Part shown: one piece after another, positions 1 through 64,000 of the stretch
Layout of the letters: each line of letters opens with the position of its first letter
Position numbering within the stretch: position 1 is the first letter of the stretch
DNA from: Anaerolineales bacterium
GTDB lineage: Bacteria > Chloroflexota > Anaerolineae > Anaerolineales > Villigracilaceae
NCBI GenBank assembly: GCA_016789305.1
Contig: JAEURJ010000008.1
Coordinates: 1 to 64,000, forward strand
DNA: 64,000 nt
Reading direction: 5' to 3'
Notes under the pieces: generated by a model
Database searches by the model: none
Seen by the model: only the letters and a program-made list of their open reading frames with translations
What the model was told of the DNA's origin: nothing
Translations under genes and position numbers: made by a program

Positions 1-142
1 GGAAATGGTCATGCCCGGAGACAATGTGAACCTGACCGTGCAGTTGATCGTGCCTGTGGCACTTGAGCAGGGTTCCAAGTTCGCCATTCGTGAAGGCGGT
101 CTCACCGTCGGCGCGGGTGTCGTTACCAAGATCATTGAATAA
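1..142 (+). CDS. tuf: Elongation factor Tu, C-terminal end (partial)
   Basis: The reading frame is open from base 2 and ends with TAA at 140-142. The 46 visible residues ([20 protein letters not shown], then FAIREGG and TVGAGVV) are the end of the third beta-barrel domain of EF-Tu, the GTPase that brings aminoacyl-tRNA to the ribosome. The N-terminal GTPase domain lies outside the window. It sits 20 bases before rpmG, as in many bacteria where tuf precedes rpmG-secE-nusG. Confidence 0.96.
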
Positions 143-162
143 TTAGAAAGTAAGGTAGCAAG

Positions 163-333
163 ATGGCTTCCAAGAAGAAGGATGTTCGCCCCGTCATTAC
201 ACTTCAATGCAATGATTGCAAGGAGCGAAACTACACCACCGAGAAGAATCGCCGAAACGATCCTAATCGGTTGGAGTTCAACAAATACTGCAAACGCTGC
301 AAGAAACACACGCAGCACCGCGAAACGAAGTAG
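163..333 (+). CDS. rpmG: 50S ribosomal protein L33
   Basis: A 56-residue basic protein starting [19 protein letters not shown] and ending KHTQHRETK. It has the L33 core with two cysteine pairs (CNDC and CKRC) that can bind zinc, so this is the zinc-containing form. L33 is a small protein of the large subunit near the E site. The start ATG follows a modest purine-rich stretch (taaggtagcaag). It lies between tuf and tRNA-Trp, the usual place. Confidence 0.95.
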
Positions 334-340
334 TTTATTA

Positions 341-399
341 GTCAGATAGTCATAAAGCCCGGTAGTCAAAACAACTACAAGACCAAGTGACTATCTGAC
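341..399 (+). other. 12-bp inverted repeat before tRNA-Trp
   Basis: GTCAGATAGTCA at 341-352 is perfectly complementary to TGACTATCTGAC at 388-399, closing a 35-base loop that holds a smaller GTAGT/ACTAC hairpin. The stem ends six bases before the tRNA. There is no T tract, so it is not an obvious terminator. A double-strand processing site that separates the rpmG message from the tRNA is plausible. Confidence 0.55.
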
Positions 400-405
400 G
401 ACCTT

Positions 406-478
406 AGGCCAGTGGCTCAATTGGCAGAGCACTCGTCTCCAAAACGAGCGGTTGTGGGTTCGATTCCTACCTGGCCTG
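406..478 (+). tRNA. trnW: tRNA-Trp (anticodon CCA)
   Basis: Acceptor arms AGGCCAG (406-412) and CTGGCCT (471-477) pair, with discriminator G at 478. The anticodon stem CTCGT/ACGAG encloses the loop CTCCAAA, giving anticodon CCA. The T arm holds GGTTCGATTCC. CCA is not encoded. A tRNA-Trp between rpmG and secE is a common arrangement in bacteria. Confidence 0.96.
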
Positions 479-485
479 CCTTGGC

Positions 486-513
486 AACGTCGCTTTTCAA
501 AAGGCGACGTTTT
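486..513 (+). terminator. Hairpin after tRNA-Trp
   Basis: AACGTCGC at 486-493 pairs with GCGACGTT at 504-511, extended inward by TTTT/AAAA, and is followed by only a short T run (TTTT). It may be a weak terminator or a processing hairpin between the tRNA and secE, which begins 31 bases later. Confidence 0.45.
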
Positions 514-542
514 AGCCGTAAAATCAAGAAGGAGTATATCCC

Positions 543-767
543 TTGGCTGAGAAAGAAAAGAAAGCCCGAAAAAGCGAAAACGCCATTCAGAAATACTTTC
601 GCGAAACCACAGGCGAATTACGCAAAGTAAGCTGGCCCACCTGGCCCGATGCCTGGCGCCTCACTCAACTGGTTTTGTTGGTGATGTTGGTCATGGGAGT
701 TTTTCTGGGTTTAATGGATGCGCTTGGCCGTGAGTTGATCAATCTTGTGATCGGCGTCGGTGCATAA
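543..767 (+). CDS. secE: Preprotein translocase subunit SecE
   Basis: A 74-residue protein with a basic N-terminus, the conserved amphipathic segment TTGELRKVSWPTWPDAWRLT, and one membrane helix (about residues 42-62). SecE clamps SecY in the protein-export channel of the inner membrane. The start is TTG at 543, supported by AAGGAG eight bases upstream. No ATG start fits. It is the short single-helix form, not the three-helix enterobacterial one. nusG follows 18 bases later, so the two are co-transcribed. Confidence 0.95.
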   Translation: MAEKEKKARKSENAIQKYFRETTGELRKVSWPTWPDAWRLTQLVLLVMLVMGVFLGLMDALGRELINLVIGVGA

Positions 768-785
768 ATTTGAATTGAGGATCTG

Positions 786-1469
786 ATGGATTTACCGGAG
801 CAGTTTGAACAGGAACCGATGAACGAAGAACCAGCCGAGGAGCAAACCGCTCCTGCGGAAGTTCCCGCTTCATCTCCCAAGCCGAAGCCTGCTACCCGCT
901 CCGAACAGATTCCAAACGATCTGCCTTCGGTGGAAGTGACAGTTGAAGGCCCGGCATGGTATGTAATTCATTGCTACTCGGGTTATGAAAACAAAGTCCG
1001 TCACAACCTTGAGCAGCGTATCGAAACCATGGGGATGAAAGACAAGATCTTTGATGTTGTCATCCCGACCCAGGAAGAGATCGAAGTCAAAGACGGCAAA
1101 CGCAAAAAGGTGGAACGTCACATTTTTCCCGGATACGTCTTGGTCAACCTCGCGTTGACGGAAGAATCCTGGTATGTGGTTCGCAACACACCTGGCGTCA
1201 CCGGCTTTGTTGGAATGGGGAATTCCCCCACACCTTTGCGACCGGAAGAAGTGGCCCAGATCGTCAAACGCATGGAAGCGGAAGCACCTACCGTCAAAGT
1301 TACATACAAGGTGGGGGAGCGCGTCCGTATTGTGGATGGGCCGTTCAATGATTTCCGCGGTGTGGTTTCCGAGATTGACATGGAACGTACAAAGGTCCGC
1401 GTGATGGTGAGCTTCTTCGGACGCGAAACACCTGTTGAGTTGGATTTCCTGCAGGTGGAAAAAAGTTAA
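786..1469 (+). CDS. nusG: Transcription termination/antitermination protein NusG
   Basis: A 227-residue NusG. The NGN domain begins near residue 57 (AWYVIHCYSGYENKV) and contains the FPGYVLV motif that contacts RNA polymerase. The C-terminal KOW domain is KVGERVRIVDGPFNDFRGVV (about residues 176-195). Residues 1-55 form an acidic, Pro/Ala/Glu-rich extension absent from E. coli NusG and probably disordered. NusG couples polymerase to the ribosome or Rho; the rho gene lies at the other end of this window. The start ATG follows GAGG. Confidence 0.96.
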   Translation: MDLPEQFEQEPMNEEPAEEQTAPAEVPASSPKPKPATRSEQIPNDLPSVEVTVEGPAWYVIHCYSGYENKVRHNLEQRIETMGMKDKIFDVVIPTQEEIEVKDGKRKKVERHIFPGYVLVNLALTEESWYVVRNTPGVTGFVGMGNSPTPLRPEEVAQIVKRMEAEAPTVKVTYKVGERVRIVDGPFNDFRGVVSEIDMERTKVRVMVSFFGRETPVELDFLQVEKS

Positions 1470-1480
1470 TTGGACAGTAA

Positions 1481-1568
1481 CAGGCCTCCCGTAGGCCTGA
1501 TGCGGTGGGAGGGTCTCCCGTAATGACCCGCTAAAACCACGAGTACCGACGGTCATGGCCTTCGGTAC
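1481..1568 (+). promoter_or_regulatory. rplK-rplA leader with L1-binding-site mimic
   Basis: Three hairpins precede rplK. CAGGCCT/AGGCCTG occupies 1481-1499. A middle structure at 1503-1531 carries GGTGGGAGG followed by AATGACCCGC. GTACCGA/TCGGTAC (1543-1568) ends just before the AAGGAG of rplK. GGTGGGAGG is also the core of the L1-binding helix of 23S rRNA, and autogenous control of the L11-L1 operon by L1 is well established. The assignment to L1 is therefore an inference from known mimicry plus the sequence match. Confidence 0.6.
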
Positions 1569-1579
1569 AAGGAGAAAAA

Positions 1580-2005
1580 ATGGCAAAGAAACTGAAAGCA
1601 ATCGTACGTCTCCAGCTTCAAGCTGGAAAGGCCAATCCTGCACCTCCAGTAGGTCCTGCTTTGGCAAGTCATGGCATTAACATCATGGCCTTTTGTAAGG
1701 AATACAACGCCCGCACTTCCAATCGTCCTGGCGAAGTATTGCCTGCAGAAATTACCATCTATACAGATGGTTCTTTCACCTTTGTGCTTCGCACTCCGCC
1801 TGCAGCAGTTTTGCTCCGCAAAGCCGCCGGTGTGGAAAAGGGCTCCGGCGTTCCCAACAAGGAAAAAGTCGGGAAGGTAACCCGCGCTCAGGTGAAGGAA
1901 ATTGCCGAGCTGAAAATGAAGGATCTGAACGCCATCAACCTGGATGGCGCGATGAAACAAGTTGAAGGCACCGCCCGCTCGATGGGCATTACAGTAACCG
2001 ATTAA
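1580..2005 (+). CDS. rplK: 50S ribosomal protein L11
   Basis: A 141-residue L11 of normal length. The N-terminal domain starts with [20 protein letters not shown] followed by [15 protein letters not shown], the Pro-rich thiostrepton-site region. The C-terminal rRNA-binding domain ends with [13 protein letters not shown]11 forms the GTPase-associated centre with 23S rRNA and contacts L10 and elongation factors. The start ATG has AAGGAG six bases upstream. rplA follows after a 50-base gap. Confidence 0.97.
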
Positions 2006-2008
2006 TTT

Positions 2009-2023
2009 TGTGGGAGGATGACC
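2009..2023 (+). promoter_or_regulatory. Second GTGGGAGG...ATGACC motif before rplA
   Basis: TGTGGGAGGATGACC lies in the short rplK-rplA gap and repeats the GTGGGAGG plus ATGACC pattern seen upstream of rplK. It may be a second L1 contact site or a translational-coupling structure. This is based only on motif similarity. Confidence 0.35.
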
Positions 2024-2055
2024 TCGGGTTGTCCGCTTGCACCACGGAGGATAAA

Positions 2056-2769
2056 ATGACCAAACACGGAAAGAAATATACGGCTGCCGCAGCCAAGGTT
2101 GATATCGACAAAGTGTACTCCGCCAAGGAAGCAGTAACCCTTGCCAAGGAAACTTCATTCACCAAGTTCGATGCAACCATCGAAGTTCACTTACGCACCA
2201 CATTGGATTCCCGCCAGGCTGATCAGCAGTTGCGCGACGTCGTTGTGCTCCCCAATGGCCTTGGAAAAACAGTTCGCGTTTTAGTCTTCGCCCAGGGTGA
2301 AGGCGCTGCCGCAGCCCGTGCTGCCGGTGCGGACATGGTTGCCGATGACGACGAATCGATGAAGAAGCTCGAAGGCGGCGCGCTGGATTATGATGTTGCC
2401 ATCGCCACCCCCGATGCAATGGGCAAGGTCGGTCGTTTGGGCCGCGTTCTCGGCCCCCGCGGCTTGATGCCGAATCCCAAAGCCGGTACTGTGGTCTCAG
2501 CTCAGGATATGGATCGCGCGATCAAGGAAGCAAAAGCGGGTCGCGTGGAATATCGCCTCGATAAGACGAATAACATTCACGTTTCCATCGGCAAGGCTTC
2601 CTTTTCCGCCGATAAATTATTCGAAAACTACGTCGCTTTGATGGATGCGATCAACAAATCCCGTCCCTCCGGCGCAAAGGGTAATTTCGTAAAACGTATT
2701 ACAATTACCTCCACCATGGGTCCCGGCGTCAAAGCCGATCCTGGTGAACATGTGGAAGGTGTCGAGTAG
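2056..2769 (+). CDS. rplA: 50S ribosomal protein L1
   Basis: A 237-residue L1, starting [19 protein letters not shown] with GGAGG seven bases upstream. An in-frame upstream start at 2008 would add 16 residues with no match to the family and was not used. Recognisable segments are the domain II RNA-binding region [20 protein letters not shown] and the closing [15 protein letters not shown]1 forms the mobile stalk at the E site and represses its own operon by binding the leader. Confidence 0.97.
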
Positions 2770-2954
2770 CAATACTCGTTTAACCCTAAATAGCCCCTTC
2801 GCCGATGAAGGTAGGTGTTCTCTTTTTTGGAGAACTTAATTCCCTGCTCAGGTGAAGACGTTAAGCAAATTTCAGCCCTTTATTGGGTTGTACTACTCGC
2901 AAGAGTATTTGCCGAAGTCTTTGCCCTGTGATGGTGGCAAAGACTTTTTATTGA
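2770..2954 (+). promoter_or_regulatory. L10 leader with attenuator hairpin
   Basis: The 200-base untranslated stretch between rplA and rplJ matches in position the L10 leader, where the L10-L12 complex binds its own mRNA. Near its end AAGTCTTTGCC (2915-2925) pairs with GGCAAAGACTT (2935-2945) and runs into TTTTT, an intrinsic-terminator shape directly before the strong AAAGGAGGT (2955-2963) of rplJ. Upstream TACTCGCAAGAGTA (2892-2905) and TTCTCTTTTTTGGAGAA (2818-2834) are further hairpins. The terminator fold may set the L10/L12 to L1 ratio. Confidence 0.65.
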
Positions 2955-2971
2955 AAGGAGGTAAATACACT

Positions 2972-3502
2972 TTGGCAATTTCAAAAGAACGTAAAGAGGA
3001 AGTGCTCTCCACTTACTCTGAATGGGTCAAGAAAAGCGAAGCCGTGATTCTCGTTGAGTATACCGGCGTCAAAATGAAGGACCTGAATACCATTCGCGCA
3101 AAGATACGTGAAACCGGTGGTGAATTTCACATTGTGAAAAACACCCTGGCTCGCCGTGTTTTCGCGGATCAAGGAATGGACCTGCCCAAGGATTATCTTG
3201 TCAAGTCCACAGCGATCTCTTTCGCATTCAATGATCCCGCTTCCACCGCAAAAGCATTGACCGATGCAACAAAAGGCAATGAGTTCATCAAGGTAAAAGG
3301 CGGTTTCATGGGCGGCAAGTCGCTCAATGCAAATCAGGTCAAGTCCCTGTCTGAAATGCCCCCGCTTCCCGTTATGCGCGCAACGCTTTTGGGCGTACTG
3401 CAGGCTCCAGCCAGCAAACTCGTGCGCACACTGGCAGAACCCGCTCGCGGTCTCGCAGCAGTGGTCAAGGCACGTTCAGAGAGCGCACAGGCTTCGGCCT
3501 AG
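2972..3502 (+). CDS. rplJ: 50S ribosomal protein L10
   Basis: A 176-residue L10. The start is TTG at 2972 with a perfect AAAGGAGGT eight bases upstream. The open frame runs back to 2852 but that part is the structured leader. Family segments include YTGVKMKDLNTIRAKIRETG, FHIVKNTLARRVF, and a C-terminal helix ending RSESAQASA where L12 dimers attach. L10 anchors the L7/L12 stalk to 23S rRNA next to L11. Confidence 0.95.
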   Translation: MAISKERKEEVLSTYSEWVKKSEAVILVEYTGVKMKDLNTIRAKIRETGGEFHIVKNTLARRVFADQGMDLPKDYLVKSTAISFAFNDPASTAKALTDATKGNEFIKVKGGFMGGKSLNANQVKSLSEMPPLPVMRATLLGVLQAPASKLVRTLAEPARGLAAVVKARSESAQASA

Positions 3503-3580
3503 TTATCGAATTCTGTGAGAATATCTCTCACCCAATATCGTCCAATTCAAAAATAATTACTTAGCAAGGAGTGCTAAACA

Positions 3581-3961
3581 ATGTCTGACAAGCTCGAAAA
3601 ACTCGTTGATGAACTTTCCACCCTGTCCGTACTCGAGGCCGCTGACCTCGTCAAGAAACTCGAAGAGAAGTGGGGCGTTTCCGCCGCTGCTCCTGTCGCT
3701 GTTGCTGCCGTTGGCGGCGCTGCTGCTTCCGCTGAACCTGTCGAAGAGAAGACCGAATTCGATGTGGTCATCAAGGATGCAGGTGCCAAGAAGATTGACG
3801 TCATCAAGGTCGTTCGCCAGTTGACTTCCCTCGGCCTTGGCGAAGCCAAGACTTTGGCTGAAACCGCTGGCTCCAAGGTCCTCACCGGCGTTGGCAAGGA
3901 TGCCGCTCAGGATGCCAAGAAGAAGCTCGAAGAAGCCGGCGCTTCCGTCGTCGTCGAGTAA
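3581..3961 (+). CDS. rplL: 50S ribosomal protein L7/L12
   Basis: A 126-residue L7/L12: an N-terminal dimerisation domain ([20 protein letters not shown]), an Ala/Val-rich hinge around residues 35-55, and the C-terminal factor-binding domain with [20 protein letters not shown] and [10 protein letters not shown]. It recruits elongation factors to the ribosome. AAGGAG lies upstream of the ATG. A strong terminator follows at once, so the ribosomal operon ends here and does not read into rpoB. Confidence 0.97.
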
Positions 3962-3981
3962 TTTCACGGATTTTCAAACAA

Positions 3982-4010
3982 AAAGACGGCTCTTCGGAGC
4001 CGTCTTTGCA
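3982..4010 (+). terminator. Intrinsic terminator of the rplKAJL operon
   Basis: An 11-bp perfect stem, AAAGACGGCTC (3982-3992) with GAGCCGTCTTT (3997-4007), closed by a TTCG tetraloop. The T run is short because part of it lies in the stem. It separates the ribosomal block from the ubiquitin-like operon. Confidence 0.9.
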
Positions 4011-4051
4011 TTTAAGTAAACTGACCTGGTACCAATATCCTACGCCACAAG

Positions 4052-4080
4052 TTGACTCTCAGGGAGGAAATTCCTATAAT
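4052..4080 (+). promoter_or_regulatory. Promoter of the ubiquitin-like operon
   Basis: TTGACT at 4052-4057 and TATAAT at 4075-4080 are separated by 17 bases, close to the sigma-70 consensus. The expected transcription start is near 4087, leaving a leader of about 32 bases before the GTG of the first gene. Confidence 0.8.
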
Positions 4081-4086
4081 CGCTTC

Positions 4087-4099
4087 ATTGGTCTGACCA
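4087..4099 (+). promoter_or_regulatory. Candidate GntR/FadR-type operator
   Basis: ATTGGTCTGACCA contains the perfect palindrome TGGTC-T-GACCA (4089-4099), which fits the TGG-N5-CCA operator pattern of the FadR subfamily of GntR repressors. It lies seven bases after the -10 box, on the expected transcription start, where a bound repressor would block initiation. The first gene of the operon encodes a GntR-type winged helix, so autoregulation is the simplest reading. Confidence 0.6.
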
Positions 4100-4118
4100 C
4101 CATACCACAGGAGCCGCC

Positions 4119-5768
4119 GTGAAAATTCAACCGATTACCCATAAAACTCTTGCAGAAGCCGTCGCTGGGAAGCTCGCTGGCTCACTCCTTGATGGCAGTC
4201 TCCAACCCGGTGCACAGCTTCCCCCAGAGCGTGAATTAATCACAAAATTTGGCATTAGCCGCTCGACGCTGCGCGAGGCCTTAAAGATGCTTGAGAATAA
4301 TCAACTGATCGAGTCACGCCCAAATGTGGGCTGGTTCGCTCTCGAGATCAACGATTCAAATCTGACAGAGGCGAAGGAACTTTCGGGTTCATCGAATCAG
4401 GCTGAACGTCAGACCCGAAACGAGCCGCCAACAGGTCCGATCAGATTGCCAGTCCACATTGAAAAGCCAATTCACATCCCAAATCTTAGCAAGGACCGTC
4501 AAGGTACTTTTGATTTCATCTCCTGGTGGGATCGCGATAAAGTGCGAAATGCAAAGGTGCTGGTGATCGGGGCTGGTGCGTTGGGCAACGAAGTCATCAA
4601 GAATCTTGCATTGATGGGGATCGGCCATATCTTCATCGTCGATTTTGACAAGATCGAAGCGGCTAACTTAAGTCGTTCGGTGCTTTTTCGCGAAGCGGAT
4701 AATAATCGCAGCAAGGCTGAGATCGCAGCTGCACGTGCAAAATCGGTAAACCCGGATATTCATGTGCAGTATCTGAACGGTGATGTGACTACCCAGCTTG
4801 GCCTTGGAATTTTTCGCCGCATGGATGCGATCATCGGCTGTCTCGATAATCGTGAAGCACGGCTTGCCGTTAATCGTTTTTGTTATTGGATGAACAAGCC
4901 GTGGGTGGATGGTGCGATTCAAGAATTGCTAGGATTGATGCGCGTCTTTGTGCCGGGGCAGGGTGCCTGTTACGAATGTACGCTCACCGAGCAGGCAATT
5001 CGCGACCTGTCGTTGCGTTATTCATGTCCGCTGCTTGCACGTCAAAATATTTTGCTTGGAAAAGTTCCAACCACGCCAACGATTGCCTCGATCATCGGAG
5101 GAATGCAATCGCAGGAGGCCTTGAAGATCATCAACAGCATGCCCATTGAGCCAGGCAAAGTGACTCACTTCAACGGCATGGTTAACATGATGCATACCAC
5201 TGCATATTCACCCCGTGAAGATTGTGAATCGCACTGGACCTATGGCGATGTGACCGAATTGCCGGCCCGTGTCGAGCGGACGACTCTTGATGACCTGCTC
5301 CGCATTGCCTGTGCAGATCTTGGCTTGAACGCGGTACTTGAATTGGATCAGGAATTGATCACGAGGCTCGAATGTCCGAATTGCCATACAGCGGAAGAAA
5401 TTGTACGCCCATTAAGTGAAGTGACTTTTGAAGCCGGGCATTGTCCAACCTGCGGTGTTTTGCGTGAAGCCAGCCTGACCCACATTATTACTGGCGATGA
5501 ATCGTTTCTACACCGGACTTTAGCCAGTGTAGGTGTTCCGCCTCTTCACATTATCCGTGCTCATAATGGAGAAGAATATCGGTTTTATGAATTAAGCGGT
5601 GATCTTGAAGAAGCCCTTCATTTCCGCCACTTTGACTCCACGGTGAAATTAGATACGAAATCACAGACTTCCCGCATTCGTTTGAAAGATAAGGTGAAAA
5701 TCAAGGATAAGGATAAAGAAGCTCCCCTTGTTATCAAGCCGCGTGGACGTGTTCGCCTGCGCGATTAA
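4119..5768 (+). CDS. E1-like ubiquitin-like activating enzyme with N-terminal GntR winged helix
   Basis: A 549-residue protein starting with GTG, with GGAG five bases upstream. Residues 8-74 are a GntR-family winged helix-turn-helix (LPPERELITKFGISRSTLRE). Residues 135-350 are a ThiF/MoeB/E1 adenylation domain: glycine-rich loop GAGALG (151-156), acidic D175/D177, R186, K199 and D243. C284/C287 and C419/C422 plus C442/C445 are CxxC pairs suited to zinc. C303 (YSCP) is a candidate thioester cysteine. The tail from about 510 is Lys/Arg-rich. By family it should adenylate the C-terminal glycine of the modifier at 7618 and pass it to the E2-like protein at 6700. The fusion of a transcription-factor domain to an E1 is unusual; it could be a true DNA-binding repressor or a reused fold. 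Confidence 0.85.
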   Translation: MKIQPITHKTLAEAVAGKLAGSLLDGSLQPGAQLPPERELITKFGISRSTLREALKMLENNQLIESRPNVGWFALEINDSNLTEAKELSGSSNQAERQTRNEPPTGPIRLPVHIEKPIHIPNLSKDRQGTFDFISWWDRDKVRNAKVLVIGAGALGNEVIKNLALMGIGHIFIVDFDKIEAANLSRSVLFREADNNRSKAEIAAARAKSVNPDIHVQYLNGDVTTQLGLGIFRRMDAIIGCLDNREARLAVNRFCYWMNKPWVDGAIQELLGLMRVFVPGQGACYECTLTEQAIRDLSLRYSCPLLARQNILLGKVPTTPTIASIIGGMQSQEALKIINSMPIEPGKVTHFNGMVNMMHTTAYSPREDCESHWTYGDVTELPARVERTTLDDLLRIACADLGLNAVLELDQELITRLECPNCHTAEEIVRPLSEVTFEAGHCPTCGVLREASLTHIITGDESFLHRTLASVGVPPLHIIRAHNGEEYRFYELSGDLEEALHFRHFDSTVKLDTKSQTSRIRLKDKVKIKDKDKEAPLVIKPRGRVRLRD

Positions 5769-5791
5769 AAAGGAAGATCGAAGAACACAAA

Positions 5792-6685
5792 ATGGCAACC
5801 CGTGCTTTAACGATGAGCAATTCCCTTCCCACTGCCAATCGCCAAAGAGGCTTTACAGGTCGACTGGTCTTGTTGCTGCTGTTTGTCGCGGGTATTACTT
5901 TCTGGACGTATTTTGTGTATATCAGCCAGCATTCGATCTCGAAAATATTGATGACGGCTTTTGCCGCTTTGATGATCTCGCTGGCGGCCAGCCTTGGAGC
6001 ACGATTTCTTTTTTATAAACGCAACTGGTTTGTTCGGCTCATTACTGCCTGGGGCTCCCTGATTCTTGGTTTGTTTCTACTTGGGATCATTACAAATTGG
6101 AGAATGGGTATTGGGCCTGTTGAGTTTTGGCGGAGAACTTACGATTGGATCGAGATCGCCCAATTGGGCGGCGGAATGTTTGTCGCATTACTGGGTTTAG
6201 GTGCGTGGTGGCATGGACCTGCTGTTGCCCCGATTGCGCGCAAATCAAACCGCTCGCCCAAACACCGTCCAACTCCCGTACGTGAAGAAAGGCCACGCAG
6301 GCAGCAGCCAACTCCATCCGTTCGGTCTGAGCCGCCTCGCCTGGCTCAAACACCTGCAGCTCGAAGTTCTGGTCACAGAAATGCGGTGCAACTGAAAGTG
6401 GCAAAACAGGCGCGGGCGATAACGAGATCCGCTCCCCATGCGGAAAAGGTGGTTGTCGGACGGTTGACCAGGACGGTTCGCCCGGCCAGATTGCGGAAGT
6501 TATTTCAACGCAAGCGTGAGATGCAAATCTCCACCCATGAAGAACACCGCTGTCCGTATTGTTTGGAAGATGTCAAACGGAATGACCCGCGTGGTGTGAA
6601 GGAATGCAGTATTTGCCACACATTGCATCATGGTGACTGTTGGGATATCACCGGCATGTGCCAGGTGCCTCATCTAAATTCATAA
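5792..6685 (+). CDS. Membrane RING-like protein, candidate E3 ligase
   Basis: A 297-residue protein with four predicted membrane helices (about 24-45, 52-74, 82-101, 121-140), a disordered Pro/Arg-rich linker (150-245) and a C-terminal zinc-binding treble clef. The clef ligands are C254, C257, C272, C275, H279 or H280, C283 and C290, with the CW pair (C283-W284) seen in prokaryotic RING families described by Aravind and colleagues. Such domains dock E2 enzymes in eukaryotic E3 ligases. It lies between the E1 and E2 genes, 23 bases after the first and 14 before the second. The likely role is to bring the charged E2 to membrane or envelope targets. Ligase activity is inferred, not shown. Confidence 0.75.
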   Translation: MATRALTMSNSLPTANRQRGFTGRLVLLLLFVAGITFWTYFVYISQHSISKILMTAFAALMISLAASLGARFLFYKRNWFVRLITAWGSLILGLFLLGIITNWRMGIGPVEFWRRTYDWIEIAQLGGGMFVALLGLGAWWHGPAVAPIARKSNRSPKHRPTPVREERPRRQQPTPSVRSEPPRLAQTPAARSSGHRNAVQLKVAKQARAITRSAPHAEKVVVGRLTRTVRPARLRKLFQRKREMQISTHEEHRCPYCLEDVKRNDPRGVKECSICHTLHHGDCWDITGMCQVPHLNS

Positions 6686-6699
6686 CGGAGGAAATGAGT

Positions 6700-7548
6700 A
6701 TGCCAGATATTAATGTTTCGATCGTTTTGCCCAGCGGCGGAACCCGCGCTGCGGAAGTTCCGGATGACGTGACCATCCACGACCTAATGAGCGAGTTAAC
6801 CTCATTGCTGGAATTGCCGACCACGGGTCCCGATGGACGCCCGATGGGATACCGCCTCGACAGCAAGGCACTCGGCCGTGAATTGAAAGATGGCGAGACG
6901 CTGGCTGCGGCAGGCATCCCGGAAAATGACCGGTTGATGCTCACGGCTGATATTACTGCCGGTGGTGTGGTCTCCGTTGCAGGAAGTCCGCGGATGCGCC
7001 GATTAAAAGGCGATTTCGAATTGATGAACGAACTCGTCTCGCGTAGTGACTTGATCAGCTTTCGCTCTGTTTCCAGTGCGCCGAATCTTCCGCCTGAACG
7101 ATACATTGTGACCTTCCAATGCAAAAGCATTGTGGATGTGGATCGCGCCGGGAATCCCAAATTTGCAAATCATCACCAGGTGGAGATCTACCTGCACAAT
7201 CAATATCCGCAGCGCTGGCCGGGTATGAAATGGCTGACGCCCATCTGGCATCCCAATATTAATCATGTAAATGGAAGTGTGTGTATCGATGCTGCCTGGT
7301 GGACTGCGAGTCGTTCGTTGGATCGATTGGTCATCATGCTGGGGGAGATGTTGCAATGGAAGAACTTCCATGATGACCCGAAAAAGCCGCCCTTCCCGTG
7401 GGATGTGGAAGCGGCGCGATGGTCTCGTGAATATCGCAAGAAACACCCAAACGCTTTCCCAGTGGAGACGCGCGAATTACTTCGACCGGAACGAGTGAAG
7501 GTAAAACCCATTGAGGTCAAAAAGAAACCTGTCATTCGATTGAAATAG
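6700..7548 (+). CDS. Ubiquitin-like domain fused to an E2 conjugating enzyme
   Basis: A 282-residue protein. Residues 1-89 are a ubiquitin-like fold ending ADITAGG, about three-quarters identical by eye to the free protein at 7618. Residues from about 100 form a complete UBC domain: first helix RMRRLKGDFELMNEL, PPERYIVTF, YPQRWPGMKWL, the HPN motif at 184-186 and the catalytic cysteine C195 in NGSVCID. The spacing HPN-x8-C is one residue longer than usual. A basic tail closes it (VKVKPIEVKKKPVIRLK). The ATG at 6700 is chosen because GGAGG lies eight bases upstream; an ATG at 6694 is too close. By family it would take the modifier from the E1 as a thioester. The fused modifier could act in cis or as a docking domain. 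Confidence 0.88.
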   Translation: MPDINVSIVLPSGGTRAAEVPDDVTIHDLMSELTSLLELPTTGPDGRPMGYRLDSKALGRELKDGETLAAAGIPENDRLMLTADITAGGVVSVAGSPRMRRLKGDFELMNELVSRSDLISFRSVSSAPNLPPERYIVTFQCKSIVDVDRAGNPKFANHHQVEIYLHNQYPQRWPGMKWLTPIWHPNINHVNGSVCIDAAWWTASRSLDRLVIMLGEMLQWKNFHDDPKKPPFPWDVEAARWSREYRKKHPNAFPVETRELLRPERVKVKPIEVKKKPVIRLK

Positions 7549-7617
7549 CATGTTCATGAATGTGCATAAGCCGTGTTTATGCCAGTTGATAACGACCAAA
7601 CAAAAGGAGAAACAACC

Positions 7618-7884
7618 ATGTCTGATATCCCTGTAACACTCGTACTTCCCTCCGGGGGCAGCCGCACCGCTGAGGTGCCGGATGATGTTGTCGTCAAGGA
7701 ATTGATTCCCGAGTTGACCACTTCACTCGAATTGCCAACCACGGGTCCTGATGGACGCCCGATGTCCTATCGTATCGACAGCAAGGCACTGGGCCGCGAA
7801 TTGAAGGAAGAGGAGACTCTTTCCCAGGCGGGCATCCCACAAAACGACCGCTTGATGATGACTGCGGACGTTACCGCAGGGTAG
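7618..7884 (+). CDS. Free ubiquitin-like modifier
   Basis: An 88-residue protein with the same beta-grasp domain as the N-terminus of the E2 gene (LVLPSGG, EVPDDV, LPTTGPDGRP, DSKALGRELK). It ends TADVTAG, so the C-terminal residue is a single glycine. It is already exposed and needs no processing before activation, and it stops just short of the second glycine found in the fused copy. The start ATG has AAAGGAG eight bases upstream, the best ribosome-binding site in the operon. It most resembles the YukD/EsaB-like branch of ubiquitin-like proteins. An intrinsic terminator follows directly, which would raise its expression over the downstream genes. Confidence 0.85.
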   Translation: MSDIPVTLVLPSGGSRTAEVPDDVVVKELIPELTTSLELPTTGPDGRPMSYRIDSKALGRELKEEETLSQAGIPQNDRLMMTADVTAG

Positions 7885-7896
7885 ACCCTCTCTCCT

Positions 7897-7936
7897 CCGG
7901 GTCACCCGCTCTCGGTTTAGGGTGACCCGGCTTTTT
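7897..7936 (+). terminator. Intrinsic terminator inside the ubiquitin-like operon
   Basis: A perfect 11-bp GC-rich stem, CCGGGTCACCC (7897-7907) with GGGTGACCCGG (7920-7930), 12-base loop, followed by cTTTTT. It stands 12 bases after the stop codon of the free modifier and 20 bases before the JAMM gene. Partial read-through would give much modifier and little deconjugase, FHA and VWA protein. Confidence 0.85.
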
Positions 7937-7955
7937 CCAACGAAATGGATGCATC

Positions 7956-8609
7956 ATGGCTGGCGTAGGTATTCGCATTTCATCCCCCATCACTGAAAGA
8001 CCCAAAGTGGCTTGCATGCCTTTGGCGCGTTCAAAGCACTGGCTTTCCCCTTACGATCAAATGGGTCCGCAGAACTCCTCTATAAAAGTATTTCTTTCCC
8101 AATCCGCATATTGTCGAATTGTGATGCACGCTGGCAGTGAAATGGATGATGAAGTGGGCGGTGCATTAATAGGGCTGTGGTGCATGGATCGCGATACCGA
8201 GGAACAATTCATTGTCGTCCAACATATGCTGCCCGCGCATCATACCCGTCAAGGCAGTGTTTATTTGACTTTTACACAAGATACCCTTGTTGGCTTTCAC
8301 GAAGAACTTGAGAAAAACTTTGCCGGCAAAAGAATTGTTGGCTGGTATCACACACACCCCAAAATGGGAATCTTCCTTTCCCATTACGACACTTTTTTAC
8401 ATAATAATTTCTTCCCCGAACCCTGGCAGGTGGCGTTGGTGGTTGAACCCCATAAATCCCTCGGTGGTTTCTTTGTTCGAGACTTGGATGGAGGACTCAG
8501 CCCCACACGGTATTCCGGTTTTTATGAAATGAATGGAAATCTTGGCAGGGAGATGGTGGAGTGGAACAATCTTCAAGCAACTGAAGATGATGAAATGGAA
8601 GGAGGCTGA
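7956..8609 (+). CDS. JAMM/MPN metalloprotease, predicted deconjugase
   Basis: A 217-residue protein with an intact JAMM zinc motif: E66 (EVGGALIG), H132 and H134 (WYHTHP), S142 and D145 (HTHP-x6-S-x2-D). JAMM proteases such as Rpn11 cut isopeptide bonds behind the C-terminal glycine of ubiquitin-like modifiers. Residues 1-40 are an extra N-terminal segment. No good ribosome-binding site precedes the ATG at 7956; an internal start is possible. It overlaps nothing but is only four bases from the FHA gene. It may remove the modifier from targets or cut the fused modifier off the E2 after its AGG. Confidence 0.85.
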   Translation: MAGVGIRISSPITERPKVACMPLARSKHWLSPYDQMGPQNSSIKVFLSQSAYCRIVMHAGSEMDDEVGGALIGLWCMDRDTEEQFIVVQHMLPAHHTRQGSVYLTFTQDTLVGFHEELEKNFAGKRIVGWYHTHPKMGIFLSHYDTFLHNNFFPEPWQVALVVEPHKSLGGFFVRDLDGGLSPTRYSGFYEMNGNLGREMVEWNNLQATEDDEMEGG

Positions 8610-8612
8610 TGT

Positions 8613-9470
8613 ATGAATAGACAGATGCGTACCTATTATTACGCCGTGCTTGGTGCGATCGGTGGCTTGATCGGCTGGCAATTAAGTAATTTCCTCGGCT
8701 TGTCGATTGTGACAAATTTATACCTAAGTGAGGCAATTGTCGGCGCTCTCGTTGGTCTGGTGATCGGCCTCTTTATCGGCCTTACAGAAGGCTTGCTTAC
8801 AAGAAATATTGTTCAAGCCGTGAAATCCGGTTTGTTCAGCGCACTGCTTGGAATGATCGCGGGCGGCATTGGTTTGCCGCTTAGTGAATTCCTGTTTCAA
8901 GCGGTGGGCGCTGGCCTCCTCGGCCGTGCGTTAGGTTGGGCGATTTTCGGCCTTTTGCTCGGCCTCGCTGAAGGCGTTGTTGGAAAAAGCCAGGCTTGGA
9001 AAGGGATGCTCGGCGGTTTGATCGGCGGTGCACTTGGCGGTGTTTTGCTTGAAAGCGCGCACAACTGGTTGAAAGATCCGCTGACGGGAAAAGCCGCAGG
9101 CCTTGTGTTGCTTGGCGCTTCCGTGGGCGCATTCATTTCACTGATCGTTGTTTTGCTCTCGCGTGCCTGGCTTGAAATTACATCAGGCAAGCTCAAAGGT
9201 ACAGAGTTCATTCTTGATAAATTCATGCGTGCAGGCGGGCCTGCTATTGCAATTGGCAGCTCGCCGCTTAAATCCGAGATCGTGATTCCCGATCCGGATA
9301 TTTCCCCTCAACATGCCATGCTTACCGGCGATGGGACTGTCTTCACTCTCAAGGATATGTCTCTTTCCGGCACAACCATTAATGGAAGAAAAATAGAACG
9401 AACACAACTATCCAATGGACAAAAAATCCGCATGGGTAACACCGAAATGGTGTATCACGAAAAGAGGTAA
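8613..9470 (+). CDS. Membrane protein with C-terminal FHA domain
   Basis: A 285-residue protein. Residues 8-185 hold about seven Gly/Leu-rich hydrophobic helices with repeated GALVGLVIG-like segments, suggesting internal duplication. Residues 208-285 are a forkhead-associated domain (AIGSSPLKSEIVIPDPDISP, QHAML, TTINGRKI), a fold that binds phosphothreonine peptides. GGAGG lies upstream of the ATG. VWA follows two bases after the stop. It may link the conjugation system to a phosphorylated membrane partner. No kinase gene is seen nearby. Confidence 0.8.
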   Translation: MNRQMRTYYYAVLGAIGGLIGWQLSNFLGLSIVTNLYLSEAIVGALVGLVIGLFIGLTEGLLTRNIVQAVKSGLFSALLGMIAGGIGLPLSEFLFQAVGAGLLGRALGWAIFGLLLGLAEGVVGKSQAWKGMLGGLIGGALGGVLLESAHNWLKDPLTGKAAGLVLLGASVGAFISLIVVLLSRAWLEITSGKLKGTEFILDKFMRAGGPAIAIGSSPLKSEIVIPDPDISPQHAMLTGDGTVFTLKDMSLSGTTINGRKIERTQLSNGQKIRMGNTEMVYHEKR

Positions 9471-9472
9471 CC

Positions 9473-10600
9473 ATGCATAAAAAACTACTCCGCATCTTTC
9501 TCAGCCTGGGCCTGTTTCTGTCTTTGATGTTTTTCCCTTCACTCACAGTTTCCGCGCAGGGTGATGCGCAGGTTCGCATCACCCAGGTGGATAATTCCAA
9601 CTTTCCGAATGTGACGGTATATGTATCGGTCACTAATTCCGCTGGTGAGCCGATAGGTGTGGACCCGGCAACACTTCAAATTTCGGAAAACGGTCAACTC
9701 ATGCAACCCGTGGATATACGGGGAGGTGGCGCAGGTCAGGCCGAGCCGCTGACCACCATGCTGGTCATGGATATCTCCGGCAGCATGGATAAAAAAGATA
9801 AATTTACTGCCGCCAAGGAAGCTGCAAAAACCTACGTTAGTCAGATGCGGTCCGGGGATCAGGCAGGTTTGATCACCTTTGATTCGCAAGTACATTATGT
9901 TCAGCCAATTACAACAGATACTGCTGCTTTGACCGAGACCATTGATCTGCTTCGGACGGGCAGTGATACTGCCATGTTCAACGCATTGCTGGAAGCTGAA
10001 AAGGCATTGGTGGGCGTGTCTGGCCGTAAGTCGATCATCGTCCTCACGGATGGGTTGGATAATCAAAGCCAGGTCACCGCTGATGATGTGATCACAACCA
10101 TCGGTCCCAGCGGACTCACCATTTCCACGATTGGGTTTGGCGATGCCGGTACCGCTTCTCAAGCTGGCCTTGATGAAGCAGCGTTAAAATCCCTGGCTGA
10201 AAAATCCGGCGGGCTGTACAGCTATGCCGCCGATTCCGCTTCTTTGAGCGCCTTGTATCAGCAATATGGCCGTTCACTGCAAAGCGAATATGCGATCACA
10301 TATGTTTCCCCTGCGAGTCTGCGGGATGGTATCAATCGAAATTTAAGCGTTTCGATTTCACAAACCGGAGCTGTCACACAGGGATTGTATAACCCGGGTG
10401 GGGTGCTGCCTGAAGTAGGTGGGTCTTCCTGGGTCTTGTTTGTGAGTATGCTGGCTGGCCTGCTTCTGCTCTTGATCATTCCCACAATGATTTCCGGTGT
10501 GGGTGGTATGTTTGGCAAGTCAAAAGGCAAGGGACGTATTAAGCTGGCAAATGCTTCGCCGGGTCCAAGTGCCAGGAAGGCGAATATCAAGATTAAGTAG
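9473..10600 (+). CDS. Secreted/membrane-anchored von Willebrand factor A protein
   Basis: A 375-residue protein with a signal peptide (residues 1-28, ending TVSAQG), a short beta domain, and a VWA domain with an intact metal-binding MIDAS site (DISGS, residues 100-104; later LTDGLDNQ). A C-terminal membrane helix (about 322-343) leaves a short basic cytoplasmic tail. VWA domains bind proteins through a divalent metal. It ends the ubiquitin-like operon. It most likely displays the VWA domain outside the membrane while the tail faces the conjugation enzymes. Confidence 0.85.
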   Translation: MHKKLLRIFLSLGLFLSLMFFPSLTVSAQGDAQVRITQVDNSNFPNVTVYVSVTNSAGEPIGVDPATLQISENGQLMQPVDIRGGGAGQAEPLTTMLVMDISGSMDKKDKFTAAKEAAKTYVSQMRSGDQAGLITFDSQVHYVQPITTDTAALTETIDLLRTGSDTAMFNALLEAEKALVGVSGRKSIIVLTDGLDNQSQVTADDVITTIGPSGLTISTIGFGDAGTASQAGLDEAALKSLAEKSGGLYSYAADSASLSALYQQYGRSLQSEYAITYVSPASLRDGINRNLSVSISQTGAVTQGLYNPGGVLPEVGGSSWVLFVSMLAGLLLLLIIPTMISGVGGMFGKSKGKGRIKLANASPGPSARKANIKIK

Positions 10601-10640
10601 TTCAAAAAACACCCCACATCGTGGGGTGTTTTTTGAACTA
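10598..10640. terminator. Bidirectional terminator between VWA and VOC genes
   Basis: A perfect 20-bp stem (10598-10617 with 10621-10640) and a three-base loop ATC. The core is ACACCCCAC/GTGGGGTGT flanked by A and T runs, so it works in both directions. Both stop codons (TAG of each gene) lie inside the stem. Confidence 0.95.
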
Positions 10641-11003
10641 CGCGGATTGAAAAATCTCAATCGGGTTTCCAGACGGATCTTCTGCCAGAATCTGTTTGCC
10701 GCCGGGGCCAGTAATGATTTTGTTTCGAAATGATATTCCCGCTTTTTTCATGTCTGAAACTAGCGTCTCGATATCGTCCACTTCCACCACAAAGCGATTC
10801 CATCCGCCGGGCTGGGGTGTGCTCCCATCCGGCATGGGGCGTGCCGCGGAGGTTTGAGGGCCGCTCAGCCAAAGTTCCAGATCACCTTTTTCAATAATGG
10901 CAAAAGCTGGTCCCATTTGGTCAACGAGAGAAAAGCCCAAATGATCAACATAAAATTTAATGGATTCTTCCACATCCTTGACCATATATCGAATTGTCGC
11001 CAT
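10638..11003 (-). CDS. VOC-family (glyoxalase/bleomycin resistance-like) protein
   Basis: A 121-residue single-module vicinal oxygen chelate protein: IRYMVKDVEESIKFYVDHLGF at the N-terminus and PGGKQILAEDPSGNPIEIFQ at the C-terminus. The family includes glyoxalases, dioxygenases and drug-binding proteins. The metal-ligand positions cannot be assigned safely, so no substrate is proposed. AAGGAG precedes the ATG. It stands alone downstream of lexA. Confidence 0.85.
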   Translation of the reverse strand: MATIRYMVKDVEESIKFYVDHLGFSLVDQMGPAFAIIEKGDLELWLSGPQTSAARPMPDGSTPQPGGWNRFVVEVDDIETLVSDMKKAGISFRNKIITGPGGKQILAEDPSGNPIEIFQSA

Positions 11004-11028
11004 AGTAGATTCTCCTTGTTAAATAAAT

Positions 11029-11052
11029 ACAGCCCGACAAAAGTCAGGCTGT
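11029..11052 (-). terminator. Probable lexA terminator
   Basis: ACAGCCCGAC (11029-11038) and GTCAGGCTGT (11043-11052) form a 10-bp stem with one G-T pair and a four-base loop. On the minus strand it is followed by ATTTATTT, a weak U tract. Confidence 0.5.
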
Positions 11053-11064
11053 AACATAAATTAT

Positions 11065-11742
11065 TTAATTAAAGCGGTCCATTTTTCGAATGACCATGAC
11101 CACTTTTCCCTTGATCTCAACCAATTCATTCTTTTTGATCATGATAGGCTTCATGGTCGGGTTTGCGGGCTGCAGGCGGAAACCATCTTTTTCCTTGTAG
11201 AAATACTTGAGTGTGGTTTCGTTGCGATCAGAAAGCCAGACTGCGACCATATCGCCATTGCGTGCATCCTGAGAAGGTTTAAGGATGACGATATCACCAT
11301 CATTGACCATGGCATCGATCATCGAGTCTCCCTGTACTTTGAGTGCAAAAAGTTCCTTGCCCTTTTCTTTTCCAGGCATCAGGGATGTGGCGATTTCCAC
11401 GGAATCTTCAGGAGTGAATGACCCGAAATCTGCATTTGAAGGAACGGGAATTGGTTCACCAGCTTGAATTACACCAAGGACAGGAACACGGAGCATATCT
11501 CCAAGAGGGGTATTTCCTGTCAGGCGCATGCCGCGTGAAATCTTGCGGTCTCTTTCAAGGTAACCGCTCTTCTCCAGTTGATCCAAATAGTAGTTCACAA
11601 CAGAAGTGGAGGAGATATCACAATGCTCTCCAATCTCACGAATGGAAGGTGGGTGCTTGTGTTCTCGCTGATAGGACGCAATAAAATCCAAAATCTTTTG
11701 GTGGCGCTCCCCAATTCCTTTGCTTTTTCGAACCATCATCAT
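11065..11742 (-). CDS. lexA: LexA repressor
   Basis: A 225-residue LexA. Residues 10-72 are the winged helix (PPSIREIGEHCDISSTSVVN). The autocleavage site is A94-G95 (VIQAGEP). The catalytic serine is S140 (QGDSMID) and the lysine K179 (NETTLKYF). It represses the DNA-damage regulon and cleaves itself when RecA filaments form. The start is the first of three in-frame ATGs, with AGGAGG upstream. A GAAC-N4-GTTC box lies 69 bases upstream, so it represses itself. Confidence 0.95.
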   Translation of the reverse strand: MMMVRKSKGIGERHQKILDFIASYQREHKHPPSIREIGEHCDISSTSVVNYYLDQLEKSGYLERDRKISRGMRLTGNTPLGDMLRVPVLGVIQAGEPIPVPSNADFGSFTPEDSVEIATSLMPGKEKGKELFALKVQGDSMIDAMVNDGDIVILKPSQDARNGDMVAVWLSDRNETTLKYFYKEKDGFRLQPANPTMKPIMIKKNELVEIKGKVVMVIRKMDRFN

Positions 11743-11810
11743 TTAAGCCTCCTGCCAATAAAACTGGCATTTTGAGCTTTCTTCGCTCATTTGTGCTAGG
11801 AATGATAATC

Positions 11811-11822
11811 GAACGCCTGTTC
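11811..11822. promoter_or_regulatory. LexA (SOS) box
   Basis: GAACGCCTGTTC, a perfect GAAC-N4-GTTC palindrome as recognised by LexA of Gram-positive type bacteria. It lies between lexA and the 3' end of corA, in the expected promoter region of lexA. Confidence 0.85.
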
Positions 11823-11855
11823 TGTGTCAAGGATTTTATGAAACCCAAATCCGGC

Positions 11856-12842
11856 TTATACCCAGGTTCGGCGGCGCATCCAAATGTACATTGTCACAGG
11901 CAAAACCAGCATGATAGCAAGCATCACTTCGAACATTTGCGTGTTGGTCCAGCCTGTCAGGTGGGCGACTGGCTCAAAGAAATTCATGCCGAAAAAGCCG
12001 GTAACGAAGGTAATAGGCATGAAAAGGGTGGTAATGATCGCGAGAGCCTTCATGACTTCGTTCATGCGGTTGTTAATGACCGAGAGGTAGGTGTCCATCG
12101 CGCCGCCAACCAGATCGCGCAGACTTTCGTTGATATCATGCAGCCTGACCAGGTGATCGTAAATATCACGAAAGAAAACCCGATCCTTTGGATCGATTAC
12201 ACGGTAATCATCGCGGGCCAGCTTATTAAAAACTTCCCGTTGTGGAAGAATGATTCGGCGCATGGTAAGCAAAATGCGCTTCAATGCAAATATCTGTTCG
12301 AGGGTATTGCGGGTTGGATTGTCGAAAACTTGATCCTCGATTTGATCGATTTGGCGATCGATCTTTTCCACCAGCGGCATATATCCCATCACAAGTGAAT
12401 CGGAAATGCGATACAACAGGTGATCGGGACCATCCTGGACATGGCGTAAATCGCGTTGACATGCGGACCAGGCATCTTCAATTCCCGAAAACAATTGATC
12501 GTGGATGGTGACTACGTAGTTGCGGCCCAGGAAGATATCCAGCTCGTCGATCTCAGACTCGAATACTCCATCCTCATGTTTATAGTTCATGATGTTTAAG
12601 ACCATGTAAATGTAATCGCCCCAGTCGTCGATTTTCGGGGTGTGGGTTTCCTGGAGGGCGTCGTCAATGGCCAGCGGATGGAAGTTGAAGCCAAGCAGAA
12701 TAGGTTCGGCAATTTCCGGGGGTTCACCGATGAAATCGACCCAAAGCAGGCTTTTTCGGTCTCGGAGGAGGCGTGGAAACTCCTCTGACTTAATATCTGT
12801 GCGCAGGGGTTTGCCGGGAGAGTAGTAGAGGGAGCGGATCAT
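11856..12842 (-). CDS. corA: CorA-family magnesium/cobalt transporter
   Basis: A 328-residue CorA: a cytoplasmic alpha/beta domain, long helix (about residues 190-275), and two C-terminal membrane helices. The first helix ends in the signature GMN (FFGMNF, near residue 280), which forms the selectivity filter of the pentameric channel. The C-terminus is basic (MRRRTWV), as is usual. GGAG precedes the ATG. It likely belongs to its own transcription unit, divergent from the leader at 12921. Confidence 0.93.
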   Translation of the reverse strand: MIRSLYYSPGKPLRTDIKSEEFPRLLRDRKSLLWVDFIGEPPEIAEPILLGFNFHPLAIDDALQETHTPKIDDWGDYIYMVLNIMNYKHEDGVFESEIDELDIFLGRNYVVTIHDQLFSGIEDAWSACQRDLRHVQDGPDHLLYRISDSLVMGYMPLVEKIDRQIDQIEDQVFDNPTRNTLEQIFALKRILLTMRRIILPQREVFNKLARDDYRVIDPKDRVFFRDIYDHLVRLHDINESLRDLVGGAMDTYLSVINNRMNEVMKALAIITTLFMPITFVTGFFGMNFFEPVAHLTGWTNTQMFEVMLAIMLVLPVTMYIWMRRRTWV

Positions 12843-12920
12843 GGATTGGTCTCCAAAAGCAGGATTTTTACCTAGAAATTAAGAATATTTAAATCCAGGT
12901 TTATTTTATTGATTTATCTA

Positions 12921-12948
12921 TTGACAAAATTAAAAAGATAAGTATAAT
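12921..12948 (+). promoter_or_regulatory. Promoter of the envelope-stress-like operon
   Basis: A full consensus TTGACA at 12921-12926 and TATAAT at 12943-12948, with a 16-base spacer, in an AT-rich stretch. Transcription would start near 12955 and run into the leader peptide and the small gene at 13102. Confidence 0.8.
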
Positions 12949-13015
12949 TTATCTATAAAATGGCATAAAAAAGTAAAATTATTGAAGTTGATCTTAGTTT
13001 TTCCAAGGAGAGCTT

Positions 13016-13045
13016 ATGAAGATCACCTTGCCCGATGATTTTTAG
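13016..13045 (+). CDS. Possible nine-residue leader peptide
   Basis: An ATG with AAGGAG seven bases upstream opens a nine-codon frame, MKITLPDDF, ending at TAG 13043-13045. It lies about 60 bases after the predicted transcription start and 56 bases before the next gene. A good ribosome-binding site on so short a frame suggests a regulatory leader or upstream peptide. It could also be chance. Confidence 0.35.
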   Translation: MKITLPDDF

Positions 13046-13101
13046 TAATTTTCCATAAAACCATAAGTATTTAGTGTTCCCATTTTATCAAGGATAATAC
13101 C

Positions 13102-13332
13102 ATGAGCTACTTTGCCCCTGAAAAACAAGCTGAACTGAATCGCCAGCAGATCCTCAAGGACATGGAGGAAATCAACCTCCAAAACGAGGCTACGCGAGGT
13201 AGGAATATCATGAGCAAAATACTTGCCTCTTTGGGCGTATGGATGGTTGTTCGAGGAGAAAAGCTGCGCCAGAAAAACTCCCTCTCGCAAGTACAATACT
13301 CGAACTTAAACAAAAGAGTGATTCAACGTTGA
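13102..13332 (+). CDS. Small protein of unknown function
   Basis: A 76-residue protein I do not recognise. The N-terminal half is polar and helical (PEKQAELNRQQILKDMEEIN) and the middle has one weakly hydrophobic segment (IMSKILASLGVWMVV, about residues 36-50), followed by a basic tail. AAGGA lies upstream of the ATG. It shares the promoter at 12921 with the DUF2089 gene 46 bases downstream. It may be a membrane-associated partner of that operon. Confidence 0.6.
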   Translation: MSYFAPEKQAELNRQQILKDMEEINLQNEATRGRNIMSKILASLGVWMVVRGEKLRQKNSLSQVQYSNLNKRVIQR

Positions 13333-13378
13333 TAATAACCAGATTATATTTCGAACCATTGAATTTGGAGAATTCCCT

Positions 13379-13762
13379 ATGAGACCTGCACCGACCCGTT
13401 GCCCTGTTTGCGAATCTGAGTTGTCTGTTACTCGTTTACATTGTTCCTCCTGTGAAACCACCATTGAAGGCCATTTCATCTCCGGCCAATTTGGAAACTT
13501 AACTCCGGACCAGTTGAACTTTGTATTCACCTTTGTCCGCTGTGAGGGGAAGATCAATCGCATGGAACAGGAGCTCGGTCTTTCCTACCCAACTATTCGC
13601 AATCGGCTGCATGAAGTGATCCGTGCATTGGGTTTTGAGCCCGGCCGCGATGAACCGGTCGAGATCTCGCAGGAAAAACGAAATTCCATTCTCGAAGATT
13701 TGAGCGCAGGCAAGATCACTGCCGAGGAAGCCACACGTTTACTGCGTGGAGAAGAGGAGTAA
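13379..13762 (+). CDS. DUF2089-type zinc-ribbon/HTH regulator
   Basis: A 127-residue protein. Residues 8-29 are a zinc ribbon (CPVCESE ... CSSCE). Residues 41-85 resemble a sigma-like helix-turn-helix (LTPDQLNFVFTFVRCEGKIN, then YPTIRNRLHEVI). Residues 98-125 are the small helical module EKRNSILEDLSAGKITAEEA that recurs in the next three genes. DUF2089 proteins are small predicted regulators often found with YvlB-like envelope proteins. The next gene starts three bases after the stop. Confidence 0.8.
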   Translation: MRPAPTRCPVCESELSVTRLHCSSCETTIEGHFISGQFGNLTPDQLNFVFTFVRCEGKINRMEQELGLSYPTIRNRLHEVIRALGFEPGRDEPVEISQEKRNSILEDLSAGKITAEEATRLLRGEEE

Positions 13763-13765
13763 ACC

Positions 13766-14905
13766 ATGTCCGGGACTATTTCTGCAGGACGCAATCCCAG
13801 AATCGTCATTGATACCATTGGTGGTGATCTCAGCCTGGTCGGCTGGGACGGCGAGGATGTGCTCGTCAAAGGGGATGACGATACCATGCAGGTCAAGCAG
13901 GTGGATAATGAAATCAGGATTTCTTGTGACGATGATTTGTCGATCCGTGCGCCAAAAGGTGCCTCCATTTTTATTCAAAATGTGGCCGGAGATGCATCGA
14001 TTCGCGGCATTTTAGGAGGGATCGAATTAAACGAGATAAGCGGTGACCTCTCCATCCGCGATGTGGATTCCGTGGCCATCGATACGGTTCAATCGGACTT
14101 CAGCTTGCGGGGTGCAAGGGGACATTTATCCGTCAAAAACGCACATAGCGATGTGTCCATCCGCGAAGTGGAAGGAAATATCTCCCTCGAATCGGTGGGG
14201 GATGATCTTGCATTGCGCGATGTGCGCGGCAATGTCAGTGCAAATGTAGGGGAGGATGTGGTGTTTTATTTGAATCCACAACCCGGGATGAATTATGCGA
14301 TCAATGCAGGCGAAGATATTTTACTGGTCATGCCGCCCAAGGCAAATGCAACCCTCACCATGAGCGCCGATGAAATTTCCATTGATTGGAAAGGCAGCGA
14401 ACTGGAAGATGATGCCACTTCCGGCGTGATTGTCTTGGGAGATGGATCGGCCAACATTAACTTGAGCGCCGGCAGCGATATTCGCGTTTCCAATCAGGCG
14501 GATGCCGGAGAATCGGCGGAAGATTTTGGCAACTTTGCCGGTATCGGCATGGATTGGTCCGGGTTTGGCGAAAGAATTTCACGCCAGGTGGCGCAGGCAG
14601 GCAAACGTGCGGCTGAAGCAGAGCGTCGTGCAGCTGAAACAGCGCGCCGGGCCATGGAGCGCGCCGAGCAGAATCGCCGCCGCTTTGAAGAACGCGTGGA
14701 GGGCCGTGTGCGTGGCAAAGTGAATGTGGGTGTGGGGCGTTGGAATTGGGATCTTTCCCCGAAGGGCGCGCCGATGCCTCCGATGCCACCCAAACCACAG
14801 GCTTCTGAAGAGGAAAGACTTGCGATCTTGAAAATGCTGCAGGAGAAAAAGATCTCAGCGGAGGATGCGGATAAATTGTTATCGGCCTTGGAAGGAGATG
14901 TGTAA
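13766..14905 (+). CDS. DUF4097-like beta-solenoid protein with SHOCT-like module
   Basis: A 379-residue protein. Residues 10-250 are a run of short beta strands (ISGDLSIRDVDS, VKNAHSDVSIREVEGNISLE) typical of the DUF4097 beta-solenoid found in YvlB and LiaX. Residues 268-315 form an Ala/Arg/Glu-rich coiled coil. Residues 345-379 repeat the helical module (EERLAILKMLQEKKISAEDA). No signal peptide is seen, so it is probably cytoplasmic. In Firmicutes such proteins belong to envelope-stress responses. Its stop TAA is overlapped by the next ATG. Confidence 0.75.
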   Translation: MSGTISAGRNPRIVIDTIGGDLSLVGWDGEDVLVKGDDDTMQVKQVDNEIRISCDDDLSIRAPKGASIFIQNVAGDASIRGILGGIELNEISGDLSIRDVDSVAIDTVQSDFSLRGARGHLSVKNAHSDVSIREVEGNISLESVGDDLALRDVRGNVSANVGEDVVFYLNPQPGMNYAINAGEDILLVMPPKANATLTMSADEISIDWKGSELEDDATSGVIVLGDGSANINLSAGSDIRVSNQADAGESAEDFGNFAGIGMDWSGFGERISRQVAQAGKRAAEAERRAAETARRAMERAEQNRRRFEERVEGRVRGKVNVGVGRWNWDLSPKGAPMPPMPPKPQASEEERLAILKMLQEKKISAEDADKLLSALEGDV

Positions 14906-15525
14906 TGTCTTCTGAAGAACGCAGGAAAATTTTGCAGTTGGTGGCAGATGGAAAGATCAGTGCGGATGAAGCCGCTGCTTTGATGCGTACCCTCGATGAA
15001 ACTGCCGACGAGGAAATTGAGGTCATCGAAGCGGGACCAGTTGCGGGCGGGGAACGAAGCGATCCTTCCGATTTTGAAGAAGTCCGCAGGCGGGCCATGC
15101 GCTGGGCGATGATCCCGCTGTGGGGCGGAGTCCTCTTCACGATTTTGAGCGCATGGGGCATGTATTCCGTTCAACAAAATACAGGCTATACCTTTTGGTT
15201 CTTCTGTTTGGGAATGCCGTTACTATTCGGCGTTTTATTGATCGTGTTGGGCGCGGGTGGAATCGGTTCGCGCTGGCTGTATGTAAATGTGGATCGGACC
15301 CGGGCACGGGATTGGCCGAAGAATATTACAATTGCGCTTCCGCTTCCGCTCGGACTGGTGAGCTGGTTCCTCAAAAATTTTGGGAGTCACATCGAAGGGC
15401 TTAAGAAAACCACAGTGGATGAAGTGATCATGGCGATTTCATTGACAAAGGCTGTGAAGGAGCCATTGATCGTCAACGTGGAAGATGGCAAGGACGGCGA
15501 ACGCGTGCAGGTATTCATCGGTTAG
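14905..15525 (+). CDS. Membrane protein with N-terminal SHOCT-like module
   Basis: A 206-residue protein. Residues 1-32 are the helical module (SSEERRKILQLVADGKISAD). Two membrane helices follow (about 70-92 and 98-122). The C-terminal region (residues 150-206) is soluble and contains a second conserved block, MAISLTKAVKEPLIVNVEDG. It overlaps the previous gene by one base and is 11 bases from the next, so translation is coupled. A membrane anchor for the other module-bearing proteins is a reasonable guess. Confidence 0.65.
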   Translation: MSSEERRKILQLVADGKISADEAAALMRTLDETADEEIEVIEAGPVAGGERSDPSDFEEVRRRAMRWAMIPLWGGVLFTILSAWGMYSVQQNTGYTFWFFCLGMPLLFGVLLIVLGAGGIGSRWLYVNVDRTRARDWPKNITIALPLPLGLVSWFLKNFGSHIEGLKKTTVDEVIMAISLTKAVKEPLIVNVEDGKDGERVQVFIG

Positions 15526-15536
15526 GAGAGATTGAC

Positions 15537-15923
15537 ATGGCAAATAGTGAAGAACGAATGAAAATTCTGAAAATGATCGAGGAGGGCAAGATCAGCGCAG
15601 ACGAGGCCTCCAAACTGCTCGCCGCATTAAGCAGTGACTCGCGCCGCGGGGTTCCCACTCCACCACGCCCGCCAGGTGGTGGCTCAGCCCGCTGGCTGCG
15701 CATCCGCGTGACCGATACTCGCACAGGACGCTCCAAGGCTTCTGTGCAAATTCCGCTTGCGCTGGTGGATGCCGGCATGAAGATCGGCGCACATTTCGCC
15801 CCGGAAGTGGAAGGTGTGGACATGTCCAACGTGATGGAGGCCATGCGTATGGGCGTAACCGGCAAGATCATCGATGTGGTGGATGAGGAAGACGGGGAGC
15901 ACGTTGAGATTTATGTGGAGTAG
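15537..15923 (+). CDS. Small protein with N-terminal SHOCT-like module
   Basis: A 128-residue protein. Residues 1-33 carry the module SEERMKILKMIEEGKISADE. A Pro/Arg linker follows, then a soluble domain (LRIRVTDTRTGRSKASVQIP, ending IIDVVDEEDGEHVEIYVE). The C-terminal acidic beta segment resembles the end of the previous protein (VNVEDGKDGERVQVFI), so the two share two modules. It is the last gene before a terminator. Confidence 0.65.
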   Translation: MANSEERMKILKMIEEGKISADEASKLLAALSSDSRRGVPTPPRPPGGGSARWLRIRVTDTRTGRSKASVQIPLALVDAGMKIGAHFAPEVEGVDMSNVMEAMRMGVTGKIIDVVDEEDGEHVEIYVE

Positions 15924-15955
15924 GTGGTAGGAATCTGGAACTGGTGAATAGGAAG

Positions 15956-15983
15956 AGCGACTCTTGTGCAAGGGTCGCTTTTC
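15956..15983 (+). terminator. Terminator of the envelope-stress-like operon
   Basis: AGCGACTCTT (15956-15965) and AAGGGTCGCT (15970-15979) form a 10-bp stem with one G-T pair and a GTGC loop, followed by TTTT. Confidence 0.8.
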
Positions 15984-16013
15984 ATTTAAAAAAATATTTA
16001 TGACATTATTAAC

Positions 16014-16043
16014 TTGACAATTTTGCAAGGCTGGGAATATTAT
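16014..16043 (+). promoter_or_regulatory. Promoter of the RHS gene
   Basis: TTGACA (16014-16019) and TATTAT (16038-16043) with an 18-base spacer. The predicted transcript starts near 16050 and has an 80-base leader with a short frame. Confidence 0.6.
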
Positions 16044-16066
16044 AGAAGCACTCAATAGGGGGTGAA

Positions 16067-16117
16067 ATGAAAGCCCTCAAAAAACTACAACAACTAAATA
16101 TTTTTCAGATGATTTAA
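16067..16117 (+). CDS. Possible 16-residue leader peptide
   Basis: ATG at 16067 follows AGGGGGTG and opens a 16-codon frame, MKALKKLQQLNIFQMI, ending TAA 16115-16117, 15 bases before the RHS start. It is basic and amphipathic. A regulatory leader peptide controlling a very large, costly protein is possible. It may equally be chance. Confidence 0.3.
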   Translation: MKALKKLQQLNIFQMI

Positions 16118-16132
16118 TAACTTGGAGTCATT

Positions 16133-19100
16133 ATGTCGCCTATTTTCAAATCAGGAACTGAAACCATTTCACGCATGATCTTGACGGTCATTGTATTGTT
16201 CAACGCCGCCGTTCCCACAGCGGCACTGGCGCTGCCGTCAAAGTCCGATGAAACTGCCGCCCTGGAAACTACGGCAGACAGCAATTCGCTGCCAGTACAA
16301 TCGCCGGTTTATTATGAGCCGAGCCCGGCATTGCAGAATCCAACCCGGTTCAGCGAAGATGCGGACGAGGAAAAACCAGCGACGCCTGAAAAGGACCCGA
16401 TTGAGTTCAGCATTTCGACGGACAAGGGAAAGGTGGGCAGTAGCCGTACAGTGACCATTAATGTGGTCGTTCGAAACAATTCCGAAATAGAGGCAACCAA
16501 CCTGACCTATTATGATAAGTTGGAAAAAGGCCTGGAATATGGGTCCTCCACGGACAAATCGGTTCGATATAATTTTCTTAACAGTACGGTGACATATAAG
16601 ATCAAACAATTAAAGGCGGGGGAGGAAGCGACCTTTTCATATACGATCAAGGTAAAAAACAATAAATCGGGAAAACTTTCCATCCATAATGCGGAGATCG
16701 AATACGATTATGGCAAAGAAACGCGCGCGCAAACCGCATCATTGGGCTTTGCCGATAACAGCGCCTTGGTGAATTCAGATGCGTTGATCATTATTCCAGA
16801 TCAGGCAGGCGACGGTTGGGAGACTGCCGGCCGATATTCGCTGTATCTAAACCAAGAAGTATTACCGCAGCAAGCCGTGGTGGCAATTGCACCCGCAAAA
16901 ATCTCCGGAAAGGGACCGGCACTTCAGTTCAATTTGGATTTGATCCAAACGACGGCACCCGCTACAGCGGTATCCGGGGATTTGGCCGAACAGGATATCA
17001 CACTCAACAAGGAAGTCGAAACTGTTTTCGAATCTCCTGCATACCTGGAGATCAACCTCGATGGCGTGGCGGACCTGTCCAACATGCCCGCGGACCAGGA
17101 ACCTTACGTGGCCACATACGATGAAGAGAGCAAAGTCTGGGTGAAGGTGCCGATCGTCGAAACAGACCCCGCCACCAATTCCGTGACCGTGGAAGCGGCT
17201 CACTTCTCCACCTGGGGCGCAGGCCTTGGAAATTCGTTGCCGAAAAACGGGGCAAATGTTCTTCTTTTCGATCAACCCTACACTTCACTTTTTACCGGCG
17301 CTTCCCGTTACAGCATTCCGATTTGGACTCCTTCGGGACGTGCAGGCATGGCACCGGATGTTTCGCTTTCTTATTCCAGCGCAACAGTGGATGGCGTATT
17401 GGGTGATGTGCAGGCGCCGTGGGTGGGGGTGGGTTGGAATATCGATGGGATCGAAGTGGTTCGCAAGATCACCACGAATGAAAATGGATATGGATACAAC
17501 AACAGCTTTGCCTTAACCCTCAATGGAACAGTCTACGAATTGCTGGTGGACCCGAATAACCCCAATCGATATTACACAAAACAAGGCTCATTCCTGTATG
17601 TGGAACGGCATAACTTTGCGCTCGGTAATTCCGGCGAGGTGACGAATAAAACCGGCGAATGGTGGGAAGTGGTATCCACCGATGGGACGCGATATCGCCT
17701 GGGCTGGAACAATGATGCCGAGCAATTGGCCTTGATGTATGGATACGCATGCAAGACCGGGAATCCGTGTACGACCCCGGGTGGAGCCTATGCAACTTTG
17801 GGATACGCCGGTAAAGCCGAAGACTTGGTTGCGCTTCGCTGGCGCGTGGACAAGATCACCGATGCCCACGGCAATACCATCACTTATTCCTATACAGAAA
17901 CACAACCCTCCGCTGCCACCACACTGGCGCCATTTGACCGCGAGAGTTATTTAAGCACCATCTCTTATACAGGTTTTGAAAACCCGCAGGGTGGGTCAGG
18001 CAACCTGACACCCGGCTATCAAGTGGAATTTGTTACTGCCCCGCGCTCGACCATAGGCGATGTGCCGACCACATTTAATATTTGGGACAACCTCGACAGC
18101 AAGTATCTGGACAAGATCCTGATCAAATGTCTGTTGTGCGAAACGCCCAATCAGGTAATCCGCACGTATGACCTGAATTATTCACTGGCGACAGTTCCAA
18201 ATGCCAATGGGACCCTGACCCTGACCGATATCAAGATCAGCGGCGAAGGATACTCCGAAGGCGGGCAAAGCGTTCAGGCGGTGAATGCACCGACGATCAA
18301 GTTTAACTATCAAAATCTTGATAATCGAAACGTAACCGGGACCTCGAACGACCGATATACCTATCCGCGTATGCAGGTGATCAATAACGGCACGGGCGGC
18401 TTGTTGACCTATTCCTATGAAACCGACGGCCGCGGCATCGACTCCTGGTACAACTATCGCGTTAAAGATGTGCGCGTGGAGGGTGGATTGGGTACTGCGG
18501 CTCTACAAGCTTATACCTATACCACGCCGGTGTATACCAACGTGGGCGGGACCAACCTCGGCGACCTGATCGGTTACACCACCACTTCAGAGAAGCAGCT
18601 GGATTACAACAATGCCAATGCGGTGATCCTCGAAACGAAACACGATTTTGGCACGGCAGGCCTGGATACCGGCTATGAATTAAAGACCGAGTGGTTGAGC
18701 GGCACCACGGTGCTTCGAAAGACCACGAATACGTATGTCACCGATAATACAAAAGCGCCATTCTCCGGATGGAATTATCGCTATTTGTATCAGACCATTA
18801 ATTATGTGAACAACGGCGGAAGTTTACTGGTCGCTTCCAAGGTGGTGTATACCCGCGACCCGGCCACCGGGAACCTGCTCGTGCAAACCGATTTCATGGG
18901 CACCTCCACCTATCGCAAGACGTATTATGAATATCTAACGAATATCAACCCCAATGTTTATATCTTGGACAAGGCATCGCGTGTATTGGTGGTAACCGCC
19001 TCCAATGCGGTCCTTTCGGATACCCGTTATCACTATGATGATCGGATCAACGAAGCCCCCACTCGTGGAGATTTGACTCTGACGCAGAACTTGACCGGCA

Positions 19101-22100
19101 GCGGTGATGCCGTGGTCAACAGTGGAGCGCACTTCGATGTATATGGCAATGTCGAAAGGCAGACCCAATACACGGCCTACGGCACGGTGAACGTTGCAGC
19201 CAGTGGCGGTTCTCAGGAATCATCAGTGGTTTATGATTCTGCTTTCCACACGTACCCGATCTCTCAAACAAACCCGATGGGGCAGAGTACTTCCACGGCT
19301 TATCTTTATGCCTTGGGTGTGCCGTTTCGTTCGACGGATATCAATGGGTGGGTGACCACGACCAAATACGATAGCCTCGGCCGCCAGCTTTCGATCCAGG
19401 TGCCCGGGGTGGAGGATGAATCGGTTTGGTACAACTACCCCAGTCCGAATGGAAGCGGTGTGATTCCCGCTCCCTATTCCGTTGAGATGCAAATTCTCGA
19501 TACCACTGCGAATGCCTATCGCTCCGTTTGGGGGATCTATGACGGCATGGGCAGGCAGATCCAAATGCAAGTGTACGATGACGACCAGGATAAGATATTG
19601 GTGACCGATACGGAATTTAACCCGCATGGAAGCGTCTATCGACAGAGCTCGCCTTATTACGTAAATTCTTCCGGTGGGTTCTACGTCACACCGGCTGGGA
19701 CCCAATTTACCAGCAGCCTGTATGATGCGTTGGGACGCGTGACCCAGGTAACCCAACCCGGCAACTTGACCACATTGACTTCTTATAACGGCTTTGTAAC
19801 TACGGTGATCAACCAGCAGGGACAAACGACCGAGCGCGCCACCGATGGATTGGGCCGCCTCACCACAGTGCGTGAATACAGCGACAGCAACACCGTCTAC
19901 GCCACTACGCGGTACGCCAACGACGAATTGAATCGCCTGGTTTCCATGACCGACGCCCAGGGCAATATCACCACACTGACCTATGACTGGCTGGGACGCA
20001 AAACCGGCATGGACGACCCGGACATGGGCATCTGGACCTATCAATACAACCCAACGGGCACCCTGCATCAGCAAACCGATGCGCGAAGCGAGACACTCAC
20101 GTTTGGCTACGATGCCTTGAATCGCCTGATCTCCAAGACCGGCAGCGGCGTCAATACAGGATATACCTACGGCAGTACCCCGGGAAATTACGGGTTCCGC
20201 ATCGGTATGACCGACAGCAGTGGCGCTTCGACCTGGAGTTATTCCAACTTTGGGCGGACCGTGACCGAAGTGCGCGCATTAACCGGTGCAGCCTCTTCGC
20301 AATCGATGACCACGACATCCGATTGGTTGGGACGTCCGCTTTCGATGACTTATCCCGATGGCGAAGAATTAACCTACACCTACGATGCTCTGGGGCGACC
20401 GGATACATTGGATAGCGATACGCCTGCCGATACTTTGGTGGACCTGACCTACAATGTCCTTGGGCAGGTGACGACACAGGTGTTGGGCAATGGGGTGACG
20501 ATCACCAACACCTACGATGCGAATACCAACCGCCTGACTTCGCGCACCAGCACGGGGAATCTGATCAACTTTGGATACACCTACGACCCGGCCGGCAACA
20601 TCACGACTTTGACCGATGGCGTGCTCAACGAAACCCATCAATACACGTATGACTTTCTCAATCGGCTGAAGACCGCCAAAGCCTTCACGACCGGCAATAC
20701 AAGTGCAGTCAAATACGACCAGCAATTTGAATATGATAAGGTGGGAAACATTACCCAAATGAACGATTGGGTGACGGCCACACCGATCGTATCCCTCGAC
20801 CTGCCATCTGCCTCGCATGGTTTGTTCGCGCCGGTTTCCTACCGCTCGCCGCAAATGGCGAATGAGGGCAGCTTCCCGAATTCGTTGATGAGGCAATCTG
20901 GCGATACCGAAACGCCTACTCCCACAGAGACTCAAACGGCGACTGAAACAGAGACGCCGACGGAAACTGCAACCGTAACCACGACCCCAACGGTAACGGC
21001 AACAGCTACATCAACTGCGACGGCAACATACACAAAAGTGCCGACCAATACTGTTGCCTTCTCTCCGACACCTTCGGCCACCCCATGGTCCGGCGCGGAT
21101 GGCTATACATCTTCAATGCTTCACTTCAATGGACCGGATGCATCCACTTCGATTATTGATGAAACTGGAAAGGTGTGGACTGCCAGTGGAAATGCGCAAC
21201 TTGATGACTTACGCTTCAAGTTTGGTGGGACTTCTGCATTTTTTGATGGTACGGGAGACCTGCTTTCAACCAACAATCATTCAGACCTTCAATTGGCAGC
21301 TAATAACTTCACGATTGATTTTTGGGTCCGGTTCAATAACTTGCCGTCAAGCGGTGCAATCAAGACTTTTATAGAAAAAGGCGATGCGACGGGGCGTTAT
21401 GACTATTGGTTTTATTTAAAAAATAATGGAGGCACTTACGAGTATCACCTTGAAACATGGAATTCTGGTGCTTATTCGGTTAATTTCTCAGTACCAAGCC
21501 CTGGTCTTTCGACAAGCGCTTGGTATCATGTTGCACTTGTAAGGAATGGTAGCAATTTTTATGTATTCCAAAATGGAACCCAGGCTGGCGCCACACAAAC
21601 AGATGCTGATGCCCTTTACAACAATACCTATGCTTTGCATGTTGGAAGTGTTCTCTGGTCGGGTTCGTACGCAATAGATGGCTGGATTGACGAGTTTCGC
21701 GTGAGCAAAGGTGTTGCTCGCTGGACTTCCAATTTCACTCCACCTACAGCCGCATATGGGTATGGACCCGAGCCTACTGCGACGCCAATTACTAATACAT
21801 TGACACAGACCAGTACGCCAACCAAAACGAGCACATCAACCAAAACCAGCACATCTACAGCAACATTTACACCATCAAGGACGCCCACGCCATATACCAT
21901 TACTCCGACCTCCACACCAGAATTTGGGAGTCTGTCTGCATATTGGTCTTTCGAAGGGGTGACAGGTACTACGGTAAACGACGAAGCGGTTGGCGATGCG
22001 ACCAATAACAGTGCCGTACTCACAAATGGGCCGGTGGTTCAGTCTTCCGGCGCACAAGGCTCTTCTCTTTTCTTCGATGGTTCCAACGATTATGCATCCA

Positions 22101-25100
22101 TTGCCGATCAGGCTGAGATCAAGAAGGATGGCAGCTTCACCATCTCTGCATGGGTCAACCCTGCCTCCATCGTCACGGGACGCACGCAATATATTTTGCA
22201 AAAGGGTGCTGCGAATAAGGACTATGGTTTCATTACAGTGTCCACACAAGGCACTGCCACGCCCACGGCCAACCCGGGTAACAGCAATGCCAACGGCAGC
22301 ATCGCCTTCCAGATCGGTGACCTGACTCCCAATACGTTGTATGGCCCGATCCTGCCGGTCAACACGTGGACGATGGTAACGGGTGTGTATGATTCCACAG
22401 CGGGACGAATGCGCCTCTATCTCAATGGCGAATTGGTCGCCTCGCAAGCGGTCACCGGGACCCTCAGCATGAGTACCACTGGCTTGACTTTCAGTTCCAG
22501 TGTTGCGGCCAATGTGTATCACGGCTCGCTCGACGAAGTGCGCTTCTATAACCGCGCACTGCTCGATTCCGAAGTGCAAACGATTTTTGGCAGCTTTGCC
22601 ACGCCCACCCCGCTGGCAATATCCGCGACACCCACTGTAATTACCGCTACTCCCAATATCACCCCCATTCCTTTAGGTCAGCAGCCGTGGGGAACGGGGA
22701 ATGATGGCGATTTGACGATTGCTGCCAATACGACATTCAATATCAATACACAGACCAATGGTGTCAATAACCGTACCTGCGCGGATGGGGTTGCCTACAG
22801 TGTGACTCAATTGGGTGACACTGCTGCGACTCTTGGGAGTGCCATTAATCCGACTGTAACTCCGCCCGCAACGGTTACTGCCACTCCTACCGGCACGGTG
22901 ACACCTGGTACTCCGCCTGTGTCCATCTGCCTCGCAGCCGGCGATGAAGTTCTTCTTGTTCAACTCGCAGGAGACAGCACCACAAGTTACAACAGCGGAT
23001 CCTATGAATTTTTGCGCGTGGCATCTGTCAATGGGACGACCGTAAACTTCTCGACTTCGAAGACGAAATGGTATGGGTACGGCTGGCGCAATGACCTGAA
23101 CATCGGCACTGGCGCCGGTCAAATTCGCGTTATGTTAATGCGTGTGCCAAACTACAACAATGTGACTTTGTCTGGTTCCAACGCAAAGTTGACGGCGAAC
23201 TCATTTGATGGGAATAAATATGGGGTCGTTGTTTTCCGTGTTTTTGGACAATTGACAGGCAGCGGTGTTATCACTGCTACCGGTCTTGGCGGTGGTGGCG
23301 GGTATGCCAAAGGCGGGGATGCAGTCGTTGGACGTAGTGGCGGTGGTGGCGGGTTTGGTACCAACGGCGGGACCGCGACCAGTGATGGTTCCGGAGGAGC
23401 TGGCGGTATTGCCTTTGGAGATATTACCCTGCAAAAGATCTACCTGGGCTCGGCAGGTGGGTCTACCAGTGGGTACGAAACACAAGGTACTTGTGGCGGC
23501 GGGAATGGACCCATCATCTCGTGTACGATATGGCATCCCGGACCCGGCGGCGGAAGTGGCGGTGGTATCTTGATGATCTCTGCCCAGACCATAAACTTTA
23601 CAGGACCGATTGAAAGTAACGGAACAGCAGGCGGGCAATGGCAGGATGTATACGTGTATGGCGGTGGTGGTTCGGGTGGTAGTGTTCGCGTTGATGGAGC
23701 AAATATTTCTATCAACACCATCACGGCAAGCGGAGGTGCCGCTGGCGGCGGGGGGGCAGGTGCGGGTGGCGTTGGACGCGTAGCTGTTTATTATTCCACA
23801 AGTCAATCGGTAACGAATTCGAATCCAACGGCGTACCTGGCTGTCCTTGGTCAATCCTCCACGCCAACTCCCACAGCTACCCCCATCAATCTTACCGTGA
23901 CCCCATCTCCCTGGGGGAACGGGAAAGATGGAAACCTGACCATCAATTCGGGTGCGACCTTTAATATATCAACGCAAAACAGCGGGACGCGCCTCTGTCA
24001 AGATGGTGGTGATGGGGTAGCCTATTCGATCATTAAATTAACAAGTTCCTGGGCTCAGCTTTCAACCGCGCCAACGAATGGTTGTCTTAGTGCGGGTGAC
24101 GAGATCATGTTATTTAACATGCAGGGAACGGCGGCAAACCCGAACAATGCAGGACGGTTCGAATTTCTACGTATTGGTGGTGTTGTCGGAGATACAGTAT
24201 ATTTTACAACTGACAAAATTAATTTCTATGGAGATAATGTCGGTGATGACAGCAACATTGGTATTGCAACCACTGGAGGAAGTGTTTATCAACAACGCGT
24301 GGTGATCCAACGTATTCCCAATTACAACAATGTAACCATCAACGGCACACTTACCAGCGCTGGATGGAATACATACAAGAATGGCGTGGTGGCTTTTCGT
24401 GCGGCAGGTACATTAAGCGGTAGTGGAACAGTGAATGTTAATGGACTGGGGTATGGAAGTGCAACAGGATATGCCGGAGTAGGGGTTTGGGGAACTCACG
24501 TTGGCTCTATCTTTGGCGGGGGAATGCCCGGTCTCGATGGTGGGGACCGTTTCTCGGGGTCCGGGGGTGGGTATGGCACAAGCGGTTCGGACTCTTCAAA
24601 TAATCGTGTGGGCGGGTACTCTTATGGCAACCCGCAGCTTAGTTTACTCTTTCCAGGCGGGGGAGGTGGGTATGGTGGCTGGTGCCCCAGTTGTGAGCAG
24701 CAGGCAGGTGATCCAGGTGGCGCTGGAGGCGGCATTATTTGGATCGCCGGTCAGACGATCTCTTTCACAGGAAGCCTGACCTCGAATGGCGCCAATGGCG
24801 GAACCCTTGGCGGTGCCGCTGGCGCGGGGGGAAGCATACGGGTGGAGGGTGATACGATTGCTTTGAACACGGCTTCAATTTCCGGCGGCACGTACCGTGT
24901 TGCGGCCGGTATAGGGCGTATCGCCGTGTATTATCGTACTTCTTTTACAGCCAACTTTACGCCCGGCTATCAATTGCAGGTAAACCCCAATACCACGTCT
25001 ACTCCAACGGCAACGCCGACGGAAATTGCCTACGATAACAATACAAAATCCCTGCTCCACATGGATGGTACGGATGCCTCGACTAGTTTCCCTGATCCAA

Positions 25101-27124
25101 CCGGCAAAGTGTGGACTGCGAATGGAAATGCCCAAGTCGATACAGCACAGAGTAAATTTGGCGGTGCTTCTGCTTTGTTTGATGGCACAGGAGATTATTT
25201 AAGCGCTCCCGATAGTGCGGATTGGGATCTAAATGGCGACTTCACAATCGATTTCTGGGTGCGATTTAATAGCTACAACACGTACCAAAACATAATTAGC
25301 ACAACAACAGACGGTGGCGCCAATGGCGGTTTTTGGCTGGAATTTGGCAGCACTCGTGGATTCACGTTATACAATAACACGGCCTTGCTTTTGGAGGACA
25401 ATGTAACCAGCTTAACTGGGTTGTCGACGGGCACGTGGTATCACTTTGCTGTTGTTCGATCAGGGACCGGCACCAACAATTTGAAGCTTTATAAAGATGG
25501 AGTTTTGGCTGGTCAGGCTTCATCGAATGCAACTATTAACGGGGGTTCGAATCCAATGTTAATAGGCAAGTATGCAGGGAATACAACCACTTGGGGTTTC
25601 AACGGCTGGATCGATGAATTCCGCTTTAGCAAAGGCGTCGCCCGTTGGACCTCAAACTTCACGCCGCCTACTGCTGCCTATTCCGGAACCTATGTTCCAA
25701 CCACCCCAACCGCGGCACCGACCGGCTGGGTGGAGAAGACCTACACCTACTCGACCGCCATCCCCCATGCAGTGACCTCCGTCACCGACAAGAACGCGGC
25801 CAGTTTGGGCGCGTACACGTACGACGCCAACGGCAACATGACCTGTCGCGTGGAAGCGGGTGTGACCTACAAGCAGGTGTACAACGCGGAGAATCGCATT
25901 TCGTCGATCATGAAGCTGCGCTCCGGGACATGCACGGACGCCAGTCCCGTGCTCGAAACGAAATGGGACTTCGCCTACGACGGCGATGGGACTCGCATGG
26001 CCACGCTCGTGACTCCGTATGACGAGACCACGGGCCTGCCGCTCACATCTTCGTTCACGGCCTATTACTTCGGCGGCGCGTATGAGACCCGTTCCGATGG
26101 CGCGATCTTCAAGTATTACTCCTTCAGCGGACAATCCATCGTCAACGAGTACGATCCTGCCACATCAACCTGGGAACTTTCCTACCTGCTGACCGATCAC
26201 CTGAGCTCCGTCGTCGCAGTGACCGATGGGACGGGCGCGCTCGTTTCCCAACAGCGCTACCTGCCCTTCGGCGGCGAGCGGACCAATCTTGGCACCATCT
26301 CGCAAACGGACTACGGGTATACCGGTCAACGCGACTTGGAGATGGGGTTGATGGATTACAAGGCGCGATTCTATAGTCCACTTTTAGGTAAGTTTGTTCA
26401 GCCAGATACGATTACCCCGGGTGGCCCACAAGGGTTGAATCGCTATTCATATGTGAGCAATAATCCTGTTAATTTTAATGATCCAACAGGCCATATGATG
26501 ACAAGGGATGACGGGGGAGGTGGTGGTTGTGGTAAAAAATGCCTTGATAATTTAAATAAGAAAGATAAAGATGAGAAGGATAAAGAAAAGAAGAAAGATG
26601 ATAATACTGGAAATGACGTAAAAATAAAAGTCAAACTTGGTGAAGGTGAGTATTCTTTCGATGGAGAAAATTTTCGTACAAACTGTTTTAACGGAAATTG
26701 CCTATCAACCATGAATATTTATGTGATTGACGATTATCAGGAAAAGACGTCGGACCTCTTTGTTGATTATTTAACCAAGCCCTATACATCAAAAGATTTT
26801 TCAAAAGACTTTGTACTTTATCTGGCAGGTAAAGGGTTGCCTGGTATAGATGAAGGAGTGTTTGTAGCTGATATGGTCGAAAAAGGAAGACAAAATCAAA
26901 AGAATGCCGCTGTTGCAGCAATATTAAAAACTATATCAAGAGGTGACGAAGACCCACGGCCAATCGTGGTAACATTTTATAACAATTTGGTTAACAAGAG
27001 TGGTCAAGGTGTAGATATAATGACTAGTGTAGGATATGGCGAATCTTACACTGTGATGATGGGCGGGTGGGCTGGCGGAGCGCCTGCTTACGAAATTCAA
27101 TCGATGTTAAATACAATACCCTGA
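16133..27124 (+). CDS. Giant RHS/SpvB polymorphic-toxin-like surface protein
   Basis: A 3663-residue protein. Residues 1-34 are a signal peptide. Residues 88-205 are a DUF11-like beta domain. An SpvB-like region starts near 375 (LLFDQPYTSLFTGASRYSIP). YD/RHS repeats run to about 1575 (LTYTYDALGRPD type). The shell is then interrupted by Thr/Pro-rich linkers, LamG-like domains at about 1653-1876, 1933-2155 and 2965-3183, and two related Gly-rich domains at about 2183-2566 and 2590-2953. RHS repeats resume at about 3200 and end in the RHS-associated core (YTGQRDLEMGLMDYKARFYS ... NDPTGH, to 3454). The last 208 residues are an unrecognised, AT-rich tip. In RHS toxins the shell encloses a C-terminal toxin. 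The tip resembles no family I know, so toxicity is inferred from position. Confidence 0.88.
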   Translation: MSPIFKSGTETISRMILTVIVLFNAAVPTAALALPSKSDETAALETTADSNSLPVQSPVYYEPSPALQNPTRFSEDADEEKPATPEKDPIEFSISTDKGKVGSSRTVTINVVVRNNSEIEATNLTYYDKLEKGLEYGSSTDKSVRYNFLNSTVTYKIKQLKAGEEATFSYTIKVKNNKSGKLSIHNAEIEYDYGKETRAQTASLGFADNSALVNSDALIIIPDQAGDGWETAGRYSLYLNQEVLPQQAVVAIAPAKISGKGPALQFNLDLIQTTAPATAVSGDLAEQDITLNKEVETVFESPAYLEINLDGVADLSNMPADQEPYVATYDEESKVWVKVPIVETDPATNSVTVEAAHFSTWGAGLGNSLPKNGANVLLFDQPYTSLFTGASRYSIPIWTPSGRAGMAPDVSLSYSSATVDGVLGDVQAPWVGVGWNIDGIEVVRKITTNENGYGYNNSFALTLNGTVYELLVDPNNPNRYYTKQGSFLYVERHNFALGNSGEVTNKTGEWWEVVSTDGTRYRLGWNNDAEQLALMYGYACKTGNPCTTPGGAYATLGYAGKAEDLVALRWRVDKITDAHGNTITYSYTETQPSAATTLAPFDRESYLSTISYTGFENPQGGSGNLTPGYQVEFVTAPRSTIGDVPTTFNIWDNLDSKYLDKILIKCLLCETPNQVIRTYDLNYSLATVPNANGTLTLTDIKISGEGYSEGGQSVQAVNAPTIKFNYQNLDNRNVTGTSNDRYTYPRMQVINNGTGGLLTYSYETDGRGIDSWYNYRVKDVRVEGGLGTAALQAYTYTTPVYTNVGGTNLGDLIGYTTTSEKQLDYNNANAVILETKHDFGTAGLDTGYELKTEWLSGTTVLRKTTNTYVTDNTKAPFSGWNYRYLYQTINYVNNGGSLLVASKVVYTRDPATGNLLVQTDFMGTSTYRKTYYEYLTNINPNVYILDKASRVLVVTASNAVLSDTRYHYDDRINEAPTRGDLTLTQNLTGSGDAVVNSGAHFDVYGNVERQTQYTAYGTVNVAASGGSQESSVVYDSAFHTYPISQTNPMGQSTSTAYLYALGVPFRSTDINGWVTTTKYDSLGRQLSIQVPGVEDESVWYNYPSPNGSGVIPAPYSVEMQILDTTANAYRSVWGIYDGMGRQIQMQVYDDDQDKILVTDTEFNPHGSVYRQSSPYYVNSSGGFYVTPAGTQFTSSLYDALGRVTQVTQPGNLTTLTSYNGFVTTVINQQGQTTERATDGLGRLTTVREYSDSNTVYATTRYANDELNRLVSMTDAQGNITTLTYDWLGRKTGMDDPDMGIWTYQYNPTGTLHQQTDARSETLTFGYDALNRLISKTGSGVNTGYTYGSTPGNYGFRIGMTDSSGASTWSYSNFGRTVTEVRALTGAASSQSMTTTSDWLGRPLSMTYPDGEELTYTYDALGRPDTLDSDTPADTLVDLTYNVLGQVTTQVLGNGVTITNTYDANTNRLTSRTSTGNLINFGYTYDPAGNITTLTDGVLNETHQYTYDFLNRLKTAKAFTTGNTSAVKYDQQFEYDKVGNITQMNDWVTATPIVSLDLPSASHGLFAPVSYRSPQMANEGSFPNSLMRQSGDTETPTPTETQTATETETPTETATVTTTPTVTATATSTATATYTKVPTNTVAFSPTPSATPWSGADGYTSSMLHFNGPDASTSIIDETGKVWTASGNAQLDDLRFKFGGTSAFFDGTGDLLSTNNHSDLQLAANNFTIDFWVRFNNLPSSGAIKTFIEKGDATGRYDYWFYLKNNGGTYEYHLETWNSGAYSVNFSVPSPGLSTSAWYHVALVRNGSNFYVFQNGTQAGATQTDADALYNNTYALHVGSVLWSGSYAIDGWIDEFRVSKGVARWTSNFTPPTAAYGYGPEPTATPITNTLTQTSTPTKTSTSTKTSTSTATFTPSRTPTPYTITPTSTPEFGSLSAYWSFEGVTGTTVNDEAVGDATNNSAVLTNGPVVQSSGAQGSSLFFDGSNDYASIADQAEIKKDGSFTISAWVNPASIVTGRTQYILQKGAANKDYGFITVSTQGTATPTANPGNSNANGSIAFQIGDLTPNTLYGPILPVNTWTMVTGVYDSTAGRMRLYLNGELVASQAVTGTLSMSTTGLTFSSSVAANVYHGSLDEVRFYNRALLDSEVQTIFGSFATPTPLAISATPTVITATPNITPIPLGQQPWGTGNDGDLTIAANTTFNINTQTNGVNNRTCADGVAYSVTQLGDTAATLGSAINPTVTPPATVTATPTGTVTPGTPPVSICLAAGDEVLLVQLAGDSTTSYNSGSYEFLRVASVNGTTVNFSTSKTKWYGYGWRNDLNIGTGAGQIRVMLMRVPNYNNVTLSGSNAKLTANSFDGNKYGVVVFRVFGQLTGSGVITATGLGGGGGYAKGGDAVVGRSGGGGGFGTNGGTATSDGSGGAGGIAFGDITLQKIYLGSAGGSTSGYETQGTCGGGNGPIISCTIWHPGPGGGSGGGILMISAQTINFTGPIESNGTAGGQWQDVYVYGGGGSGGSVRVDGANISINTITASGGAAGGGGAGAGGVGRVAVYYSTSQSVTNSNPTAYLAVLGQSSTPTPTATPINLTVTPSPWGNGKDGNLTINSGATFNISTQNSGTRLCQDGGDGVAYSIIKLTSSWAQLSTAPTNGCLSAGDEIMLFNMQGTAANPNNAGRFEFLRIGGVVGDTVYFTTDKINFYGDNVGDDSNIGIATTGGSVYQQRVVIQRIPNYNNVTINGTLTSAGWNTYKNGVVAFRAAGTLSGSGTVNVNGLGYGSATGYAGVGVWGTHVGSIFGGGMPGLDGGDRFSGSGGGYGTSGSDSSNNRVGGYSYGNPQLSLLFPGGGGGYGGWCPSCEQQAGDPGGAGGGIIWIAGQTISFTGSLTSNGANGGTLGGAAGAGGSIRVEGDTIALNTASISGGTYRVAAGIGRIAVYYRTSFTANFTPGYQLQVNPNTTSTPTATPTEIAYDNNTKSLLHMDGTDASTSFPDPTGKVWTANGNAQVDTAQSKFGGASALFDGTGDYLSAPDSADWDLNGDFTIDFWVRFNSYNTYQNIISTTTDGGANGGFWLEFGSTRGFTLYNNTALLLEDNVTSLTGLSTGTWYHFAVVRSGTGTNNLKLYKDGVLAGQASSNATINGGSNPMLIGKYAGNTTTWGFNGWIDEFRFSKGVARWTSNFTPPTAAYSGTYVPTTPTAAPTGWVEKTYTYSTAIPHAVTSVTDKNAASLGAYTYDANGNMTCRVEAGVTYKQVYNAENRISSIMKLRSGTCTDASPVLETKWDFAYDGDGTRMATLVTPYDETTGLPLTSSFTAYYFGGAYETRSDGAIFKYYSFSGQSIVNEYDPATSTWELSYLLTDHLSSVVAVTDGTGALVSQQRYLPFGGERTNLGTISQTDYGYTGQRDLEMGLMDYKARFYSPLLGKFVQPDTITPGGPQGLNRYSYVSNNPVNFNDPTGHMMTRDDGGGGGCGKKCLDNLNKKDKDEKDKEKKKDDNTGNDVKIKVKLGEGEYSFDGENFRTNCFNGNCLSTMNIYVIDDYQEKTSDLFVDYLTKPYTSKDFSKDFVLYLAGKGLPGIDEGVFVADMVEKGRQNQKNAAVAAILKTISRGDEDPRPIVVTFYNNLVNKSGQGVDIMTSVGYGESYTVMMGGWAGGAPAYEIQSMLNTIP

Positions 27125-27153
27125 AAAGATTGATATTAAGAGGATATAGAGAA

Positions 27154-27729
27154 ATGAAAATAAAGTGGCCGTCAGTCCTTTTGATTGTATTGTTGCTAAC
27201 ATCTTGTGCTCAGAAAAAAATCTTTGATGACACAAGTTTTGTAGACAATTCAGATTCTAAGCTTGTTTCGACGCTGTTAAGTCGAGATGATTTTAATTCG
27301 GACTGGAGGCTTGGCTATGGAGAGCTAACTCAGCATTCTGGAGGCACGGATGTACTAAGTGCCGATGAATATGCGAGTTATTTTCTTGTAACTACATACT
27401 TGCCCTACGAAACTTATTTCACCTTTTCTCATGAGATATACCTACATGTTAATAGCAAGATTGACACAACTAGTTTCTTGGATTTTGAGAGGCCCGGTTT
27501 CGAATGGACCCCATTGGGGCACTTAGGGTTTTTGGCCCAATCAACACGTTGTATTATATATAATGAATCTACTAAGCAGAGTTGTGTCTTTGTTGAAAGT
27601 AATGATTTTCTAACTTCAGTTTTAATGTTAACTCTGTCATCTAATCTTTCTGAAGAACAAATAAGTAGTGCACTTGCCCCAATCATTAATATTCTCGAAA
27701 TAAAGTTTCAAGAATATAGTGTAAAGTAA
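27154..27729 (+). CDS. Lipoprotein, candidate immunity protein
   Basis: A 191-residue protein with a lipoprotein signal (LLIVLLLTSC, cysteine at residue 18). The rest is soluble with no recognised domain. It begins 30 bases after the RHS stop and shares that gene's AT-rich 3' base composition. The ATG at 27154 is chosen because the lipobox is then correctly placed; AAGAGGA lies about ten bases upstream. In polymorphic-toxin loci the immunity gene follows directly, and a membrane-anchored one would guard against a toxin acting outside the cytoplasm. The role is an inference. Confidence 0.6.
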   Translation: MKIKWPSVLLIVLLLTSCAQKKIFDDTSFVDNSDSKLVSTLLSRDDFNSDWRLGYGELTQHSGGTDVLSADEYASYFLVTTYLPYETYFTFSHEIYLHVNSKIDTTSFLDFERPGFEWTPLGHLGFLAQSTRCIIYNESTKQSCVFVESNDFLTSVLMLTLSSNLSEEQISSALAPIINILEIKFQEYSVK

Positions 27730-27785
27730 GAACAACCACCTTGTTCGGCAAAGGTCCTTGCGTTAGCACCCAGGGTTCCACTTCG

Positions 27786-27829
27786 CTCGGCGCGGGACTT
27801 TGTCCCCGCCGAGAATTGACCGCAGGTCT
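27786..27829 (+). repeat. REP-like palindrome, copy A
   Basis: CTCGGCG-c-GGGAC and GTCCCCGCCGAG form a 12-bp stem with one bulged base and a TTT loop, followed by the tail AATTGACCGCAGGTCT. It lies in the 348-base gene-free stretch 27730-28077, which otherwise holds copy B, an AAGGTGAC inverted pair and the promoter of the next gene. Confidence 0.85.
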
Positions 27830-27945
27830 ATAGCTTCGCGTGGGTGGGATGTGACCCAGATGACAGTCACCTTTGCGTAGCACGCTGTGGGTCAAGGTGA
27901 CATTTTGCAACTACACCATAGGAACCCTAATATATGTTGCCCTCG

Positions 27946-27989
27946 CTCGGCGCGGGACTTTGTCCCCGCCGAGAATTGACCGCAGGTCT
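27946..27989 (+). repeat. REP-like palindrome, copy B
   Basis: Identical over its 44 bases to the copy at 27786, in the same orientation, including the tail AATTGACCGCAGGTCT. Confidence 0.85.
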
Positions 27990-28043
27990 GATAACCTAGC
28001 TCTGTGTAGGTGGGTGTTTTTCATGTATAGTCATATATTTTTG

Positions 28044-28052
28044 TGCTATACT
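28044..28052 (+). promoter_or_regulatory. Extended -10 promoter of the DUF104/protease pair
   Basis: TGC-TATACT is an extended -10 element. No good -35 box lies upstream. GAGGTG, the ribosome-binding site, and the ATG at 28078 follow. Confidence 0.5.
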
Positions 28053-28077
28053 TTTTAAAAGATAAACGAGGTGCCCG

Positions 28078-28293
28078 ATGACGATTAACACATATGAAGG
28101 TGTGGTTGAAAAGGGAATGGTCCGTTTGAAGACGGGCGTAAAGCTGCCTGAAAATGCGAAGGTCTATGTCATTGTCACAGACCTTGAAGTGGAAAAGAAA
28201 AAACCGGTCCGCGTTTTAACACCCCGCCTTGCGCGTCGTGGACAGGCTGCGAATTTCAAGATGCAAGTCAGCAAGGAAAAACCGAATGCCTGA
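28078..28293 (+). CDS. DUF104/AF2212-like small protein
   Basis: A 71-residue protein. The first 40 residues, TYEGVVEKGMVRLKTGVKLP then ENAKVYVIV, match the short beta-strand pattern of DUF104 (AF2212-like), found in archaea, cyanobacteria and Chloroflexota beside PIN toxins or small proteases. The C-terminus is basic. It overlaps the next gene by eight bases, so the two are translationally coupled. An antitoxin-like or targeting role is possible, but not shown. Confidence 0.65.
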   Translation: MTINTYEGVVEKGMVRLKTGVKLPENAKVYVIVTDLEVEKKKPVRVLTPRLARRGQAANFKMQVSKEKPNA

Positions 28294-28672
28294 GTACGAC
28301 TCGGCAAATTTTGACCCGCCTGCGCCAGTTGCCCATGTGACTCTTCGGAATCCAGCAACTGGCGTTTCGTTATCTGACGTGCCCATGTTAATTGATACAG
28401 GAGCAGATGCCACCTTGCTGCCGCAGGAGTACGTTCAACAATTGGGAGTCGAGCCACCTGATGAGAACGCGCTTTTCGAAGTGCAGGGATTCGATGGCGA
28501 AATAAAACTTGCAAAAGCGGTGCAGTTGGAATTGTATTTCCTGGAAAGGAAATTCGCAGGGCAGTTTTTATTGATCGATCAGCCGATGGGGATTCTGGGA
28601 CGAAACATTCTCAATTCGATACCGATCCTGCTGGATGGTCCGCGTAACAGGTGGGACGAGAAGAAAAAATAA
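28286..28672 (+). CDS. Clan AA (retropepsin-like) aspartic protease
   Basis: A 128-residue protein with the catalytic motif D37-T-G (MLIDTGADATLLPQ) and the second conserved block GILGRNIL near residue 101, the arrangement of retropepsin-type proteases that act as dimers. The ATG at 28286 overlaps the upstream stop; the open frame goes further back but without a start site. There is no signal peptide, so it is cytoplasmic. Its substrate is unknown. A pairing with a DUF104-like protein recurs in several phyla to my knowledge. Confidence 0.8.
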   Translation: MPEYDSANFDPPAPVAHVTLRNPATGVSLSDVPMLIDTGADATLLPQEYVQQLGVEPPDENALFEVQGFDGEIKLAKAVQLELYFLERKFAGQFLLIDQPMGILGRNILNSIPILLDGPRNRWDEKKK

Positions 28673-28680
28673 GGCTCGCG

Positions 28681-28724
28681 CTCGGCGCGGGACTTTGTCC
28701 CCGCCGAGAATTGACTGAAGGCCT
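28681..28724 (+). repeat. REP-like palindrome, copy C
   Basis: Same stem and loop as the copies at 27786 and 27946. The tail has diverged (TTGACTGAAGGCCT). It begins nine bases after the protease stop codon and may serve as its 3' end. The gene-free stretch 28673-29059 holds this copy, a half copy of the TGTCGTTGCGAG element and the degenerate REP cluster. Confidence 0.8.
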
Positions 28725-28888
28725 AATAACCTGTGAATAGTCGTACCCCCACCGGTGGAAAGTGGGTGTTACGAACACATTACGAACGAGGTACGTAGGA
28801 TGTACGTTCGCATTACGTACCCAAGTTCTTCTCATGGCGAAAAGTCACCCCCCATATCTTGCCGTTATGCCGCTCCTCCCGATCTAAC

Positions 28889-28930
28889 CATGTCGTTGCG
28901 AGGAGCGATTTTTGCGACGAAGCAATCTTG
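28889..28930 (+). repeat. Half copy of the TGTCGTTGCGAG palindromic element
   Basis: CATGTCGTTGCGAGGAGCGA then TTTTTGCGACGAAGCAATCT is the left half of the element found complete at 29663 and 30772. It breaks off where REP copy D begins, so the REP-like sequence may have inserted here. It also gives the uninterrupted sequence at the point where the 30772 copy carries its insertion. Confidence 0.7.
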
Positions 28931-28938
28931 CCTTGCTG

Positions 28939-29041
28939 TTCGGCGCGGATCTCTGACCCCGCCGAGAATGGACCGCAGGTCTGGTAGCCCAACGCCGCCG
29001 AGAATCGGACCGCAGGTCTGGTAGCGCGACCCCGCCGAGAA
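28939..29041 (+). repeat. Cluster of degenerate REP copies upstream of the RAYT
   Basis: One nearly full copy (28939-28982, TTCGGCGCGG ... CCCCGCCGAGAA) is followed by two shorter ones (about 28991-29023 and 29029-29041), each containing GCCGAGAAT and, where complete, GGACCGCAGGTCTGGTAGC. All have the same orientation and lead directly into the transposase promoter. Confidence 0.75.
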
Positions 29042-29047
29042 TTATTT

Positions 29048-29053
29048 TATAAT
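29048..29053 (+). promoter_or_regulatory. -10 box of the RAYT gene
   Basis: TATAAT ends six bases before the ATG at 29060, so the transcript would begin at or next to the start codon and be leaderless. No clear -35 box is present in the REP sequence upstream. Confidence 0.45.
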
Positions 29054-29059
29054 CCCCAC

Positions 29060-29602
29060 ATGGAAAGATATCGTATCGTCAAAGATGTCGGCCTGTATTA
29101 CGTCACCTTCACGGTCGTGGAGTGGCTGCCCATTTTTATTGGCGAAGCACCCTGTAAGATCATCACCGACAGCTTTAACTACAGCATCAAAAATAAACAT
29201 CTGGGTGTCAATGCATATGTGATCATGCCCACCCATCTTCACGCCATTCTTTTTGATGTCGATTTCGATTCGGAACGATTGAAGCACACCCTGGACGACA
29301 TTCGCAAGTTCACCGGTCGACAACTGATCAAGTATTGTGAGGGGCATGTACCGAATATATTTATCGAGACGTTCCATCGACATGCAGGCAAAGATCGCGA
29401 GCATCGATTTTGGCAATCCACCCAGCATCCTATGGGGATCTTTTCGGACCGGTTTTGGAAGCAGAAAATGGATTATTTGCATCACAATCCCTGCCGCAAG
29501 GGGCTGGTGATCCGCCCGGAAGATTGGCGGTTTTCTTCCGCATTGTATTGGTCCACAAGAGAGGCGAATGATGTGCAATTGTCTGATGTGGGTTGGGAGT
29601 AG
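29060..29602 (+). CDS. REP-associated tyrosine transposase (RAYT)
   Basis: A 180-residue Y1/HUH protein of the IS200-like RAYT family. H59-L-H61 in MPTHLHAILF is the metal-binding pair, and Y140 in KMDYLHHNP is the likely nucleophile, followed by the family block GLVIRPEDWRFSSALYW. RAYTs cut single-stranded REP hairpins and are single-copy domesticated transposases that spread REP sequences. It is intact and flanked by REP-like palindromes, direct upstream and inverted downstream. Confidence 0.9.
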   Translation: MERYRIVKDVGLYYVTFTVVEWLPIFIGEAPCKIITDSFNYSIKNKHLGVNAYVIMPTHLHAILFDVDFDSERLKHTLDDIRKFTGRQLIKYCEGHVPNIFIETFHRHAGKDREHRFWQSTQHPMGIFSDRFWKQKMDYLHHNPCRKGLVIRPEDWRFSSALYWSTREANDVQLSDVGWE

Positions 29603-29609
29603 GGCGGGA

Positions 29610-29658
29610 GACCTGCGGTCGTAACTCTCGGCGGGGACGGAGTCCCTCGCCGAGCGGG
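29610..29658 (-). repeat. Inverted REP copy downstream of the RAYT
   Basis: AGACCTGCGGTC then CTCTCGGCGGGGAC and GTCCCTCGCCGAG form the reverse complement of the copies upstream. With them it frames the transposase gene as an inverted pair, the usual REP/inverted-REP layout. Confidence 0.8.
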
Positions 29659-29662
29659 AACC

Positions 29663-29741
29663 ATGTCGTTGCGAGGGTGCTCTTCCCGAAGCAACCTCCT
29701 CATTAATTAGGAGATTGCTTCTCGAAGACTCGCAACGACAT
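29663..29741. repeat. Palindromic element, complete 79-bp copy
   Basis: Perfect 13-base terminal inverted repeats ATGTCGTTGCGAG (29663-29675) and CTCGCAACGACAT (29729-29741). Inside, GCAACCTCCT and AGGAGATTGC are also inverted around ATTAATT, so the whole element can fold into one hairpin. No coding capacity. It looks like a short non-autonomous element or intergenic hairpin family. Confidence 0.8.
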
Positions 29742-29867
29742 ATAATGTCCTACCCAAACTTCCAGTACAAGACCAGCCCTTTCGGCGATACACTCCTTGC
29801 ATCCAGTCACTATACTGATGACCTATCACTCTGGAGATCGACTCCAGAATTTTCAAGGAGAACCCTC

Positions 29868-30767
29868 ATGAGCAAGAACCTGTTTTTGGAACTATCCGAT
29901 GCGGCAGCCGATGCCGCCGAACGTGCGGGGGTGTCCACGGTGTTGGTCGATGCGCGCCGCAGGTTTCCCGCCAGCGGCATTGCCATTTCAGCGGATACGG
30001 TCCTCACCGCCGATCACGTCGTCGAACGCGACGAGGATATCAAAGTGATCCTCGCAGATGGAACGGAATTAAGTGCGCGCCTCGCCGGTCGGGACCCCGG
30101 GTCTGATCTCGCTGTTTTGAAACTCGATAAGGCCTCAGCCACTCCCGCTGAACTCTCGAAGACCCCCGCACGCGTGGGACAATTCGTCCTCGCGATTGGC
30201 CGGCCTTCATCTAAAGGAATCGAATCCAGCTTCGGTTCGGTCAACGCCATCGGCGGTCCGGTCCGCACCGGGCGCGGCGGTATGTTGGACAAATTCATCA
30301 AGACGGACGTGGTTTCCTATCCCGGCTTCTCCGGCGGTCCGCTGGTCAACGGGGATGGGACCATCTTCGGCATCAACACCTCCGGCTTCGGCAGCGGCTC
30401 GGCCATCACCATCCCTGCAGATGTCGCCTGGAAGATCGCCGAAGCCCTCGTCAAAGACGGCAAGATCAAACGCGGCTACCTCGGCATTCGCAGTCAAACC
30501 GTCAACATCCCGGCCGATGGCAGGAAAGCCCTCAAGCGTGAGCAGGAGACCGGCTTGTTGATCGTCGGCATGGAAAATGACAGTCCCGCCGCAAAGGGCG
30601 GCTTGATGGTTGGTGATATCCTTGTCGGTGTGGCCGGTGATGCCATCGAACACCACGACGAATTGTTCACCCGCTTAAGTGGCGACGTCGTCGGAAAATC
30701 CACCGCCCTGGACGTGCTCCGCGGCGGCAAACTCGAGTCGATCAAGGTCGTGGTTGGAGAGAGATAG
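29868..30767 (+). CDS. HtrA-like trypsin/PDZ serine protease, cytoplasmic
   Basis: A 299-residue protein with a trypsin-like domain and one C-terminal PDZ domain (about 200-299). The triad is intact: H50 (TADHVV), D80 (DPGSDLAVLKL) and S155 (PGFSGGPLV). The ATG at 29868 has AAGGAG seven bases upstream. No signal peptide or membrane helix precedes the protease domain, unlike DegP, DegS and most HtrA proteins, so it should act in the cytoplasm. It is flanked by two copies of the same palindromic element and followed by a LuxR regulator. Confidence 0.88.
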   Translation: MSKNLFLELSDAAADAAERAGVSTVLVDARRRFPASGIAISADTVLTADHVVERDEDIKVILADGTELSARLAGRDPGSDLAVLKLDKASATPAELSKTPARVGQFVLAIGRPSSKGIESSFGSVNAIGGPVRTGRGGMLDKFIKTDVVSYPGFSGGPLVNGDGTIFGINTSGFGSGSAITIPADVAWKIAEALVKDGKIKRGYLGIRSQTVNIPADGRKALKREQETGLLIVGMENDSPAAKGGLMVGDILVGVAGDAIEHHDELFTRLSGDVVGKSTALDVLRGGKLESIKVVVGER

Positions 30768-30771
30768 TTAC

Positions 30772-30984
30772 ATGTCGTTGCGAGGAGCGTTCTTCAGCGA
30801 CTTTTCTACCGTACAATCAACTATTTTTACCGCGAAGAACGCTAAGAACGCCAAGTTTTAAAGCTTTTCTTCGCGATCTTTGCGGGCTTCGCGGTTCATT
30901 TTTCGCATTTGTATGGTAAAGAATTAGCGACGAAGCGACCTCCTATTAATTGGGAGATTGCTTCTCGAAGACTCGCAACGACAT
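30772..30984. repeat. Palindromic element split by an insertion
   Basis: The ends ATGTCGTTGCGAG (30772-30784) and CTCGCAACGACAT (30972-30984) match the complete copy at 29663, but the middle is 134 bases longer because of the segment at 30802-30925. Its right end lies only seven bases before the TTG start of the LuxR gene. Confidence 0.8.
30802..30925 (+). mobile_element. 124-bp MITE-like insertion with AGCGAC target duplication
   Basis: The segment is flanked by AGCGAC at 30796-30801 and again at 30926-30931. Removing it restores the sequence seen uninterrupted at 28889 (GCGACGAAGC). Its ends are imperfect inverted repeats (TTTTCTACCGTAC and GTATGGTAAAGAATT). Inside is a long imperfect hairpin with ACCGCGAAG and CTTCGCGGTT. 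It has no open frame, so it must have been mobilised by a transposase encoded elsewhere. Confidence 0.7.
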
Positions 30985-30997
30985 ACTGGAGTTGTAT

Positions 30998-31609
30998 TTG
31001 ATCAACGTCACCATCGTCTCGCCGAATCATTCCATGCGCGTGGGCCTGCGCGAAATGTTAAGCGGCCAGCGTGAGATCCGCGTGATCGGCGACGCGACAG
31101 ATTTGCAAAATATCGACGAACGGGAGACCGAGGTGCTGGTGTTGGCCTCGGTCTCTTCCGCGTTCCTTGCCGACCTGAACACCGATTCATTCGGCTTATT
31201 ATTGTTAACCGATGATCTCGAACAGGCACGCGCTTTGTTGGACCTCAACGCCCGAACGTGGGGCGTGGTCTCTGCGGGCGCAGGAGTCGACGAGGTCGTG
31301 GCGGCGGTCCATGCAGTGGGGGAAGGGCTGTGGGTGGGCGGACCCGGCCTGGTCAAGACTCTGATGCGTCCGCAACGGCGGGGCGACGGTCCGGGCGAAG
31401 AGTTAGTCATTGAGTCGTTGACTCCCCGCGAGAAGGAAGTCCTGCAACTCATGGCCGAGGGATTGGCGAACAAACAAATCGCGATGCGCCTGAGCATCAG
31501 CGAGCATACCGTGAAATTTCATTTGTCTTCTTTATATGGGAAGTTGGGCGTGGCCAGCCGCACGGAGGCGGTCAAACGCGGGCTGGGGCTGGGGTTGATC
31601 TCGTTATAA
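30998..31609 (+). CDS. LuxR-type regulator with degenerate receiver domain
   Basis: A 203-residue protein. Residues 1-115 have the fold pattern of a response-regulator receiver (INVTIVSPNHSMRVGLREML), but the acidic pair is replaced by SP and the phospho-acceptor strand reads VLVLASVS with no aspartate. Residues 140-203 are a canonical LuxR helix-turn-helix (SLTPREKEVLQLMAEGLANK, then HTVKFHL). TTG at 30998 is chosen because GGAG lies six bases upstream; an ATG at 30950 lies inside the repeat. It cannot be phosphorylated in the usual way, so it is probably controlled by ligand or protein contact. Confidence 0.8.
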   Translation: MINVTIVSPNHSMRVGLREMLSGQREIRVIGDATDLQNIDERETEVLVLASVSSAFLADLNTDSFGLLLLTDDLEQARALLDLNARTWGVVSAGAGVDEVVAAVHAVGEGLWVGGPGLVKTLMRPQRRGDGPGEELVIESLTPREKEVLQLMAEGLANKQIAMRLSISEHTVKFHLSSLYGKLGVASRTEAVKRGLGLGLISL

Positions 31610-31616
31610 AACTCGC

Positions 31617-31665
31617 TCTGCTGAGAGCTTCTCGCTCCGCTGGGGGCTTAGCCCCCTGCAGAGCA
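31617..31665. repeat. GC-rich hairpin cluster
   Basis: CTGCTGAGAGC ... GGGGGC-TTA-GCCCCC ... CTGCAGAGC can fold into nested hairpins between the convergent LuxR and small membrane-protein genes. There is no T tract. It may end transcription or be another intergenic repeat. Confidence 0.5.
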
Positions 31666-31670
31666 TAAGC

Positions 31671-31925
31671 CTAATGTTTCTTTTTTCTTGCAAGCATCGG
31701 CACCGCAACGATCAAAAGAATAACGGCCCCCATGATGAAGATGCCGGTGGTGGAGCCCACTTCAGAGAGGTCATCGGTTTGGAATGCCGTAATTTTGTTT
31801 TGCATCGAGAGCGGGTCCACGCCGGTGACCGGGATCATCGGCTGATGAAACGCGGAAAGGATCAGGGCGGTGGCCAGCAATAAAACGATCAGGGCGGCAA
31901 AGGCAAGGATATGAATCGGTTTCAT
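31671..31925 (-). CDS. Small two-helix membrane protein, unknown
   Basis: An 84-residue protein with helices at about 5-27 and 58-78, separated by a short soluble loop (MIPVTGVDPLSMQNKITAFQ), and a basic end (RKKKH). I do not recognise the family. No ribosome-binding site is visible upstream of the ATG, which is only about 80 bases from the divergent -10 box at 32004. It could be a respiratory accessory protein, given the neighbouring operon, but nothing in the sequence shows this. Confidence 0.55.
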   Translation of the reverse strand: MKPIHILAFAALIVLLLATALILSAFHQPMIPVTGVDPLSMQNKITAFQTDDLSEVGSTTGIFIMGAVILLIVAVPMLARKKKH

Positions 31926-32003
31926 TTTTTTGTCCGCCGGTATTGTATCATGGCTTATTTCCTACATTTATAGTCTTATATGTACTTTTCTGCACTTTTA
32001 CTG

Positions 32004-32052
32004 TATAATGCCGAAGTCCTTTGCTGGTGGGGTTCAGCAAATGGTTTTTTTA
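32004..32052 (+). promoter_or_regulatory. Promoter and leader hairpin of the ACIII operon
   Basis: TATAAT at 32004-32009 with no good -35 box. Four bases into the expected transcript TTTGCTG (32020-32026) pairs with CAGCAAA (32035-32041), followed by tggTTTTTTT, a terminator-like shape. It may attenuate transcription of the operon or produce a short RNA. The gene-free stretch 31926-32263 also contains the 42-codon frame at 32072. Confidence 0.5.
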
Positions 32053-32071
32053 ATTGGAGAATCGATAGAAT

Positions 32072-32200
32072 ATGGAATTGACCATGAAGGCTGCGAACTA
32101 TTTTCTCGTCCTGATGTTCATCGGGGCGGGTTTTGTGTATCCATCCTTTTTCCGTTTAAGATTCTTGTGTAGCCCTGTACAAAAAGCAAACCAAAGGTAA
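32072..32200 (+). CDS. Possible 42-residue membrane peptide
   Basis: The frame MELTMKAANYFLVLMFIGAG then FVYPSFFRLRF ends at TAA 32198-32200. It has one membrane helix (about 9-24) and a basic C-terminus. GGAGA lies 12 bases upstream, a weak spacing, although an internal ATG at 32084 could be used. It is 63 bases before actA and probably co-transcribed. It could be a small subunit or a chance frame. Confidence 0.4.
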   Translation: MELTMKAANYFLVLMFIGAGFVYPSFFRLRFLCSPVQKANQR

Positions 32201-32263
32201 TTCAGTTCCCGCCGCCGTGCACTTAACGGCGGCGTGGCGCTTAAGTTCATCTCAGGAGCATCC

Positions 32264-32818
32264 ATGATCAAAAGACTTTTTGACTGGCTGAAACAGCCGC
32301 TCGGTCTGATTGCGGTGGGGATCGGGTTCCTGGCAGTGTTCAGTGTTGCAGCCTATGGGTTATCGACCACCCAAAAAGCACCTGAACAGCCGATCCAATT
32401 CCCACATAAGACCCACATTGCGTTTGGTATTCAGTGTTTATATTGCCATCCCGGGGCGGCCAAAGGCCCTGCGGCCGGCATCCCGTCACAGGCCAAATGC
32501 TGGGCATGTCACCAACAGATCGCAAAGACCGAAACCAGCGAACTGCTTGCCCCTTTGAAGGAAGCCGTGGAAAGCGGCACACCGATCCAATGGGTGCCGG
32601 TGGCACAGGTGCCGGATTTCGTGCATTTCAATCATCGGGCGCACATCGCGGCGGGCAAGAACTGCGAAGAATGTCACGGCGATATGTCGAAGGTGACGAT
32701 TGCCGAGAATCCGCAGGTCTTCAACATGGGCTTCTGTCTTAATTGTCATATCAAATCGGCTGGTGAAGACCAGGCGAAGTTGAACAAGCTTGCCGATTGC
32801 GGCACTTGCCATTATTAA
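32264..32818 (+). CDS. actA: Alternative complex III pentaheme cytochrome ActA
   Basis: A 184-residue protein with an N-terminal membrane anchor (about 12-33) and five CxxCH haem c motifs: CLYCH, CWACH, CEECH, CLNCH and CGTCH. Further histidines (FPHKTH, HFNHRAH) can serve as distal ligands. In alternative complex III the pentaheme subunit carries electrons from the iron-sulfur subunit towards cytochrome c or oxidase on the outer face of the membrane. The start ATG has AGGAG six bases upstream. It is the first subunit gene of the operon. Confidence 0.92.
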   Translation: MIKRLFDWLKQPLGLIAVGIGFLAVFSVAAYGLSTTQKAPEQPIQFPHKTHIAFGIQCLYCHPGAAKGPAAGIPSQAKCWACHQQIAKTETSELLAPLKEAVESGTPIQWVPVAQVPDFVHFNHRAHIAAGKNCEECHGDMSKVTIAENPQVFNMGFCLNCHIKSAGEDQAKLNKLADCGTCHY

Positions 32819-32838
32819 TCCGGGCGAAAGGAAACGAT

Positions 32839-35022
32839 ATGAGCGAACAATTTTCCCGGCGTGATTTTCTAAAACTGGCTGGTGTGGGCGCGGCGACCAC
32901 TGCGATCCTCACGGGTTGCGGACCGGCATCCCGCTATGTAAAGCGCGAGCCTTACATGCAGATGCCCGAATACAACTACAACGGTCAGAGCACGTATTAC
33001 GCCACCACATGCCGCGAATGCGCGGCGGGTTGCGGTCTCGTTGTCCGTACGATTCAGGGACGCGCGATCAAGACCGAAGGCAATGCAAGCAATCCGCTTA
33101 ATTTAGGCAAGACCTGTGCACGCGGTCAGGCCACGCTGCACGGGTTGTACAATCCAGACCGTGTGACCGACCCGATCAAACGAGCACGCGGCAACACCGC
33201 CTATTTCAATGTGGATTGGGACTCTGCCACACAGACCGTGGCCGATGCCCTCAAGAATTACAAACCCGAAGAGATCGCCTTCTTAATGGGCACAGCCCCG
33301 GATCATCTCTTTGACTTTGTATCTGATCTGGCTGCCGCGACAGGCATCAACGCCCCGGTTCGCTTCGGTGCGTTGAGCATGTTCGAGGCACGAGCTACAT
33401 TAAGCAAAGCTGCTGAAAATCTTTTCGGCAAGGCCGGCCTGCCCTTCTTCGATATCGGCGGGGCACAGGTGGTCTTCTCCTTCGGCTCCAACTTCCTTGA
33501 GACGTGGCTCTCGCCCGTTTCATATACACGTGGTTTTGTCGGCTTGCGCGAAGCCAAAACAAAGAAGCGCGGCTATCTCGTTCAATTTGAATCGCGCATG
33601 TCGCAGACAGGCGGCAAGGCCGATGAGTGGATCCCACTCAAGCCGGGGACCGAAGCGTTGGTCGCCTTGGCGATCGGTCGTTTAGCGCTTGAGTCTCGCG
33701 GCGGCGCACTTCCCCGCGCATTTGCCGATGTCGATCCCGCGGATGCGGCTGCGAAGTCCGGCGTTTCCCTTGAAACGTTGGAAAGACTCGCGGTCATGTT
33801 CGCGAGCACGGCTTCCCTCGCCATTCCCGGCGGACCATCCCTTGGCCGCAGCAACGGTCTGGCCGTTGCCGAAGCGGTTCTCGCATTGAATGCGGTTCCC
33901 GACAATTTCGGCAAGCCCGGCGGCGTGTATCTCTCCGCACTGGCTCCCAATGAAACCGAATATCATCGCCCCGCTTCCACGCAGGAAATGCAGGAATTTG
34001 TTCAGAAGATGGCCGATGGAAAATTCAAAGTCTTGTTCATTCACGGAGTGAATCCCGTGTTTGAATTGCCCAGGTCCATCGACTTCAAGGCTGCTTTGAG
34101 CGGCGTGGAGCAGGTCATTTCGTTCGCGACCTTCCCCGATGAAACTGCCCTCGAAGCGGATTACGTTTTCCCCGATCACCACGGGCTTGAATCCTGGGGC
34201 TATCAACGCGTTGCTACCGGTTCCGCACAGCCTGTCCTCTCCGGCGCGCAACCCGTTGTTTCTCCGTTTTACAACACTCGCGCCACCATCGATGTGCTTC
34301 TGGCTGCGGCCCAACTGGCTGGCGGTGAATTTGCAACTGCCATGCCGTTCAAGGATGAAGTTGAATTCCTGCACAGCAAATTGGTCCCGCTGATGGAAGA
34401 GACCGGCGGTTCCTTCGCCGCAGTGGACATCAATACCTTCGCCGCATATTTCCAACAACATGGCGGCTGGTGGAAGTTGGCCGGCGCGCTCGAAGCGCCC
34501 GATACCGCCGATGTTCTGAATCACGACTTGAACGGCGAAGAACCTGAATTTGCCGAAGGTGAATTCTTCCTGGTTCCGTTCGTTTCCCCAACACTGGCCG
34601 AAGCCGGCGCCAACAAACCCTGGCTTCAGGAATTGCCCGATCCCACCACCACCGTGATGTGGAGCACCTGGGTGGAGATCAACCCTGAAACCGCTCATGA
34701 ACTGGGCGTGGAAAATGAAGACCTGGTGAAGATCGTCAGCGAATTCGGTGAGATCGAAGCCGCAGTATACAAGTATCCAGCTATTCGTCCCGATACGATC
34801 GCGGTGCCTTTCGGTCAGGGCCACACCGCCTATGGACGGTACGCTGAGAATCGCGGAGCCAACCCCGCAGACCTGTTCGGTTCACAAATGAATGAAGCAG
34901 GCGACCTTACTTTTGCTGGTGTGAAAGTCAAAATTGAAAAGACTGGTAAAAAGCTGCCGATCCCGCGCCTCGAAAGCATCATGGGTGTGTATGGGGAAGC
35001 ACTTGGCAAGGAGCATGAATAA
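32839..35022 (+). CDS. actB1: Alternative complex III subunit ActB, molybdoprotein-like part
   Basis: A 727-residue protein related to molybdopterin oxidoreductase large subunits. The N-terminus is a Tat signal (SRRDFLKLAG) that ends in a lipobox, LTGC27, so it is exported folded and may be lipid-anchored. C58, C61, C65 and C93 form a complete C-x2-C-x3-C-x27-C iron-sulfur motif. In known ActB proteins this part is fused to the ferredoxin part and lacks the molybdenum cofactor; here they are separate genes overlapping by one base. Whether it binds a cofactor cannot be told from the sequence. Confidence 0.88.
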   Translation: MSEQFSRRDFLKLAGVGAATTAILTGCGPASRYVKREPYMQMPEYNYNGQSTYYATTCRECAAGCGLVVRTIQGRAIKTEGNASNPLNLGKTCARGQATLHGLYNPDRVTDPIKRARGNTAYFNVDWDSATQTVADALKNYKPEEIAFLMGTAPDHLFDFVSDLAAATGINAPVRFGALSMFEARATLSKAAENLFGKAGLPFFDIGGAQVVFSFGSNFLETWLSPVSYTRGFVGLREAKTKKRGYLVQFESRMSQTGGKADEWIPLKPGTEALVALAIGRLALESRGGALPRAFADVDPADAAAKSGVSLETLERLAVMFASTASLAIPGGPSLGRSNGLAVAEAVLALNAVPDNFGKPGGVYLSALAPNETEYHRPASTQEMQEFVQKMADGKFKVLFIHGVNPVFELPRSIDFKAALSGVEQVISFATFPDETALEADYVFPDHHGLESWGYQRVATGSAQPVLSGAQPVVSPFYNTRATIDVLLAAAQLAGGEFATAMPFKDEVEFLHSKLVPLMEETGGSFAAVDINTFAAYFQQHGGWWKLAGALEAPDTADVLNHDLNGEEPEFAEGEFFLVPFVSPTLAEAGANKPWLQELPDPTTTVMWSTWVEINPETAHELGVENEDLVKIVSEFGEIEAAVYKYPAIRPDTIAVPFGQGHTAYGRYAENRGANPADLFGSQMNEAGDLTFAGVKVKIEKTGKKLPIPRLESIMGVYGEALGKEHE

Positions 35023-35762
35023 TGGCAACTGTTTCTGATTTAAAAATTACAGAGCTCAAATTAAGCGAAGCCGAAGGCGGCAAGTGGGGCATGGTCATCG
35101 ATCAGGATATCTGCACAGGCTGTCAGGCTTGTGTCGCAGCCTGCGCCATGGAAAACAATATTCCGTTTGTCGGCGATGAAGACTCCGGTTACGGCCGCTC
35201 CATGCACTGGATCCGCATCGAACGTTTCTGGGAGGGTGAATATCCCGAAGTGAAGATGACTCCCAATCAGCCGATGCTGTGTCAGCAATGTGGAAGTGCG
35301 ACCTGCGAGCCGGTTTGTCCGGCGTTTGCGACAGTCCATTCGCAGGCCGAACAGTTGAACCTGCAAGTATATAACCGCTGCGTGGGCACCCGTTACTGCG
35401 CAAATAACTGTCCTTACCAGGTTCGTTCCTTCAACTGGCGCGATTATCAGCGTCCGGAACCCCTGCCAAACCAATTCAACCCGGATGTAACAGTTCGCCG
35501 CCGTGGTGTGATGGAAAAATGTACGTTCTGTATTCAGCGCATCCACAAAGCGCAGGACAAGGCCAAGTCTGAAGGACGCGAAGTGGTCGATGGTGAATTT
35601 ACCGCCGCCTGTGCTCAAGCCTGTCCCGCGAATGCCATCACTTTCGGACGCATCGATGATCCTGAATCGCTGGTCTCTCAATTATCCAAACAGGCGCATG
35701 GCGTGAAGCATCTGGAAGAACTTGGCACATTCCCGCACATCACCTACTTTAAGGGAGGGTAA
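35022..35762 (+). CDS. actB2: Alternative complex III subunit ActB, iron-sulfur part
   Basis: A 246-residue ferredoxin-like protein with four cysteine clusters: CTGCQACVAAC, CQQCGSATCEPVC, CVGTRYCANNC and CTFC ... CAQAC. This is the four-cluster arrangement of PsrB/HybA-type subunits that wire quinol oxidation at the membrane subunit to the haems. It has no signal peptide and would be carried out with the Tat-bearing partner encoded just upstream. Its ATG overlaps the upstream stop. Confidence 0.92.
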   Translation: MATVSDLKITELKLSEAEGGKWGMVIDQDICTGCQACVAACAMENNIPFVGDEDSGYGRSMHWIRIERFWEGEYPEVKMTPNQPMLCQQCGSATCEPVCPAFATVHSQAEQLNLQVYNRCVGTRYCANNCPYQVRSFNWRDYQRPEPLPNQFNPDVTVRRRGVMEKCTFCIQRIHKAQDKAKSEGREVVDGEFTAACAQACPANAITFGRIDDPESLVSQLSKQAHGVKHLEELGTFPHITYFKGG

Positions 35763-37213
35763 TGATGACCTACGACAAAAAAGAGAAAAAAGTTGTTCAC
35801 GCAGAACATCACGCACACGGCGATGACCACTTCCGCGAAAAGCACCTGATGCTTGATCCGCTTCCACGCGGACAGATGAATGACATGGTCATGGAATCGA
35901 TGACCGAGCCGCCGACCTGGAAATTCTGGCTGGTATTCGGCATCCTCAGCGTGATCGTTGCTTATGGATTGTTCTACTCCTGGGCAAGGCTGATCATCGA
36001 AGGTGTCGGTATCGCCGGTGTGAACCGCCCCAGCTATTGGGGCATCTTCCTTGTAAATACCGTGTTTTGGATCGGTATTAGTCATGCGGGTACGTTTATC
36101 TCTGCGATCCTGCGCGTGTTTCGGGCGGAGTTTCGCCGTCCCTTCACCCGTGCCGCGGAGCTCATGACCACCTTTGGCCTTGTGCAGGCCGGCTTCAGCA
36201 TCTTTATGCACTTGGGCCGTGTATGGCTTTTCTATTGGCTGCTGCCTTACCCGAATGAACGTATGTTGTGGCCCAATATGCATTCCCCGCTTTCATGGGA
36301 TTTGATCGCCATCACCACCTATCTGCTCTCTTCCACCATGTATCTCTTCCTGCCGTTGATCCCGGATCTGGCCATGGCACGTGATAAATCCACAGGCTGG
36401 CGCAAGATCTTTTATCGAACGTTGGCATTGGGTTTCCGTGGCACTGAAGGGGAATGGGCCCATTTGCGCAATGCGATGAACATCTTCGCATGGGCGATTA
36501 TTCCAGTCATGTTCTCCGTACACACCATCGTGTCCTGGGATTTTGCCGCAGCAACCCGCCCCGGTTGGAATTCCACCATCTTTGGCCCGTACTTCATTGT
36601 GGGCGCTCTTCACTCAGGCATGGGTGCTGTGATCGTTGTATTGGCGATCATCCGCGCGACCATGAAGAATATGAAATATTTTATTCGCCCCGAACATTTC
36701 GATGCCATCGGCAAACTCATGCTGGTTATTTCCATGGGTTGGGCGTACTTCTTCTTCAATGATTACATGGTCCAATGGTATGGCGGTGACAAGTGGACCA
36801 AGCAATTGCTTCATTTCCATGAAGGCGGTCCCTTGGGCTGGATGTGGTTTGCCATGTTGATCTGTAACATTGCCATCCCGTGGGCGGTTTTGTGGAATCC
36901 GAAATGGCGTTCCATCCCCTGGCTTGTATCCATGGTGGGTATTTTCATCAACGTGGGTATGTGGCTGGAGCGTTACATTATTATTCCGATCTCCCTCACC
37001 ATCAACCGTATGCCGTTTACATGGCGCATGTATACACCCGGCATTGAAATCCCGCTTGGAATCGGCACCCTGGCTTTCTTCTGCCTGCTTTACATGGCCG
37101 CTTCCAAGTTGATTCCTCTCATTCCGGTTTGGGAAGTGCAGGAAGGCCAGATGGCTCACAAACTCACAAAATATGGACGCGAGACCGTGGTAACGGTCAG
37201 CGAATTGGAATAG
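35762..37213 (+). CDS. actC: Alternative complex III membrane subunit ActC (NrfD-like)
   Basis: A 483-residue integral membrane protein of the NrfD/PsrC family with about ten helices. Residues 1-45 are polar and His-rich (HAEHHAHGDDHFREKH). The block LMTTFGLVQAGFSIFMHLGR and later ARPGWNSTIFGPYFIVGALH type segments are typical of the quinol-binding subunit of complex III alternatives. It oxidises menaquinol or ubiquinol and passes electrons to the iron-sulfur subunit. Its ATG overlaps the previous stop by one base. Confidence 0.92.
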   Translation: MMTYDKKEKKVVHAEHHAHGDDHFREKHLMLDPLPRGQMNDMVMESMTEPPTWKFWLVFGILSVIVAYGLFYSWARLIIEGVGIAGVNRPSYWGIFLVNTVFWIGISHAGTFISAILRVFRAEFRRPFTRAAELMTTFGLVQAGFSIFMHLGRVWLFYWLLPYPNERMLWPNMHSPLSWDLIAITTYLLSSTMYLFLPLIPDLAMARDKSTGWRKIFYRTLALGFRGTEGEWAHLRNAMNIFAWAIIPVMFSVHTIVSWDFAAATRPGWNSTIFGPYFIVGALHSGMGAVIVVLAIIRATMKNMKYFIRPEHFDAIGKLMLVISMGWAYFFFNDYMVQWYGGDKWTKQLLHFHEGGPLGWMWFAMLICNIAIPWAVLWNPKWRSIPWLVSMVGIFINVGMWLERYIIIPISLTINRMPFTWRMYTPGIEIPLGIGTLAFFCLLYMAASKLIPLIPVWEVQEGQMAHKLTKYGRETVVTVSELE

Positions 37214-37223
37214 GAGTACTACG

Positions 37224-37754
37224 ATGGCTGATACAGTACACCTGTTGGCGGTCTTTTCGGACCTTGAGCCTGCTGCTGATGCAATAGATCAACTCCGCGC
37301 TTTAGGTCTCTCTGATAATGACATAAATACGATCTCCGGGGTCCCGGTCACCGAGGCCATGCTGGGTCGCCCTGCTGCATGGTCGAATGTTCCGCGCATT
37401 GCTTTTGGCGGTGCCATTCTCGGCATGTCTGCGGCTGCGTTCCTCGTTTTCATTGCTCCTCACTGGTATCCATATCCAATACAGGTGGGTACGCAGGCAT
37501 ATGTGCCCGGACCACCCAGTTTTGTTTTATTCTTTGAGCTGACCATGCTCGGTATGTTGCTTTCCACATTCCTCGGCGTATTCCTTGAAAGTTACTTCCC
37601 CAATTACCGCCCGATGAATTATGTAAAGGAAGCCAGCGATGGAAAGATCGCAGTATTCTTTACATGCCCCAGCGAAAGCAAGGATAAATTCACGAAGACC
37701 ATGAACGCGCTTGGTGCGGAAAAGGTTGAAGTGGCGGAGGTAGAGCAGTTATGA
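37224..37754 (+). CDS. actD: Alternative complex III subunit ActD (DUF3341)
   Basis: A 176-residue protein with a soluble ferredoxin-like fold at each end (LLAVFSDLEPAADAIDQLRA and IAVFFTCPSESKDKFTKTMN) and two membrane helices (about 54-76 and 95-118). This is the DUF3341 architecture of ActD. It is a structural subunit without cofactors. The next gene overlaps its end by four bases (ATGA). Confidence 0.88.
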   Translation: MADTVHLLAVFSDLEPAADAIDQLRALGLSDNDINTISGVPVTEAMLGRPAAWSNVPRIAFGGAILGMSAAAFLVFIAPHWYPYPIQVGTQAYVPGPPSFVLFFELTMLGMLLSTFLGVFLESYFPNYRPMNYVKEASDGKIAVFFTCPSESKDKFTKTMNALGAEKVEVAEVEQL

Positions 37755-38326
37755 GGCTGTTCAAACAACTAGTTGGCGTGTTTGCCGTGCTTTTGGTGAT
37801 CGCTGCTGTTTTATTCACTTTTTCCTATGATTTGATCAAGATCGATTGGGTTACTTTTATGGAAATCCAGCCTTCTTACAAGGTGCAGGAATTTGATCCC
37901 AATACAGGAGCAGGTCCATTGCCTGTCCCTGCTCAATCCATTCCTGTGGAAGGTCCTGCATACGTTCCTGGCGAAGGTGTACCCTCCAACCCTGTGCCTG
38001 CGGATGAAGTATCCGTTTCACGCGGTGCCGAACTCTACGCCATCAACTGTCAGATGTGCCACGGGGAAGATGGTCAGGGCAATGGAACGATTTCCGCGTT
38101 CCTTGTAAAAAAGAAACCTGCCAACCTCACCAGTGATCTCGTTCAAAGCAAACCGGATGGTAGTTTGTTTCTGACCATTTCCAACGGTATATTCAATCCA
38201 AACAACACGCTCTTCCCTGATGTGCAATTCTCCGGTCAAATGCCGCCCTTAAATGAGAACCTCACAGTTCGTGAACGCTGGGATGTGGTCAATTTCCTTC
38301 GCACGCTTAAAGCTGCGGGACAATAA
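37751..38326 (+). CDS. actE: Alternative complex III monoheme cytochrome ActE
   Basis: A 191-residue protein with an N-terminal membrane anchor (about 5-26), a Pro-rich linker (residues 50-80) and a class I cytochrome c domain. The haem motif is CQMCH near residue 100 and the distal methionine probably lies in SGQMPPL. It passes electrons from the complex to a soluble carrier or oxidase. It overlaps the ActD gene by four bases. Confidence 0.88.
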   Translation: MRLFKQLVGVFAVLLVIAAVLFTFSYDLIKIDWVTFMEIQPSYKVQEFDPNTGAGPLPVPAQSIPVEGPAYVPGEGVPSNPVPADEVSVSRGAELYAINCQMCHGEDGQGNGTISAFLVKKKPANLTSDLVQSKPDGSLFLTISNGIFNPNNTLFPDVQFSGQMPPLNENLTVRERWDVVNFLRTLKAAGQ

Positions 38327-38341
38327 AAGGGAGACATCCAA

Positions 38342-39025
38342 ATGAATGATGATGTCCGAAAGTATATCTATGGGGCGTTGATGGTATTTCTGATAGGTGT
38401 ATCTGCATGGATAGGATTTTTATTCCTGAATGCCTGCGGCTTTTCCCTCACCTGTCGACGGGGTGTTCCCACGGTGGACCGCACCCCAATTCCTTCGTTG
38501 ATTCCAGCTACCATGCCCGCGATGCAAAGTGGCGGTGGGGAAGCAGTGGCAATGACGGATCAATGCCGTGTTGCGGCAACTGATCTGCTTGGTGCCTGGG
38601 TGTCAGCCGGTTCTTCGGAGAAGGAACCCTTTCAATTCACGGATGTAAACGGGAAGGTTTGTGAGTCGACATTCGAAGAAGTGCAGCCCCTCTTCGTGGA
38701 AGCGAATTTATGGTCTTCCGGCCTGGCATGCGTCTCCTGTCATTCTGTCGATGTTGCGGTCTCTCCGGCTCAGCTTGATTTGAGCAGTTACGCTGGCATG
38801 ATTGCCGGTTCGAGGCGTGAAAACGCCGAATCCAAGAAAGGCACCGATATTCTCGGCAGCGGAAATTGGAAAGGCTCCTTGCTGTATGAATTTATTTCGA
38901 CAAGCAAGGCGGATGTTCCCGGGCATACCGTGGCGGTCTCCGATCTTTTGATCTTTGCCGGCACGCCGCTTCCCATGCCTGAAGCAACTGCCACTCCCAT
39001 GCCAACCATAACTCCAACCCCATAG
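38342..39025 (+). CDS. Membrane-anchored cytochrome c-like protein of the ACIII operon
   Basis: A 227-residue protein with an N-terminal membrane helix (about 9-31), one haem motif CVSCH (near residue 125) and a Thr/Pro-rich end (ATATPMPTITPTP). It is the last gene of the operon, 15 bases after actE, and has GGGAG upstream of its ATG. It is probably an extra electron carrier or subunit. I do not match it to a named Act subunit. The usual second NrfD-like subunit ActF is not in the window. Confidence 0.75.
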   Translation: MNDDVRKYIYGALMVFLIGVSAWIGFLFLNACGFSLTCRRGVPTVDRTPIPSLIPATMPAMQSGGGEAVAMTDQCRVAATDLLGAWVSAGSSEKEPFQFTDVNGKVCESTFEEVQPLFVEANLWSSGLACVSCHSVDVAVSPAQLDLSSYAGMIAGSRRENAESKKGTDILGSGNWKGSLLYEFISTSKADVPGHTVAVSDLLIFAGTPLPMPEATATPMPTITPTP

Positions 39026-39041
39026 TAGCGGTTGATCTTAC

Positions 39042-39077
39042 AAAGAGACACGATCTTTTGATTGTGTCTCTTTTAAT
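39042..39077 (+). terminator. Terminator of the ACIII operon
   Basis: AAAGAGACACGATC (39042-39055) and GATTGTGTCTCTTT (39060-39073) form a 14-bp stem with one G-T pair and a TTTT loop, followed by T-rich sequence. Confidence 0.9.
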
Positions 39078-39105
39078 TTGGAAATGGTTCAATGTTCACA
39101 GGCCC

Positions 39106-39132
39106 ATTCGACGGTCGAATTGCTGTTATACT
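39106..39132 (+). promoter_or_regulatory. Promoter with palindrome at the -35 position
   Basis: TATACT at 39127-39132 is the -10 box. The -35 position is occupied by the perfect palindrome ATTCGA-CGG-TCGAAT (39106-39120) and has no TTGACA. This is the layout of an activator or repressor site controlling the large glycosyltransferase gene. Confidence 0.5.
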
Positions 39133-39207
39133 ATAAAAAAATAATGACTGTATCCTGATTTATTTGTATCTTTGATCGAATAAAAATTCCCCTCGAGGCA
39201 CTATCTT

Positions 39208-42200
39208 ATGCCCAAAAAACCCCAGGCACCCATTGATCTTAATACCGCTGACGAACAAGTTCTGGTCAAGAAATTAAATATCTCGCCCCGTTTGGCCAAA
39301 CGCATCGTTGCATTGCGTCCGTACCAATCTGTAGACCAGCTGAATAAGATTTGGGGAGTTGATCCCCAGGTGCTGCAACGCATCCTGCCTTTGGTAGCAG
39401 TCACGTTGAGTGAAGCCCCTTCGCCGATACCGCTAAAACCATCGGATCCCATAACTCAGCCCGAAAGTAGTGAACAAGAATTGCTCGCTGAGTTTCAAGA
39501 TGAGGCATCTGCTTCTGCTGAGCGGACGACAGAAAAAAAAGAAGAACAATCGGCACCTGCCCGCACTGTATTTAAACGCCGTGCAAATGCAGAACCCTCT
39601 TCTTGGAAGTACAACCTGCTCTTGGCTTTAATCCTTTTAATTGGAGCATATCTCAGATTTACCGGATTGAATTGGGATGAAGGCCAGCATCAGCACCCGG
39701 ATGAGCGCTTTATTTCCATGGTTGCGGATGCGATCCGCGGTGTGGATGGAATTTCCGCTTATTTTGATACTCAAAATAGCACGTTGAACCCCCTGAAATA
39801 TGGTTCTTATACCTATGGGATGTTCCCCTTGTTCCTAAGTCGAATGGTTGCGGAATGGGTGGATATGGCCGGGTACGATACCATTACGCTTGTGGGCAGG
39901 GCCATGTCCGGTCTGTTCGACTTGATCGCAGTCTGGATGCTTTATTTTCTGGGGAAACGCTTATATAACCGACGGGTTGGTTTGTTGGCGGCTGCGCTGG
40001 GTGTTGCCGCCGTACTTCCAATTCAGCTCTCCCATTACTTCACCGTTGATTCATTCTCCACAATATTCGTGGTTGCCAGCTTTTATTTTGCGATATTGGC
40101 GATCCCCATCAATGATCCTGAAGAACCTGTTTCTGATTCCAACCTTGTCTATTTCGGTTTGTTTGGTCTCATCGTTGGTTTGGCCGGGGCCTGTAAAGTT
40201 AATACATTGCCTGTCTTTGGCATCATTATCCTGGCCGGTGTTACGAAACTCATTACAGATTGGAATCGCTTCGATTTCCGTGTCACATTAAAAACCATAT
40301 TGTGGGGCTGGTTTATTGCCGCCGTTTTTGTATGCATTTCCTTCAGGGTTTTTCAGCCATATGCGTTCGCGGGTCCTGGTTTCTTTGGGATCAGCCTAAA
40401 TCAAAGATGGTACGATGTCATCAAAGAGGTGGTAAATCAAGTCGCTGGAAATTCCGACTGGCCCCCCAATACCCATTGGACCAATCGTTCAATAACATAT
40501 GCATGGACCAACATGGTTATCTGGGGTCTCGGGATACCGTTGGGGCTGGCTGGCTGGATTGGTTGGGGTTGGGCAGCTGCGCAAATCTGGAAAGGTGATT
40601 GGCGAAAGCATCTGCTTCCTTTTGTATGGGTGGCCTTGTATTTTGTCTGGCAGAATAATCAGTTCTGGCGCTATATGCGTTATTTTCTGCCGATCTACCC
40701 GTTCATTATTTTGTTTGCTGCCTGGGCTCTGGTGGAAATTTATGATCGCACCAAGGAAAGTCGTGAGCGATTGTTTGCGAACGGCCTTCGCCTTCAGGAA
40801 CAGCTTGCAGACTGGCGCGGGACGTGGAAGGCAGCCGCAAGTTTATCTGTTCTGGGCATTGTTCTGGCGGGCACCTATGTGTATGCCCTCGCTTTTATAA
40901 AAATTTACCACAACCCCATTACACGCGTCGTTGCTTCTGAATGGATGCTGGAGAATATTCCAGGTCCAATGAATGTGATCGTGGAATCCCCCGAGGGAAA
41001 TCACTCTTATCCCGTTTCTATTAGCAGTCGTCAGGTCGTTGTGCCCAGTGAAGTCGGGTCGGCCAATATTCACGTTGTTCAGGATGGGACCCTGTCAAAA
41101 ATTACAACCACGGATGTTCGCCAGATAGGGGTTAGCATTTATTTCCGTCTCACCAGTGATGAAGAGGGGTCGCAGATCATTACAGAAGGTCGCCTGGCGA
41201 TCAATGATGATAATCAGAATGAAAGGCAGGAAATTTCGTTTGGTGATATAAGATTAAACGCCGGACAAAATTACTATTTTCATTATAAGGTGCAGAGCAG
41301 CAGTCAATTTTCCTTTTCAAGTATCGCTCTGCGAAATGTAGATGAAGGCGAAGGCTCCAATTTGGCGGTTAATTTAAGTTTGGAAGCTCAGACACCGGGA
41401 ACATTTCAAGGTTCATTTGCCCTAACTCCACAGGGCCCTCTGCTCTTAAATCGCCTGACCATCACTGATTTCCATCAGGTTTTTGTGCCGACAGACACAA
41501 CCTTGAAAGTGACCATCTATAAGGCCGGAGATGATAGTACACCACTGATAGAAACCTCGCAAACCCTCACATATTCACAACCCGGAGAACGATTAACGCC
41601 CACCTTTAATTTCCCTTCAGTTGAAGTTGTGGAGGGGCAGGCTTATCAAGTCCGTTATGAAATTTCGAATGGCGCTCCGCTTCGCCTTCTCGGGGAAGCC
41701 TTTACCCTGGAAACTTCCTGGGATGATGCTCTCCCGCTCAACGTGAATCAATACGATGTGCAGGGTGGGATTTTTACCCCCTTAAATCTTGAATTGTACG
41801 AGCCAGACACTCCTGAAAAACGGGAAGCGATGATTAAGACTCTTTCCGAGAGTAACTACATCGTTATTCCGTCAAACAGGGCTTATGATGCAATGCCGAG
41901 ATTGCCTTTCCGTTATCCCATGACGCTGAAATATTATCAGGCTTTATTTGATTGTGAATGCAGCGGCGATGCTTTGGAAAACCGCGCTTATGAACTTAAG
42001 CCGCCATTTAAAAGCCCGTTGGGATTTGAGTTGATTGCTACTTTCGAGAACCCTCCCTCCCTGGGTTTCCTAGTATTTCCTGATCAGGCTGCCGATGAAT
42101 CCTTTACAGTATATGACCATCCAAAAGTGATGATTTTCAAAAGATCACAGGATTTTTCGGTTGAGCATGTAAGGTCACTGTTAAATAGTGTGAATTTAGA

Positions 42201-44832
42201 TCAGGTTTTCTTCCAGACCCCAATGCAATATACGAAGAATCCAACTGCCATGCAGCTTCCGGCCGACAGGCTTTTGGCCCAAGCGAATGGGGGCACCTGG
42301 TCGGAAATGTTTGATCGGAATTCTTTGCTGAACACCAATCATCTCCTGGGTGGAATCGTATGGTATTTGTTGGTTTTCTTTATTGGATTGATTGTTTTCC
42401 CCATTGTTTTCAGGGTTTTTTCCGGTCTTCCAGATCGGGGTTATCCATTGATTCGAATGGCGGGATTGATATTGACCAGCTGGCTCGCCTGGTTCTTGGC
42501 TGGTGCCAAGATCCTGCCTTTCTCGCAGGGCGCCCTTTGGCTGTATATTGGACTTCTATTTATCCTTTGCCTCACAATGCTCTACCGTCAGCGAGAGGCG
42601 CTTCTTGAATATTTTTACTCGCATTGGAAATACATGCTGTTTACTGAAGTTGTTTTCCTGGCGATTTTCCTTTTCAACTTGTCTGTGCGGCTTGGAAATC
42701 CTGATCTTTGGCATCCCTGGCTTGGCGGCGAAAAGCCGATGGACTTTGCTTTCTTCAATGCAGTTTTAAAGGCTGTTTACTTTCCGCCGGAGCACCCATG
42801 GTTTTCAGGGCACTATATCAACTATTATTATTATGGGTATGTCATTGCGGCGATCCCGACCAAATTGTTGGGTGTCGTTCCTTCAATTGCATTTAATCTG
42901 ATTCTACCCACCTGGTTTGCAATGACCGGGGTGGGTATGTTTTGTATTGGGGTCAACCTAGTCTCTGGATTACGCAGGCCTTCTTCGCGGAGTGAAGGTA
43001 TGTTTGCCGAGACCGCGGATGCACCTTGGCGGAGATTGTTCACTAGGAACATGTTTAATAGGAACTTGCCATACTTGGCCGGTGCTTTTGCATTAATTTC
43101 CGTGTTGTTTTTAGGTAACTTGTATGAAGTACGAGTTTTATGGAAGTATCTGCCAGAGGCTGCCAGCAGTATGGAAGGCAATTCTGTTCTTCAACATTGG
43201 AATGCGGTTGTTGACGGAGCAAGTCAGGTTATCACAGGGAAAGCCGGCCTCCCAGGTGGAAATGATCGCTGGTATTTTGAAGCATCCCGACCCATTCTGC
43301 ATGAGGGTCCGGATACCCCAATAGCTGAATTTCCATATTTTACATTCCTGTATGCAGATATGCATCCGCATCTGTTGATCATGCCGTTTTATGCCCTTGC
43401 ATTTGGCTGGATTCTGAATCTCCTGCTTTGGCCGATCTCAAACGAAAAGTGGGGCGGTAGAATCCTTCTCCTGGCAGCGGCAGGTCTTATTTTTGGTGTA
43501 TTCCGCCCATCCCATACTTGGGACTTCCCAACATTTCTTGGCTTGGGCGGGTTGGCGATTGTTTGGAATTTGTGGCAAACCAGGAACGATTCCGTCCAAA
43601 ATACCATTAAACAAATTATCATTTATGTAGTTGCTTTTGCCGCTACTGCGATTGCCTTGTATTTACCCTTTACCCATTGGTTCAAAACAGAATATGCATC
43701 ACTGGAACCATGGCGAGGTATTCGAACACCATTGTCTGATTATTTAACTGTATTTGGTTTGCAGATATTCCTGATGATGAGTATGTTAATTCGGGATTTA
43801 TGGCCCACCTTCCGAAGCTTATTTTCAAATGTTTCAAACGAACCCCTCAAAAAATCGAACCTTTTGTGGTACTTTTTCATCGGAGCAATTCTGTATGCCT
43901 TGGGTGCACTTTGGTTGTCCGATTTTCAGGTGGTTGCCTTTGGTCTTCCGCTGTTGGTTGGAATGGCATATTTGATATTGTTCGATCACGAATTGCCGAT
44001 GTTGCGCAAAGTGACTTGGATTCTATTTGGGGCAGGGCTCTTCATCACATTGTTTGTGGAAGTATTCGTTTTGAAGGGTGACGGCGGCCGTTCAAATACA
44101 GTTTTCCGATTTTATAACCAGGCATGGTTCTTCTTGGGTCTTGCGATGAGCCTCGCATTGGTGGATCTGTTTGATTCTCTGCCCGCGTGGACGGGTCCAG
44201 CCAAGTATGTATGGGTGGCCGCGCTGTGTATCTTGATATTATCCGCTGCGAGCTACCCGATAGTTGCTACTGGTAGAAAAATGGCTGATCGGTGGCCGAA
44301 TATTGTCAACCCACCACACTCATTGGATGGAGCAGCTTTTATGTTGGGAGATACTCTCAATCCAATCGACGGTCCAGCCATATACAATGACAACGAACAT
44401 TTACTTAACCTGGCTCATGATTATGCCGCCATCGTATATATGCAAGATAATGTAACAGGTTCGCCCGTGTTTGTGGAAGGACACACCGAGGAGTATCGTT
44501 GGGGTTCTCGTTTCTCCATCCACACCGGCTTACCCTCGGTGGTAGGCTGGAGTTGGCATGTTCGACAGCATAACTCACTTTTGGACGGGGCTATTGTTGA
44601 CCGTCGCATTGACGAAGTTAATAATTTTTATAATAGTGAGGATGTTCAACTGGCAGAAAAATTCATTGATCGATATGATGTTCAGTATATTGTAGTGGGC
44701 GATCTTGAACGTGCATATTATGAATTGAATGGCATCAATAAGTTTACGAAAATGGTCGGCCAGGGCTTGTTGGAGATAGTCTTTGGCGATGGAACCTCGG
44801 AAACGACCACGATCTTTGAGGTATTAAAATAA
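39208..44832 (+). CDS. HhH-PMT-like-DUF2298 fusion glycosyltransferase
   Basis: A 1874-residue protein. Residues 4-65 form a ComEA-like helix-hairpin-helix region (IDLNTADEQVLVKKLNISPR, then LNKIWGVDPQVLQRIL). Residues 135-570 are a PMT/ArnT-like membrane glycosyltransferase with the acidic motif near D157 and the HPDERF segment. Residues 575-1000 are an extracytoplasmic beta-rich domain. Residues 1035-1874 are a second membrane domain of the DUF2298 (Chlor_Arch_YYY) family with HYINYYYYGY near 1202. Such proteins use polyprenyl-linked sugars. The cytoplasmic HhH domain, a DNA or protein-binding fold, is an odd partner. Fusion of the two enzyme domains is known for the family. Confidence 0.82.
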   Translation: MPKKPQAPIDLNTADEQVLVKKLNISPRLAKRIVALRPYQSVDQLNKIWGVDPQVLQRILPLVAVTLSEAPSPIPLKPSDPITQPESSEQELLAEFQDEASASAERTTEKKEEQSAPARTVFKRRANAEPSSWKYNLLLALILLIGAYLRFTGLNWDEGQHQHPDERFISMVADAIRGVDGISAYFDTQNSTLNPLKYGSYTYGMFPLFLSRMVAEWVDMAGYDTITLVGRAMSGLFDLIAVWMLYFLGKRLYNRRVGLLAAALGVAAVLPIQLSHYFTVDSFSTIFVVASFYFAILAIPINDPEEPVSDSNLVYFGLFGLIVGLAGACKVNTLPVFGIIILAGVTKLITDWNRFDFRVTLKTILWGWFIAAVFVCISFRVFQPYAFAGPGFFGISLNQRWYDVIKEVVNQVAGNSDWPPNTHWTNRSITYAWTNMVIWGLGIPLGLAGWIGWGWAAAQIWKGDWRKHLLPFVWVALYFVWQNNQFWRYMRYFLPIYPFIILFAAWALVEIYDRTKESRERLFANGLRLQEQLADWRGTWKAAASLSVLGIVLAGTYVYALAFIKIYHNPITRVVASEWMLENIPGPMNVIVESPEGNHSYPVSISSRQVVVPSEVGSANIHVVQDGTLSKITTTDVRQIGVSIYFRLTSDEEGSQIITEGRLAINDDNQNERQEISFGDIRLNAGQNYYFHYKVQSSSQFSFSSIALRNVDEGEGSNLAVNLSLEAQTPGTFQGSFALTPQGPLLLNRLTITDFHQVFVPTDTTLKVTIYKAGDDSTPLIETSQTLTYSQPGERLTPTFNFPSVEVVEGQAYQVRYEISNGAPLRLLGEAFTLETSWDDALPLNVNQYDVQGGIFTPLNLELYEPDTPEKREAMIKTLSESNYIVIPSNRAYDAMPRLPFRYPMTLKYYQALFDCECSGDALENRAYELKPPFKSPLGFELIATFENPPSLGFLVFPDQAADESFTVYDHPKVMIFKRSQDFSVEHVRSLLNSVNLDQVFFQTPMQYTKNPTAMQLPADRLLAQANGGTWSEMFDRNSLLNTNHLLGGIVWYLLVFFIGLIVFPIVFRVFSGLPDRGYPLIRMAGLILTSWLAWFLAGAKILPFSQGALWLYIGLLFILCLTMLYRQREALLEYFYSHWKYMLFTEVVFLAIFLFNLSVRLGNPDLWHPWLGGEKPMDFAFFNAVLKAVYFPPEHPWFSGHYINYYYYGYVIAAIPTKLLGVVPSIAFNLILPTWFAMTGVGMFCIGVNLVSGLRRPSSRSEGMFAETADAPWRRLFTRNMFNRNLPYLAGAFALISVLFLGNLYEVRVLWKYLPEAASSMEGNSVLQHWNAVVDGASQVITGKAGLPGGNDRWYFEASRPILHEGPDTPIAEFPYFTFLYADMHPHLLIMPFYALAFGWILNLLLWPISNEKWGGRILLLAAAGLIFGVFRPSHTWDFPTFLGLGGLAIVWNLWQTRNDSVQNTIKQIIIYVVAFAATAIALYLPFTHWFKTEYASLEPWRGIRTPLSDYLTVFGLQIFLMMSMLIRDLWPTFRSLFSNVSNEPLKKSNLLWYFFIGAILYALGALWLSDFQVVAFGLPLLVGMAYLILFDHELPMLRKVTWILFGAGLFITLFVEVFVLKGDGGRSNTVFRFYNQAWFFLGLAMSLALVDLFDSLPAWTGPAKYVWVAALCILILSAASYPIVATGRKMADRWPNIVNPPHSLDGAAFMLGDTLNPIDGPAIYNDNEHLLNLAHDYAAIVYMQDNVTGSPVFVEGHTEEYRWGSRFSIHTGLPSVVGWSWHVRQHNSLLDGAIVDRRIDEVNNFYNSEDVQLAEKFIDRYDVQYIVVGDLERAYYELNGINKFTKMVGQGLLEIVFGDGTSETTTIFEVLK

Positions 44833-45028
44833 AAAGGCGGGGACCGCCGTAGTTCGTTTAGAGTGAAGTATTTGAAAAAGAAACTCGGCGGATCTTTTTC
44901 GCCATCATTGACATTAGACTTTCCTCATAAAAGAGACTCTTTGCGTAGGGCATTTTAATTAAAATTGGTTTATGGTAATCGAATACTGATTGATACTTTT
45001 ATTTCATGTTTAAGCGAGTGAAATTGTT

Positions 45029-47797
45029 ATGTTGAAAAAATACAACTTTGGATACTTTGTTCTTGGTCTTTGTGCTCTGCTGGTCGGTTTTGCCGGCCAG
45101 CTGTTTCTAAGATCGAGTCAACCCCTTCCTTTTTCGATCGTACTTTATGCGTTTTCGATAATTCTCCTTGTTTTTGCCCTGCACAAAGGAGCTGGTCCGC
45201 AGGTCCGGTTATCAATTATTCCTTCAGGTATGCAATTGAATAGATCCCGCTTGGGGTATTTATTTGGAGGCCTCGCCATTATTTTTTTAATTCTGGCGTT
45301 TTGGTTGTTTGATAGTACTGTTTCTCCTTTATATCCATGGCTGCTGCATATCTTCAGTATAGTATTTCTGATCTTAAGCATTGTTTTGCTTGACGGTACT
45401 AAAGGACTTGAATCCTCGAAAGATACTTGGTCCCGGCCGGAAATTTTTGCTTTGGTATTGATCTTCATAATTGCAGCATTTATGCGCTTATATCGGTTTG
45501 ATCAAATTCCGTATGGGACATGGTTTGATGAAGCCGACGAAGGACTGATCGCCTTACGAATTATGAATGAATCGGATTATTTGCCCGTTTTTGCCGATTC
45601 AACTTTGCTGCCTGCACATTACATTTATTTAATCGTTTTATTCTTTAAAATACTGGGTGTCTCAACTCTGTCAATCCGTGCGATAAGTGTGATGTTTGGG
45701 TTGGCGACGGTTGGAGCGGCATATTTAACAGGAAAAGAGTTATTTAACCAAAAATTTGGATTAGTTGTTGCTTTTCTCATGGCAATATCCCGTTGGGATA
45801 TTAATTGGAGTCGCATTGGAATGCATGGCGTAACCGTGCCATTCTTTGAGTTGATGGCGGTTGGCTTCCTGCTTCGCGCTTTCAGACGGCAGAGTCTGAT
45901 CGACTATGCCATTTCCGGGCTGTCAATGGGGTTTGGCTTATGTTTTTACCCACCATTACGTTTCTTTCCTTTTGTTGTCGCTCTCTTTCTCGTAGTTTTA
46001 TGGCTCAATCGACGTGATCTGATAAATTCTGCCTGGCGTGGAATGATTGTTTTGAGCTTGGGAGGTATCGTTGCCGCTACACCAGTTTTGTACTTGATTG
46101 CGTTTCAGTCCGACCTTTTTTGGTCTCGCATGCAATATATTTCCATCTTCAATGGTAAAACATCTGAAGAAGGATGGCGGGCGGTGGCGCAAACGACACG
46201 CGAGCATCTACTGATGTTCAATTTTCAAGGAGACCGCAACGGCCGTCATAATCTGCCCGGAGAGCCGATGATGGATTCTGTTGGCGGGACATTGATGGTT
46301 TTGGGAGTGGCGCTATGCCTTTGGAGAATTAAACAGCCCGGTTCTTTTCTGATTCTAGCTTGGTTATTATTAATGCTTATTCCAGGAATATTTTCACTGG
46401 ACTTTGAGTCCCCCCAATCACTACGGTCCATTGGAAGTCTGCCAGCGGCTTGCATTTTGGCTGCAATTCCTTTACACAGCCTATGGCAGGAGTGGGAGAA
46501 AATTCCCAACAGGCGTTCCGACCTGCTCTTTATGTTGCCTTTACTGGTCGTCTTGGGCGTATCTGGTTTTCTTAATTACGATATTTACTTTAATAAACAA
46601 GCAAAATCCTCCGATAGCTGGTCCGCCTTTTCTACATCTGAAACGATAGCAGGGAAGATCATGGCTGATTTGGGAAATAGTGTTGAATATTATGTCAGCA
46701 CTTTTTATTTCAAAACCCCAACAATAAATTTCTTGGCTCCCGAGGTGACTGATTATCATCGCCTTGAAACATATGATACCCTCCCGCTTCCTATGGATGG
46801 AGAGAAAGGGGCGGTATTTTTCTTTGATTTGGAGAGAAAGCCATTTTTGCTTCAAGCTGAAAGCTATTATCCATCTGCTACTTTTACTGAATTTAAAGCG
46901 CCTGATGGTACACCAGTTCTATTTGAAGTGTATTTAAGCCCTTCAGATATTCAAGCATCTCAGGGCTTAACTGCCAGTTATTACTTAACTGAAGATTGGA
47001 CTGGCGAACCCTTCCTTGTACGTAGCGAGAAGAATTTGAATTTCGATTGGCAGAATGGTGAACCTGTGCCATTTCCATTTTATGTAGAGTGGAAGGGGAT
47101 ATTATTTGCTCCTGCCTATGGCAATTACCGCTTTACAGCGCATTCGCCCTCGCCTGTTGAACTAGTTATTGACGAGGTACCTGTTCTTCAGGGCGGCAAT
47201 ATGCAAGCAGCTGATATTTCATTGGCCCAGGGTAACCATACGGTCAGAATCCGTACTGAGGCAGCAAATGGCCATTTCGAGTTGGATTGGCGCACTCCAG
47301 TAGAGGAAGATGAGCTTCCCATACCATCGTCCGCTTTCCTATTGCCTCCATACACCAATAACGGCCTGCTTGGTAGATACTATGCCAATCCCGAATGGGC
47401 CGGTCCACCAGCTTTGGCTAAAATTGATTCATGGATTAATTTTTATTTCCATCAAATTGTTCTGCCTAGACCATATACCGTCGAGTGGACCGGTAGCATT
47501 AATATTCAGACTGCCGGGCAATACTTATTTGGGCTGGAATCAATTGACGAATCGTCGTTATGGATTGATGGCCAGCAGGTTTTGGATGTACAAACTTTAG
47601 GCCAGTATCAGGAAGCTGGTATAAATTTATCCTCAGGTTTTCACTCAATTCGTGTTCGATATGGAGATCGAACGAGTTACACCCATGTCAATTTGTATTG
47701 GACCCCTCCCGGTCAAGGACGCGAAATTATTCCACAACGAGTGCTTTTCCCGCCACAAGGCGACCCGAGCTTATTGCTGCCTAATCCTGAAAAATAG
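45029..47797 (+). CDS. PMT/ArnT-like glycosyltransferase with two PA14 domains
   Basis: A 922-residue protein. Residues 1-520 contain about twelve membrane helices with the PMT-type acidic motif FDEADEGLIALR near residue 168 at the outer face. The C-terminal soluble part carries two PA14-like carbohydrate-binding domains (about 646-755, GLTASYYLTEDWTGEPF, and 778-910, GLLGRYYANPEWAGPP). It probably transfers sugars to cell-surface proteins or glycans and holds the product through PA14. Upstream, 44833-45028 shows only a small GGCGG/CCGCC hairpin. Confidence 0.82.
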   Translation: MLKKYNFGYFVLGLCALLVGFAGQLFLRSSQPLPFSIVLYAFSIILLVFALHKGAGPQVRLSIIPSGMQLNRSRLGYLFGGLAIIFLILAFWLFDSTVSPLYPWLLHIFSIVFLILSIVLLDGTKGLESSKDTWSRPEIFALVLIFIIAAFMRLYRFDQIPYGTWFDEADEGLIALRIMNESDYLPVFADSTLLPAHYIYLIVLFFKILGVSTLSIRAISVMFGLATVGAAYLTGKELFNQKFGLVVAFLMAISRWDINWSRIGMHGVTVPFFELMAVGFLLRAFRRQSLIDYAISGLSMGFGLCFYPPLRFFPFVVALFLVVLWLNRRDLINSAWRGMIVLSLGGIVAATPVLYLIAFQSDLFWSRMQYISIFNGKTSEEGWRAVAQTTREHLLMFNFQGDRNGRHNLPGEPMMDSVGGTLMVLGVALCLWRIKQPGSFLILAWLLLMLIPGIFSLDFESPQSLRSIGSLPAACILAAIPLHSLWQEWEKIPNRRSDLLFMLPLLVVLGVSGFLNYDIYFNKQAKSSDSWSAFSTSETIAGKIMADLGNSVEYYVSTFYFKTPTINFLAPEVTDYHRLETYDTLPLPMDGEKGAVFFFDLERKPFLLQAESYYPSATFTEFKAPDGTPVLFEVYLSPSDIQASQGLTASYYLTEDWTGEPFLVRSEKNLNFDWQNGEPVPFPFYVEWKGILFAPAYGNYRFTAHSPSPVELVIDEVPVLQGGNMQAADISLAQGNHTVRIRTEAANGHFELDWRTPVEEDELPIPSSAFLLPPYTNNGLLGRYYANPEWAGPPALAKIDSWINFYFHQIVLPRPYTVEWTGSINIQTAGQYLFGLESIDESSLWIDGQQVLDVQTLGQYQEAGINLSSGFHSIRVRYGDRTSYTHVNLYWTPPGQGREIIPQRVLFPPQGDPSLLLPNPEK

Positions 47798-47846
47798 ATT
47801 TGCAGTATGTGGGCAAATAATTCAAATTTTAAGAGAATTGGATTGT

Positions 47847-47890
47847 CCGCCAAATAAAAGCGCCCCGTTCGGGGCGTTTTTATTTGGCGG
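47847..47890. terminator. Bidirectional terminator overlapping tRNA-Ser 3' end
   Basis: A 20-bp stem with one G-T mismatch pair, core CGCCCC (47861-47866) and GGGGCG (47871-47876), loop GTTC, flanked by AAAA and TTTTT. The outer part of the stem, CCGCCAAATA/TATTTGGCGG, includes the encoded CCA end and discriminator of the tRNA on the minus strand. Confidence 0.85.
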
Positions 47891-47974
47891 AGAGGGCGGG
47901 ATTCGAACCCGCGAACCTTTGTGGGTTACACGCTTTCCAAGCGTGCGCGCTAAGCCAGACTACGCGACCTCTCC
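47885..47974 (-). tRNA. trnS: tRNA-Ser (anticodon GGA), CCA encoded
   Basis: On the minus strand the acceptor GGAGAGG pairs with CCTCTCC, the anticodon stem CACGC/GCGTG encloses TTGGAAA (anticodon GGA), a variable arm is present (TAACCCACAAAGGTT) and the T loop is GTTCGAATC. The 3' CCA is encoded at 47885-47887, unlike the other two tRNAs here. 90 bases including CCA. Confidence 0.95.
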
Positions 47975-48012
47975 ATTTTTCAACCAAAGCGGGCGAATTA
48001 TACCACGTGTTT

Positions 48013-49926
48013 TTACGGTGACAATGGCAATACTTCGTTGGTGTAAAACACTGCATATTGAGTGGAGGATAATGGTTCACTAGATTCACCGCAAAATTGG
48101 TAATACCTGCCAGGTGTAGGAATGGTTTCCGAAGCCAGGGCAACTAATACTTTTTGGTTGGTATGGAAATCAAGTGAGAGAAATACGATTGTTGGAGGTT
48201 GAAGAGATTCTGCCCAGTGAATCATGTTTGCATCGGCAAGTGAGTGGGCGTTTTTTTCAAATTGTCCTTTGTGGAAGTTCGGCATCCAATCAAGAAAATA
48301 CTGATTTTCTCTTTTGACAGTAATATATGTCCCTTCATCGAAACGAGTTATGACAAAATCTGAATTCCCCTTGCATGATGCTGGTTTTAAGTAAATAGGA
48401 GTTGTGTTGATTTTAAGGATGACCGGGCTCGTCAATGAAATAAAGAGTAAGATTGTAGTAAAAGTTAAAGACATTGAGAATGGGGTAATGACCTTAGCCG
48501 CGATGGAAGTATTCGCAATTGTTTTTGTTAACTTTTTTAAGATAAAGCTCAGGCCTAATGCAGGCAAGGCTGCCAGAATAATAATACTGGCAGCATATGG
48601 ACGCATTCGATATGCATCAGTAGGGGGAAGAAATGGTACTGAAATTAAGACCCCAAAAAACGAAGCAATAATTAAACTTTTTATGGGATCATTGCGGTCA
48701 CGTGACCAGGCATAAATACCTGTTAACCCCAGTAGATATAAAGTCCAGCGGGCGCAGACATTGAGTATCCAATTCTCACCACCTACATAAGCATAGATGT
48801 TATACCAGGAGTCTGAGAAAAGCATGCGCCAGTTAAATAATGCACCTTGAATCGCTTGTAAGGGTTTTTCGCGAATCAGTTCAAAAGCCACTTGATAGAT
48901 CTTCATAGTCTGTTGTGGTTCATCGAGGCTGAAAATTTCAGGATGCGCTTCGTAAATATATCCCCACGATTTCCCTCCCGACGCCAGGCCATAAAGTGTG
49001 TATGAAAAATTAGCGAACGGGACGCCGGAAGGAACAGCAAGCAGTCGGGTAAGTAGAATGTTTAATGTAAAGCCTGCTGCTACGAAACACGCGGCATAAA
49101 ATGCCGTCCTCCAGGATATTCGATCGTTTTTCCTTAGTAACCACCCGGCCCAAAGTATAAGTATGGGGAGTAAAAAGAATGCTCCGGCTCTTGCATTTAA
49201 GGCGAGTGTGGTTACAAACACTCCTGAATACACATAAACCGAATTTTTTATTGACGCTCCCTGCCACAGGAGTGTAAAGCCGAGAACTCCAAGAGCTACA
49301 CCAAGGTTCTCGGTCATACTGACCCCGCTGTGTGCACGAAAAAAGAGGAATATGATAATAACTATAAAAACTGAAATTTCTCCACCATGCGTTCTCTGAA
49401 TTTCTCTGGCCGCGATATAACATGCAATTCCAACAATCCCTGTAAGGATTGCAAGTGAGGCCATTAAATTATGATTTGTTAGCGAAAGCAAAGTTGCCAA
49501 AAGCCCGGGAAACAACACACGACGGGCGGAGACAATTGAAAAATCATATCCATGGATTAATCTCAAAGCATCTATATAATAAGCGTCTGCATCGTATAGC
49601 GGTATAAGCCCGCTTAGTACAGTAGTTTGAGTTTGACCCGATGCCCAGAGACCTGCAAGTGGCATCGCAAATAATGACATTACCGCCGCCATGCTGGCTA
49701 AATCACCCAGCCGTCCCGGTATGCGAAAGCATAAATATAAGATAAGTGCGGTAAGAGGAATCACCAGCCCAAATCCGTTGCGGAGTGACATACCGAGTGG
49801 CCGCAATAAATTTGGAGATCTATTCAAGAGAATTTGGCTGAAGACTCCAATCGAAACGATAAAACAAATTGACTGCCATAGGATTGGGTGGATATGTTTG
49901 AATAAAGGGTGGGAAAGGCTTTTCAT
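48013..49926 (-). CDS. Large membrane protein, probable glycosyltransferase
   Basis: A 637-residue protein with about thirteen hydrophobic helices and a soluble C-terminal domain (about 520-637). Layout and the acidic residue after the first helices (PLYDADAYYIDALRLIHGYD, near 115-130) resemble PMT/ArnT-like (GT-C) glycosyltransferases, but no diagnostic motif is clear. It probably completes the cell-surface glycan set with the two genes upstream on the other strand. The ATG at 49926 has only a weak ribosome-binding site. Confidence 0.65.
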   Translation of the reverse strand: MKSLSHPLFKHIHPILWQSICFIVSIGVFSQILLNRSPNLLRPLGMSLRNGFGLVIPLTALILYLCFRIPGRLGDLASMAAVMSLFAMPLAGLWASGQTQTTVLSGLIPLYDADAYYIDALRLIHGYDFSIVSARRVLFPGLLATLLSLTNHNLMASLAILTGIVGIACYIAAREIQRTHGGEISVFIVIIIFLFFRAHSGVSMTENLGVALGVLGFTLLWQGASIKNSVYVYSGVFVTTLALNARAGAFFLLPILILWAGWLLRKNDRISWRTAFYAACFVAAGFTLNILLTRLLAVPSGVPFANFSYTLYGLASGGKSWGYIYEAHPEIFSLDEPQQTMKIYQVAFELIREKPLQAIQGALFNWRMLFSDSWYNIYAYVGGENWILNVCARWTLYLLGLTGIYAWSRDRNDPIKSLIIASFFGVLISVPFLPPTDAYRMRPYAASIIILAALPALGLSFILKKLTKTIANTSIAAKVITPFSMSLTFTTILLFISLTSPVILKINTTPIYLKPASCKGNSDFVITRFDEGTYITVKRENQYFLDWMPNFHKGQFEKNAHSLADANMIHWAESLQPPTIVFLSLDFHTNQKVLVALASETIPTPGRYYQFCGESSEPLSSTQYAVFYTNEVLPLSP

Positions 49927-50038
49927 AGGATTAATAAAAATTATACTTCACCTGCCTTGAAACAAAAAAGGGATCTGTGTTGTTTTGCATGTAGAATATC
50001 CTTCAAAAAATGTCAAAGAAAGATTGGTACGGGATGAT

Positions 50039-50740
50039 ATGTTTATGAACAAGGATTTTGTTGAAGGGGCACGAAGGTCATTGCCCATTCTGATCGGGGT
50101 GATTCCGTTTGCCATGATCTCTGGTGTGGCGGCTGTCAGTGTGGGTCTGACTCTTTTTGAAACCATGGGGATGTCTGTTCTTGTCTTTGCTGGCGCGTCC
50201 CAATTGGCGGTATTTCAGTTGATGGGTACCGGCAGCCCGTGGATCATCATGGTTTTGACGGCCTGGGTGGTTAATGTGCGCTTTATGATGTATAGCGCCA
50301 CGCTTGCGCCCTATTTGCAAAAGCTCTCAACCTGGCAAAAAGCAGTCCTTGCTTACATGCTTTCCGACCAAGCATTTGGCGTGAGCTTGAGTCATTTTGT
50401 GATGACGAAGCAGGAGGTCGATCATCGCTGGTTTTATTTTGGTTCGGCTTTGCTCATCTGGGTGGCATGGCAGATCAGCGCCATTGTTGGTGCGTTGCTT
50501 GGCTCGCTGATCCCAGCCAGTTGGGGGTTTGACTTTGCCTTTCCACTTAGCTTTATGGCACTGATGTTTGCTTCGTTGCGTGACCGTCCAACCGTGGCGG
50601 CAGCGCTGACTGGCGGGACCATTGCCGTACTTGCGAAAGGACTTCCGTATAACAGTGGATTGGTCCTTGCCACTTTTCTTGGAATAGCGACGGGATACCT
50701 GGTTGAAAGTCTAAAATCTCCTCAAGGTACCCAACAATGA
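50039..50740 (+). CDS. azlC: AzlC-family branched-chain amino acid exporter, large subunit
   Basis: A 233-residue membrane protein with about five to six helices. The N-terminal segment EGARRSLPILIGVIPFAMIS and later AGASQLAVFQLMGTGSPW are characteristic of AzlC/YgaZ. With AzlD it forms a small exporter of branched-chain amino acids. The start could be ATG 50039 or 50045; both have only a weak GGGA upstream. The next gene overlaps by four bases. Confidence 0.9.
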   Translation: MFMNKDFVEGARRSLPILIGVIPFAMISGVAAVSVGLTLFETMGMSVLVFAGASQLAVFQLMGTGSPWIIMVLTAWVVNVRFMMYSATLAPYLQKLSTWQKAVLAYMLSDQAFGVSLSHFVMTKQEVDHRWFYFGSALLIWVAWQISAIVGALLGSLIPASWGFDFAFPLSFMALMFASLRDRPTVAAALTGGTIAVLAKGLPYNSGLVLATFLGIATGYLVESLKSPQGTQQ

Positions 50741-51069
50741 GCACACTTTCCATCTGGCTTCTTTTCATTGCAATAGGGTTGGGGACATTCTTGTTGCGCT
50801 TCCTGTTTATTTATTTGTTCGGGAAAATTGAAATGCCCGATTGGCTGCGCCGTGCGCTTCGCTTCGTCCCTGCGGCTGCTCTGGCGGCATTAGTATTCCC
50901 AGCGCTGACTCATCCCGCTGGACACCTCGATTTGTCTGTAAATAATTTTCGTTTACTGGCTGGGCTGAGTGGAGCTATCGTAGCCTGGAAAACACGGAAT
51001 GTTCTGCTGACCATACTCATTGGCATGTTGATTTTATGGAGCTTGGAAGCAGCCTTCGCCATGCCGTGA
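50737..51069 (+). CDS. azlD: AzlD-family exporter subunit
   Basis: A 110-residue membrane protein with four helices, including the AzlD/YgaH pattern GLGTFLLRFLFIYLFGKIEM followed by RALRFVPAAALAALVFP. It overlaps azlC by four bases (ATGA), typical of the pair. A strong bidirectional terminator follows. Confidence 0.9.
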   Translation: MSTLSIWLLFIAIGLGTFLLRFLFIYLFGKIEMPDWLRRALRFVPAAALAALVFPALTHPAGHLDLSVNNFRLLAGLSGAIVAWKTRNVLLTILIGMLILWSLEAAFAMP

Positions 51070-51082
51070 TCGTATTTATTTG

Positions 51083-51126
51083 AATCAAAAAAGACTTCCA
51101 GTTTTTACTGGAAGTCTTTTTTGATT
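51083..51126. terminator. Bidirectional terminator between azlD and etfA
   Basis: A perfect 19-bp stem (51083-51101 with 51108-51126), core GACTTCCAG/CTGGAAGTC, six-base loop TTTTTA, flanked by A and T runs that work in both directions. Confidence 0.95.
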
Positions 51127-51131
51127 TCTTA

Positions 51132-52145
51132 TTATTTGCCTAATTTCTTCTTCATCGCTTCCGTTAATGCGGGGACAATCTGGAACAGATCCCCAACCAC
51201 TCCATATCTGGCAACCTTGAAGATCGGTGCATCAGCATCCTTGTTGATCGCAACAATGACTTTTGAGTTTCTCATGCCTACCAAATGCTGAATTGCGCCG
51301 GAGACTCCACATGCGATGTATAAATCTGGCGAAACAACTTTTCCTGTTTGACCTACTTGATGGGAATATGAGATATAGCCGCCATCTACAGCGGCGCGGG
51401 AAGCGCCTACGGCACCGCCCAATGTTTTCGCGAGATCTGTCACCAGTGCGAAGCCTTGCTGTGCGCGCCAGATTTCTGCCTGCTTTTCGTCCATGCCTGC
51501 TGGCGGGGTGAGGGACGGGTTGTTCGAAACACCACGCCCGCCGGAGACGATGATGCCGGCATCACCCAGGTTGACGGCGCTTTCAGAAGCAGAGTAGCCT
51601 TTCACTTCGGAGAGTGCATCGGTCTTGGCTGCGGCTTTGGTAACAGACCCGCTCTTGCTTGCGTCGCGATTTGGTTTGGGGAAAGCACGCCCGCGGATGG
51701 TGACCATCACAGGCTTGCCAGAGCAAACAGTTTTCTCCAACAACTTGCCTTCGTAAATGGGACGAGTCGCGATAAACGAATCGCCATTCGCTTCGAGACC
51801 AGTGACATCGGTCAACACACCTGTGTTCAAATCCACAGCAGACATGGCAGCCAGCTCACGGGTTCGAGCGGTTGTCGGAAACAGAATCAGGTTCGGGTTA
51901 TGTGAAGAAGCGAGTGCGCTTAAAGTCGAAGCATATGTCTCGGCGCGATAATCCAAAAGAGCAGAATCATCCGCATGTAAAACTTCATCTGCGCCAAATT
52001 CAAATGCAGCTTTGGCAACATCATTTGCATCCGAACCAAGCACAATTGCAGTGACTGTGCCGAAAGTTTTTGCAAGGCCAAGCGCCTCCCACGAAGCAGG
52101 CTGAACTTCACCTTTGAAGTGATCGATATAAACAAAAATTTTCAT
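51132..52145 (-). CDS. etfA: Electron transfer flavoprotein, alpha subunit
   Basis: A 337-residue protein. The C-terminal FAD domain has SGGRGVSNN, KTLGGAVGASRAAVDGGYIS and QVGQTGKVVSPDLYIACGVS, all conserved in EtfA. EtfAB takes electrons from acyl-CoA dehydrogenases and similar enzymes and passes them to the quinone pool. Its start overlaps the end of etfB by four bases. No ETF-quinone oxidoreductase gene is in the window. Confidence 0.94.
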   Translation of the reverse strand: MKIFVYIDHFKGEVQPASWEALGLAKTFGTVTAIVLGSDANDVAKAAFEFGADEVLHADDSALLDYRAETYASTLSALASSHNPNLILFPTTARTRELAAMSAVDLNTGVLTDVTGLEANGDSFIATRPIYEGKLLEKTVCSGKPVMVTIRGRAFPKPNRDASKSGSVTKAAAKTDALSEVKGYSASESAVNLGDAGIIVSGGRGVSNNPSLTPPAGMDEKQAEIWRAQQGFALVTDLAKTLGGAVGASRAAVDGGYISYSHQVGQTGKVVSPDLYIACGVSGAIQHLVGMRNSKVIVAINKDADAPIFKVARYGVVGDLFQIVPALTEAMKKKLGK

Positions 52146-52912
52146 AGCACTTTCTCCGCGAGAATTTTGTCGGCGAGTTTTTCCGCGATTTCGGCGGGGG
52201 TTTCGCCTGCGATGATCTCAACACTGGTTTCGCGCACGGGCGGGCTCATCAACTCGGCGCGGGTCACGATGGCGGCGGGCGCGCTTGCGCCGATGTCGCT
52301 CAAAGACCAAACAGGGATGGTTGCCTTCGACGCTTTGCGAATGCCCATGAACGACGGGTAACGCGGCTCGCCAATGCTTTGCACGACGCTCAACACGGCG
52401 GGCAATTTTGCGCTGACAGTTTGCCTGCCCTCTTCGATGACTCGTTCAACAGTGACGCTTCCTGCTTCGACTTTGATCAGGCCAGCCAACCCAAGCATCG
52501 GCCACCCGAGGACACGGGCAGTTTGAGCAGGGGTGAGGCCAGCGCCATTATCAAGAGTTTGGCGTCCAAAGATGACCATTTCACCTTCGACCTTTTTGAT
52601 GGCCGCAGCAAGGACACGCGCCGCGCCGACTGTGTCGAGATCGTTGAGCGCCGGGTCTGAAACGAGGATGGCTTCATCCGCACCCATGGCAAGCGCGTGC
52701 TTCAATGCTTCCTTCGCAGACTCAGGTCCTACACAAATGACGGTGACCGTGCTTCCGTCATTGGCTTCCTTCTGCTGAAGCGCGCCTTCGACCGCGTACT
52801 CGTCGAACGGATTGATCACCAGCGGCGCATCTCCCCAGGATACCTGCCCGCCTTCAGCTTTAACTTTCGCCTCTGAGTCGGGGACTTGCTTGATACATGC
52901 GATGATTTTCAA
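52142..52912 (-). CDS. etfB: Electron transfer flavoprotein, beta subunit
   Basis: A 256-residue EtfB with MKIIACIKQVPDSEAKVKAE, INPFDEYAVE, and the AMP/FAD-site segment FGRQTLDNGAGLTPAQTARV. It forms a heterodimer with EtfA. AAGGAG precedes the ATG (caaggagaaataactt on the minus strand). It may be co-transcribed with the three small genes upstream. Confidence 0.94.
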   Translation of the reverse strand: MKIIACIKQVPDSEAKVKAEGGQVSWGDAPLVINPFDEYAVEGALQQKEANDGSTVTVICVGPESAKEALKHALAMGADEAILVSDPALNDLDTVGAARVLAAAIKKVEGEMVIFGRQTLDNGAGLTPAQTARVLGWPMLGLAGLIKVEAGSVTVERVIEEGRQTVSAKLPAVLSVVQSIGEPRYPSFMGIRKASKATIPVWSLSDIGASAPAAIVTRAELMSPPVRETSVEIIAGETPAEIAEKLADKILAEKVL

Positions 52913-52994
52913 GTTATTTCTCCTTGATATAAATTCTTTTTTACCACAGGGAACGCCAAAGTTTTCCTTTGCGCAACTAGGTGTTCTTTCGTGG

Positions 52995-53270
52995 TTATTT
53001 TGTAAAATATGCCATCAACACAAAAATATCCGCGCCAATCACAGCCACAAATCCGATGACACTGAAAACCTTCTGCTCCAACTCCCAGCGTTTGCGATTT
53101 TCCAGATGCCGCAAAAAGAAAGCCTTGAAGGGCACCGGTGTGCGGGTCAGGCTGTTGTAAACATCCTGATAATATGTTTCCGTTTTGAACCAAAGTTTAT
53201 AGGTGTTCGAAAGGAACAGCAGACTGAAAAGAAGAAAAATGAGGACAAAACTCAGAGAAACTTGGGTCAT
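52995..53270 (-). CDS. Small two-helix membrane protein, unknown
   Basis: A 91-residue protein with membrane helices at about 4-24 and 69-88 and a basic amphipathic middle (KAFFLRHLENRKRWELEQKV). I do not recognise it. It lies four bases after the previous gene of a three-gene set and 82 bases before etfB, so it is probably co-transcribed with etfBA. Confidence 0.6.
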   Translation of the reverse strand: MTQVSLSFVLIFLLFSLLFLSNTYKLWFKTETYYQDVYNSLTRTPVPFKAFFLRHLENRKRWELEQKVFSVIGFVAVIGADIFVLMAYFTK

Positions 53271-53274
53271 GTTT

Positions 53275-53559
53275 TTACTTTACGAAAAAAGTCTTTGTTA
53301 TAAACAGAAGATAGATCAACCCACCGGATGCTGCGACCAGGTTGGCTATGCCGCTGAATTTTGGGTCAAGTCCGCGCAACAGGAAATTGACCGCAAGTAG
53401 ATACCAGGTCAGTGCGTGAGTCCAGCGTAAAACGAGGAAGCGGAATCCTGTCAAATCAGCGATACGATCTTTCGGCCAGACGAAGGTGTAGATCACGGCT
53501 ACGACGAGTGCAATCCCAGCCCAGACGAACCAGGGCAAGTTGAGAAATCCCTTGATCAT
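53275..53559 (-). CDS. Small three-helix membrane protein, unknown
   Basis: A 94-residue protein with hydrophobic segments at about 8-28, 41-60 and 70-90. It starts MIKGFLNLPWFVWAGIALVV. No family is recognised. It is five bases downstream of the 95-residue gene and four bases upstream of the next, a tight arrangement suggesting one complex. Confidence 0.6.
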   Translation of the reverse strand: MIKGFLNLPWFVWAGIALVVAVIYTFVWPKDRIADLTGFRFLVLRWTHALTWYLLAVNFLLRGLDPKFSGIANLVAASGGLIYLLFITKTFFVK

Positions 53560-53564
53560 GATCG

Positions 53565-53852
53565 TTATTTAAAACTTGTGCTGCTGATAATTTTGCCCGT
53601 ATCCATGTTGATTTCGCATAATTGCCCGCTAATCGTGAAAGTGGATAGAGTCATATCGTCATTTAACTTAACCTTTGAAAATAAGGTCTTGGGCTCGGGT
53701 TTTTCAGCCTTCCAGATGATGAGCCCATTTGGGCCAATGAGATAAAGATTGGAGTCGCTGAATGGAAAACCGCTATGGCTTTCCATGATCACGGTGCCAT
53801 TCTTGATCTGAATGGTCTTTTCCACCGTAGTGTGTAGAGGTTTAATGTCCAT
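53565..53852 (-). CDS. Small soluble beta-rich protein, unknown
   Basis: A 95-residue protein without membrane helices. Short strands such as IKNGTVIMESHSGFPFSDSN, LYLIGPNGLIIWKAE and STFTISGQLCEINMDTG look like one or two blades of a beta propeller. AAAGGA lies upstream of the ATG. It is the first gene of the small-gene set before etfBA. No function can be given. Confidence 0.6.
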   Translation of the reverse strand: MDIKPLHTTVEKTIQIKNGTVIMESHSGFPFSDSNLYLIGPNGLIIWKAEKPEPKTLFSKVKLNDDMTLSTFTISGQLCEINMDTGKIISSTSFK

Positions 53853-53960
53853 TTTTTATCCTTGTCCAAAAGCGGGTTTTTCGCGGTGAATTGGCTTATT
53901 TTACACAAACGAACCAATTTTCAGTGAAATTTTTCTCTAATTATACCCGTAGGATTAAAT

Positions 53961-53997
53961 AAAAAAGCCTGACGCGTTGTTCATTTTGCGTCAGGCT
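53961..53997 (-). terminator. Terminator of the 38-codon gene
   Basis: AGCCTGACGC (53966-53975) and GCGTCAGGCT (53988-53997) form a perfect 10-bp stem with a 12-base loop. Read on the minus strand it is followed by TTTTTTATTT, a clear intrinsic terminator 19 bases after the small gene at 54016. Confidence 0.9.
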
Positions 53998-54015
53998 AGG
54001 GAAGTGGGGTGTCTC

Positions 54016-54132
54016 TCATTTCTCCTGAACTCCCATGTTGCTGAGTTCTTCCGAGTTGTATGAGGATACAAAAACGTCCGAACCAGCAAGGGCGAACAAT
54101 AGGAATGAGATGACTGCGGCTACTGCGAACAT
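54016..54132 (-). CDS. 38-residue single-helix peptide
   Basis: The frame MFAVAAVISFLLFALAGSDV then FVSSYNSEELSNMGVQEK has a strong ribosome-binding site (AAAGGAG, six bases before the ATG) and its own terminator, so it is very likely a real small gene. It has one hydrophobic helix (about 2-17) and a polar C-terminus. It may be a membrane-associated small protein or a secreted peptide. A possible -10 (TATAGT) lies about 30 bases upstream. Confidence 0.7.
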   Translation of the reverse strand: MFAVAAVISFLLFALAGSDVFVSSYNSEELSNMGVQEK

Positions 54133-54339
54133 GGCAACTCCTTTCTTGATGAATACTATAACCACTTCGAAGGCAAAAAGATATATCCCCTAACAGTACT
54201 GTAATGACCAGGCAAAACAATTTTGAAAGGGATGTAAGTGTAACGATGTTGGGATTCGATTTGTTCCCAGCATAGATTTTCCCTGTGGAATTCAATATAC
54301 GGTTGGATACTGGAAAAGGGTCAGGGGGGCTGCTTCTCG

Positions 54340-54376
<37 letters not shown>

Positions 54377-54390
54377 CAGCAAAAAGACAT

Positions 54391-54474
<84 letters not shown>

Positions 54475-54478
54475 CAGA

Positions 54479-54508
54479 AGACCCGCAAAATAAGAGCGGG
54501 TCTTTTTC
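54479..54508 (+). terminator. Terminator after tRNA-Leu
   Basis: AGACCCGC (54479-54486) pairs with GCGGGTCT (54496-54503), a 9-base loop between, followed by TTTTTC. It isolates the tRNA from the MFS gene. Confidence 0.9.
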
Positions 54509-54540
54509 TTTACCTTGACAACTTGGCGACAAATCATTTT

Positions 54541-55707
54541 ATGAAACGTTCTCTCCCTTTTATTTTCATCACGGTCTTTGTCGACATGCTCGGCTATAGC
54601 ATGATTCTGCCTCTTTTGCCCTTCTTTGTTCAGGCCCAGGGAGGGGATGCTGTATTGGCAGGCGGATTGCAGTCGTTATACGCCTGCTTGCAGTTGTTCA
54701 GTGGGCCGGTTTTAGGCTCGTTTTCAGATCGCTATGGCCGTAAACCTATCCTGGTTATCTGCCTGTTTGGGACGGCAATCGCGTACACGATATTTGGTCT
54801 CGCCAATTCCATCCTTATTTTGCTTCTCGCAGTTTTGCTCGATGGCCTGACTGGGAACAATCTCACAACTTCCTTTACTTACGTTGCTGATATCACTACT
54901 CCTGACGAACGCTCGCGCGGCATGGGTATCGTCAGCGCTGCTTTTGGCCTTGGCTTGATGGCCGGTCCTGCGCTTGGCGGTTTCTTCAGCGTTTATGGAT
55001 TGTCCGTTCCTGCTTTTGTTGCTGCAGGGATTGCTTTTGTCAACACGATTTACGGTATTTTTATTCTTCCCGAATCCCTGCCTCCGGAGAAACGAAGCCA
55101 GCATAAACCCACCTTGAATTTCATTGGGCAATTACAGATGATTTTCAACATCCCTTATATCCGAAACCTTTTGTTGGGAATCTTTTTTCTCAACTTTGCT
55201 TTTGCGGGTTTGCAAACAAACTTTCCACTTTTTAGTAACGAACGCTTTCATTGGGATGCCCGTCAAAACGGCTTCCTCTTTGCCTTTGTTGGTGTTGTCT
55301 CTGTATTTGTGCAGGGATTTTTGTTTGGCAGGCTCCAGCCCAAGGTAGGGGAGAGGCGCCTATCCTTATTCGGCCTTACGATGATGATGCTTGGCATGGT
55401 AGGCATCGCGATCGCTCCTCAGGCCTGGATGGTCTATCCCATTGTTGCTTTGGCGGCATTTGGTTCGAGTATCAGTATCCCTGCGCTATCGGGAATGCTT
55501 TCCAGTCGTGTTCCGTCGAATCAACAGGGTCGCTTGATGGGTGGGAATCAAGTGCTGTTTAGTCTCACTGCGATTCTTGGGCCTGCAGTAGCAGGTGTGG
55601 CATTTGAGAAAATTGGAATCAGCGCGCCGTATTGGATCGGTAGCGGTCTTGCATTCGTGGCTTTGTGCTTTGCCTTTCGTGATTTCCCGCCTCAGCCTGA
55701 CGTTTAG
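54541..55707 (+). CDS. MFS exporter (TetA/DHA1-like)
   Basis: A 388-residue protein with twelve predicted helices. The loop 2-3 motif GSFSDRYGRKP and motif C (GLMAGPALGG) place it in the DHA1 drug:H+ antiporter group close to TetA. The ATG at 54541 is used because the family starts there (KRSLPFIFITVFVDMLGYSM); the frame continues upstream through the tRNA, which is not coding. The substrate is unknown. Its stop overlaps that of the convergent glycosyltransferase gene. Confidence 0.88.
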   Translation: MKRSLPFIFITVFVDMLGYSMILPLLPFFVQAQGGDAVLAGGLQSLYACLQLFSGPVLGSFSDRYGRKPILVICLFGTAIAYTIFGLANSILILLLAVLLDGLTGNNLTTSFTYVADITTPDERSRGMGIVSAAFGLGLMAGPALGGFFSVYGLSVPAFVAAGIAFVNTIYGIFILPESLPPEKRSQHKPTLNFIGQLQMIFNIPYIRNLLLGIFFLNFAFAGLQTNFPLFSNERFHWDARQNGFLFAFVGVVSVFVQGFLFGRLQPKVGERRLSLFGLTMMMLGMVGIAIAPQAWMVYPIVALAAFGSSISIPALSGMLSSRVPSNQQGRLMGGNQVLFSLTAILGPAVAGVAFEKIGISAPYWIGSGLAFVALCFAFRDFPPQPDV

Positions 55708-56972
55708 CCTGCTATTGTTTTCAGGAGGGTCTCCAAAATCCGGGCAGCTTCAGCGATTCCGTTTTCGGTTCGCAATTCTTTCCCCAGCTTTTTCGCATTT
55801 TCTTTCATCACTTTACCTTTCATTTCATTCAATGCATTGACCAGATTCTTCCCGGTCAATTCTCTTTGCGGCACTGCCCGCGGACCAACGCCTAGCTGAT
55901 AAACTCTCTCGCCCCAAAAAAATTGATCGACAGCCAGCGGGGTGACAAACGATGGCACACCGGATTTCAACGCCTCTGCTGTTGTCCCAGCCCCGCCGTG
56001 GTGGATGATGCCTGCCATTTGCGGGAATAACCATCTGTGTGGGATTGTTTCTTTCTGAAGGAAAATATTCTTACTTTGTATAACCGCGTTAATATCCTTT
56101 GGTAATGAAATCACCGCGCGAATACCTGTTTTTTCAATTGCAGTGATCAATAATTCAAACAAGGCTTGTGGATCATGCATTCCGGGACTCCCAAACCCAA
56201 AGAAAAATGGCTTTTCGTTAACTGCAAGAAAAGATTTAAGTTCATCAGAAGGCGAATATGAACTATCTGGAGCTGACCAATAGCCAGTGATGAAATTTCT
56301 CTCACCCCAATCGTTTGGTCGCGGCAGGACTCTTTCGCTAAAGCCATAAAGAATTGCGTTCATTTTCTCAAAATAGCTACAGAAGAATGGTAAAGAGTTA
56401 AGCCCAAGAGATTCTTTTCTCCATTTATTAATGACTCCCATCCATGGCAGGTGTACGGATTGCGATATCAGCCAGTACGTGAGTTTGTTGTATCCCCGGC
56501 CGAGTTTCAATGTGGTGGGAAGTAAAGGGGATGGGAATTCGTTAGTTGAAGTGACGGGTTGTAAAAATGCACCGATGCAGGGAATCCCCAACTTTTCCGC
56601 AAGGGACGACCCCCAAATGGTTGGCAAACCAATAACCAATGCCGATGCATCCTGTGAGGCCAGCCATGCATTTTGAATCATTTCTGCATAGACCGGTTTT
56701 GCTGCCTTCAGATATTCCAATGCCGATTTTATTCCCTGCAACGGACTGTTGTTGAAGGTCAATGCTGATTGCGCACCGGGTGCAGTGAGTAAATCACTTG
56801 GGTTGCCTTTGAGGGGAACAAATGGAACAGACTGAGCTTCGACGATTTCCTGAAAGTTCAGCGGGGCGGCCACGCGCACGGAGTGGCCTTTGTCTTGCAT
56901 GGCGCGTGCTAGATAGCTGACAGGCTGTACATCCCCACGTGTGCCGCTGGTGAGGAAGACGATGGGTTTCAA
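55704..56972 (-). CDS. UGT-type glycosyltransferase (GT1)
   Basis: A 422-residue GT-B protein. The N-terminal domain has VFLTSGTRGDVQPVSYLARA, typical of sterol-glucosyltransferase-like GT1 enzymes. The C-terminal donor-binding signature HHGGAGTTAEALKSGVPSFV followed by PLAVDQFFWGERV is complete. It probably glycosylates a lipid or small hydrophobic molecule. The start is TTG at 56972, overlapping the stop of the upstream methyltransferase gene (TTGA), so the two are coupled. Confidence 0.88.
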   Translation of the reverse strand: MKPIVFLTSGTRGDVQPVSYLARAMQDKGHSVRVAAPLNFQEIVEAQSVPFVPLKGNPSDLLTAPGAQSALTFNNSPLQGIKSALEYLKAAKPVYAEMIQNAWLASQDASALVIGLPTIWGSSLAEKLGIPCIGAFLQPVTSTNEFPSPLLPTTLKLGRGYNKLTYWLISQSVHLPWMGVINKWRKESLGLNSLPFFCSYFEKMNAILYGFSERVLPRPNDWGERNFITGYWSAPDSSYSPSDELKSFLAVNEKPFFFGFGSPGMHDPQALFELLITAIEKTGIRAVISLPKDINAVIQSKNIFLQKETIPHRWLFPQMAGIIHHGGAGTTAEALKSGVPSFVTPLAVDQFFWGERVYQLGVGPRAVPQRELTGKNLVNALNEMKGKVMKENAKKLGKELRTENGIAEAARILETLLKTIAG

Positions 56973-57802
56973 TTTTTTTCAAATACCAGCCAGCGATATT
57001 CGATCCAGCCGGCTTTCAGGCATTGCTGCAATGCCATGCTTCCCAGCATGGAAGGAACAATGGGGTGATTCTGTGGAAGTTTATTTCCGAGCCATAAAAC
57101 AAATTTCGCCAAAGAGTCGGGCAGGGCACGCAGGCGCAGGTTTGGGGTGAAGAGCTTCGTCTCGCGCAGAGTCAGGCCTACGGTTAGGGCAGAGGCGATG
57201 GTTTCATCCGAAGTTTGCATGTTGGGCACGTACCAGCCATCTTTGTAGGCTTTGAGCCAACGTTGCGCATAGTCACTTTGGTTTGGCACGTAGAAATCAT
57301 CCAACAAAATCAATCGCCCGCCGGGTTTGAGTAGCCGCGAAACCTCGCTTAAATATTCCTGCGGATTTTGCGAATGGATAAAAGCTTCAATCGAATAAAC
57401 CAGGTCGAACAGCCCACTCAAGGGTACATGATGAAAATCAGCCTGCAAAAAGGCCAAGTTTGAAAAAGACAGGTGTTGCCTCGTGGACTCGGCCAAACGG
57501 GCCTGTACGGCGCTTAGCGTGACGCCTACGCCTCTTCCTCCGCCCAAGCCTGCCAGCACATGAAAAAGGGTGGCACCTACGCCGCAGCCAAGATCAGCAA
57601 TGCGAGGATTCGAGAGGCTAAGTGTCTTCGCCTCCTCCAAAACGAGGTTATTTGAGACGGCCAACGCATCTTCCAGACGGAGGATTCCCTTCGGCCAGAG
57701 TGAGCGGTGGATGGTTTGGGTTTCGGGGGAGGAACCGAAGCGCAAAAAAAGAGGGGTATTTTTGTCGTAATAAGAGCGGACATCTTCCAGGGAGGCAGGC
57801 AT
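56969..57802 (-). CDS. SAM-dependent methyltransferase
   Basis: A 277-residue class I methyltransferase. The SAM site is IADLGCGVGATLFHVLAGLG, followed by GVGVTLSAVQARLA, a block typical of cyclopropane synthase and sterol or tocopherol methyltransferase relatives. LLKPGGRLILLDDF is motif III. With the coupled glycosyltransferase it may modify a lipid, carotenoid or polyketide. The substrate is not known. The ATG at 57802 is preceded by a GGGAGG-like run. Confidence 0.85.
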   Translation of the reverse strand: MPASLEDVRSYYDKNTPLFLRFGSSPETQTIHRSLWPKGILRLEDALAVSNNLVLEEAKTLSLSNPRIADLGCGVGATLFHVLAGLGGGRGVGVTLSAVQARLAESTRQHLSFSNLAFLQADFHHVPLSGLFDLVYSIEAFIHSQNPQEYLSEVSRLLKPGGRLILLDDFYVPNQSDYAQRWLKAYKDGWYVPNMQTSDETIASALTVGLTLRETKLFTPNLRLRALPDSLAKFVLWLGNKLPQNHPIVPSMLGSMALQQCLKAGWIEYRWLVFEKN

Positions 57803-57868
57803 GGGCAGGATTATATGCGAAAAGAGAATGAATATTCAAAAAAGATGGCAGATTGAGAGGTGAGGTGG

Positions 57869-57943
57869 TATAATCTCACTATCAAATAATACTTTCTTCA
57901 TCTAATGCAGACACGAAGTTTTCCCCCGCCTTCGTGTTTTTTT
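57869..57943 (+). promoter_or_regulatory. gyrA promoter followed by terminator-like hairpin in the leader
   Basis: TATAAT at 57869-57874 has a weak -35. About 30 bases into the expected transcript ACACGAAG (57911-57918) pairs with CTTCGTGT (57930-57937), followed by TTTTTTT, a full intrinsic terminator. gyrA begins 42 bases later. The hairpin may attenuate gyrA or end a short transcript of about 65 bases. Confidence 0.55.
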
Positions 57944-57984
57944 ATGTCAATTCGGCACGATTTTCACACATTTAAGGATGCTTT

Positions 57985-60522
57985 ATGGCCGACGAACTCG
58001 AACCCCAGGAACCGAAATCAGATAATTCAGGCAACGTGGAAAGTGTAGACATCGACTCGCAAATGCGGTCTGCCTACCTTGACTATGCCATGAGTGTGAT
58101 CGTGGCGCGTGCGTTGCCCGATGCGCGGGATGGGCTGAAACCTGTCCATCGCCGCATTTTGTACGCCATGGATGAGCTTGGCGTGCGCTCCACCGGCTCC
58201 TACAAGAAATCTGCGCGTATCGTGGGCGAGGTACTTGGTAAGTTCCACCCTCATGGTGACTCGGCGGTATATGAATCCATGGCACGCATGGCTCAGGATT
58301 TTTCCATGCGCTATCTGCTGGTGGATGGTCAGGGCAACTTTGGTTCCATTGACGGGGATTCGCCCGCGGCCATGCGTTACACCGAGGCTCGTTTGCAGAA
58401 ACTTGCCGAAGAGATGCTGGCCGACCTGGATAAGGATACCGTCGACTTCGGCCCAAACTTTGATGATTCGCTCGAAGAGCCATTGGTTCTTCCAGCACGT
58501 CTTCCCAATCTTTTACTGAACGGTTCTTCCGGCATCGCCGTGGGTATGGCCACCAACATTCCTCCACACAATTTGCGTGAGCTGGCAGGTGCGATCAATT
58601 ACTTAATTGACAAATATGACGCCATTGACGATGTCAATGTGGATGAGTTGATGCAGTTCGTGCAGGGACCGGATTTCCCGACAGGTGGCATGATCGTTGG
58701 CACCGAGGGAATTCTTTCCGCTTATAGCACAGGTCGCGGACGTATTGTGATGCGCGGTATTGCCCACATTGAGGAAATGAAGGGTGGGCGCTATCAGATC
58801 AATATTACGGAAATTCCGTATCAGGTCAATAAGACCACCCTGATCGAACGCATCGCGGAATTGGTTCGCGACGACAAGATCGATGCGATCTCGGATATGC
58901 GCGATGAATCCGATCAACGCGGTATGAGCATCATCATCGAGTTGAAACGCGGCGCCCAGCCCAAGAAGGTCCTTAATCAACTTTACAAATACACATCGCT
59001 TCAATCCACTTTCGGTGTGATCATGCTTGCGTTGGTGGATGGTGAGCCGCGCACGCTTCCCTTGAAACGCTCGCTGCAAATTTTCATTGAACATCGCCAG
59101 ACAGTCATTGTCCGCCGTTCGAATTTTGATCTGGCCAAGGCACGCGCACGCCAGCATATCCTTGATGGTTATTTGATCGCGCTCAATAATATTGAAGCTG
59201 TTATCAAAGTCATTCGCGCGGCTGAAGATTCTGATGTTGCAAAAACCAATTTGATGAAAAACTTCAAGCTGAGCGAGCTGCAGGCGCAGGCCATTCTCGA
59301 TATGCAGTTGCGTCGTCTGGCTGCTCTCGAACGCTGGAAGATCGAAGAGGAACATAAACAGGTCCAGGCCACGATCGATTATCTCGAAGATTTACTTGCC
59401 CACCCGAAAAAGATCCTTGCTTTGATCCAAACCGACATGAAGGAACTCGCCGAAAAATTCGGGGATGACCGCCGTACGCGCATTGCCGCGGATGCCAAGG
59501 AAAACATTCACGATGAAGATTTGGTTGCCGATGAGGCAGTGCTTATTAGTTTGACCGAACGCGGGTATATCAAACGCGTGGCGGCCACCGCCTTCAAATC
59601 CCAAAGCCGCGGTGGACGCGGCGTGATGGGTCATACGACAAAGGAAGAAGACGAAGTCGTGATGCTCATCCCGGCGCGCAGTTTGGATACGATGCTGTTC
59701 TTCTCGGATAAGGGAAAAGTGTATAGTGAAAAAGTCTATCAAATCCCTGATGCTGATCGAGCTGCGAAGGGCGTCCCACTGGTCAACATCCTGTCGCTGG
59801 ATGCCAATGAAAAAGTAACCGCTGCGATGGCGGTGAAAAACTTCTCGACGGATACTTTCTGTATGATGATGACTGGGCGCGGCAAGATCAAGCGTGTGCA
59901 GATGGATGAATTCGCTTCTGTAAGACCTTCCGGCTTGATCGCCATGACCTTGGAAGAAGGCGACACCCTTGGCTGGGTGCGTCTAACCACCGGCAAGGAT
60001 GAGATCATTATAGTGACAGAATCCGGTCAAGCCCTGCGCTTCGGCGAGGACAAGGTCCGTGCCATGGGGCGCCAGGCTGCTGGCGTAAATGGTATCAAGC
60101 TCAAGAAAGGTGATCTTGTCACAAGCATGGATGTTGTGGAAAAAGATGGCGCGCTCTTAATTGTCACATCGCACGGATTCGGTAAACAAACGCCGCTTGC
60201 AGAATATGCCGCCAAAGGCCGTGCAACCAACGGTATTTCCACGATCGATCAGAAAGCCATCAAGGAGATCGGAAAGATCGCTGCGGCTCGTGTTGTGCAG
60301 AAGGATGATGACCTCACCATTATGACCGCCAATGGTGTGACTATCCGTTTGAAGGTAAAAGACGTAAAGCAATCAGGCCGTGCGACGAAGGGCGTCCACC
60401 TGATTAAACCGAATGAAGGCGATAGCGTAGCCTCTGTGGCCAGGACCTCCGCGGAAGATATGAAGAAAGCGGGCGCACAGATGGAAGTTACAGAAGAAGA
60501 ATCGCAACAGAAAATGATATAA
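57985..60522 (+). CDS. gyrA: DNA gyrase subunit A
   Basis: An 845-residue GyrA. The catalytic tyrosine is Y132 ([10 protein letters not shown]). The quinolone-resistance region reads [21 protein letters not shown]93 and E97 correspond to E. coli Ser83 and Asp87. The C-terminal beta-pinwheel carries a GyrA-box-like [11 protein letters not shown] near residue 540, which marks it as gyrase rather than ParC. It cuts and rejoins DNA to introduce negative supercoils. AAGG precedes the ATG weakly. gyrB is not adjacent. Confidence 0.95.
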
Positions 60523-60572
60523 CACATAAAAAGAACGGGCTGCCGAAAAGCAGCCCGTTCTTTTTATGTGTT
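60521..60572. terminator. 23-bp terminator overlapping the gyrA stop
   Basis: A perfect 23-bp stem (60521-60543 with 60550-60572), core GAACGGGCTGC/GCAGCCCGTTC, loop CGAAAA. A and T runs on both sides make it bidirectional, serving gyrA and the convergent small gene. The last two bases of the gyrA stop codon lie inside the stem. Confidence 0.95.
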
Positions 60573-60587
60573 AATTACAAGGATGAT

Positions 60588-60800
60588 TTAGATCCCGATC
60601 TTTCCAAAGACCAGCAGCACCATGGCTCCGAGGATGCAAACGGTGAACATCAACATAACGGAGATCACAAACCGCTGCATCGATGTCATGCCAAGGAATT
60701 TTTTGGACCCAGACCTGCCATACCCGGCCGCCGGTTGATATTTTGCCTCAGGCTCTTCGTTGAATGTACTGGAAGAATCATCGCGAAGATTGTCAAACAT
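60588..60800 (-). CDS. Small single-helix membrane protein, unknown
   Basis: A 70-residue protein with a polar, acidic then Gly/Ser-rich N-terminus (residues 1-35) and one C-terminal membrane helix (about 43-66, FVISVMLMFTVCILGAMVLL). AGAGGAAACC precedes the ATG. It may be tail-anchored. It is the last gene of the rho-side cluster on the minus strand. No family is recognised. Confidence 0.65.
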   Translation of the reverse strand: MFDNLRDDSSSTFNEEPEAKYQPAAGYGRSGSKKFLGMTSMQRFVISVMLMFTVCILGAMVLLVFGKIGI

Positions 60801-60842
60801 GGTTTCCTCTGTTCGGTGGATAAATTAACTTGACTAATTCTA

Positions 60843-61604
60843 TCACGCCATTGGTCTTAGGCTGACATCTCCGTAGTGAACTGTAAACTGCTTGCCATTT
60901 TCATCACGCAACCGCAGCCCTCCGTCTGATTCGAGGCCGAGCAGAATGCCGCCAGGGGTTTGGTTCGCCCCTGTGATGACCTGCACGAATTGCTGTTTAT
61001 AGGCGAGTTGACTTTCCCATGAAGCCAGGAAAGCAGCAGTTTCAATTTCCGGGAGGCGTTTAAGCAAGTTGGATAACACATCCTTCAAGAATTGCTCACG
61101 TTCAACAGGAGATCCGAGTTCGTTTTCGATGCTCGTGGCGGGGAATTTGAGCTCTTCCGCCGGAGGAACGGATTCTTTGAAAATGTTAATTCCCATGCCG
61201 ATAACGATTGCTGTAATTTGATCACCCGCCCAGACGGCTTCGATTAGAATGCCCGCTGTTTTTTTGCCATTCAACAGAATATCGTTGGGCCATTTGATTT
61301 GAGGGCTGAGACCAAGCTGGGAGCAGGCATCTGCAATTGAAAGCGCAGCCAGTCCAACGGTCCGCGAAAGATGCGTAATGCCGGCTGGGTGCAGGATCAC
61401 GCTGAAGGCGAGCGCCGACCCTTTGGGGGTAAACCATTTTCGATCGAGTCGTCCACGGCCGGCGGTTTGTTCATCTGCAATCACGATCGAAAGATTTGGT
61501 GCATCCTCGGTCGCCCAGACAAGCGCCGCATCGTTGGTGGAGCCGATGGTATCGAAATATCGGATTTCGCCGATGGGAAGTTTGTTGAGAGATTTTATAT
61601 TCAT
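60843..61604 (-). CDS. birA: Biotin-[acetyl-CoA-carboxylase] ligase
   Basis: A 253-residue group I biotin ligase without the DNA-binding domain of E. coli BirA. It has the biotinyl-AMP loop GRGRLDRKWFTPKGSAL, the IKWPNDILLNGKKTAGIL block with the catalytic lysine, and a small C-terminal domain. It attaches biotin to carboxyl-carrier proteins. ATG 61604 is used; a TTG at 61613 is also in frame. The terminator of the upstream gene ends only nine to eleven bases before, so no ribosome-binding site is visible. Confidence 0.92.
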   Translation of the reverse strand: MNIKSLNKLPIGEIRYFDTIGSTNDAALVWATEDAPNLSIVIADEQTAGRGRLDRKWFTPKGSALAFSVILHPAGITHLSRTVGLAALSIADACSQLGLSPQIKWPNDILLNGKKTAGILIEAVWAGDQITAIVIGMGINIFKESVPPAEELKFPATSIENELGSPVEREQFLKDVLSNLLKRLPEIETAAFLASWESQLAYKQQFVQVITGANQTPGGILLGLESDGGLRLRDENGKQFTVHYGDVSLRPMA

Positions 61605-61614
61605 GGGAATCAAA

Positions 61615-61642
61615 AACCCTAAAGGTGACTTCCTTTAGGGTT
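61615..61642 (-). terminator. Terminator of the LysM/M23 gene
   Basis: AACCCTAAAGG (61615-61625) and CCTTTAGGGTT (61632-61642) form a perfect 11-bp stem with a six-base loop. On the minus strand it runs into TTTTGATT. It lies directly upstream of birA. Confidence 0.8.
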
Positions 61643-61647
61643 AATTT

Positions 61648-62817
61648 TTACTGAACGATATCGTACGGGTTTATGTTGGCGCCGCCGATGCGAACTTCAA
61701 AGTGCAAGTGCGCGCCAAAGGCATTGCCGGTGCTGCCTGCTGCGCCAATAATGGTGCCCTGACCCACAGGAGTGCACATGCTTACGTTGATCACGCTTAA
61801 GTGGGCATAAACTGTTACATAGCCATTGCCATGATCGATCTGAACGACGTTGCCATAGCCATAATTCCAGCCGCTGGCTGCCTGCGTGACGATGCCAGCT
61901 CCGGCCGCATAAATGGGTTCTCCTTCATTGGCTTGAATATCAAGACCCAGATGGCTTGGCATATATCCATATCCGGAAATGGCATGAGAACCGGCCGGCC
62001 AGCCAAACCCGCTGGCAACAGGCCCGCCGCCGCAGGCATTGGTGGCATTGGCTCCACCTGTTCCCGTATTATCGCCGCGTCCCGCAGTCTGCAAGTCGGC
62101 CGCCCAGTTTCTGAGTTCACGGGTTCCGCCCGGCACCATGACCAATGCGCCTGGTTCCACTGTGGGATTGGTGAGGTCGATATTGTTTCCTGCAAAGTTG
62201 ATGATGTCATCTGCCTTTGCATCAAACTCAGCGGCGACGGAATCAAACGTGTCGCCGTCCTTCCATTTGTAGTAAATGCCATCCACTGGCGGGATGGTTA
62301 ATTCCATGCCTGGCTTCAAACTGTGCGGGTTGTCATCAAGATCGGGGTTTGCGAACAAAATTGAATCGGTTTCAATTTTATATTTATCCGCAATGGAAAG
62401 CATGGCATCACCGCGAGAAACTCGATAGACGACCGAGTCGTAACGAGGGCGCTCAGGAATATCCGTCTTGAGTTTTAAATCCCGTAGAATAGCTGAAAAT
62501 CCGCTTCCCTCTGACCCGGCAACTGGTCCCGTTACGACGGGACCTTCACCACTGGAATTAGGAGTCGCTTGCGGTTGATTGCTTGTGGAGGACGCGCTTG
62601 CGTTTTTATAAAGGATCGTGGAACCCAAAAGGGATACTACAATGACCAGTGTCACCACCCAACTGATGATCGTGAACCGGTCCATTTTCATTTTTTTGCG
62701 CGGAGAAGTGGGAGGCTCGTTTGTTGCCCGCGTGCCCGCCATTCCCTTGGGTTCCCGTTTGAGACGGGAAGCAAGAGAGGAAAAGAAAGAGCGGGTTTTT
62801 TCGAGAAAAATTTTCAT
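61648..62817 (-). CDS. LysM and M23 peptidase, membrane-anchored
   Basis: A 389-residue protein. A basic cytoplasmic N-terminus (1-48) precedes one membrane helix (about 49-69). Two LysM-like repeats follow (VVYRVSRGDAMLSIADKYKI, and YYKWKDGDTFDSVAAEF). The C-terminal M23 domain has zinc-site residues in SHLGLDIQANEG and HLHFEVRIGG. It should cut peptidoglycan peptide bridges outside the membrane, although Chloroflexota often have thin or modified walls. It is followed by a terminator and lies downstream of rho. Confidence 0.9.
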   Translation of the reverse strand: MKIFLEKTRSFFSSLASRLKREPKGMAGTRATNEPPTSPRKKMKMDRFTIISWVVTLVIVVSLLGSTILYKNASASSTSNQPQATPNSSGEGPVVTGPVAGSEGSGFSAILRDLKLKTDIPERPRYDSVVYRVSRGDAMLSIADKYKIETDSILFANPDLDDNPHSLKPGMELTIPPVDGIYYKWKDGDTFDSVAAEFDAKADDIINFAGNNIDLTNPTVEPGALVMVPGGTRELRNWAADLQTAGRGDNTGTGGANATNACGGGPVASGFGWPAGSHAISGYGYMPSHLGLDIQANEGEPIYAAGAGIVTQAASGWNYGYGNVVQIDHGNGYVTVYAHLSVINVSMCTPVGQGTIIGAAGSTGNAFGAHLHFEVRIGGANINPYDIVQ

Positions 62818-62852
62818 TTGTTAATTACGCAACCTCGGAATGATTCCTGCAG

Positions 62853-64000
62853 CTACGCATCCTTTGTGAGATTCTCCAGAAATTCGATGTTATTTTTAGC
62901 TTTTTCCATGCGTGTGACGATGGCTTCGGTGGCAACCGAGACATCCATACCAGCCCCTGCGGGTGGCGTTGAGATCATCTGAATAAACATTCGGCGCATG
63001 AGCCAGACGCTTTTGAGTAGATCGGGACCGAGGAGCAGGTCCTCGCGCCGGGTGGAGGAGCGCTCGATGTCCACGGCGGGGAAGATGCGGCGTTCCTGCA
63101 ATTTTCGGGAGAGGATTAACTCCATATTGCCGGTACCTTTGAACTCTTCGTAAACCACATCGTCCAAGCGGGAGCCGGTATCAACGAGGCAGGTGGCAAT
63201 AATGGTGAGTGAGCCGCCATCTTCCACATTGCGGGCTGCGCCGAAGAAACGTTTGGGAGGATATAACGCTGAAGGATCCATACCGCCAGAGAGCGTACGT
63301 CCTGATGGATTGACGACCAGGTTATAGGCGCGGGCGAGGCGGGTAATCGAGTCCATTAAGATTACCACATGGCGTCCGATCTCCACCAATCTCTTAGCGC
63401 GTTCTAAGGCCAATTCTGCCGTACGAACATGGGAAGTAACTGGCTCATCGAAGGTGGAAGCTACGACTTCTGCATCCACAGAGCGATCCATATCGGTTAC
63501 TTCCTCGGGACGTTCGCCGATCAGGGCGATGATCAGGTGGACATCGGGGTATTTGGTTGAAATTGAGTTTGCGATTTGCTTGAGAATTGTGGTTTTGCCC
63601 GCCTTGGGAGGAGAAACGATCAAGCCGCGCTGTCCGCGTCCGATCGGTGCGATCAGGTTAATTAAACGAGGTGCAAGGGTGTCATGGTCGGTTTCGAGAT
63701 CAAAGCGTACTTCAGGGAAAATAGGTGTGAGGGTTTCGAATGTGGTTCTTTTAGCTGCTTCCTCCGGGTCCTGTCCATTGATCGATTCCACCTTGAGCAA
63801 GCCGAAGTGTCGTTCACTTTCACGTGGCGGACGAACCTGTCCGATGACGAGGTCGCCGGCGCGCAGGTCATGTCTTCGTAATTGTGCCTGCGAAACGTAC
63901 ACATCCTGGTCGCTGATTCGATAATTCGTAGCGCGTAGAAAGCCGATGCCTTCGCTCATAATTTCGAGAATACCGCCGCGCAGTTCAATACCCTCCTTTT
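62853..64000 (-). CDS. rho: Transcription termination factor Rho (5' end outside window)
   Basis: The frame runs off the right edge of the window (ELRGGILEIMSEGIGFLRAT is readable), so the N-terminus is missing; at least 381 residues are present. The RNA-binding domain (YRISDQDVYVSQAQLRRHDL, GQVRPPRESE), Walker A (PPKAGKTT), the LIGERPEEVTDM block and RRFFGAARN-type segment match Rho. Rho is the hexameric RNA helicase that ends transcription and contacts NusG. The apparent start ATG at 63959 lies inside the conserved region and is not the real start. Confidence 0.95.
   Translation of the reverse strand, partial: KEGIELRGGILEIMSEGIGFLRATNYRISDQDVYVSQAQLRRHDLRAGDLVIGQVRPPRESERHFGLLKVESINGQDPEEAAKRTTFETLTPIFPEVRFDLETDHDTLAPRLINLIAPIGRGQRGLIVSPPKAGKTTILKQIANSISTKYPDVHLIIALIGERPEEVTDMDRSVDAEVVASTFDEPVTSHVRTAELALERAKRLVEIGRHVVILMDSITRLARAYNLVVNPSGRTLSGGMDPSALYPPKRFFGAARNVEDGGSLTIIATCLVDTGSRLDDVVYEEFKGTGNMELILSRKLQERRIFPAVDIERSSTRREDLLLGPDLLKSVWLMRRMFIQMISTPPAGAGMDVSVATEAIVTRMEKAKNNIEFLENLTKDA

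What the first reader, a model, noticed from the sequence alone, without database searches (positions are those of the whole stretch)
4119..10600. Complete membrane-linked bacterial ubiquitin-like conjugation operon
Seven co-directional, closely spaced genes encode an E1-like enzyme, a four-helix RING-like protein, a ubiquitin-like/E2 fusion, a free ubiquitin-like modifier, an intact JAMM protease, a membrane FHA protein and a membrane VWA protein. All catalytic motifs I looked for are intact (E1 GAGALG loop, E2 HPN and C195, JAMM E66/H132/H134/S142/D145). Computational work by Aravind and colleagues described bacterial E1/E2/JAB/RING sets, and Bil operons have E1, E2, modifier and JAB. I cannot match this seven-part layout, with RING, FHA and VWA proteins in the membrane, to a named system. 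It may modify envelope proteins.
Basis: partly seen in the sequence, partly recalled or inferred. Interest (0 to 1): 0.95.

Follow-up and report, generated by a model that had tools for sequence, protein, structure and literature searches.

The report
Self-regulating bacterial ubiquitin-like operon
In Chloroflexota bacteria, one seven-gene operon encodes a predicted complete, membrane-linked ubiquitin-like tagging pathway whose activating enzyme is fused to a predicted DNA-binding domain, and a palindrome of the matching type is conserved just upstream of the operon, so the enzyme likely controls the production of its own pathway.

Summary
In detail: seven co-directional genes at 4119-10600 encode E1, membrane RING, Ubl-E2 fusion, free Ubl, JAMM, membrane FHA and membrane VWA proteins. 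All seven occur in this order in 70 of 82 non-redundant related loci; 11 others are cut by contig ends and one lacks FHA and VWA. Catalytic residues are invariant.

The E1 begins with a GntR/FadR-type winged helix. A palindrome of the FadR-subfamily type (TGGT-N3-ACCA) lies just upstream of E1, exact in 59 of 70 relatives, against 19 copies in the other 1.14 Mb of those loci. It sits at a fixed distance from a sigma-70-like promoter. Of six exact TGGTCWGACCA sites in the window's genome it is the only one outside long ORFs. I read the E1 as the likely autoregulator of its operon.

Also new: a short basic/hydrophobic C-terminal motif shared by E1, Ubl-E2 and VWA tails (a candidate docking peptide), and a stable RNA hairpin after the free Ubl gene in most loci.

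Conjugation, repression and docking are inferred; nothing was tested biochemically. Substrates are unknown. A new variant of a known kind.

The parts
4052..4080 (+). Sigma-70-like promoter TTGACT-N17-TATAAT
   Evidence: 11 of 12 matches; a match of >=9/12 with -10 starting 14-17 bp before the operator occurs in 49 of 70 relatives, shuffled mean 0.44, max 3
4083..4105 (+). Candidate operator: FadR-type palindrome, core TGGTCTGACCA at 4089-4099; family consensus GTATnnTGGTCWGACCAnnATAC
   Evidence: exact TGGT-N3-ACCA upstream of E1 in 59 of 70 relatives, 19 in 1.14 Mb elsewhere in the same loci; column counts
4119..5768 (+). GntR-E1 fusion, 549 aa: winged helix (aa 11-73), ThiF adenylation domain with C303, four conserved Cys (C419, C422, C442, C445), disordered basic C-terminal tail with motif copies
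   Evidence: Pfam, AF2 model, conservation
5792..6685 (+). Membrane RING protein (predicted E3), 297 aa; candidate ligands C254 C257 C272 C275 H280 C283 C290 H294 (H279 is invariant too)
   Evidence: 81 of 81 each; Prok-RING_1 in 38 of 38 scanned; hydrophobic segments
6700..7548 (+). Ubl-E2 fusion, 282 aa: YukD-type Ubl (1-88, ends TAG) plus E2 with HPN and C195, C-terminal tail IRLK
   Evidence: Pfam, alignment, AF2/Foldseek
7618..7884 (+). Free ubiquitin-like modifier, 88 aa, ends Thr-Ala-Gly
   Evidence: Pfam YukD; TAG end in 77 of 78
7897..7930 (+). RNA hairpin after the free Ubl stop, followed by CTTTTT; possible attenuator or processing/stability element
   Evidence: 12-bp stem with one mismatch; the region folds with z -4.2, and 56 of 78 loci (window included) have z < -2; not listed by the generic terminator scan
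7956..8609 (+). JAMM/JAB metalloprotease (predicted deconjugase), 217 aa
   Evidence: Pfam JAB; E66 H132 H134 S142 D145 83 of 83
8613..9470 (+). Membrane FHA-domain protein, 285 aa, glycine-rich hydrophobic N-terminal part
   Evidence: Pfam FHA; conserved glycines; hydrophobic segments and changed phosphate-contact residues
9473..10600 (+). VWA protein, 375 aa: N-terminal hydrophobic segment, VWA with MIDAS-type residues (D100 S102 S104 T166 D193), C-terminal TM segment, tail NIKIK
   Evidence: Pfam/NCBIfam, conservation, hydropathy
10597..10641 (.). Terminator-like inverted repeat closing the operon
   Evidence: (listed on the - strand only) and sequence

Best explanation
This seven-gene operon is predicted to run a membrane-linked ubiquitin-like conjugation cycle, and its activating enzyme (E1) carries a predicted GntR/FadR-type DNA-binding domain that likely binds the conserved palindrome just upstream of the operon and represses it. 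Proposed working, every step inferred from sequence: (1) The E1 is a dimer like ThiF/UBA5; its two winged helices sit on the 23-bp palindrome just after the -10 element and block transcription. The adenylation core takes the place that an effector domain holds in ordinary FadR-type regulators, so binding of ATP and free modifier would be the signal that changes DNA binding. This would match enzyme supply to the modifier pool. (2) The free Ubl, ending in Thr-Ala-Gly, is adenylated and loaded on E1 C303, then on E2 C195. (3) The membrane RING protein recruits the loaded E2 and directs transfer to lysines of targets at the inner face of the membrane. (4) The JAMM protease removes the modifier, and may also cut the fused Ubl after TAG. 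(5) The C-terminal basic/hydrophobic motifs of E1, Ubl-E2 and VWA are docking peptides for one shared partner, most simply the acidic Ubl. (6) The VWA protein, with a MIDAS-type site predicted outside the membrane, gives the outside input. Shown directly by sequence: gene set and order, domain matches, invariant catalytic residues, conserved palindrome and promoter spacing, shared tail motif, presence or absence of the cassette between rplL and lexA.
For: Seven genes in this order in 70 of 82 loci; 11 cut by contig ends, 1 (L114) without FHA and VWA. GntR Pfam hit; best solved sequence is the PdhR DNA-binding domain. Residues E37, R38, R48, R52 and E53 have the spacing of the FadR contact set Glu-34, Arg-35, Arg-45, Arg-49, Glu-50 (table passage in PMC4494728) and are conserved in 72/72, 72/72, 73/73, 73/73 and 72/73 rows. 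The same paper gives the FadR-subfamily site as TKGT/ACMA boxes with typically 3 nt between GT and AC, the form found here. Palindrome exact in 59 of 70 relatives, 9 more with one mismatch; 19 in 1,140,972 bases elsewhere in these loci. Promoter at fixed spacing 49 of 70. In the window's 4.88-Mb genome the other five exact TGGTCWGACCA sites lie inside ORFs of 265-801 aa. Two loci whose E1 lacks GntR (L035, L036) have no exact site, the best one-mismatch match lying inside the ORF. E1 model nearest to UBA5 and ThiF; E2 to UBE2K/RAD6, its Ubl to ubiquitin. Tails: E2 80/83, VWA 53/69, E1 35/81 in the last 12 residues; 0 of 81 RING, 78 Ubl, 78 first JAMM and 74 FHA. Free Ubl net charge -5 to -13 in 77 of 78.
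Against: No biochemistry. Repression, as against activation, rests on the site's position only. I know of no precedent for an E1 core as a regulator's sensor domain and tested none. The AF2 monomer of Ubl-E2 leaves its tail poorly ordered (pLDDT 54-68 in the last 22 residues) and without a strand, so docking on its own Ubl is not supported. The tail motif was defined after looking at the tails, and only 35 of 81 E1s have it in the last 12 residues (73 of 81 have a slightly looser form in the last 60). Two of 70 loci have two or three mismatches to the palindrome (L066, L110). The exact long form TGGTCWGACCANNATA is missing in 4 of 9 cassette genomes searched for it, and present once in G112, which has no cassette. 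With six core sites in the genome against two for the reversed control, the core alone is not rare. The loci are related, so counts are not independent.
Confidence: 0.65

Rival explanations
1. The conjugation operon is real, but the palindrome is bound by another FadR-type regulator encoded elsewhere; the GntR domain of E1 is a relic or a dimerisation aid.
For: Sites of this type are shared by many GntR regulators (passages of PMC4494728). One same-genus genome without the cassette (G112) has a single site of the long form elsewhere.
Against: DNA-contact residues of the E1 domain are nearly invariant. Palindrome and cassette go together: the 9.2-9.5-kb stretches around lexA from 8 same-genus genomes without the cassette have no exact site in 7 and one about 7 kb from lexA in the eighth; the two loci whose E1 lacks GntR have no exact site. 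Of six exact core sites in the genome only this one lies outside long ORFs.
Confidence: 0.12
2. It is an anti-phage defence system like Bil or type II CBASS: the modifier is put on phage or immune proteins. (This can be true together with autoregulation.)
For: Characterised bacterial systems of this type appear to act primarily in defence (statement in PMC12687455, passages seen). The cassette is present in only 3 of 11 same-genus genomes searched and is lost or gained as a block. RING evolves fastest: 29-43% identity to the window in the six loci aligned over most of its length, where fused Ubl-E2 has 70-83%.
Against: PADLOC gives E1 and JAMM only generic E1-E2/JAB-type hits plus a weak BilD hit, RING one weak hit, and nothing to Ubl-E2, Ubl, FHA or VWA. 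In about 20 of 84 loci it sits beside rplL and lexA. No nuclease or cyclase is among the seven genes; flanks were clustered, not annotated.
Confidence: 0.3
3. Noncovalent signalling complex: the YukD-like Ubl and E2 act as scaffolds, and no covalent transfer occurs.
For: Ubl is of the YukD family, and Bacillus YukD is reported not to be conjugated (passage of PMC1779556). The modifier ends in a single Gly, not Gly-Gly, in 77 of 78.
Against: E1 C303 75/75, E2 C195 and HPN 83/83, JAMM site 83/83 and Ubl G88 78/78 would not need to be kept.
Confidence: 0.08
4. Sulfur-carrier (ThiS/MoaD-like) pathway with a JAMM for maturation.
For: E1 is of the ThiF fold, and automated names call it adenylyltransferase/sulfurtransferase.
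Against: A canonical E2 and a RING have no known role in sulfur transfer (general knowledge); no sulfur-metabolism gene is among the seven. The flanks were not searched for one.
Confidence: 0.02

Closest known systems
Candidatus Caldiarchaeum subterraneum ubiquitin operon (PMC5654768, passages seen)
   Same: Ubiquitin-like modifier, E1, E2 and RING protein encoded together with a JAMM/Rpn11 beside them; E2 there is auto-modified on a C-terminal lysine, and here E2 keeps a C-terminal Lys in at least 90% of aligned rows.
   Different: Small RING protein; diGly modifier made from a pro-form. No GntR domain, FHA, VWA or Ubl-E2 fusion is mentioned in the passages seen.
Bil (BilABCD) operons (PMC11354881, passages seen)
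   Same: Ubl, E1, E2 and JAB/JAMM in one operon.
   Different: BilD has an inactive plus an active adenylation domain; this E1 has one ThiF domain and a GntR domain. The four-gene set has no RING, FHA or VWA.
UBA5 (E1 of UFM1)
   Same: Nearest fold in PDB by Foldseek (chains named UBA5); single adenylation domain. Recalled, not from a call: homodimer with short C-terminal tail motifs that bind UFM1 and its E2.
   Different: No DNA-binding domain (recalled); eukaryotic.
FadR/PdhR-type GntR regulators
   Same: Winged helix, contact residues and operator type.
   Different: The C-terminal effector domain is replaced by a ubiquitin-activating enzyme core.
SUMO E1 subunit SAE2 and SENPs with SUMO-interacting motifs (PMC12687455, passages seen)
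   Same: Cascade enzymes carry short motifs in flexible extensions.
   Different: Here the motif is basic, and its partner is unknown.

Membership tests
Bacterial ubiquitin-like conjugation operons (general kind) | E1, E2, Ubl and JAMM genes linked, catalytic residues kept | tested here: met
Bacterial ubiquitin-like conjugation operons (general kind) | Covalent transfer of the modifier to protein | not testable with these tools
   needs biochemistry
Bil (BilABCD) | E1 BilD with inactive and active adenylation domains | tested here: not met
   one ThiF domain only, GntR in front; definition from PMC11354881 passages
Bil (BilABCD) | Matches of PADLOC Bil models to the set | tested here: not met
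   only a weak BilD hit to E1, 26.1 bits, among the 25 of 33 families shown for E1
Type II CBASS E1-E2 fusion (definition recalled) | E1 and E2 in one polypeptide, linked CD-NTase | tested here: not met
   separate genes; no CD-NTase among the seven
FadR subfamily of GntR regulators | GntR winged helix with the FadR contact residues | tested here: met
FadR subfamily of GntR regulators | Operator with TKGT/ACMA boxes, GT and AC 3 nt apart | tested here: met
   by sequence, not by binding:
FadR subfamily of GntR regulators | Subfamily-type C-terminal effector/oligomerisation domain | tested here: not met
   ThiF domain instead
Prok-RING_1 (PF14446) | Profile match | tested here: inconclusive
   38 of 38 scanned (of 81 held) at E <= 0.05, best 6.1e-12, but the window's protein is under the curated cut-off (18.1 v 29.1 bits)
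Prok-RING_2 (PF14445), recalled as the RING of ubiquitin-linked bacterial operons with TM helices | Profile match | tested here: not met
   0 of 9 genomes over cut-off; no listed hit at a cassette
YukD (PF08817) | Profile match | tested here: met
   free and fused Ubl over cut-off
YukD (PF08817) | Linkage to type VII secretion | tested here: inconclusive
   no such gene among the seven; the flanks were clustered but not annotated
Canonical phosphothreonine-binding FHA | Arg, Ser and Asn phosphopeptide contacts (recalled from Rad53 FHA1; register assigned by eye) | tested here: not met
   Arg position is Ser in 74/74; Ser position Ser in 6/74; Asn position mostly S/A/K/T

The most novel reading that the evidence does not exclude
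A ubiquitin-activating enzyme that is itself the transcription factor of its pathway: its adenylation core acts as the sensor domain, so that loading with modifier and ATP lifts it from the promoter. Conjugation capacity would then be set by a direct enzyme-to-DNA feedback. E1, E2 and the VWA membrane protein are wired together by one repeated basic, SIM-like tail motif, giving a transmembrane ubiquitin-like signalling machine driven by an extracytoplasmic VWA sensor.
Probability: 0.35. Interest if true: 0.93.

Novelty: new variant of a known kind. Interest (0 to 1): 0.86.

Why it matters
The first enzyme of a ubiquitin-type cascade here carries a DNA-binding domain with a conserved candidate target before its own gene, which makes feedback from modifier charging to transcription directly testable with one protein and one DNA fragment. 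The set also brings E1, E2, a membrane RING, a modifier and a JAMM together in bacteria with two further membrane proteins. It occurs in genomes of named strains (Pelolinea submarina MO-CFX1, Leptolinea tardivitalis YMTK-2), so that membrane-linked ubiquitin-like signalling could be studied in a bacterium.

Tried and rejected
Defence-system membership: PADLOC gave only generic E1-E2/JAB hits and weak ones. Prok-RING_2 membership: rejected. Docking of the E2 tail on its own Ubl: not seen in the AF2 monomer; the alignment used for it (A2: window, 81 of the 82 full-length E2 proteins, and 2 of the small layout) held L034, whose E2 has no fused Ubl and whose N-terminal ORF extension is noise. A wider regulon for the E1: the other five exact sites in the genome lie inside ORFs; sites with mismatches were not scanned genome-wide. 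Tail motif elsewhere in the genome: a degenerate DNA search (17 hits, reversed control 11; not all Leu codons covered, so that the Ubl-E2 end itself is not recovered) gave, as ends of ORFs of 60 aa or more, the VWA end and two others (140 and 273 aa) that I do not find convincing. Functional neighbours: among the 25 largest flank clusters only the rplL/lexA site and its flanks recur widely, in up to 20 of 84 loci. Gene conversion between fused and free Ubl: not supported, since 68 of 75 fused copies group apart from the free ones, but six fused copies and L078 place with the free side. Rfam: no hit at gathering score in 3500-11800. Hairpin as a plain terminator: only 10 of 78 loci reached my terminator score, so attenuation is unproven.

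Literature: searches. One search (at least four of GntR, ThiF, ubiquitin-like, fusion, helix-turn-helix) listed five papers, none of whose titles or abstract starts describes this fusion. Not held and not read: Burroughs 2011 on prokaryotic RINGs (DOI recalled), Koonin and Yutin 2014, Burroughs 2012, Nunoura 2011, Chambers 2024, Gong 2025, Ye et al.. I therefore cannot exclude that parts of this operon were listed there. PMC4327156: abstract and outline only.

Full report
1. Observation. The window holds the seven ORFs as described, at 4119-10600, all on the + strand. The operon has its own promoter-like site (TTGACT-N17-TATAAT, 4052-4080, 11 of 12 matches) and closes with an inverted repeat at 10597-10641. 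Upstream is nusG-rplK-rplA-rplJ-rplL, downstream on the other strand a glyoxalase-like ORF and lexA (gene names from the sequences, recalled; their conservation in relatives is).

2. Conservation. A search of 400 genomes of the phylum found the Ubl-E2 or E2 in 12 at E <= 1e-10. A scan of genome contigs with an alignment of 11 sequences found 309 confirmed relatives, of which the best 80 were kept; as far as their record titles tell, those 80 are Chloroflexota. Two of these (L035, L036) are a different, smaller layout: E1 without GntR, Ubl, E2, two JAMM genes. Of the other 82, 62 have the order E1-RING-UblE2-Ubl-JAMM-FHA-VWA, five have the same with a second JAMM, and three more have all seven on inspection: L034 (E2 not fused to Ubl), L078 (an over-long FHA ORF runs over JAMM) and L082 (free Ubl partly N). 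Eleven are cut by contig ends, and L114 lacks FHA and VWA with 9.3 kb of sequence downstream. So 70 of 82 show all seven genes in order.

3. Catalytic residues. Over the aligned families, window included: E1 C303 75/75; E2 HPN and C195 83/83; JAMM E66, H132, H134, S142, D145 83/83; RING C254, C257, C272, C275, H280, C283, C290, H294 81/81; VWA D100 69/69, S102 68/69, S104 68/68, T166 68/68, D193 68/68. Free Ubl ends in TAG in 77 of 78 and in ADVTAGGR in one. The fused Ubl has TAG in 82 of 83 rows, the other being unfused L034, and TAG is followed by A, G or S in 81 of those 82. That would suit a protease site but is no proof of one. In a tree of 75 fused and 75 free copies, 68 fused copies group together and seven place with the free side, so both lineages are old, with exceptions.

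4. The E1 is a GntR fusion. Residues 11-73 match PF00392 at 9.7e-19, and the best solved sequence is the PdhR DNA-binding domain. A search with E1 residues 1-130 listed the best 120 of 695 hits; the listed ones carry both PF00392 and PF00899, and names given by sources are 'adenylyltransferase/sulfurtransferase', 'GntR family' and the like. In FadR the DNA-contact set includes Glu-34, Arg-35, Arg-45, Arg-49 and Glu-50 (table passage of PMC4494728). E37, R38, R48, R52 and E53 of this E1 have the same spacing and are conserved in 72/72, 72/72, 73/73, 73/73 and 72/73 rows.

5. The palindrome. I noticed TGGTCTGACCA at 4089 in the window and then tested relatives. Of 70 other loci with an E1 start and at least 150 bp before it, 59 have exact TGGT-N3-ACCA within 250 bp upstream. 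In these it starts 21-50 bp before the start codon (one further copy lies farther up); the rest of the same loci has 19 in 1,140,972 bases, or 0.004 per 250 bp. Of the other 11, nine have one mismatch, one two and one three. The column counts extend the site to GTATnnTGGTCWGACCAnnATAC, with the right half better kept. A -35/-10 pair of at least 9 of 12 with the -10 starting 14-17 bp before the palindrome occurs in 49 of 70; shuffles gave a mean of 0.44 and a maximum of 3. The published FadR-subfamily consensus is TKGT/ACMA with typically 3 nt between GT and AC. In the window's genome TGGTCWGACCA occurs six times, the reversed control twice; five of the six lie inside ORFs of 265-801 aa and one before E1. 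The long form TGGTCWGACCANNATA was found in 6 of 20 genomes searched: in 5 of 9 with the cassette, there at the cassette, and in 1 of 11 without it (G112) (places compared).

6. Cassette as a block. Of 11 same-genus genomes, the window's included, 3 have it. In the eight without it, lexA lies next to rplL in seven and beside other genes in one; none of the eight stretches matches any of the seven genes. Seven have no exact TGGT-N3-ACCA, and one has it about 7 kb from lexA.

7. Shared tail motif. The pattern [IV][RKH][ILVF][KRH] in the last 12 residues occurs in 80 of 83 E2, 53 of 69 VWA and 35 of 81 E1 proteins (shuffled means 4.5, 2.7 and 3.1), and in 0 of 81 RING, 78 Ubl, 78 first JAMM and 74 FHA. 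The five second JAMMs end near GRIKL- or RVRIKL-like stretches. The motif was chosen after seeing the tails. Free Ubl is acidic, so a basic SIM-like docking peptide is my preferred reading; AF2 gave no support in the monomer. Flexible extensions of the SUMO E1 and SENPs with SIMs are a known parallel (PMC12687455 passages).

8. Hairpin. The 70 nt after the free Ubl stop fold with z below -2 in 56 of 78 loci, window included. A raised modifier level relative to JAMM, FHA and VWA is one reading; it is not tested.

9. Structures. The AF2 model of Ubl-E2 (84 rows, mean pLDDT 81.8) finds UBE2K, RAD6 and UBC5-type E2s and ubiquitin. The AF2 model of E1 (62 rows: window, 59 of the 72 full-length E1 proteins, 2 of the small layout; mean pLDDT 82.2) finds UBA5, ThiF and MccB, while its sequence profile finds UBA7, UBA1 and SAE2 first.

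10. Judgement. Core cascade: very likely. E1 as DNA-binding regulator of its own operon: likely. Repression rather than activation, and sensing through the adenylation core: plausible, untested. Docking by tails: plausible, untested. Substrates and physiology: open; defence is the main rival for the physiological role and could hold together with autoregulation.

Noticed in passing
L092, L099, L105, L108, L109: Five loci carry a second, longer JAMM gene whose C-terminus bears the same kind of basic/hydrophobic motif as the E1, E2 and VWA tails.
   Followed up: partly
L035:6559-11058 and L036:7048-11639: A smaller sister layout, E1 (no GntR) - Ubl - E2 - JAMM - JAMM, without RING, FHA or VWA next to it.
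   Followed up: partly
L034:152-6760: In a more distant genome the E2 has no fused Ubl although all seven genes are present in order, so the Ubl-E2 fusion may be a later addition.
   Followed up: partly
window 3581-11742 and L148-L155: The rplL-lexA junction is a recurrent site of the cassette in close relatives; rplL and lexA are neighbours in seven of eight same-genus genomes without the cassette.
   Followed up: yes
L154:2771-5842: Repeated ORF fragments with the same short peptide look like a translated repeat array, possibly CRISPR, beside lexA.
   Followed up: no
L114:11976-15417: The one cassette without FHA and VWA is followed by two long ORFs with similar C-termini and, by eye, transporter-like ORFs.
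   Followed up: no
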